DNA of 33,961 nucleotides from Rhodoferax sp. (GTDB lineage Bacteria; Pseudomonadota; Gammaproteobacteria; Burkholderiales; Burkholderiaceae_C). Where the stretch lies: assembly GCA_021738345.1 (NCBI GenBank), contig JAIPCE010000018.1, forward strand, positions 1 to 33,961. Reading direction: 5' to 3'. Each line of letters opens with the position of its first letter. The stretch's first letter is position 1. The translations under genes and the position numbers were made by a program. The notes under the pieces were generated by a model. The model did no database searches, had not been told where the DNA came from, and saw only the letters and a program-made list of their open reading frames with translations. Shown piece by piece: positions 1 to 33,961 of this stretch.

Positions 1-1019
1 AGCGCGCTGAAATTCAGCAAGCCAAAGCACAGGTGTCGATTGCCCAGTCCAATTACCAGCGCAACCAGGAGCTGGTGGCGCAAAACTTTGTGGCGCAGCG
101 TGTGCTTGAGGAAAGTTCCGCCAACCTGCAGGTAGCGCAGGCCCAGTTGGCCCTGGCAGAGGCGCGCCTGGCACGTATGCGTATCGTGGCACCGTTTGAC
201 GGCACGGTCGGTTTGCGCAATATCAACCTGGGCGACTATGTCAAGGACGGCGCCGATCTGGTGAATCTGGAGGATTTGAGTCGCATGGTGGTCGACTTTC
301 GCCTGCCTGAACGGTACCAGAACAAGCTGCGGGTGCAGCAGACCGTGGAGCTGGTGCTCGATGCTTTTCCGGACCGCACCTTTTCGGCGCGCATTGAAGC
401 CCTAGACCCGCTGCTCGATGCCAATGGCCGGTCGGTGGGGGTGCGGGCGATGTTGCCCAACACCGGGGGGCAAGAGCGGGCGTCCGCCAAGTCTGGCGCG
501 ACTCCCGAGCGCAAGCCCGCTGAGGCCACTGCAGCAAGGCGCGCCTCAGGTTCCTCCCTGGCGCAGGCCAGCGGTCCGCTGCGGCCTGGCATGTTTGCCC
601 GCGTAACCGCTGTTTTTGGGGTCAACGAAGCGGCGCTGGTGGTGCCAGAGGAAGCCATTGTTCCGCAAGGCGGCAGGCAATATGTGGTGCGGGTGCTGCC
701 AGCGCCTGCAGCATCAGGCGAGGCGGCCAACGCGCAGGCGGGAGCGGCGAGCGCGCTAGCCCAGGGCATCTCGCAGCGCCAGGAAGTCAAGTTGGGCGTG
801 CGACAACTTGGCAGGGTGGAAATTACCCAGGGTTTGAGCTTGGGTGAAACGGTCGTGGTTGCCGGGCAACAGCGCCTGCAAAAAGACGGCACACCCGTCC
901 GCATTGTCGAGCTCGGCAAACCTGGCGAGCGGGACCAGGGCGGTGCCACAGCGCGAGGTTCGGGCGGCGCGGCAGCTGCTAAGCCACCGGCAGCCGCAAG
1001 TTCGGCCGCGCAGCCTTAA
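1..1019 (+). CDS. RND efflux system periplasmic adaptor subunit (MFP/HlyD family), 5' truncated by window edge
   Basis: Frame is open from the window edge through 33..1019. Coiled-coil plus lipoyl-like segment 'ARMRIVAPFDGTVGLRNINLGDYVKDGADLVNLED', followed by an RND permease gene. Confidence 0.93.
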   Translation, partial: RAEIQQAKAQVSIAQSNYQRNQELVAQNFVAQRVLEESSANLQVAQAQLALAEARLARMRIVAPFDGTVGLRNINLGDYVKDGADLVNLEDLSRMVVDFRLPERYQNKLRVQQTVELVLDAFPDRTFSARIEALDPLLDANGRSVGVRAMLPNTGGQERASAKSGATPERKPAEATAARRASGSSLAQASGPLRPGMFARVTAVFGVNEAALVVPEEAIVPQGGRQYVVRVLPAPAASGEAANAQAGAASALAQGISQRQEVKLGVRQLGRVEITQGLSLGETVVVAGQQRLQKDGTPVRIVELGKPGERDQGGATARGSGGAAAAKPPAAASSAAQP

Positions 1020-1035
1020 AGAGCGGAGTAGCACC

Positions 1036-4000
1036 ATGCAGTTGGCAGAAACTTCCATCCGTCGGCCGGTTTTCGCAACCGTGCTGTCCTTGTTGATTGT
1101 GCTGATCGGCGCAGTCTCGTTCAATCGGCTGTCGGTGCGCGAGTATCCAAAAATCGACGAACCCGTGGTGTCGGTCACCACCACTTACACTGGTGCATCT
1201 AGCGATGTGATGGAAACCCAGGTCACCAAGATACTAGAGGACTCGCTCTCGGGCATTGAAGGTGTCGACGTGATCACCTCCAGCAGTCGGCAGGAGCGCA
1301 GCCAGATATCCGTGCGCTTTGTGTTGAGCCGTGACGCGGACTCGGCCGCGGCGGATGTGCGCGACAAGGTAACCCGGGTTCGCCAGCGCTTGCCACAAGG
1401 CATAGACGAGCCCGTGATTGCCAAGGTCGAGGCCGAGTCCTTTCCGGTCATTTTCCTGGCCCTAAGTTCCGATACCCACAATGCGTTGCAGCTGTCTGAG
1501 ATGGCAAACACCCTGGTCAAGCCCTTGCTGCAGACCGCCCCGGGTGCGGCCGATGTCGGCGTTTACGGGGAGCGCAAGTTTGCGATGCGCATCTGGGTCG
1601 ACCCCGACCGCCTGGCGGCCTATAAGCTGACGGTGCAAGACCTCGAAGATGCGCTGCGACGATCGAATCTGGAGGTTCCGGCCGGGCGCATCGAGAGTGA
1701 GCAGCGCGAGTTCAACGTCACGGCGGCCACCGACCTGCAAAAGCCGCGTGAGTTCAGCCAGGTGGTGATTCGTACCGTCAATGGGCAACCAGTGCGCATT
1801 GCGGACGTGGCGCGGGTGCAAGAGGCCCCGGTCGATGAACGCTCGGCAGTCCGTCTCAACGGCCGCGATGCGGTGGGTGTGGGCGTGATTCGGCAATCGA
1901 CGGCCAATCCGCTGGAGTTGTCTGCAGGCGTGATCAAGCTGTTGGACAAACTCAGAAAGGATTTGCCGCCGGGCGTGCAGATCGATGTCGCCAACGACAA
2001 TTCGGTGTTTATTGAACAGTCCATCAAGGCAGTGTTTCAGACCATTGTCGAGGCATCGATTTTGGTGGCCTTGGTGATTTTTGTGTTTTTGCGCACGCTG
2101 CGCGCGTCCTTGATTCCGCTCGTCACGATTCCGGTGGCGTTGATTGGCAGCTTTGCCCTGATGGCGCTGGCGGGTTTTAGCATCAACACCTTGACGCTGC
2201 TGGCCCTGGTGTTGGCCATCGGTCTGGTGGTGGACGATGCGATCGTGATGCTGGAAAACATTTATCGCCACATTGAAGAAGGCCTGACGCCGTTTCAGGC
2301 CGCGATTCGCGGTGCGCGCGAAGTCGGCTTTGCGATTGTCGCCATGACCATGACGCTGGTGGCGGTGTACGCGCCACTGGCCTTTTCGCCGGGACGCACC
2401 GGGCGGTTGTTTTCGGAGTTTGCGCTGGCGCTGGCGGGCGCGGTGGTGGTGTCTGGCATCGTGGCCTTGACCCTGTCGCCCATGCTGTCGTCTGTTTTGC
2501 TCAGGCACAATCCCAATCCGACTTGGTTTGACAGCCACATGGAGCGTTTACTGCAAGGCATTACCCATCTGTATGGCAAGTTGCTGTCCTGGTCGTTAGA
2601 GCGCCGCTATCTGGTGCTGCTGATCATGCTGGGTAGTGGTTTTGTTTCCTGGTGGGCGCAGGCGGATATCAAGCGCGAGCTGTCGCCGCTGGAGGACCGG
2701 GGTGTAGTGTTGGCGCGGATCAACGCGCCTGACGGTGCCACACTCGCCTACACCGACCGCTATGCAAGAGGTATTGAGCGCATAGGGCAGGACTATCCGG
2801 AGTTTGACCGAATTTTTGCCAACATTGGCAACCCCACCGTGTCGCAGGGCAATGTGTTTTTGCGCACCAAGCCCTGGGATCAGCGCACACGCACCACGCT
2901 GGAAATGGCACAAAGCATGGGGCCACGCGTGGCGGGTCTGTCGGGTGTGACGGCGTTCCCGATTACGCCGCCCTCACTGGGGCAGGGGTTCAGCGCGCGG
3001 CCGGTGGAATTTATCATCATCACGTCCGAGAGCTACCAGAATCTGTCGCAAACGGTGCGCGCCTTTCAGGATGAGCTGGCGAAGAACCCGAACTTTTTAC
3101 AAGTAGACACCGACCTGCGACTGAACAAACCCGAGATTCGGATGGAAGTGGACCGGGAACGCGCGGCCGATATGGGCATCAGTGTGGATCTGGTCGCCCG
3201 GGCGATAGAAACCATGCTCGGCGGGCGCAAGGTCACGCGCTACAAGCGCGAGGGTGAGCAATACGACGTGATCGTGCAGACCAACCCGAGTGGACGGGAC
3301 ACACCCGACGATATCGAAAAAATATTTGTGCGTGGCAAGGCCCAGGACCTGGTTCCCTTGTCGGCTTTGGTCAAAATTCGCGAGGTGGTCGCGCCGCGCG
3401 AGCTCAACCACTTTGGACAGCGTCGCTCGGCCACCATCACCGCCAATCTGTCGACCACCTATTCGGTGGGCGAAGCCCTGGACTACATGGACCAGACCGC
3501 CAAAACGGTGCTCAAGGCAGGCTACGCCACTGATTTGAACGGCATTAGCCGGGAGTTTCGCAAGTCCTCTGACTCCCTGAGTCTGGTGTTTGTGCTGGCG
3601 CTGGTGTTTATCTTTTTGGTGCTGGCCGCACAGTTTGAGAGCTTTGTCGATCCGTTCGTGATTCTGTTGAGCGTGCCGCTGTCCATGGCCGGTGCTTTGC
3701 TGGCCCTGAAATGGTCTGGCGGGACCCTCAATGTGTTCAGCCAGATTGGGCTGATTACCCTGGTGGGATTGATTACCAAGCACGGCATCCTGATTGTCGA
3801 ATTTGCCAACCAGTTGCGCGAACAAGGCCTCGACACCCTGGCGGCGGTGCGCCAGTCGGCATCGCAGCGGCTGCGTCCGATCATGATGACCACGGGTGCC
3901 ATGGTGTTAGGGGCCATTCCGCTGGCGCTGGCGACTGGCGCGGGTGCTGAGAGCCGCCGCCAGATAGGCTGGGTGATTGTGGGTGGCATGTCGCTGGGGA

Positions 4001-4143
4001 CTTTACTGACCGTGTTCGTGGTGCCCACCATGTACACCCTGTTGGCACGCCGACACGCACCGGGGGCCATCAAGGAGCTGGCCTTGGAGGCGACGCCGGC
4101 GATGGCGGTAACGCCTATTGCAGGCGCAGCGGCATCTCACTAA
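1036..4143 (+). CDS. RND multidrug efflux permease (HAE1/AcrB-like), ~1035 aa
   Basis: Start ATG at 1036 (MQLAETSIRRPVFATVLSLLIVLIGAVSFNRLSVREYPKIDEP) is preferred over the track start at 844, which overlaps the adaptor. Typical RND motifs, e.g. 'GLVVDDAIVMLENIYRHIEEG'. Confidence 0.95.
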   Translation: MQLAETSIRRPVFATVLSLLIVLIGAVSFNRLSVREYPKIDEPVVSVTTTYTGASSDVMETQVTKILEDSLSGIEGVDVITSSSRQERSQISVRFVLSRDADSAAADVRDKVTRVRQRLPQGIDEPVIAKVEAESFPVIFLALSSDTHNALQLSEMANTLVKPLLQTAPGAADVGVYGERKFAMRIWVDPDRLAAYKLTVQDLEDALRRSNLEVPAGRIESEQREFNVTAATDLQKPREFSQVVIRTVNGQPVRIADVARVQEAPVDERSAVRLNGRDAVGVGVIRQSTANPLELSAGVIKLLDKLRKDLPPGVQIDVANDNSVFIEQSIKAVFQTIVEASILVALVIFVFLRTLRASLIPLVTIPVALIGSFALMALAGFSINTLTLLALVLAIGLVVDDAIVMLENIYRHIEEGLTPFQAAIRGAREVGFAIVAMTMTLVAVYAPLAFSPGRTGRLFSEFALALAGAVVVSGIVALTLSPMLSSVLLRHNPNPTWFDSHMERLLQGITHLYGKLLSWSLERRYLVLLIMLGSGFVSWWAQADIKRELSPLEDRGVVLARINAPDGATLAYTDRYARGIERIGQDYPEFDRIFANIGNPTVSQGNVFLRTKPWDQRTRTTLEMAQSMGPRVAGLSGVTAFPITPPSLGQGFSARPVEFIIITSESYQNLSQTVRAFQDELAKNPNFLQVDTDLRLNKPEIRMEVDRERAADMGISVDLVARAIETMLGGRKVTRYKREGEQYDVIVQTNPSGRDTPDDIEKIFVRGKAQDLVPLSALVKIREVVAPRELNHFGQRRSATITANLSTTYSVGEALDYMDQTAKTVLKAGYATDLNGISREFRKSSDSLSLVFVLALVFIFLVLAAQFESFVDPFVILLSVPLSMAGALLALKWSGGTLNVFSQIGLITLVGLITKHGILIVEFANQLREQGLDTLAAVRQSASQRLRPIMMTTGAMVLGAIPLALATGAGAESRRQIGWVIVGGMSLGTLLTVFVVPTMYTLLARRHAPGAIKELALEATPAMAVTPIAGAAASH

Positions 4144-4176
4144 ACCTATGCCGGACAAGCCAGAACCGAACAACCG

Positions 4177-4240
4177 TTCGCGGCGAGGGCACCGCTCCAA
4201 CAAAAACAATGCTCCGTTGGAGCGGCGCCCTCGCCGCGAA
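4177..4240. repeat. REPIN-like inverted pair of REP-like palindromes
   Basis: Left arm TTCGCGGCGAGGGCACCGCTCCAAC (4177-4201) and right arm GTTGGAGCGGCGCCCTCGCCGCGAA (4216-4240) are complementary at 24/25 positions with a 14-nt loop. Each arm is itself palindromic (right arm GCGGCG-CCCT-CGCCGC). Confidence 0.75.
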
Positions 4241-4301
4241 TGACTTTGATGTTTGAATTCTTCTCAAGATTTGAAAAGATTGAATTTGTGAGTGACTAGA
4301 T

Positions 4302-5645
4302 TCACACCAAGTGGTGCAGCGGCCACACGGTTACCAGGTCGCCGGGTGCAACGTTGGCCTGGTCATGCTGCAGCAAGATCAGCGCGTTGGCTCGCACCAT
4401 GGAGCTCAGCACGCCTGAGCCCTGATTGCCCGTGGTTCGGCATTGCAAAGAACCATCGGCTGCGGTCCAGACCAGGCCGCGCTGGTATTCGGTGCGTCCT
4501 GGTTTTTTTCGAATCGACTCCTGACTATGGGCCATTAAAAGCGGTTCCTCAGGCGGGTTGGCGCCCATCATCTGCAACAGCGCAGGGCGCACAAAAGCAA
4601 GGAACGTCACCATCACGGCCACCGGGTTACCGGGTAGGCCAAACACGACGGCGCCACCACTACGAGACAGCCCCGGGTCCGCTGCACCCGTGCCTGAAAC
4701 TGGGTTGCGGTCAGTCTCCGACCTGAAAATTCGGCCCACCGCCATGGGGCGCCCGGGACGCATGGCGATGCGCCAAAAGGCGACATCACCGAGGCGCTTC
4801 ATCATGACTTTGGTGAAGTCTGCCTCACCCACGCTCACTCCGCCGCTGGTGATGATCGCGTCTGCTTGCACCGCGCCCTGCGTGAAGGCCGCTTCAAGCA
4901 AATCCGGGTCGTCGCGCACGACGCCCATATCAATGACCTCGCAGCCCAGGCGTCGCAATAGGCCCAGGACCGTGTAACGGTTGCTGTCGTACACAGCCCC
5001 CTCACGCGGCACTTCCCCAGACGAAAGGATCTCGTCGCCGGTGGAGAAATAGGCCACCCGCAGACGGCGCACCACCACCAGGCTGGTCACCCCCACCGAT
5101 GCGGCGAGTCCAAGTCGGGCCGGGGTGAGCAGGTCGCCGCGTCGCAGCGCCGGTTTGCCGAGGGCTAGGTCCTCGCCGCACAGGCGCCGGTTATCGCCAG
5201 GTTTTACCAGACCCGCAGCCACTTCGATTCCCGACTCCGATTGGTGGACCAACTCCTGAGGCACCACCGTATCGAGCCCTGGCGGCAGAATGGCTCCGGT
5301 CATGATTTTGATGCATTGTCCGGGTTGCAACTGTCCTTGCCACGCTTTGCCAGCGAGCGCGGTGCCGACCACGGCCAGCCGCAATGGTGTGTGCGGGTCC
5401 AGGGGGGTCAACTGGCTCCCGTCAAAGGCGTAACCGTCCATGGCAGAGTTGTCGTGCGGTGGCACCGAGACCGGCGACACAAGGTCTTGGGCCAACACCC
5501 TATCCATCGCGTCAATAAGAGGCACGGTTTCAGTGTCGCGCACAACACTGACCAGTTGACTCAGAAACGTTTGCACGCCAGAGACAGTCATGGACTGCGG
5601 GTCATAGGCCTGCAGTTGGGCCGCGATCTCATCAAGTGTTTTCAT
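4302..5645 (-). CDS. moeA: Molybdopterin molybdenumtransferase MoeA
   Basis: [17 protein letters not shown]... start at 5645. Motifs '[10 protein letters not shown]', '[10 protein letters not shown]', '[12 protein letters not shown]', '[11 protein letters not shown]'. Confidence 0.94.
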
Positions 5646-6297
5646 CGGTGGTTGGTGCAAGGTGTGGTTCGGGATTGGCTTCCAGTTGAAGCAATTCAGC
5701 GAGCGTGTTGGCATTGAAAAATGCTTTTGGATCGTCGCCCGGGAGGTCAAAACGGACATGTGCAGTGGCATGCTGCGCGGTCCAAGCATCAATCTTCCTG
5801 CCCCCTGCCTGCATGAAACGCTGCAAACTGTCGTGTAGCTGGCGCTGTAACAGGCAAAAAACAGGTTGTGCGCGCAAACCGCCATCTTCTTCAGTCGCAC
5901 TCGCCACCACAATTTCGGCATCCTCTTGCTGGAGTGCGTGCGCCATCCGCGCGACCAGGTCTGCGGGAAACAAGGGCGTGTCACAGGGGACGGTCACCAA
6001 GTAGGGTGTTTGGCACAGCCGCAAACTGGTGAGAAAACCTGCCAGAGGCCCCGCAAAATCACCCAGATCGGGGTCGTCAGCGTGGGTCGGAACGTCATAA
6101 GTCCGGTATATTTCCAGGTTGCGGTTGGCGTTGATCATGATCGACGAGACCTGCGGTCGCAATCGCTCAAGCGTCCACCGCGCCAGGGGCTGACCCTTGA
6201 ACATTTGCAGACCCTTGTCCACACCGCCCATGCGTGTGCCGCGACCCCCCGCGAGAATCACGCCAGTCACGGAGAAGGGGGGTAAGCTTGAAGTCAT
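5632..6297 (-). CDS. mobA: Molybdenum cofactor guanylyltransferase MobA
   Basis: N-terminal nucleotidyltransferase motif '[22 protein letters not shown]'. Start ATG at 6297. Its 3' end overlaps the moeA start. Confidence 0.93.
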
Positions 6298-6432
6298 TTG
6301 AGTTGGGGAAGCAAGTATTGTGTGATGTCCGCCATGATCCGACAACCCGGCACGGGTGCTCATGCATTGCGGATCGGAGTGTTCAATGGCGTGCGCCTTT
6401 GCTGTTGCGTGTTGCCCTTGCGCGCATGGTTC

Positions 6433-7599
6433 TCAGCCGCCGATATAGCTCATTTCAACGCGCCGGGCGCTGCTTTCGGCTGAGTCCTGGGGCTGCAAAC
6501 TTCTGAGCTCCGAATAACGGTCGTTGCGGGCCTGCCAAATATAGGCAAGCGCAGATGCCAGTTGGTCATCGCTGGCCGTGTTCCTGAGCAAGGTTTTGAG
6601 GTCGTAGCCACGGGAGGCAAACAGGCAGAGAAAAAGCTGGCCTTCGGTGGAAAGTCGGGCGCGGTTACAGGTACCACAAAAGGCCTGCGTCACGCTGCTG
6701 ATCACTCCAATCTCGCCCGCGGCAACATCGTGCCGGCCGTTTCCATCGGCATAGCCCCAGCGCTCGGCAGTTTCACCTGGGGCCGACGCTTCCAGTGGTA
6801 CCAGGGGCATCTCGCTGTGAATGCGTCGGACGACTTCCGCCGAGGGCAAGACTTCGTTCATGCGCCAACCATTGGTGGCGCCCACGTCCATGTACTCGAT
6901 AAAACGCAGCACCATTCCGCTGCCCCTGAAATGCCGGGCCATCGGCAGAATCTCCTGATCATTGGTGCCACGCTTGACCACCATGTTGATCTTGATCGGA
7001 CCCAGACCCGCATCACAGGCGGCCTGCAAACCGGCCAAAACATCAGCAACCGGAAAGTCCACATCATTCATACTGCGAAATACAGCGTCGTCGAGGCCGT
7101 CCAGACTCACTGTGACCCGTTGCAGCCCTGCTGCCTTGAGTAACTGTGCCTTGCGTTGCAACAGGGAGCCATTGGTGGTCAGCGTCAAATCCAGTGCCTT
7201 GCCCCCAGGGGTGCGCAATGCGGAGAGCTGCGTGATCAGGGTTTCAATGTTTTTGCGCAACAAGGGCTCGCCACCGGTGAGTCGCAATTTTTGTACTCCC
7301 TGCAGCACAAACTGCCGCGCCAGCCGGGTGATTTCTTCAAATGTCAAGAGAGCCGAATGGGCTAGATAAGGGTAGTCTTGGCCAAAGGTTTCTTTGGGCA
7401 TGCAGTAGCTGCAGCGAAAGTTGCAACGGTCCGTCACGCTGATGCGCAGGTCACGCAGCGGTCGACCGCGGGTGTCGACAAGCAAGCCAGGGGGTGTTGC
7501 CATCCGGGTTTCTAATGCGCTTTGCGGTAAGGCTATGGCACCAGGTCGCTGGTCCAGCAGTGCAATGGTTCGGGGGGTTGAGCGTTCTGCCATCTGCAT
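6433..7599 (-). CDS. moaA: GTP 3',8-cyclase MoaA (radical SAM)
   Basis: Radical SAM motif '[12 protein letters not shown]', C-terminal '[21 protein letters not shown]', terminal GG. Exact start uncertain (ATG at 7599, or a later ATG). Confidence 0.95.
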
Positions 7600-7690
7600 A
7601 TTGTCCACGCTGGGTACGCATCTGGAGCTAAAACAGTGCAAAAATGAAGGGATTACAAGTTACTCCAATCTTATGTATCGGGAAAGTACC

Positions 7691-9682
7691 ATGAACATTC
7701 ACAGTCGGCTGGCTTTGTTAGGGTGTCTGCTGACCTCGTCTGCCGTGAGTGCCGAAGGGAGTGCCACCCTGGTTGCATTGTCTGAGCGCGACTTTTTGGG
7801 CGAAATGCCCGTGGTGCTATCGGTCTCCCGACTTGCGCAGCGCTTGGATGAGACGCCAGGTGCCGTCACCATTCTGGATCGCGACTTTATCCGCCTGTCC
7901 GGCGCCCGCGACGTGGCCGACTTGCTGCGGGTAGTGCCTGGTTTTCAGAGTTTTACCAGCTACGAAACCGATGCGCCCATGGCCGTGTACCACGGGCGCA
8001 TTGACGACTGGGCCAATCGGATCCAGGTTCTGGTCGATGGTCGCTCGGTGTACTCTGGTTTCATTCAGGGATCTGCCGGGCTGGGGTGGCAAACCATGGC
8101 GATCGACGATGTCGAACGTATCGAAGTGTTTCGTGGGTCGAATTCTGCCACCTATGGTGCGCGGGCATTTTTGGGGGTGGTCAATATTGTTACGGTTGCG
8201 CCGATGGACGCCTTGGGCGTAATCGGTAGTGTGACTGCGGGTAGCAACGGCGTTGCGGACGCGAGCGCACGCGTCGGGTGGGGGGCACCAGGCGCCAGTT
8301 ACCGCATCAGCATGGACACGCATGGTGACGACGGATTGCGCGGGACAGTGGGAAGTCATCGTACCCATCGCGTCAATTTTGCTGGCGCCTGGTCACTAGG
8401 AGCCGGAGAAGGGCTGGAGCTGCGGGCCGGCGCTCTGAACATTGACGCAGGACGTGGTGCACGGGAATATGGCGAGTGGGGTAATCCGGCTCGCATGCGG
8501 TATATGGGCTCGCGATTTTTTCAGGCTGACTGGAGCAAAAGCTGGAGCGAAAGCCAAGACGTGACATTGAGTGTTTCGCACACCGAGTACTTGCATAGAG
8601 ATTCGTTTGCCTACCTGAATCCAGAGCCGTTTTTTGATCCGTACTACGGGATCAGCATTTCTTTTGGTGGCGTTGAAGTCAATGACGCAATGACGCTGCA
8701 ACAGACAACACGTTTCTCTCCTAACTTTCGCACGGTGTGGGGTGCCGAGTTGCGCCAAGAGTTGATCGACTCTCCAAGCAGCTTCGACACCAGAGGGTCG
8801 GTCAGGAGCAACTTTTTCCGTCTGTTTGGTAATGCAGAGTGGCGGATGTTTCCCGCATTGCTGCTCAACGCCGGATTGCTGGCCGAACAGGGCGATCTGG
8901 GAGGCGAGTCGGTATCACCCCGTATCATGCTGAACTGGTCTCTGGCCGAGGGAAGTACGCTGCGGGCTGGATTTTCGGATGGGTTCCGTCCCCCTTCAGC
9001 CTTTGAAAAATACGGTTCCGTGAAGTATTACGATCGCCAAGGCAAAAATCCGCTGACCTATGTGGCCACCAATGGCAAGATCAATTCTGAAACCATTCGT
9101 GCCTTGGAGTTGGGCTACCACGGCAACTTTCCTCAATGGAAGCTCAGTGGTGATGTGCGCCTTTTTCACGAATCGATTCGTGACGGCATTTACTGTTCGC
9201 CCGTCATTCCGGCGGATTGCTGGAACCAGGACAATTACCTGACGCGTGGCTTGGAGTACCAATGGGTCTGGAAGCCAGGTGCTGCAACCCAAATGTTCTG
9301 GACCCAGTCCTGGGCCAATGTCTCGGGTCTCGATATTGTCATGCCGTTCCCTTCAGACAGCTACGCACACAATGCGCGCGTCGCTTTTTCTGTGCCTGCA
9401 CACGCTGGATCCCTTGCCCTGATGCATGCATTTGACTCTGGCCTCAAGCTCTCGGTGGTGCATCACCGGGTTGGCAGTCTGGAGCTGAACTCACAGGAGA
9501 TTTCGGGCCAGTTGAGTTCGATGTGGCGGACCGACCTGCGGCTGGCCAAGGCCTTTAGGTGGGCCGGCAAGGCGGCCGAAATCGCATTGACCCTGCAGAA
9601 CGTTGACGCCCCTTATCAAGACAGTGGCAAGAGCTTTTATTTTGATCCTCGGGCATTTGTGTCCTTGCGTGTGGGCCTGTGA
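7691..9682 (+). CDS. TonB-dependent receptor
   Basis: Signal peptide at MNIHSRLALLGCLLTSSAVSAEG. Plug domain 'ETPGAVTILDRDFIRLSGARDVADLLRVVPGFQ' and 'IERIEVFRGSNSATYGARAFLGVVNIVT'-like region; C-terminal beta-strand-like end. Confidence 0.93.
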   Translation: MNIHSRLALLGCLLTSSAVSAEGSATLVALSERDFLGEMPVVLSVSRLAQRLDETPGAVTILDRDFIRLSGARDVADLLRVVPGFQSFTSYETDAPMAVYHGRIDDWANRIQVLVDGRSVYSGFIQGSAGLGWQTMAIDDVERIEVFRGSNSATYGARAFLGVVNIVTVAPMDALGVIGSVTAGSNGVADASARVGWGAPGASYRISMDTHGDDGLRGTVGSHRTHRVNFAGAWSLGAGEGLELRAGALNIDAGRGAREYGEWGNPARMRYMGSRFFQADWSKSWSESQDVTLSVSHTEYLHRDSFAYLNPEPFFDPYYGISISFGGVEVNDAMTLQQTTRFSPNFRTVWGAELRQELIDSPSSFDTRGSVRSNFFRLFGNAEWRMFPALLLNAGLLAEQGDLGGESVSPRIMLNWSLAEGSTLRAGFSDGFRPPSAFEKYGSVKYYDRQGKNPLTYVATNGKINSETIRALELGYHGNFPQWKLSGDVRLFHESIRDGIYCSPVIPADCWNQDNYLTRGLEYQWVWKPGAATQMFWTQSWANVSGLDIVMPFPSDSYAHNARVAFSVPAHAGSLALMHAFDSGLKLSVVHHRVGSLELNSQEISGQLSSMWRTDLRLAKAFRWAGKAAEIALTLQNVDAPYQDSGKSFYFDPRAFVSLRVGL

Positions 9683-9706
9683 GCCTGCGGTTGCGTCGGA
9701 TCAAGC

Positions 9707-10624
9707 ATGTTCAGGCTAATCTGGTTCGCCCTGATCCTTGCTTGCGCGGGATCGGTGCGCGCTGCCACTGTCGCTATTGTGCTGAGCGAGCGCACGCAGT
9801 CCTACATGGAGGCGGCAGAGGCCGTCAAAGAAAGCTTGAGGCGCGTCTCGACACTGCAAATCGATGTAGTTCAGCTCGGCGGCTCTGCAGTTATTGACGA
9901 CTTGACCCGTAGCCCGCCCAAGCTTTTCATCGCATTGGGTGCAGCAGCATTTGCTGGCGTGCTGGCAAAAGAGGTGCGCGTTCCTGTGATCGCAGCGCTG
10001 ATTCCCAAGTTAAGTTTCGAGCGACTTCTACGTGATCGGGGAAAAAGCGGATCTGCGCCGGTGTCAAGTGTCTATCTGGATCAACCGGTGGGGCGTCAGC
10101 TCGATTTGCTGCGCCTGGCGCTGCCCGAAGCCAGGCGCGTCGGGGTACTTTTTGGTCGCGAATCCGTGTTACAAAAAGCCGCATGGCTTGCCCAAGTCCA
10201 GAGTCGAAATCTGCAATTGGAGAGTGACCTGCTGGTTGGCGGTGAGAGCCAGTTTGCCGGGCTGAAAGATCTATTGTCACAGGTGGATGTGTTGCTTGCC
10301 CTGGCTGATCCCCAGATATTCAACAGCGCAAGTGTGCCCCACATCTTGCTGGCGACCTACCGGGCGCGTGTTCCTGTTCTTGCCTTTTCGCAGGCGTATG
10401 TCAAAGCCGGCGCGCTCTTGGCCCTGTATTCGACACCGGCGCAGGCTGGAACACAGGCGGGTGCAATGGCACGCGGTTTTTTGGCGGGTGATGCATTGCC
10501 AGAACCGCAGGATCCCATCGATTTTCAGGTCAGTGTCAACACCTACGTTGCGCGGTCATTGGGATTAGACCTGGACGAAGCTGCACTCAAGGTGCGCCTG
10601 CGCAACATGGAGCGGCGCCCATGA
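9707..10624 (+). CDS. Periplasmic ABC-type substrate-binding protein-like (COG2984-like)
   Basis: Signal peptide 'MFRLIWFALILACAGSVRA'. Fold-like pattern 'KLFIALGAAAFAGVLAKEVRVPVIAALIP'. Stop overlaps the next gene's start (ATGA). Confidence 0.8.
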   Translation: MFRLIWFALILACAGSVRAATVAIVLSERTQSYMEAAEAVKESLRRVSTLQIDVVQLGGSAVIDDLTRSPPKLFIALGAAAFAGVLAKEVRVPVIAALIPKLSFERLLRDRGKSGSAPVSSVYLDQPVGRQLDLLRLALPEARRVGVLFGRESVLQKAAWLAQVQSRNLQLESDLLVGGESQFAGLKDLLSQVDVLLALADPQIFNSASVPHILLATYRARVPVLAFSQAYVKAGALLALYSTPAQAGTQAGAMARGFLAGDALPEPQDPIDFQVSVNTYVARSLGLDLDEAALKVRLRNMERRP

Positions 10625-12597
10625 TTTTTAACAGCATACGGTCGCGCATGTTAGTGGCGGCCTTGTTGCCAGTAACCCTGGTTGTTATTGTGCTGGTGGC
10701 AATCTTTTGGATGGGTCGGGCCGACGACGTGAGTGCTGCACACACTGAGCGCGGCAAATTGCTGCTGCGCCAGGTGACGATGGCCAGTGAGTTTGGACTC
10801 TTTTCTGGCGATGTTGCGGGACTGGAGGCGGTTGTCGTGGGCTTGGGTCGGGAGGAGAATGTCCTTGCGGCCGCGGTGTATGACGCCCAGGGCTTATTGT
10901 TGGCAAAGTTTGGCGCCATAGAATTTCGCTCCTACCATGAATTTACGCGCCCTGAGTCATTGAGTCGGCAGCGCGAACTGGGAAAGGACACGCATTTTTC
11001 GCCAATCTCGATCGTAGAGGCAGATATTGCAGACCCATTTTCTGCAAAGAAGGTGTTTGCATCAAAACCCATACTGGGATACGCAGTGGTGCAAATGGCA
11101 CGCGCGAGTTTGCTGGTGCGTCAGCGTGAGCTCTTGTTCCTGGCGGTGGGTGTGGGCGCGCTAGGGATTTTTGTGGGCGGCTTGCTGGGGATGCGCCTTG
11201 GTGAGGGGGTGGTGCGACCGATTCTCGATGTGTCTCGGGTGATTGAGCGGATCGGCAAAGGTGATTATGCGGCGCGCAGGGTCGCGCGGGCCGACGATCC
11301 CCTTTACCAACTTCAATGTGATGTGAACCATATGGCGGACCGCCTAGAGTCCGCACGTGACGAGCTGGAACAGCGTGTCGAGGCAGCGACCTGTGAGCTC
11401 AATCGAAAGAAAGACGAGGCTGAAGCCGCCAACTTGGCCAAATCTAGGTTTCTGGCAGCGGCCAGCCACGATTTGCGCCAGCCGATCCATGCGCTTGGAA
11501 TGTTTGTGTCGAGCTTGGGGCAATTGCCGCTGGACCCGGTTGCGCGGAAAATTGTGACAAATCTGGAGGCATCCACGCACGCGATGCAGGACTTGCTTGA
11601 CAGCTTATTGGATTTGTCCCGGCTTGAGGCGGGTGCAGTTCCGGTACAAATTTCAAGTTTCGATCTGCAATGGATATGGAATGCTCTTGAAAGCGCATTG
11701 GCCCCGACGGCGCGCGCAAAGGGCCTGCGCTTGCGTGTACGCCCTACTGAGGCGCGGGTTCTCACCGACATGACCCTAGTGCAGCGCATCGTGATGAATC
11801 TGGCCCATAACGCATTGCGCTATACCCTCTCCGGAACGGTGTTGATCGCCTGCCGGCCGGCGGCGAACCCCCAATTCGTGCGGATTGAAGTATGGGACAG
11901 TGGCATCGGAATATCGCCGGAACATCAGACTGAGATTTATAAGGAGTTTTATCAGGTGGGAAATCCCGCAAGGGATCGCAGCAAGGGCTTGGGATTGGGG
12001 CTCAACATCGTCGAACGAAGCGTACATTTGCTCGGCCTGACTCTCAATTTACGTTCTCAATTGCACTGCGGAACGCGATTTTCACTGCTGGTACCCCGAG
12101 CCGGCCCTGATACGCAACTGACCCCTGCAACAGTGGTGGATGCAATGGCGGACCTTCAAGGTGTCTGTGCGCTGGTGATAGAGGATGATTTGACCGCAAA
12201 TGAAGCACTCTGCGCGTTGTTGTCGTCCTGGGGTTGTTTGGCTTTGTCGGCGACAAATGGCATTACTGCGAAAGCCTTCTTGGACGATGGGCAATTGCCT
12301 GATGTAATCATCAGCGATTTTCGGCTGGGCGAGGGCGACAATGGCCTGGAGGTGATTGCCAAGCTAAGACTTGAGGTGGACCGGGCGATACCTGCGCTCT
12401 TGATGAGTGGAGATACTGACTCCGCTCTGATGCATGCTGTTCAGCAAGCCGAGCTCAGCCTGCTGCACAAACCGGTTCGCCCCGCCAAGTTGAGGAGCCT
12501 GCTGCGGCGGATTGTCACCACCGGATTGGTGGCTGTTCCCGATCTCGTTGAGCGCGGCGACCCCCTGGATAACGACCCCGTGGCGAGCCACTTGTAG
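10621..12597 (+). CDS. Hybrid sensor histidine kinase (TM sensor, HAMP, HisKA, HATPase_c, C-terminal receiver)
   Basis: H-box 'AAASHDLRQPIHALGMFV', N-box 'MNLAHNALRYT', G box 'GLGLGLNIVERSVHLLG', receiver 'CALVIEDD...DVIISDFRLGEGDNGLEV'. Confidence 0.94.
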   Translation: MIFNSIRSRMLVAALLPVTLVVIVLVAIFWMGRADDVSAAHTERGKLLLRQVTMASEFGLFSGDVAGLEAVVVGLGREENVLAAAVYDAQGLLLAKFGAIEFRSYHEFTRPESLSRQRELGKDTHFSPISIVEADIADPFSAKKVFASKPILGYAVVQMARASLLVRQRELLFLAVGVGALGIFVGGLLGMRLGEGVVRPILDVSRVIERIGKGDYAARRVARADDPLYQLQCDVNHMADRLESARDELEQRVEAATCELNRKKDEAEAANLAKSRFLAAASHDLRQPIHALGMFVSSLGQLPLDPVARKIVTNLEASTHAMQDLLDSLLDLSRLEAGAVPVQISSFDLQWIWNALESALAPTARAKGLRLRVRPTEARVLTDMTLVQRIVMNLAHNALRYTLSGTVLIACRPAANPQFVRIEVWDSGIGISPEHQTEIYKEFYQVGNPARDRSKGLGLGLNIVERSVHLLGLTLNLRSQLHCGTRFSLLVPRAGPDTQLTPATVVDAMADLQGVCALVIEDDLTANEALCALLSSWGCLALSATNGITAKAFLDDGQLPDVIISDFRLGEGDNGLEVIAKLRLEVDRAIPALLMSGDTDSALMHAVQQAELSLLHKPVRPAKLRSLLRRIVTTGLVAVPDLVERGDPLDNDPVASHL

Positions 12598-12644
12598 CCG
12601 GCTCCATACTGTGCGCTGTAGCCGTATGGCCTACGCAGCAAGAT

Positions 12645-13283
12645 TTACAGACTGGACGATGGGAGGAAACCTGCGCGTGCTGCGGCGACGACGGCCTGGG
12701 TCCTATTTTGGACTTCAAAATGCCTCAGTATCGCGGCGATATGGGTTTTGACAGTTTCTTGTGAAATGCCGATTGAGGCGCTGATTTCTGAATTGGATCG
12801 ACCATCGAGTAACAATTGCAAAACCGATTCCTGGCGCTGTGTCAAAACGGATGCGGGTTTCTCGGGGGTCTCACCCCCAGGGGAAGACAGGCTTCTAAGT
12901 TCTTGGGGTAAGTAGAGGCCTCCCGCAAGCACTTGCCGGACGGCAGCCACTAGTTCAGCACTGACGCTGGACTTGGTGGCAAAACCGCTGGCACCGGCCT
13001 GGAGGACCATACGCATCAACTCAAGGTCCGCGGTAGCGGACAGCATGAGAACCGGCAAATCAGGATGTCGCAAACCAAAAATCCGCAGCGCCTGTAGTCC
13101 GGTCATGTCTGGCAGGTGGTAATCCAGCAGCATCAGATCCAGATCCAGGTTTGCCCTGGCCAAATCGAAGGCTTGCGCACAGGTGCCAGCTTGTAGTACT
13201 TCGACCTCTTGCTCGATGCCTTGCAACACCTGGCATAGCCCCTCCCTAACTAGCGCATGGTCATCCACGACAAGTATTTTCAC
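12645..13283 (-). CDS. NarL/LuxR-type response regulator
   Basis: Receiver 'MKILVVDDHALVREGL...LMLLDYHLPDMTG' plus LuxR HTH 'LTQRQESVLQLLLDGRSNSEISASIGISQETVKTHIAAILRHF'. Confidence 0.95.
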   Translation of the reverse strand: MKILVVDDHALVREGLCQVLQGIEQEVEVLQAGTCAQAFDLARANLDLDLMLLDYHLPDMTGLQALRIFGLRHPDLPVLMLSATADLELMRMVLQAGASGFATKSSVSAELVAAVRQVLAGGLYLPQELRSLSSPGGETPEKPASVLTQRQESVLQLLLDGRSNSEISASIGISQETVKTHIAAILRHFEVQNRTQAVVAAARAGFLPSSSL

Positions 13284-13399
13284 GACCAGGTTCTTTTAAG
13301 CTAGAGGTTTTAACGGGACGCAGGCTTGACCCAACGGCTTCCTCCCGGGTCACTTGTCTTCAGTCGCTCAATGCGCCGGGTGACCCCACCAATCGACTC

Positions 13400-15469
13400 C
13401 TATGCGCCGTGGATCTTCATCATCAAGGGAACAATCAGCAAGGCGACGATGTTGATGATCTTGATCAGCGGATTGACCGCTGGGCCAGCCGTGTCCTTGT
13501 AGGGGTCGCCTACGGTATCGCCGGTCACTGCAGCCTTGTGCGTTTCAGAGCCCTTGCCACCGTGGTGGCCATCTTCAATGTATTTCTTGGCGTTGTCCCA
13601 GGCGCCACCACCGGTGCACATGGAAATTGCTACAAACAGGCCTGTGACAATCGTGCCCATGAGTAAGCCACCCAGTGCGGCTGGGCCCAATACCAGCCCC
13701 ACCAGAATCGGTACCACGACCGGCAGCAATGACGGAATCATCATTTCCTTGATCGCCGCAGTGGTCAACATGTCAACCGCAGTGTCGTATTCCGGCTTTG
13801 CCGTGCCTTCCATGATGCCTTTGATTTCCTTGAACTGGCGACGCACTTCCACCACGACGGATCCGGCAGCCCGGCCTACTGCCTCCATGGCCATGGCGCC
13901 AAACAGATAGGGAATCAGGCCGCCGATAAACAGCCCAATAATGACCATCGGGTTGCTTAGGTCAAAGGTGATGTGCCTTCCATAGGCTTCGAGTTTGTGG
14001 GTGTAGTCAGCAAACAGAACGAGTGCGGCAAGACCGGCAGAGCCAATGGCATAGCCCTTGGTCACTGCCTTGGTGGTGTTGCCCACAGCATCCAGCGGAT
14101 CGGTGATGTCGCGCACGCTGGCTGGCAGTTCGGACATTTCGGCAATGCCACCCGCGTTGTCGGTGATCGGGCCATACGCGTCCAATGCAACCACAATTCC
14201 GGCCATGCTCAACATGGAGGTCGCAGCAATCGCGATGCCATACAAGCCACCGAGGGAAAACGCAGTGTAAATCGCCATGCACACAAAAATCACCGGCCAG
14301 GCGGTCGAGCGCATGGAGACGCCCAAGCCCGCAATGATGTTGGTGCCGTGGCCCGTGGTGGACGCCTGGGCAATGTGTTGTACCGGTGCATACTGGGTTC
14401 CGGTGTAGTACTCGGTGATCCAGACCAGCGCGGCCGTCAGTATCAAGCCCACGGCGCATGCCCCAAACAGCTTCATCTGGCTACCGCTCGCGGCAATGGC
14501 GTTGTCGGGAATGAGCCAAACGGTCACGAAGTAAAAGGCAATCAGGGACAGGCCACCTGCAACGGCCAGACCTTTGTACAGTGCCGGCATGACATTTTTC
14601 ATGCCTGGCGATGCCTTGACAAAGAAACAGCCAATGATGGAGGCAATGATAGACACAGCGCCCAACGCGAGCGGATAAATGACGGCACTGGCACCGGCGC
14701 CGGTCACTAGTAGTGCGCCCAGTACCATCGTGGCGATGAGCGTCACCGCATACGTTTCAAACAGGTCTGCGGCCATGCCTGCGCAGTCGCCGACGTTGTC
14801 GCCCACGTTATCCGCAATCACCGCAGGGTTGCGTGGGTCGTCTTCGGGAATGCCGGCTTCAACCTTGCCGACCAGGTCAGCTCCTACGTCTGCACCCTTG
14901 GTGAAAATGCCGCCGCCGAGACGCGCAAAAATGGAAATCAGCGAGGATCCAAAGGCAAAGCCAATCAAGGGATTGAGCAATTGGGCCAGGTTTTTGTCGG
15001 GCGTCGCATTTCCATTGCCGGTCAGGAACCAGTAAAAACCGGTCACCCCCAACAACCCGAGGCCAACCACCAGCATGCCGGTGATGGCGCCGCCTCGAAA
15101 TGCAACATCCAGTGCCGGTCCAATCCCCTTGGTGGCAGCCTGGGCGGTGCGCACATTGGCCCGAACGGATACATTCATACCAATGAAGCCGCAGGCGCCC
15201 GAAAGGACGGCGCCAATCACGAAGCCCACTGCACTCAGGGAGTCCAGAAATACCGCGATCAGGATGGTGAGCACGGCGCCAACGATGGCAATGGTTTTGT
15301 ACTGGCGCGCCAGATACGCTGCCGCGCCGGTCTGAATTGCGGCTGCAATTTCTTGCATGCGCGCATTGCCCGCGTCTTGCGCGAGAATCCAACTGCGCGC
15401 CCAAATGCCGTATCCCACGGCAATCAAGCCACAGACTAGCGCAAGAATCAGCGCCGAGTTGCCCGTCAT
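13400..15469 (-). CDS. hppA: Membrane-bound H+-translocating pyrophosphatase, K+-independent type predicted
   Basis: Multi-TM protein with '[47 protein letters not shown]'. '[21 protein letters not shown]' carries the Lys typical of K+-independent H+-PPases. Confidence 0.95.
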
Positions 15470-15700
15470 AAAAATCTCCTTGAAGTGTTGTTTCGCGTGG
15501 GGGAGACCAACGCCTGCGTGGTCCCAGCTGCGTTGCTTCCTCGAGGCTCCTGTGCACCACGGTGCTGGAGACGATTGGCCAACCGCTCGGACTGTAACTT
15601 GAAAAAGGGTGTTATTGGCCCCGTTTGTATGATCTGTGTCAGTAAAATAAGGGTTAATCCGTAGTGGTATTCACAAAATTTGTTAATAAAGAGAGTTCAT

Positions 15701-16240
15701 ATGTCCCTAGACAACGTTACCCCTGGGAGCAAGGTTCCCGACGCATTCAACGTCATTATCGAAATTCCGATGAATGCGGATCCGGTGAAGTACGAAGTCG
15801 ACAAAGCCACGGGCGCAATTTTTGTCGATCGTTTCATGAGCACTGCCATGCACTACCCGACCAATTACGGGTATGTTCCCAAGACTATTTCAGGTGACGG
15901 AGACCCGGTGGATGTGCTGGTGATTACACCTGTGCCACTGATACCTGGGGTGGTCGTTCCATGTCGCGCGATTGGTATTTTGAAGATGGTCGATGAAGCG
16001 GGCGAGGACGGCAAGGTACTCGCGGTGCCGACGGACAAGATTCTGTCGCTCTACACCCGATGGAAGAAGCCCGAAGATCTGAGTCCCGCGCGTCTGAAAA
16101 CCATTGCCCATTTTTTTGAGCACTACAAAGATCTGGAAGAAGGCAAGTGGGTCAAGATTACCGGCTGGGAAGGACCCGAGTCGGCGCAGAAAGAGATCAT
16201 GGACGGAATCGCTTCCTACCAGAAGATGCAGTCCATCTGA
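15701..16240 (+). CDS. ppa: Soluble inorganic pyrophosphatase (family I)
   Basis: [38 protein letters not shown]...; signature '[10 protein letters not shown]'. Start ATG at 15701. Confidence 0.96.
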
Positions 16241-16247
16241 TAGCGGT

Positions 16248-16270
16248 AACGCCTTGAGCAATGGCGTTTT
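16248..16270 (+). terminator. Possible terminator after ppa
   Basis: AACGCC (16248-16253) / GGCGTT (16263-16268) stem followed by TT. The T tract is short. Confidence 0.35.
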
Positions 16271-16381
16271 GGGCCTGCACGCATAGGGAATGTCGCGCGC
16301 CGGTGATCGGGTTGGAGGGGTGCCACTGACGGGGGGTATGATTTCGACTGCAAAAATCCTGTGGTTTCAAGGACCAAGCCG

Positions 16382-16894
16382 ATGTCAACCTCTCATGCTG
16401 TATCAACTTCCTTTGCCCAACGCCCAGTCACGACCCAGATCGGTACAGACTCGGGGCAGTACCTGACTTTGCAACTGGGCGAAGAAGAGTATGCAATAGA
16501 CATTCTGGGCGTGCAGGAAATCCGGTCCTATGAACAGCCCATACAGATGGTGAACTCACCGTCTTTTATCAAAGGGGTGATCAATCTGCGTGGCGTGATT
16601 GTGCCCATTGTGGATTTGCGACTCAAGTTGAACTTGCCCGATGCCGATTACACCGATTTCACCGTGGTCATCATTTTGAACGTCCGGGGCAGTGTGGTGG
16701 GTGCTGTGGTGGACGCAGTGTCGGATGTGGTAGCACTGGATGCAAAAATGATTCGGGAGGCTCCGCAGTTCGATTCGGCGATTGAATCGCGCTTCATTGT
16801 CGGATTGGCCGACGTGAGTGAGCGGATGTTGATCGTCATTGATATGGAGGCCCTGCTGAGTCCTGCCGAAATGGGGATGTCCGCAGGACGCTGA
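16382..16894 (+). CDS. cheW: Chemotaxis adaptor protein CheW
   Basis: 'GQYLTLQLGEEEYAIDILGVQEIRSYEQPIQMVNSPSFIKGVINLRGVIVPIVDLRLKLN' is a typical CheW domain. Start ATG at 16382. Confidence 0.95.
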   Translation: MSTSHAVSTSFAQRPVTTQIGTDSGQYLTLQLGEEEYAIDILGVQEIRSYEQPIQMVNSPSFIKGVINLRGVIVPIVDLRLKLNLPDADYTDFTVVIILNVRGSVVGAVVDAVSDVVALDAKMIREAPQFDSAIESRFIVGLADVSERMLIVIDMEALLSPAEMGMSAGR

Positions 16895-16905
16895 GACGGC
16901 AGCAT

Positions 16906-18198
16906 TTATTCACGCTCCCGAAACGGGCTGCGCTGCATCAAATGGTCGAGATAATTGCCAATACCACGGTCTTCACGTTCCAGAAATCGTTCGACCGCCT
17001 CAGCGAATGCGGCGTGGGCCAGCCAATGACAACTGGTGGTTTTGACCGGTAGCAGGGCGCGGGCCATTTTGTGCTCGCCCTGTGCTCCGCCTTCAAATCG
17101 TTGATAGCCATGGGCAATGCACCATTCCAGCGGCTGGTAATAGCAGGCCTCAAAGTGCAGGCAATCGACACGTTCAAGAGCGCCCCAGTAGCGGCCGTAG
17201 GCAATTTTTGTGTCAGTGGAGGTGGCGTTGAGTTCGCCTGTCGAAGTGGACGCGCTGTCAATTGCAATCAGGCTGCTCGCAATCGGCTGAGCACCGCGCA
17301 TTGCCGTGAATAGCAGCCAATTCTCCGGCATGTTGTCAGCCATGCACTCAAAGAAATTGCGCGTCAAATACGGCGCATTGCCATGCTCGAGGTAAGTGCG
17401 CTCGTAGCAACGATAAAAGAAATCCCAGTCGCTGGATGCAATATCTTGGCCCGCAGCCCAGCGGAATGTGACGCCGGCCTCTTGTACCTTGCGTCGTTCC
17501 TGGCGAATTTTCTTCCGCTTTTCCTGGGTCAAAGAGCGTAGAAAATCGTCAAAATCCCGAAATTGCGTGGCTTGTCGGGTCTTTTTGGCACCCAAGTCCG
17601 TTGGGTTTGGTGCGCTTGCGTCATACGTCGTTGACACCGCCGCAAGCCCTGCTGCGCTTGGTGTGCCTTGATTCTCCCAGTGAAACTGCACGTTATGGCG
17701 CAATAATAGACCGGCTTCCCGGCACGCCGTTACATCTTGTTCCTGTAGGAACAGCAAGTGAAGCGACGACAACCCGCGTTGATCGCACCATTGCACCAGA
17801 GCCTTGACCAGCGCCGTGCGGGCAGCCGCGCTACGCGCCAACAATCGGCCGCCAGGCACCGGGGTGAACGGCACGGCAACCAGGGCTTTTGGGTAGTATG
17901 GAATGCCGTTTTGGGCATAGCTGTTGGCCCAGGACCAATCGAACACGTATTCGCCATAAGAGTGGCTCTTGATATAGAGGACGCAGGCGGCGCTGAGGCA
18001 TCCGTTTGCTTCGAGCGTGAAGAAGCGTGGTGACCAGCCGGTCTGTTCACAGGCGCTGCCACTCTCATGCAAGGCCAATAAGTAAGCGTGTCGCATGAAC
18101 GGACTGGGGTCGGGTTGGCTACGAAGCAGCGTGTCCCACGCCTCGGCATTGACCGCACGCGGTGAATTCAGGGCCCGAATGACATAATCAGCCGCCAT
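16906..18198 (-). CDS. GNAT-fold / COG3146 (DUF482)-like protein
   Basis: 'ESFSPFMRHAYLLALHESGSA'-like N-terminus (PDPSPFMRHAYLLALHESGSA) and C-terminal 'YQRFEGGAQGEHKMARALLPV...SCHWL', typical of this family. Confidence 0.85.
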   Translation of the reverse strand: MAADYVIRALNSPRAVNAEAWDTLLRSQPDPSPFMRHAYLLALHESGSACEQTGWSPRFFTLEANGCLSAACVLYIKSHSYGEYVFDWSWANSYAQNGIPYYPKALVAVPFTPVPGGRLLARSAAARTALVKALVQWCDQRGLSSLHLLFLQEQDVTACREAGLLLRHNVQFHWENQGTPSAAGLAAVSTTYDASAPNPTDLGAKKTRQATQFRDFDDFLRSLTQEKRKKIRQERRKVQEAGVTFRWAAGQDIASSDWDFFYRCYERTYLEHGNAPYLTRNFFECMADNMPENWLLFTAMRGAQPIASSLIAIDSASTSTGELNATSTDTKIAYGRYWGALERVDCLHFEACYYQPLEWCIAHGYQRFEGGAQGEHKMARALLPVKTTSCHWLAHAAFAEAVERFLEREDRGIGNYLDHLMQRSPFRERE

Positions 18199-18260
18199 AG
18201 CGCTCCTGACCCACCGGCTCGGTCTTGGTGGGAGTGCGATTAACTACACAATCCTGGTTC

Positions 18261-19937
18261 ATGACTTTCACTCTCTGTGTTGCACAACTCAATTTTGTCG
18301 TCGGTGACCTCGACGGCAATGCCAAAAAAATCATCGCAGCAACCCAGCAAGCCTATGCGGCCGGGGCCAGGCTGTTGTTAACGCCCGAACTGTCGATTTG
18401 TGGGTACGCTGCCGAAGACCTTTTCTTACGCCCTGCTTTTGTTCGCGCCTGCGATGATGCCGTGAAAACAGTGGCACAGGCGGTGGCCGGGTTAAAGGAC
18501 ATGACGGTGGTGGTAGGCCATCCAACGGGCGGCGACAGTCGGACCCGGTCGGTCGCGGTTCAAAGTCGGTTCAATACCGCGAGCGTGTTGCGGGAGGGGC
18601 AACTGGTTGCCAGTTATGCCAAGCAGGAATTGCCAAACTACCAGGTGTTTGATGAGCGACGCTACTTCACGCCCGGCGATGCGGTGTGTGTGTTTGAGGC
18701 CGGTGAACCGGGACGGCGGGTACGGGTGGGTCTGCTGATTTGTGAAGACGCCTGGTTTGTGCAACCCGCCCGGCTTGCACGGGCAGCGGGGGCCGAGCTG
18801 TTGGCGGTAATCAATGCCTCGCCGTTTCATCTGGGAAAAGGGGATGAGCGGGAGATCGCAATGCAAACGCGTGTGCGCGACTCAGGACTCGCCTTGGTCT
18901 ACGCGCATTTGGTGGGTGGCCAGGATGAAGTGGTGTTTGAGGGGCACTCTTTTGCACTGAACGTAGATGCGACACTTGCAGGTCGCGCCCCGAGCTTTCG
19001 CGAGGATCTGTTTTTTGTAAGCACAGCGTGTCAAGGTTCGCCATGGAAATGGTCCGGGGCGATCGAGCCGCCACGCACTCCGGAGCAAGATCTGTGGGAC
19101 GCGCTGGTGCTGGGTGTGCGGGATTATGTGGGTAAAAATGGCTTTCCGGGAGCAATTTTGGGCCTATCCGGGGGGATTGACTCGGCCCTGGTTCTGGCGA
19201 TTGCCGTCGATGCATTGGGCGCAGAGAAGGTGCGCGCAGTCATGATGCCATCCCCTTACACTGCCGATATCAGTTGGCTCGATGCCCGGGATATGGCGCA
19301 ACGCATGGGTGTGCGTTACGACGAGATTTCCATTGTCCCCGAGTTTGATGCCTTCAAATCTTCTCTTGCCCGAGAATTCGCGGGGCGTGCCGAGGATGCC
19401 ACCGAAGAAAATATTCAGGCCCGCATCCGTGGAACCTTGTTAATGGCCTTGAGCAACAAGTTGGGCAGCATCGTCCTGACCACGGGAAACAAGTCAGAAA
19501 TGGCGACCGGCTACTGCACGCTATATGGTGACATGGCAGGCGGTTTCGCGGTCATCAAGGACCTTGCCAAAACGCTGGTGTTCAAGATGGCTGCCTGGCG
19601 CAATGCAAACGACCCGTATGGCACCGGGGCCAATCCGATTCCCGAGCGCATCATCACCCGTGCCCCTAGTGCCGAACTGCGAGCCAACCAGACCGACCAG
19701 GACAGCCTGCCGCCCTACGAGGTACTCGATGCCATTGTTGACAGGTACATGGAGAATGACCAAAGCTTGGAATCCATCGTTGAGGCGGGTTTTAGCCGCA
19801 CGGATGTCGAAAAAGTGACGCGGCTCATCAAAATCAATGAATACAAACGCCGCCAGGCACCGGTGGGTATCCGGGTAACCCACCGCAGCTTTGGTAAAGA
19901 TTGGCGGTACCCGATCACCAACCGTTTCCGCGCCTGA
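18261..19937 (+). CDS. nadE: Glutamine-dependent NAD+ synthetase
   Basis: N-terminal nitrilase-type glutaminase domain ('LLICEDAWF') and C-terminal PP-loop 'GLSGGIDSALVLAIAVDALG'. Start ATG at 18261. Confidence 0.95.
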   Translation: MTFTLCVAQLNFVVGDLDGNAKKIIAATQQAYAAGARLLLTPELSICGYAAEDLFLRPAFVRACDDAVKTVAQAVAGLKDMTVVVGHPTGGDSRTRSVAVQSRFNTASVLREGQLVASYAKQELPNYQVFDERRYFTPGDAVCVFEAGEPGRRVRVGLLICEDAWFVQPARLARAAGAELLAVINASPFHLGKGDEREIAMQTRVRDSGLALVYAHLVGGQDEVVFEGHSFALNVDATLAGRAPSFREDLFFVSTACQGSPWKWSGAIEPPRTPEQDLWDALVLGVRDYVGKNGFPGAILGLSGGIDSALVLAIAVDALGAEKVRAVMMPSPYTADISWLDARDMAQRMGVRYDEISIVPEFDAFKSSLAREFAGRAEDATEENIQARIRGTLLMALSNKLGSIVLTTGNKSEMATGYCTLYGDMAGGFAVIKDLAKTLVFKMAAWRNANDPYGTGANPIPERIITRAPSAELRANQTDQDSLPPYEVLDAIVDRYMENDQSLESIVEAGFSRTDVEKVTRLIKINEYKRRQAPVGIRVTHRSFGKDWRYPITNRFRA

Positions 19938-20020
19938 CCAGCCAGGGACAGATCCAATTGGCCGAGGCAAACCAGACTGCAGACGCCGGCCAGCAAGGTG
20001 CAACAGAGCGCAAAGATTAG

Positions 20021-20368
<348 letters not shown>

Positions 20369-20407
20369 GGCACATCGTCCGCTGGCGCCTATTTGCCCCA
20401 ACCTGAA

Positions 20408-20443
20408 ACATTAGCGTTTGCTGTGGCCGCTCTAATGTAAAAA
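20408..20443. terminator. Possible bidirectional terminator between convergent glnB and LOG gene
   Basis: ACATTAG (20408-20414) and CTAATGT (20432-20438) pair; followed by AAAAAT on + strand. Confidence 0.4.
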
Positions 20444-21031
20444 TCAGATGAGATTCAGGGGCGGCGCGATGTGTGATGGGACGGAGCGACACAGTATCGG
20501 CAAAAGGTCCAGAGCGGTCTCAGCCGATACCACCAGGTTCTGTTGCGCTTCGTTTAAAAAGCCGTGCTGTACCGACGCATTCAAAAAATCCAGTAGTCCC
20601 TGGTAATAGCCTCGGCAATTCAAAATCCCGATCGGCTTGTCATGGTATCCCAGTTGACGCCAGGTCCATACTTCAAATAGTTCTTCAAAGGTTCCTATGC
20701 CACCGGGAAGCGCCAGAAAAGCGTCTGCGCGTTCGGCCATCAAACGTTTACGTTCGTGCATCGTTTCGACAATATGCAGCTCGGTGCAACCGCGATGGGC
20801 GAGTTCACGCTCCACGAGCGAAGTGGGAATGACCCCCACGACCCGACCGCCGGCCCGCAAGGTCGCATCTGCTACCACGCCCATCAGTCCGCCCCGACCC
20901 CCACCATAGACCAATTGCCCGCCATTTTTGGCAATCCAATGGCCCACCTCGGCGGCGGCCTGGGCAAACGCTGGATCAGTTCCAGGGCGTGAGCCACAGT
21001 AAACACACAGTGAAAATTTGACTTGGGTCAT
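20444..21031 (-). CDS. LOG-family protein (TIGR00730-type; putative cytokinin riboside 5'-monophosphate phosphoribohydrolase)
   Basis: 'LCVYCGSRPG', 'GGGRGGLMG', and 'PGGIGTFEELFEVWTWRQLG' (PGGxGTxxE motif). Confidence 0.93.
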   Translation of the reverse strand: MTQVKFSLCVYCGSRPGTDPAFAQAAAEVGHWIAKNGGQLVYGGGRGGLMGVVADATLRAGGRVVGVIPTSLVERELAHRGCTELHIVETMHERKRLMAERADAFLALPGGIGTFEELFEVWTWRQLGYHDKPIGILNCRGYYQGLLDFLNASVQHGFLNEAQQNLVVSAETALDLLPILCRSVPSHIAPPLNLI

Positions 21032-21429
21032 AAGAAGCGCTGGTAAACGGCTGCGGTCCAGGTACCAATGCAGAGCAACAAACTCAGTAGTACGGCAGCG
21101 CTGCCCAGGTCCTTGGCACGTTTGGACAAGTCATGCCACTCTGGGCCAATGCGGTCGATGGTTGACTCTATTGCTGTGTTGAGCAGCTCGACCACCAACA
21201 CCAGCACCACGGTGGCGACCAGCATCGCGGCTTCCAGCCAATGGTTTGCCAGCAAAAGGGCCAGCGGTAGCATGAGCAGGGCGGCCAAAGCTTCTTGCCG
21301 GAATGCAGTCTCTGACCAGCCGAGACGCAAACCGCTAAAAGAATATCCGGTTGCGTGCCAGATTCGGTTCAAACCTCGGCGCTCCTTTTGCGGGTTTGCA
21401 GAGGGAGTTTCTGTGGCATCAGAATGCAT
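21028..21429 (-). CDS. dgkA: Diacylglycerol kinase
   Basis: 'EALAALLMLPLALLLANHWLEAAMLVATVVLVLVVELLNTAIESTIDRIGPEWHDLSKRAKDLGSAAVLLSL'. Stop overlaps the next gene's ATG. Confidence 0.93.
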   Translation of the reverse strand: MHSDATETPSANPQKERRGLNRIWHATGYSFSGLRLGWSETAFRQEALAALLMLPLALLLANHWLEAAMLVATVVLVLVVELLNTAIESTIDRIGPEWHDLSKRAKDLGSAAVLLSLLLCIGTWTAAVYQRFL

Positions 21430-21450
21430 CGGTGGTGGCGGTCCAAAAAT

Positions 21451-21933
21451 TCAGCGAATTGCAGGGATAACGACCACCAGGCGCGTGCCGGCCATTGCGT
21501 CATGAAGAAACTGTTGATCCGGATGCAAGCGACTCAGTAAGGCCCATACCGCGATCCAGCCGATCACAATCACCATGACTTCGGCTGCGCTAAGCTGGAA
21601 CATAGAAAGTACAGCCAGTGGTGGCAGGAACCAGGTCCAGCTCAGGCAGTACCGTGCCAAAGCGCGCCATTGCGTGATAGGCATACCTTGCCGATCTACT
21701 ACCCGGATGTGCCATGTTTTCATGGCCAGAGTTTGACCCTTTGCCCAGAACCAGACAAAATAAATACCGAATACGACGAATAAAAATCCCTGAAGGGCAT
21801 GGCGGTTGTCCATTGCATTGCGGGTCTGACTTAGAGTACCAAACAGATAAGCGGCGATAAAAACCACACCAAACATCAGCATGCCCTCGTAGAGCCAACA
21901 CGCCATACGGCGCGACAAACCTGGAGTCAGCAT
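21451..21933 (-). CDS. RDD family membrane protein
   Basis: 'RRMACWLYEGMLMFGVVFIAAYLFG...KGQTLAMKTWHIRVVDRQGMPITQWRALARY' is typical of the RDD domain. Confidence 0.88.
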   Translation of the reverse strand: MLTPGLSRRMACWLYEGMLMFGVVFIAAYLFGTLSQTRNAMDNRHALQGFLFVVFGIYFVWFWAKGQTLAMKTWHIRVVDRQGMPITQWRALARYCLSWTWFLPPLAVLSMFQLSAAEVMVIVIGWIAVWALLSRLHPDQQFLHDAMAGTRLVVVIPAIR

Positions 21934-22165
21934 CCTAGATTCCTCAGTTGATTGCTCATCTTTGTCAGTAACTTTCTAAGAACACTTACTTTTTTGGCTT
22001 TGAATGGCATTACCCTTTGGGGGGATGGCGCGACGTACCCGATTGAGCCTATGACAACGCGCCTGGGGTCGTTACTCCTCCTTGCAGGCATTAGCCTGCG
22101 TCGTCGTCGCGCCTACCGAGACAGGTCGCCAGCAGCCCACTCGGGCACGTCCGACTGAATCTAGG
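21934..22165. repeat. MITE-like interspersed repeat, copy 1 (232 bp)
   Basis: Begins CCTAGATTCCTCAGTTG and ends CGACTGAATCTAGG (degenerate terminal inverted repeat). Shares a ~70-bp core (~90% identity by eye) plus flanking blocks with 27888..28146. Confidence 0.8.
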
Positions 22166-22285
22166 ATCATTGCATCATGCATAGTCGGGGGTGGGACGCG
22201 GATGGCCTTGGGCCCGCATTGTAGATGCCAGGAGCTGACAGCCAGCGCTCCCCGAGGCAATGTTTTCACTTCCTCGCGCGCTGCC

Positions 22286-22996
22286 CTAACTTGGTGATTC
22301 GGGCGCGCGCTCAGGTTCCAAGGCGGGTTCTGGCTCAGGTGCAGCGGGTTGCGTCGTCGCTGGAGTCGTAGCGGCAGGCTGTGGCAACAGAGTGTTGGGG
22401 TTGACACCCTGTTTGCTGGTGGCTTCCAAGCGCACATTTTGCGGTGTATGGCGCGTTACGGGGACCGCAGCCAATTTGCTAGGTGGCGCTGGCTTGGTGG
22501 CAATGGCTGCACCCAAGGGAACCTTGGTTGCCTGTGCGGCGAGTTTTCGGCGCTCTTCGGGGCTCAACGCTTGGTACGCCTCCCACCCGGCCGCACGATC
22601 TGCTGGAGCCACTTTTTTTGTTTCAGCAAAATTCAGGCGCGCCAACTCACGGTCCCGCGGCGTCAGTGCCGCCCACTCTACCATGCGGGCCTGCAACTTC
22701 AACTGGCTGTCCGATGACAGTGTCGGGTAGGACTGCGCGATAGAAAGCCATTTGAGCTTGTGGGCTTCGCTCAAGCTGTTCCACGCCTTTGCCAGGGGCC
22801 CAAGGGCATCCCTTTGGGGTTTGGTAAGTTCTGTCCAGATCGGCCCGTTGGTGCGAACGACCGCAGTTACCGGGACCGGGGCGTGTACAACTGGCTTGGA
22901 GGGGGGATTTGCTTGTGCTGCGGCAGGTTCAATTCCGGAAAGTAAGCCGAGCGCCAGGGTGGCATACGAAAAAAACACGCTCACTTGCATGGCCAT
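22286..22996 (-). CDS. DUF3106-like secreted protein
   Basis: Signal-peptide-like MAMQVSVFFSYATLALGLLSGIEPAAAQA. 'WTELTKPQRDALGPLAKAWNSLSEAHKLKWLSIAQSYPTLS' repeats typical of DUF3106; Pro/Ala-rich tail. Confidence 0.8.
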   Translation of the reverse strand: MAMQVSVFFSYATLALGLLSGIEPAAAQANPPSKPVVHAPVPVTAVVRTNGPIWTELTKPQRDALGPLAKAWNSLSEAHKLKWLSIAQSYPTLSSDSQLKLQARMVEWAALTPRDRELARLNFAETKKVAPADRAAGWEAYQALSPEERRKLAAQATKVPLGAAIATKPAPPSKLAAVPVTRHTPQNVRLEATSKQGVNPNTLLPQPAATTPATTQPAAPEPEPALEPERAPESPS

Positions 22997-23090
22997 TGAT
23001 CTGTCAGGCGTTAAGACGGCAGGACCTATCGGCAGGATTGCGCACTGTAGCGTCAAGACGATAAGACAGGGCGTGGATGGTGGTCGGCAC

Positions 23091-23519
23091 TTAGTCTTGA
23101 CCCTGCACGTTCAAAAATCTCAAAAAACCAGGGTCGGTGTAGGCGGCGGGAGGCAAATCATCGGTGAGGAGCTCGGCATCGACTTCCGCGATCTCTTCGG
23201 TGCGATTTTGTTCCTGCAAGGAGCTGATCGCAAGCAAGCCGGCAATCAGTGCGACCAGGGGCAGCAGCGACGCAAATCGATTCCAGAGGTTTGGGTGGTA
23301 CCCACCAAGATGCATTACCGCAGCGTTCCCGCCCACGCTGATAACAGGCACCGTCTGTAGTTTGACCACTTTACGTTGAGCAATCGCCTGCATGCGTGCG
23401 GCCTTTAGCCGCTCCGAGATATCGTGGGGCAGGTGGTCGGTGCTGTCGTTCAATCGTGCAGCAATACGTGAGGCAAATTTGCTCTGGTACGACTCGCTTT
23501 TGTTTAGTGAAATGTTCAT
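23091..23519 (-). CDS. DUF3619-like single-TM protein, translationally coupled to the sigma factor gene
   Basis: 142 aa, cytoplasmic-looking N-terminus, one TM segment 'LLPLVALIAGLLAISSL'. ATGA overlap with the sigma gene stop at 23516. Confidence 0.78.
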   Translation of the reverse strand: MNISLNKSESYQSKFASRIAARLNDSTDHLPHDISERLKAARMQAIAQRKVVKLQTVPVISVGGNAAVMHLGGYHPNLWNRFASLLPLVALIAGLLAISSLQEQNRTEEIAEVDAELLTDDLPPAAYTDPGFLRFLNVQGQD

Positions 23520-24082
23520 AGTGTGATTCCCTTTGCCTTCAAAGCGTGTGCAAGTGTGTGGACAGCCCTGGAACAGTGTGTTTTTACGCTTCCCTGGGAG
23601 CAGCCCATTGCAGCAGCGGTCTCTGCGACATCCATTTCTTCCCAGTAACGCATGAGAAAGGCTTCACGTTGACGCGCAGGTAGTTTTTCAATTTCGGTCT
23701 CAATTTGATGCAAGGTTTGTGCCCGCTGGGTCTGAGTCTCGGCGCTCTCGCTTAGTTCCGGTCCATTAGAGGACTGCAAAGTTTCGAGTAAGTCAAATGA
23801 CCCGTCACTATCCGCGGATTCAAATTCGCCGAGGTTGGTGAACAGCGCGTTGCGGGTTTTTTGCCGTCTAAACCAATCTAGTGTGCAATTGGAAAGGATG
23901 CGCTGAAACAACATGGGCAGCTCTTCGGCCGGCTTGTGTCCGTAGTGCTCGGCCAGCTTCATCATGCTGTCTTGCACAATATCGAGCGCTGCCTCTTCGT
24001 TGCGAACGTGGTAAACCGAGCGCTTGAAGGCCCGTTTTTCAACGTTCTTGAGAAAATCTGACAGTTCGGATTCGGAAGCCAA
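23516..24082 (-). CDS. ECF-type RNA polymerase sigma factor (sigma-70 family)
   Basis: 'FKRSVYHVRNEEAALDIVQDSMMKLAEHYG' (region 2) and 'LPARQREAFLMRYWEEMDVAETAAAMGCSQGSVKTHCSRAVHTLAHAL' (region 4). Probable TTG start at 24082 (LASESELSDFLKNVEKRAFK); the track start at 24157 is also TTG. Confidence 0.88.
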   Translation of the reverse strand: MASESELSDFLKNVEKRAFKRSVYHVRNEEAALDIVQDSMMKLAEHYGHKPAEELPMLFQRILSNCTLDWFRRQKTRNALFTNLGEFESADSDGSFDLLETLQSSNGPELSESAETQTQRAQTLHQIETEIEKLPARQREAFLMRYWEEMDVAETAAAMGCSQGSVKTHCSRAVHTLAHALKAKGITL

Positions 24083-24259
24083 AAGTGCAAAGCCCACGGC
24101 TAAAAACAGTGTGCAGACCCAGGTTGAGACGCCATTCTTTGGCAAAACGTGCTGCAAACGCTGGGATTATGGCATTGTGAACGCATCATTTCATCGCACT
24201 TGCCCACAATAGCGACGCGACCAATGCGATAATCGCGCTTGCAAATCAAAAGGCAAACG

Positions 24260-24303
24260 GGTTCTGGTCCGGTGCAGCATTCAATGCACCTATGGCTTGA
24301 ACC
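24260..24303 (+). other. Nested inverted repeats in the 5' region of ilvB
   Basis: GGTTC (24260-24264)...GAACC (24299-24303) encloses GGTGCA (24271-24276)...TGCACC (24285-24290). Confidence 0.4.
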
Positions 24304-24383
24304 TTAAGTTCGGCCGCAACACCACAAGTGTGTGCGAAAGAGCACCCAAGGTTTTTCGTCAGAGAAATTCACAAAGGTTCATC

Positions 24384-26174
24384 ATGGAAATTTCAAAAGC
24401 TGAAATCGCATCGGCATCGGCTGCGGCCAAGTCCCCCAAGGTAACGACTTCTGCGCACGAGCTGCGTGGTGCAGAGGTCTTGGTCAAAGCCTTGCAGGCT
24501 GAAGGTGTCAAATACGTGTGGGGGTATCCAGGTGGAGCCGTCTTGCACATCTATGACGCTTTTTACAAACAGGACACCATCCAGCATGTGCTGGTGCGCC
24601 ATGAGCAAGCGGCGGTCCATGCGGCAGACGGTTATGCGCGCGCAACCGGAGATGTCGGTGTGGCGCTGGTCACTTCGGGTCCGGGAGTCACCAATGCGGT
24701 CACGGGTATTGCGACGGCCTATATGGACAGTATTCCAATGGTCATTATTACGGGTCAGGTGCCCACACATGCGATAGGAATGGATGCCTTTCAGGAGTGT
24801 GACGCTGTCGGCATCACACGGCCGGTGGTCAAGCACAATTTTCTGGTCAAGGATGCGCGTGAGCTGGCAATGACTCTGAAAAAAGCGTTCCACATTGCGC
24901 GCAGTGGCAGGCCAGGCCCTGTCGTGGTAGACATCCCCAAAGATGTATCGTTCAAGAAAGTCCCCTATGCGGGCTATCCGTCTTCGGTCGAAATGCGTTC
25001 TTACAACCCGGTGCGCAAGGGCCACGGGGGGCAAATTCGCAAGGCTTTGCAGCTTTTGTTGGCTGCCAAGCGTCCTTATATCTATACGGGCGGCGGCGTG
25101 CTGCTCAGCAACGCGTCAGCCGAGTTGCGCACCTTGGTAGACATATTGGGCTACCCTTGCACCAACACCTTGATGGGTCTGGGTGCCTATCCCGCCAGCG
25201 ACCGCAAGTTTTTGGGTATGTTGGGCATGCACGGTACGGTCGAGGCCAACAACGCCATGCAGCATTGCGATGTGCTGCTCGCAGTGGGAGCGCGGTTTGA
25301 TGACCGCGTGATTGGCAATCCCAAGCATTTTGCGCAAAACGAACGAAAGATCATTCACATTGACATTGATCCGTCGAGCATTTCCAAACGGGTGAAGGTC
25401 GACGTTCCGATTGTGGGCGATGTGAAAGACGTGCTGTCTGAAATGATCGCCATGATCAAGGAGGGCACAGTCCGGCCCGATGCCAATGCGTTGGGCGCCT
25501 GGTGGGAGACCATCGACGGCTGGCGCCAGCGCAACTGCATGAAGTACAGCATGGGCAAGGGTGATGTCATCAAACCGCAGTACGTGGTCGAGACACTCTG
25601 GAATATGACCAAAGATGTCGATACCTACATTACCTCTGACGTGGGTCAGCACCAAATGTGGGCGGCGCAGTACTACAAATTCGAGCAGCCACGCCGCTGG
25701 ATCAACTCGGGCGGGCTGGGAACCATGGGTGTGGGCATTCCCTATGCCATGGGCATCAAGCTGGCCAAGCCGGAAAGCGAAGTGTTTTGCATCACGGGGG
25801 AGGGATCGGTGCAAATGTGTATTCAGGAACTGTCGACCTGTCTGCAATACAACACACCGATCAAGATTGTCTCGTTAAATAACCGCTACCTCGGAATGGT
25901 TCGGCAATGGCAAGAGGTGGAATACGAAGGCCGGTATAGCCACAGTTATATGGATGCCTTGCCAAATTTCGTCAAGCTTGCCGAGGCCTATGGGCATGTG
26001 GGGATGTTGATCGAAAAGCCACAGGACGTGGAGCCCGCGCTGCGTGAGGCGCGCAAGCTCAAGGACCGCACGGTTTTTATGGACTTCCGTACCGACCCCA
26101 CTGAAAACGTGTTCCCGATGGTGCAAGCCGGTAAAGGGATCACCGAGATGTTGCTCGGCTCTGAAGATCTATAA
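24384..26174 (+). CDS. ilvB: Acetolactate synthase large subunit
   Basis: 'GAEVLVKALQAEGVKYVWGYPGGAVLHIYDAFY' and the TPP-binding region 'GEGSVQMCIQELSTCLQYNTPIKIVSLNNRYLGMVRQWQE'. Start ATG at 24384. Confidence 0.96.
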   Translation: MEISKAEIASASAAAKSPKVTTSAHELRGAEVLVKALQAEGVKYVWGYPGGAVLHIYDAFYKQDTIQHVLVRHEQAAVHAADGYARATGDVGVALVTSGPGVTNAVTGIATAYMDSIPMVIITGQVPTHAIGMDAFQECDAVGITRPVVKHNFLVKDARELAMTLKKAFHIARSGRPGPVVVDIPKDVSFKKVPYAGYPSSVEMRSYNPVRKGHGGQIRKALQLLLAAKRPYIYTGGGVLLSNASAELRTLVDILGYPCTNTLMGLGAYPASDRKFLGMLGMHGTVEANNAMQHCDVLLAVGARFDDRVIGNPKHFAQNERKIIHIDIDPSSISKRVKVDVPIVGDVKDVLSEMIAMIKEGTVRPDANALGAWWETIDGWRQRNCMKYSMGKGDVIKPQYVVETLWNMTKDVDTYITSDVGQHQMWAAQYYKFEQPRRWINSGGLGTMGVGIPYAMGIKLAKPESEVFCITGEGSVQMCIQELSTCLQYNTPIKIVSLNNRYLGMVRQWQEVEYEGRYSHSYMDALPNFVKLAEAYGHVGMLIEKPQDVEPALREARKLKDRTVFMDFRTDPTENVFPMVQAGKGITEMLLGSEDL

Positions 26175-26219
26175 GCCCCCTTTATTAATTTTTATTTGAC
26201 GAATCTATTGTCTGCCAAG

Positions 26220-26241
26220 CCCGCTTGTTACCGCAAGCGGG
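26220..26241 (+). other. Perfect 8-bp hairpin in the ilvB-ilvH intergenic gap
   Basis: CCCGCTTG (26220-26227), loop TTACCG, CAAGCGGG (26234-26241). No following T tract. Confidence 0.5.
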
Positions 26242-26271
26242 GGAGGGCAACGAAAAGAGGAATCTATCTTT

Positions 26272-27827
<1,556 letters not shown>

Positions 27828-27849
27828 TTTTCTTCCTTTGGGCGATGGA

Positions 27850-27872
27850 AGGCCACTTCGGTGGCCTTTTTC
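27850..27872 (+). terminator. Rho-independent terminator after ilvC
   Basis: AGGCCAC-TTCG-GTGGCCT followed by TTTTTC. UUCG tetraloop, perfect 7-bp stem. Confidence 0.85.
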
Positions 27873-27887
27873 TATGAGAAGAGTTGC

Positions 27888-28146
27888 CCTAGATTCCTCA
27901 GTTGACCGCTTACTTTTAACGGTAAATCCTTATGGAGGCTCACTTTTCTGGCTTTGAACTGCATCACGTTTTGGATGACAGCGCAACGTACCCGATTGAA
28001 CCGCTGGCAACGCGCCTGGGGTCGTTGCTCCTCCTTGCAGGCAGTAGCCTGCAGCGTCGTCGAGCCTACCCAGACAATGGGCTTTTTGTTGGCTGCCCAC
28101 GGCCCGCTAGCAGCCCACTCGGGCACGTCCAACTAAGGAATCTAGG
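27888..28146. repeat. MITE-like interspersed repeat, copy 2 (259 bp)
   Basis: Terminal inverted repeats CCTAGATTCCTCAGTTG ... CAACTAAGGAATCTAGG (16/17). Shares core with 21934..22165. Internal GCAGGC-AGTA-GCCTGC hairpin. Confidence 0.82.
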
Positions 28147-28227
28147 TTGAAAAATGTCGCAAGGGCCGTAAGCTGGCGGCTGACTTACACTCAGGGCGAG
28201 GCGGCATCTATGACGCAAGGAGTTTGA

Positions 28228-29043
28228 ATGAACGACAACACAGATTTGGTGGGAACAGAAAGCGACCCTGTCCTGGTTCGTAAGCGACGCAAAGGTATTT
28301 ATGTGTTACCCAATTTGTTTACCCTGGCCGCATTGTTCGGGGGGTTTTACGCGATTGTGATGGCCATCAATGGGCGTTTTGACTTGGCGTCGGTCGGTAT
28401 ATTTTGTGCGATGGTGCTTGACAGTCTTGACGGTCGCGTTGCCCGCATGACCAATACCCAAAGTGCTTTTGGTGAGCAAATGGACTCATTGTCTGACATG
28501 GTCTCTTTCGGTGCTGCGCCGGCGCTCATTTCTTATGTTTGGGCACTCAATGGTCTGGGTCGCTGGGGTTGGTTCGCCGCATTTGTGTACTGCGCCTGTG
28601 CCGCGTTGCGCCTGGCTCGCTTCAATGTCAATACCACGGTCGTTGACAAGCGCTACTTTCAGGGCTTGCCATCTCCGGCGGCTGCGGCCTTGGTGGCAGG
28701 CTTCATCTGGTTGATGACCGACCTGGGTGTGAAGGGTCCGAGTGTGGCGTGGCCCATGTTTGCCCTGTCGCTATTTGCCGGCTTGACGATGGTGACCAAT
28801 GTGCCGTTTTACAGCTTCAAGGATGTCAGCATGAAGCGCAGCGTTCCTTTTGCAGTGATCGTACTGATAGCCTTGGGAATCGCCGTGGTAAATATTGATC
28901 CACCCACCGTCATGTTTGGTGTGTTTGTGATCTATGGGTTTAGCGGCTATGTGGTGTATGGGTGGCGAAAAGCCAAAGGGGTTCAAACCAGTGTCATCAG
29001 TACATCAACCGACGAACCGGATGAGCGCGGATTGCATCGCTGA
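28228..29043 (+). CDS. pssA: CDP-diacylglycerol--serine O-phosphatidyltransferase
   Basis: CDP-alcohol phosphotransferase signature 'LDSLDGRVARMTNTQSAFGEQMDSLSDMVSFG'; multi-TM. Confidence 0.94.
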   Translation: MNDNTDLVGTESDPVLVRKRRKGIYVLPNLFTLAALFGGFYAIVMAINGRFDLASVGIFCAMVLDSLDGRVARMTNTQSAFGEQMDSLSDMVSFGAAPALISYVWALNGLGRWGWFAAFVYCACAALRLARFNVNTTVVDKRYFQGLPSPAAAALVAGFIWLMTDLGVKGPSVAWPMFALSLFAGLTMVTNVPFYSFKDVSMKRSVPFAVIVLIALGIAVVNIDPPTVMFGVFVIYGFSGYVVYGWRKAKGVQTSVISTSTDEPDERGLHR

Positions 29044-29061
29044 GCGAAGCTGTGGTACATT
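29032..29061 (+). promoter_or_regulatory. Candidate sigma70 promoter for the leuA leader
   Basis: TTGCAT (29032-29037), 18-nt spacer, TACATT (29056-29061), overlapping the 3' end of pssA. Predicted +1 falls at about 29068. Confidence 0.5.
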
Positions 29062-29067
29062 GTCGCC

Positions 29068-29124
29068 ATGAATTATTCCTTGCTACCGCTACTAACATTG
29101 CGCCAAATCGGGCGGAATAAGTAG
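29068..29124 (+). CDS. Leucine-rich leader peptide of leuA attenuator (MNYSLLPLLTLRQIGRNK)
   Basis: ATG AAT TAT TCC TTG CTA CCG CTA CTA ACA TTG CGC CAA ATC GGG CGG AAT AAG TAG: 5 Leu codons in 18, three of them CTA. Followed immediately by an intrinsic terminator upstream of leuA. Confidence 0.82.
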   Translation: MNYSLLPLLTLRQIGRNK

Positions 29125-29143
29125 CGCGCGCACCTTACTCCAC

Positions 29144-29190
29144 AAAAGGCCCGTTAGCGTTTGCAACGGGCCTTTTGCGTTGGTTTTTTT
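29144..29190 (+). terminator. Attenuator terminator upstream of leuA
   Basis: AAAAGGCCCGTT (29144-29155) / AACGGGCCTTTT (29165-29176), perfect 12-bp stem, followed by GCGTTGGTTTTTTT. Confidence 0.82.
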
Positions 29191-29224
29191 GATCGCGTGT
29201 TTTTGAATCTACAGGAGCAATCGT

Positions 29225-30763
29225 ATGGCTGACAAATTGATTATTTTCGACACCACATTGCGCGACGGCGAACAGTCGCCAGGTGCATCCATGACCCGAG
29301 ACGAGAAGCTGCGCATTGCGCGTCAACTGGAACGACTCAAGGTTGATGTCATAGAGGCAGGCTTCGCCGCCAGTTCGAATGGTGATTTTGATGCTGTTCA
29401 ACTCATCGCAAACAGCATCAAGGACTCAACTATCTGCTCTTTGTCGCGTGCCAATGACCGGGATATTTCACGCGCTGCCGAGGCGCTCAAAGGTGCAAAT
29501 CGGGCTCGCATCCATACTTTTATTGCCACCTCACCATTGCATATGGAAAAGAAATTGCGCATGACGCCTGACCAGGTGTTGGAGCAAGCCAGGCAATCGG
29601 TGCGATTCGCCCGCAACCTGGTAGAAGACATTGAGTTCAGCCCGGAAGATGGTTACCGCAGTGATCTCGACTTCCTGTGCCGGGTTCTTGAAGTGGTGAT
29701 CGACGAAGGCGCAACAACCATTAACGTGCCAGACACCGTGGGATATGCAATCCCCGAGCTGTACGGTCAGTTCATCAAAACCCTGCGTGAACGTATCCCC
29801 AACTCGGATAAGGCGATTTGGTCGGTTCATTGCCACAACGATCTGGGTATGGCGGTGGCCAATTCGCTTGCAGGTGTAAAGATTGGAGGCGCGCGGCAGG
29901 TGGAGTGCACTGTTAACGGACTCGGTGAGCGCGCTGGCAATTGCAGCCTTGAAGAAGTTGTGATGGCCGTGAAAACCCGTCAGGACTATTTTGGCTTGGA
30001 CTTGAGCATCGATACACGCCATATTTTGGCCGCTAGCCGAATGGTCAGCCAAACTACCGGTTTTGTGGTTCAGCCCAATAAGGCGGTTGTAGGTGCGAAT
30101 GCTTTTGCGCATGCATCCGGGATTCATCAGGATGGTGTACTGAAGGCACGCGACACCTACGAGATCATGCGGGCTGAGGATGTGGGCTGGACAGCCAATA
30201 AAATTGTTCTGGGAAAGTTGAGTGGTCGCAATGCGTTCAAGCAGCGTCTGCAGGAACTGGGTGTGCAATTGGACAGTGAAGGGGAAATCAATGCGGCATT
30301 TGCTAGATTCAAAGAACTCGCGGACCGCAAGAGCGAAATATTTGATGAAGATATCCTGGCCCTGGTAAGTGACGAAAGTGTCGGGCATGACCATGATATC
30401 TACAATTTTGTGTCACTCTCCCAGCGCAGCGAAACTGGTGAACAACCCTTTGCACGAGTCGTCTTCGTGATGGATGGGAAAGAAGTCACCGGTTCATCGA
30501 TAGGCAATGGTCCCGTTGATGCGTCTCTCAAGGCGATTGAAGTTCACGCCAAAAGCGGTGCTGAAATGGTCTTGTATTCCGTGAATGCCATCAGTGGGTC
30601 GACCGAGAGCCAGGGGGAGGTCACGGTACGACTTCAAAATAGTGGTCGGGTCGTCAATGGCGTAGGTGCCGACCCCGACATCGTGGTGGCATCTGCAAAA
30701 GCCTACCTGAGTGCATTGAACAAGCTCAGCAACAAGGCGGATAGGGTTGCTGCTCAGGGATGA
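29225..30763 (+). CDS. leuA: 2-isopropylmalate synthase
   Basis: '[47 protein letters not shown]'; 512 aa. Confidence 0.97.
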
Positions 30764-31043
30764 AGCCTGTTTTCACTGTCGCATAAATTTGTTTAACTTA
30801 TTCATGCAAGTGCTTGAATGTGCGGGGTAAATTTGATTACACTTTCGCACTCTTGTGGAATTTTGGTCTGCACTTGATGGTGCCAATGCGACAAAGGATG
30901 GCAAGCGGCAGACGGCATGCTCAGATTGAGTGTTCGCACGGTAGGTTGTCGGTCAGGTTGGTTGCCGCTTTCGCGTTGCCGGAGTGCCGTCATTGTTCAC
31001 AAGAGCGTCGGTAGAGTTTGCCTTGCTAAGCTTAGGAGATATT

Positions 31044-32057
31044 TTGACTCGAAATCTATTGCGTTTTGGCTTGCTGGTCTCGATTGCATGCTTGGCCCTG
31101 ACCACTGCCCACGCTGCAGCTCCACAGAAGAAATCCGTGAGCGCAAAGCAGTCGGCCTATAAAAAAGTCGCTGTTAAAAGTAATCGCAAACCTGCTCCTC
31201 TAAACGTGGGTCGGCCATCCTATGGCCAGTTGGCAGGATTGCATGGGGTTGCTGACGCCCTCGATCTGAAATCCAGCGTGGCGTTCGTTCTGGACCAGGA
31301 AACGCAGGAGGTTCTCTTTCAAAAGAACGAATCTGCCGTGTTGCCGATCGCATCGATCACCAAGTTGATGACAGGGTTATTGATCAGCGAAGCGAAGCTT
31401 CCTATGGACGAGCTTGTCACCATCAGCCAGGATGATGTGGATACGGAGAAAGGGAGTTCTTCCCGCCTGAGTGTTGGCACCCAACTGAACCGGGGAGAGT
31501 TACTCCATCTGGCGCTGATGGCCAGCGAAAACCGAGCCGCCCATGCATTGGGGCGCAGCTACCCTGGAGGGTTGGACACCTTTGTGCGCTTGATGAATGC
31601 ACGCGCGCAGTCTCTTGGCATGCTCGATACCCGGTATGTCGAACCCACCGGCCTTTCCAGCCGCAACCAGTCCAGCGCGCGTGACTTGGCGACATTGGTC
31701 AATTTTGCGCACGGAGACCCGGTACTTCGTGATCTTTCTACATCAACAGGTCATCAGGTCGCTGTGGGTCGACGCACCCTGCATTACAACAACACCAATC
31801 GCTTGGTAAAGAATCCAGCCTGGGAAATTGGCTTGCAGAAGACGGGGTACATTTCTGAAGCAGGGCAGTGCCTGGTCATGCAGGCAAAAGTGGCGGGGCG
31901 TAAACTGATAATGGTGTTTCTGGATTCAGCAGGAAAATTCAGCCGTTTGGCGGATGCCGAGCGTGTGAGGCATTGGGTTGAGTCGATGCCGTTGTCCACG
32001 CGGCAAGTGTCGCCGCTCGCAAGCAATGACATAGGTGCACGGATCTTGATGAACTGA
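31044..32057 (+). CDS. pbpG: D-alanyl-D-alanine endopeptidase (PBP7-like, S11 family)
   Basis: SxxK 'ASITKLM', SxN 'ASENRAAHALG', KTG 'LQKTGYIS'. Likely TTG start at 31044 with AGGAG five nt upstream, giving signal peptide LTRNLLRFGLLVSIACLALTTAHAA. Confidence 0.88.
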   Translation: MTRNLLRFGLLVSIACLALTTAHAAAPQKKSVSAKQSAYKKVAVKSNRKPAPLNVGRPSYGQLAGLHGVADALDLKSSVAFVLDQETQEVLFQKNESAVLPIASITKLMTGLLISEAKLPMDELVTISQDDVDTEKGSSSRLSVGTQLNRGELLHLALMASENRAAHALGRSYPGGLDTFVRLMNARAQSLGMLDTRYVEPTGLSSRNQSSARDLATLVNFAHGDPVLRDLSTSTGHQVAVGRRTLHYNNTNRLVKNPAWEIGLQKTGYISEAGQCLVMQAKVAGRKLIMVFLDSAGKFSRLADAERVRHWVESMPLSTRQVSPLASNDIGARILMN

Positions 32058-32146
32058 CAATTTGTCGTTGTGGTCGCGGCGAAAGGTGCCTTGGTCCGCG
32101 TGCTCATTCCAACCCTGCGGTACCCTGGAACCGCTGTTATTTGCCT

Positions 32147-32926
32147 TCAAGGCTTGCCGCCTCCCAAGGTCTGAGAAATTTGTCTCGCGGTTTCCTTAAG
32201 CTGTGCCAGCCAGTGGTCCTCCATGCGGCTGGAGGGCGCTGAAATGGAGAGTCCTGCTACCAGCTTGTTCTGATCGTCATAGATGCCGGCAGCCATGCAG
32301 CGCACTCCTAACTCTAGCTCCTCATTGTCGGATGACTGCCCGGATTGACGCACTTTGGCCAACTCCCGCTCCAGCGCATCGAGCTCGGTAATACTGTTCT
32401 TGGTATGTCCCTTCAGTCCAGTGCGCAATGCATAGGCGCGTAAGCGCTCGGCGTCGTCCGTGGCAAGAAACAATTTACCGACAGAAGTCAGGTGCAGGGG
32501 CGCGCGCCCCCCAATTGCCCGAACGACTTGCATGCCCGAGCGTTCACTGTAGGCGCGCTCCACATAGATGATTTCATCGCCTTGTCGCATGCTCAGATTC
32601 ACCGGCTGCTGGATGCGTTTGTGCAGCTCGCGCATGGGCCCGACTGCTGCATCCCGCACATTGAGCCGACCCTTTACCAGGTTACCCAACTCCAACAAGC
32701 GCATGCCCAGGCGATAGCTGCCTGGCTGCGGACGATCAACAAAGCGACCTGTTGCAAGGTCATTCAATATGCGGTGGGTTGTTGAAGGATGCAGACCGGC
32801 CCGGTCACTAATTTCTTTCAGGCTGATTGCCTCCTCGCGCGAGGCAAGGACATCGATCAAGGTAAACATACGTTCAATCACCTGTACCGCCGGTACATTA
32901 GGAAGAATCGGTTCTTTTTTTGTCAT
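32147..32926 (-). CDS. IclR-family transcriptional regulator
   Basis: N-terminal HTH 'AISLKEISDRAGLHPSTTHRILNDLATGRFVDR' and IclR ligand domain 'GVRCMAAGIYDDQNKLVAGLSISAPSSRM'. Confidence 0.94.
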   Translation of the reverse strand: MTKKEPILPNVPAVQVIERMFTLIDVLASREEAISLKEISDRAGLHPSTTHRILNDLATGRFVDRPQPGSYRLGMRLLELGNLVKGRLNVRDAAVGPMRELHKRIQQPVNLSMRQGDEIIYVERAYSERSGMQVVRAIGGRAPLHLTSVGKLFLATDDAERLRAYALRTGLKGHTKNSITELDALERELAKVRQSGQSSDNEELELGVRCMAAGIYDDQNKLVAGLSISAPSSRMEDHWLAQLKETARQISQTLGGGKP

Positions 32927-32933
32927 GGATGGT

Positions 32934-33692
32934 TCATGCGGTTAGGGCATCTATGGACGCATAGGTCTGCCATTGACCATGGGTCAGCAACTGGAGTGGG
33001 GCAAAGCGCGATTTGTAGTTCATTTTCCTGCTTTGTGCTATCCAATATCCGAGATAGACGAAAGGAAGTCCCAATTGTTTCGCTTGTTGAATTTGCCAAA
33101 GTACGTTGAAGGTACCGTAGCTAGCCTTGTCTTGGGTTTCAAAAAATGTATAAACAGCCGACAGGCCATCATCAAGTACATCCACAATCGAGACCATTTT
33201 GAGCGCACCCGGTGCCGCAGTAGCTGACGGGGTACGAAATTCGACCAAGCGGGTGTTGACTCGGCTCTGCAGCAAGAACTGCGAATACTGGTCAACGCTG
33301 TCTTCGTCCATACCGCCACCGGCGTGGCGAGCGCTTTGATAGCGAAGGTAGAGTGCGTAATGTTCAGCGTCAAACCCCAGGCTCAAAACACGCGCCACCA
33401 GTGTTCGATGTTGCGCGTTCGCTCTTTTTTGGCTTCGATCAGGTTTGAAATCATCTACTATCACACGCAATGGGGTGCAGGCATCGCAGTTCGTGCAATG
33501 GGGCCGGTAGGTAAAGAGGCCACTGCGTCGAAAGCCTTTGGCAACCAGTTTGGAATAGGTGGCATTGTTGATGAAGTGACTGGGAGTTGCCACCTGAGAA
33601 CGGGCCTGCCGCTGTGGTAAATAGCTGCACTCGTACGAAGCCGTGGCGTAAAACTGAAGTGTATGTAGCGGGAGGTTTTTAAGATCGGTCAC
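32934..33692 (-). CDS. bpt: Aspartate/glutamate leucyltransferase (arginyl-tRNA--protein transferase family)
   Basis: '[76 protein letters not shown]'. GTG start at 33692 overlaps the aat stop (GTGA). Confidence 0.93.
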
Positions 33693-33961
33693 TTCGAAGA
33701 TGCAGGCGAAATAATATGGTTCCAGTATAGATGCGAGAACTGCCAAGGCACATCCGCCCGTGCGGTTGCGCGGCATAGCTCTGTCAGAAAGTCATTTCGG
33801 GAAATCTCATTGGCGCCAAGCGATGCCAGGTGGCGCGTGTTTTGTTGGCAGTCGATCATCGCAATGTGGTGCTCCCGGCAAAAAGCCACCAACGCCACCA
33901 ACGCGATCTTTGAAGCGTCAGAGACCCTTGTAAACATGGACCCTCCAAAGACCGCGCCACC
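33689..33961 (-). CDS. aat: Leucyl/phenylalanyl-tRNA--protein transferase, 5' truncated by window edge
   Basis: '[59 protein letters not shown]'. Frame stays open to the window end. Confidence 0.93.

Follow-up and report, generated by a model that had tools for sequence, protein, structure and literature searches.

The leucine leader of enterobacteria, leuL, has a 5' untranslated region with a ribosome site. In the Salmonella leu leader, the replacement of CUA by CUG lowered the sensitivity (Carter et al., cited in PMC1183508), and in Campylobacter jejuni a leucine leader with the rare codons CUA, CUC and CUG, LeuL, precedes leuABCD (PMC3847290). Leader peptides have also been described on RNAs of another kind. 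For example in S. meliloti, the trp attenuator RNA (trpL/rnTrpL) begins with the very ATG that opens its leader ORF (PMC7298713). In Corynebacterium glutamicum, no ribosome binding site serves the synthesis of the ilvBNC leader, and one study counted four leaderless cases among eight small ORFs (PMC4046766, PMC11857589). Burkholderia cenocepacia and Cupriavidus are known to have leaderless mRNAs, and a dRNA-seq data set exists for the former (PMC4603805) as do start-site data for Cupriavidus metallidurans CH34 (PMC7563307). On leaderless attenuators in Betaproteobacteria nothing was found in the literature, the coverage of which was partial, so that this is weak evidence of novelty.

In this work we analysed a stretch of 33,961 nucleotides from Rhodoferax sp. 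(contig JAIPCE010000018.1), hereafter the window, and the element upstream of its leuA is very probably a ribosome-mediated leucine attenuator in which a leaderless RNA encodes the leader peptide. Table 1 gives the features, and on re-reading of the sequence all coordinates given for the leuA leader in the earlier note, on which this analysis builds, are correct; the 18-codon leader ORF with five leucine codons is present as claimed there. Only 24 nt separate the end of the pssA-like gene from the leader ATG, and leuA has homologues of up to 93% identity in the family of the window. An inspection by eye of the ilvI upstream region in the window brought out no prominent leader ORF.

Table 1. 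Features in and around the leuA leader (positions in the window)
Feature	Position	Strand	Basis and remarks
ilvH RNA, RF02993	26198-26265		sole Rfam match in the window, 92 bits; between acetolactate synthase genes
CDP-alcohol phosphatidyltransferase gene, pssA-like	28228..29043	+	ORF; putative name from sequence resemblance and neighbourhood
Extended -10 element TGTGG-TACATT, TGTGGTACATT	29051..29061	+	hexamer 29056-29061; conserved in relatives
Predicted transcription start, A of leader ATG	29068	+	inferred from the conserved 6-nt spacer after the -10
Leader peptide ORF, MNYSLLPLLTLRQIGRNK then stop	29068..29124	+	sequence; counterparts in relatives; ATG 29068-29070, TAG 29122-29124
Control Leu codons TTG CTA. 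CTA CTA. TTG	29080..29100	+	sequence; TTG 29080, CTA 29083, CTA 29089, CTA 29092, TTG 29098
Protector (1:2) hairpin	29087..29126	+	MFE fold, covariation; CGCTACT 29087-29093 with AGTAGCG 29120-29126
Antiterminator 5' half CGGGC	29109..29113	+	pairs with GCCCG 29149-29153; pairing kept in relatives
Intrinsic terminator hairpin, CAAAAGGCCCGTT / AACGGGCCTTTTG	29143..29177	+	fold, compensatory changes; 29143-29155 with 29165-29177
T-run after terminator	29184..29190	+	sequence
Shine-Dalgarno AGGAG of leuA	29213..29217	+	sequence; normal site
leuA, 2-isopropylmalate synthase, presumed regulated gene	29225..30763	+	ORF and homologues

The evidence for the start of the RNA is comparative. We collected 203 distinct leuA upstream regions, comprising 80 named loci, nearly all labelled as Comamonadaceae genera or Burkholderiales, and genomes of the window's family, and picked leaders by a filter that ignored promoters and asked for a short ATG ORF with a leucine cluster followed by an inverted repeat. 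Among the 126 leaders picked in this way, 124 have TGnTAnnnT upstream of the leader ATG with 6-9 nt in between (6 nt in 63, as in the window, 7 nt in 49, 8 nt in 7 and 9 nt in 5); an ATG in frame within the same ORF was also admitted if it lay no more than 30 nt upstream of the first pick. When the 40 upstream bases were shuffled, the chance rate was 0.67 per 126, and among other ATGs in the same upstream regions only 2 of 633 bear such a signature. The box has the consensus TRTGnTAnAnT across these 124 relatives, and positions that the search did not require are conserved as well when aligned on the box, namely T at -17 (83%), G at -16 (94%) and A at -9 (99%). These sequences are related and not independent of one another; nevertheless the columns from -42 to -19 are unconserved, with information of at most 0.12 bit, and thus the fixed spacing between the -10 and the ATG is not mere relatedness. 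Moreover, the position -1 is a pyrimidine in all 49 leaders with a 7-nt spacer, so that the A of the ATG is the nearest purine at which to start. The earlier note had proposed a promoter TTGCAT-18-TACATT, of which TACATT holds as a part of the conserved extended -10 element, while TTGCAT as its -35 finds no support: no -35 is conserved in the 124 relatives, where -35 matches equal those in shuffled sequences. A promoter scan of the window did not report the TTGCAT/TACATT site.

The features of translation point in the same direction. The window has no Shine-Dalgarno sequence before the leader ATG, as the earlier note had said, and in all leaders the longest match is at most 4 nt, compared with mostly 4-6 nt for leuA in the same regions. 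When GTG, TTG and CTG were also permitted, the start codon was still ATG in 96 of 97 leaders. Such a preference for ATG is expected of leaderless starts. From this comparison of related sequences we infer that the leader is probably translated from a leaderless RNA, and the coincidence of the predicted +1 with the leader ATG is backed by the spacing in relatives more strongly than had been claimed. It is unlikely that the same leucine attenuator works instead with an ordinary 5' untranslated region, starting upstream from a promoter of its own or by read-through from pssA and using a weak or non-canonical ribosome site. The ilv genes and pssA do lie upstream of leuA, all on the same strand, which makes read-through possible, but in 112 of the 126 leaders the -10 keeps a constant distance of 6-7 nt to the ATG, and neither a Shine-Dalgarno sequence nor another upstream promoter element is conserved. 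Read-through from the upstream genes could also feed leuA in addition to the start at the ATG, and an RNA of that origin would not be leaderless.

As a putative leucine sensor, the leader is marked by its choice of codons. The rarity of CTA in the surrounding genes is borne out, for it makes up 4.6% of the 1064 leucine codons in the genes of the window, and against this background at least three CTA among five leucine codons has a binomial probability of about 9e-4. In the leaders of relatives, CTA amounts to 47% of the leucine codons, roughly a tenfold enrichment, which backs the claimed run of leucine codons with a preference for CTA. We also considered that pairing of CTAC with GTAG at the stop codon might be the sole cause of this preference, and rejected it: in leaders with a TGA stop, where the CTAC/GTAG pairing is missing, CTA is still 40% of the leucine codons, hence the codon choice itself seems to be under selection. 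The counterparts in relatives, of which MNTFALALLLPPHGRRQ is an example, have 15-24 codons in nearly all cases; in three loci (L065, L104 and L138) the leaders are longer, 36 aa, with the leucine cluster at the end, for example MNSARVARLAVSRYFKFEIALFGIVTLLGLLLSKAG. Outside the leucine run and the HGRR-type end, which encodes the antiterminator, they vary freely, and this variation suggests no selected function of the peptide. It bears on another reading, which we regard as quite improbable, that the peptide, or the short RNA left by termination, would act in trans as well, by analogy with peTrpL/rnTrpL of S. meliloti, where a leaderless leader RNA of the trp genes does have trans roles (PMC7298713).

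The leader RNA of 133 nt folds at z = -3.8. A GC-rich stem with a T tract is there as the earlier note had described, although the stem has 13 perfect pairs rather than 12; its right arm ends with TTTT before the closing G, and the T-run begins 6 nt past the outermost pair. This terminator is present in 124 of 124 family leaders, and so the conservation of the leucine codon run and the terminator in relatives, with which the earlier note had let its proposal stand or fall, was found. The 5' arm of the protector contains leucine codons and the 3' arm the stop codon, and CGGGC lies within the hairpin. In an alignment of 39 sequences, by which the covariation check suggested for the leuA upstream regions was carried out, both hairpins covary: compensatory changes occur at two pairs of the terminator (G-C/A-U and A-U/C-G, 21 cells), three pairs of the protector have changed in both partners (13 cells) with 80% of its cells paired, and both hairpins exceed all shuffles for cells and for score. 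The proposed pairing of CGGGC with GCCCG was also rightly placed and is conserved in relatives, (A)CGGGC:GCCCG(T) being kept in 97.4% of the cells of this alignment. The helix has 5-6 bp and, in the leader of the window, 5 bp only. As its core is nearly invariant, covariation is uninformative on this pairing and cannot test it, and arms swapped between species score nearly alike (-13.2 versus -13.75 kcal/mol). The antiterminator is thus conserved, and a mutually exclusive pairing with the terminator is plausible. No Rfam family matches the leader, and Leu_leader (RF00512) is absent from the window and 18 relatives at the gathering score. A match to Thr_leader at the leader was rejected as sub-threshold and present on both strands, the latter because the terminator is a palindrome.

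Putting these elements together, the leaderless leucine attenuator would work as follows. RNA polymerase would start from the extended -10 element, at or within 1-2 bases of the leader AUG, so that the RNA would open with the first codon and the ribosome would initiate without Shine-Dalgarno pairing. With plentiful leucine, it would clear the CUA/UUG run, reach the UAG and cover the 3' arm of the protector together with CGGGC, and the terminator GGCCCGUU/AACGGGCC would then form. With scarce leucine, it would stall at the CUA codons and open the protector hairpin, and the freed CGGGC would pair with GCCCG, by which the terminator would be broken and leuA transcribed.

Not every upstream region in the sample has the leader directly before leuA. 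Among the 77 regions that were not picked, a simple motif test places a second LeuA-type gene immediately upstream in 63, and in 12 genomes with such tandem genes the promoter signature is found about 1.8-2.0 kb upstream of leuA. In the three tandem loci inspected (L313, L316 and L322), the first of the two genes is immediately preceded by a leucine leader with a terminator. A few regions have apparently lost the element, among them a Rhodoferax locus (L009) and a Paracidovorax locus (L017), in which leuA follows pssA without a leader.

The same design is met at other amino-acid genes. The signature pattern TGTGNTANANT-N6/7-ATG, which includes no amino-acid information, was searched by pattern only in the 4.87-Mb genome to which the window belongs, where it has two matches and the reversed control none. 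One is the leuA leader, and the other opens a Phe/Tyr leader of the leaderless type, MHSARFYFSYFWFSSACGGREF and a stop (L308:698-880, on contig C313), which lies 96 nt before a gene read from its sequence as DAHP synthase and is followed by a strong terminator, AAACCGCCGG..CCGGCGGTTT, with GGCGGT as a candidate antiterminator. Similar Phe/Tyr leaders occur in ten other genomes of the family. The variant with TTTG for TGTG has one match in this genome (controls 1 and 1), a Trp-Pro-Trp ORF of the leaderless type, MFIHRIVRTGCSDRGAWPWRSRPACPVFAH and a stop, before trpE (L339, minus strand, about 1184, on contig C100). Altogether the three matches in the genome are the leuA, DAHP synthase and trpE leaders. 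In the family, 30 of 31 loci have a trpE leader that carries a GAW(P/S/L)WR-like motif, and the -10 hexamer lies 5-9 nt from the ATG in 26 trpE leader loci; these leaders show no obvious intrinsic terminator, and their conservation extends beyond the tryptophan codons, so that the peptide or its RNA may have a function. At hisG in the genome of the window, no leaderless histidine leader was seen. Across 101 genomes of the family, the first pattern has roughly 93 matches, compared with about 17 in the control, and the 30 loci that were read comprise 16 Leu leaders, 11 Phe/Tyr leaders, of which ten are followed by DAHP synthase and one lies where its contig ends, and 3 loci that are neither. Judging from these sequences, the promoter-plus-ATG design is general, at leuA, DAHP synthase and trpE, and not peculiar to the leuA locus. 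This makes it very improbable indeed that the TTGTGnTAcATT box is the binding site of a regulator, with an incidental spacing from the ATG, for although the strong conservation of T at -17 and G at -16 would suit such a site, the variants TACATT, TATATT, TACAGT, TAAATT and TATAGT fit the tolerance of a sigma-70 -10 element, and the same box stands 6-7 nt before the ATG at the DAHP synthase and trpE leaders of a different pathway.

Beyond the family, 86 leuA upstream regions from other families of the order (loci L223-L306) were considered, and 54 of them, in 28 families, have a leucine leader whose ATG lies 6-10 nt after a -10 hexamer; as the spacing was itself part of the filter, this result is less independent than the test within the family. 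The peptides commonly end in LLLR(L/P)AR before the stop. Only 6 of the 54 have a hairpin followed by at least five T in ten, and instead C makes up 50% and G 5% of the 10 nt next to the stop. Such a C-rich, G-poor stretch resembles a Rho loading site, and the use of Rho there is our guess. Tentatively, and as a picture that is somewhat doubtful as a whole, the order may ordinarily sense amino acids by leaderless leader peptides (Leu in most families sampled, Phe/Tyr and Trp), probably with Rho as the output in the outside families and with the terminator added in the lineage of the window.

In textbook attenuation, the leader ribosome begins at a Shine-Dalgarno site. Unlike this, the conservation across the order points to initiation at the RNA 5' end, which bears on how fast the first ribosome can follow RNA polymerase. 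The leuA leaders would moreover make a rare natural set of leaderless ORFs with a clear readout of translation, the expression of leuA, so that leaderless initiation could be tested by a reporter. Since 27 of the 30 inspected matches are leader peptides, the promoter-ATG signature serves roughly as a detector, and unannotated attenuators may be found by searching for it.

Compared with the known systems, the leader is most like the enterobacterial leuL (RF00512), in that both have a leucine-rich leader before leuA with rare CUA as control codons, a protector and a terminator, to which the antiterminator, here a candidate, may be added, but it is unrelated to it in sequence and apparently leaderless. 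With S. meliloti trpL it would share a leaderless leader and transcription attenuation in a proteobacterium, whereas that system senses tryptophan, is alphaproteobacterial and has an unrelated sequence. The ilvBNC, trpE and leuA leaders of C. glutamicum likewise serve branched-chain and aromatic pathways, but they are actinobacterial and bear no sequence relation to it. LeuL of C. jejuni differs in being 28 aa long and campylobacterial, and a ribosome binding site was among the criteria for predicting the conserved leaders there (PMC3847290). The ilvH RNA (RF02993) is likewise cis-regulatory at branched-chain amino-acid genes, but it is a separate element between ilv genes. The leucine attenuator is of a known kind, and the new part is its apparently leaderless, order-wide form.
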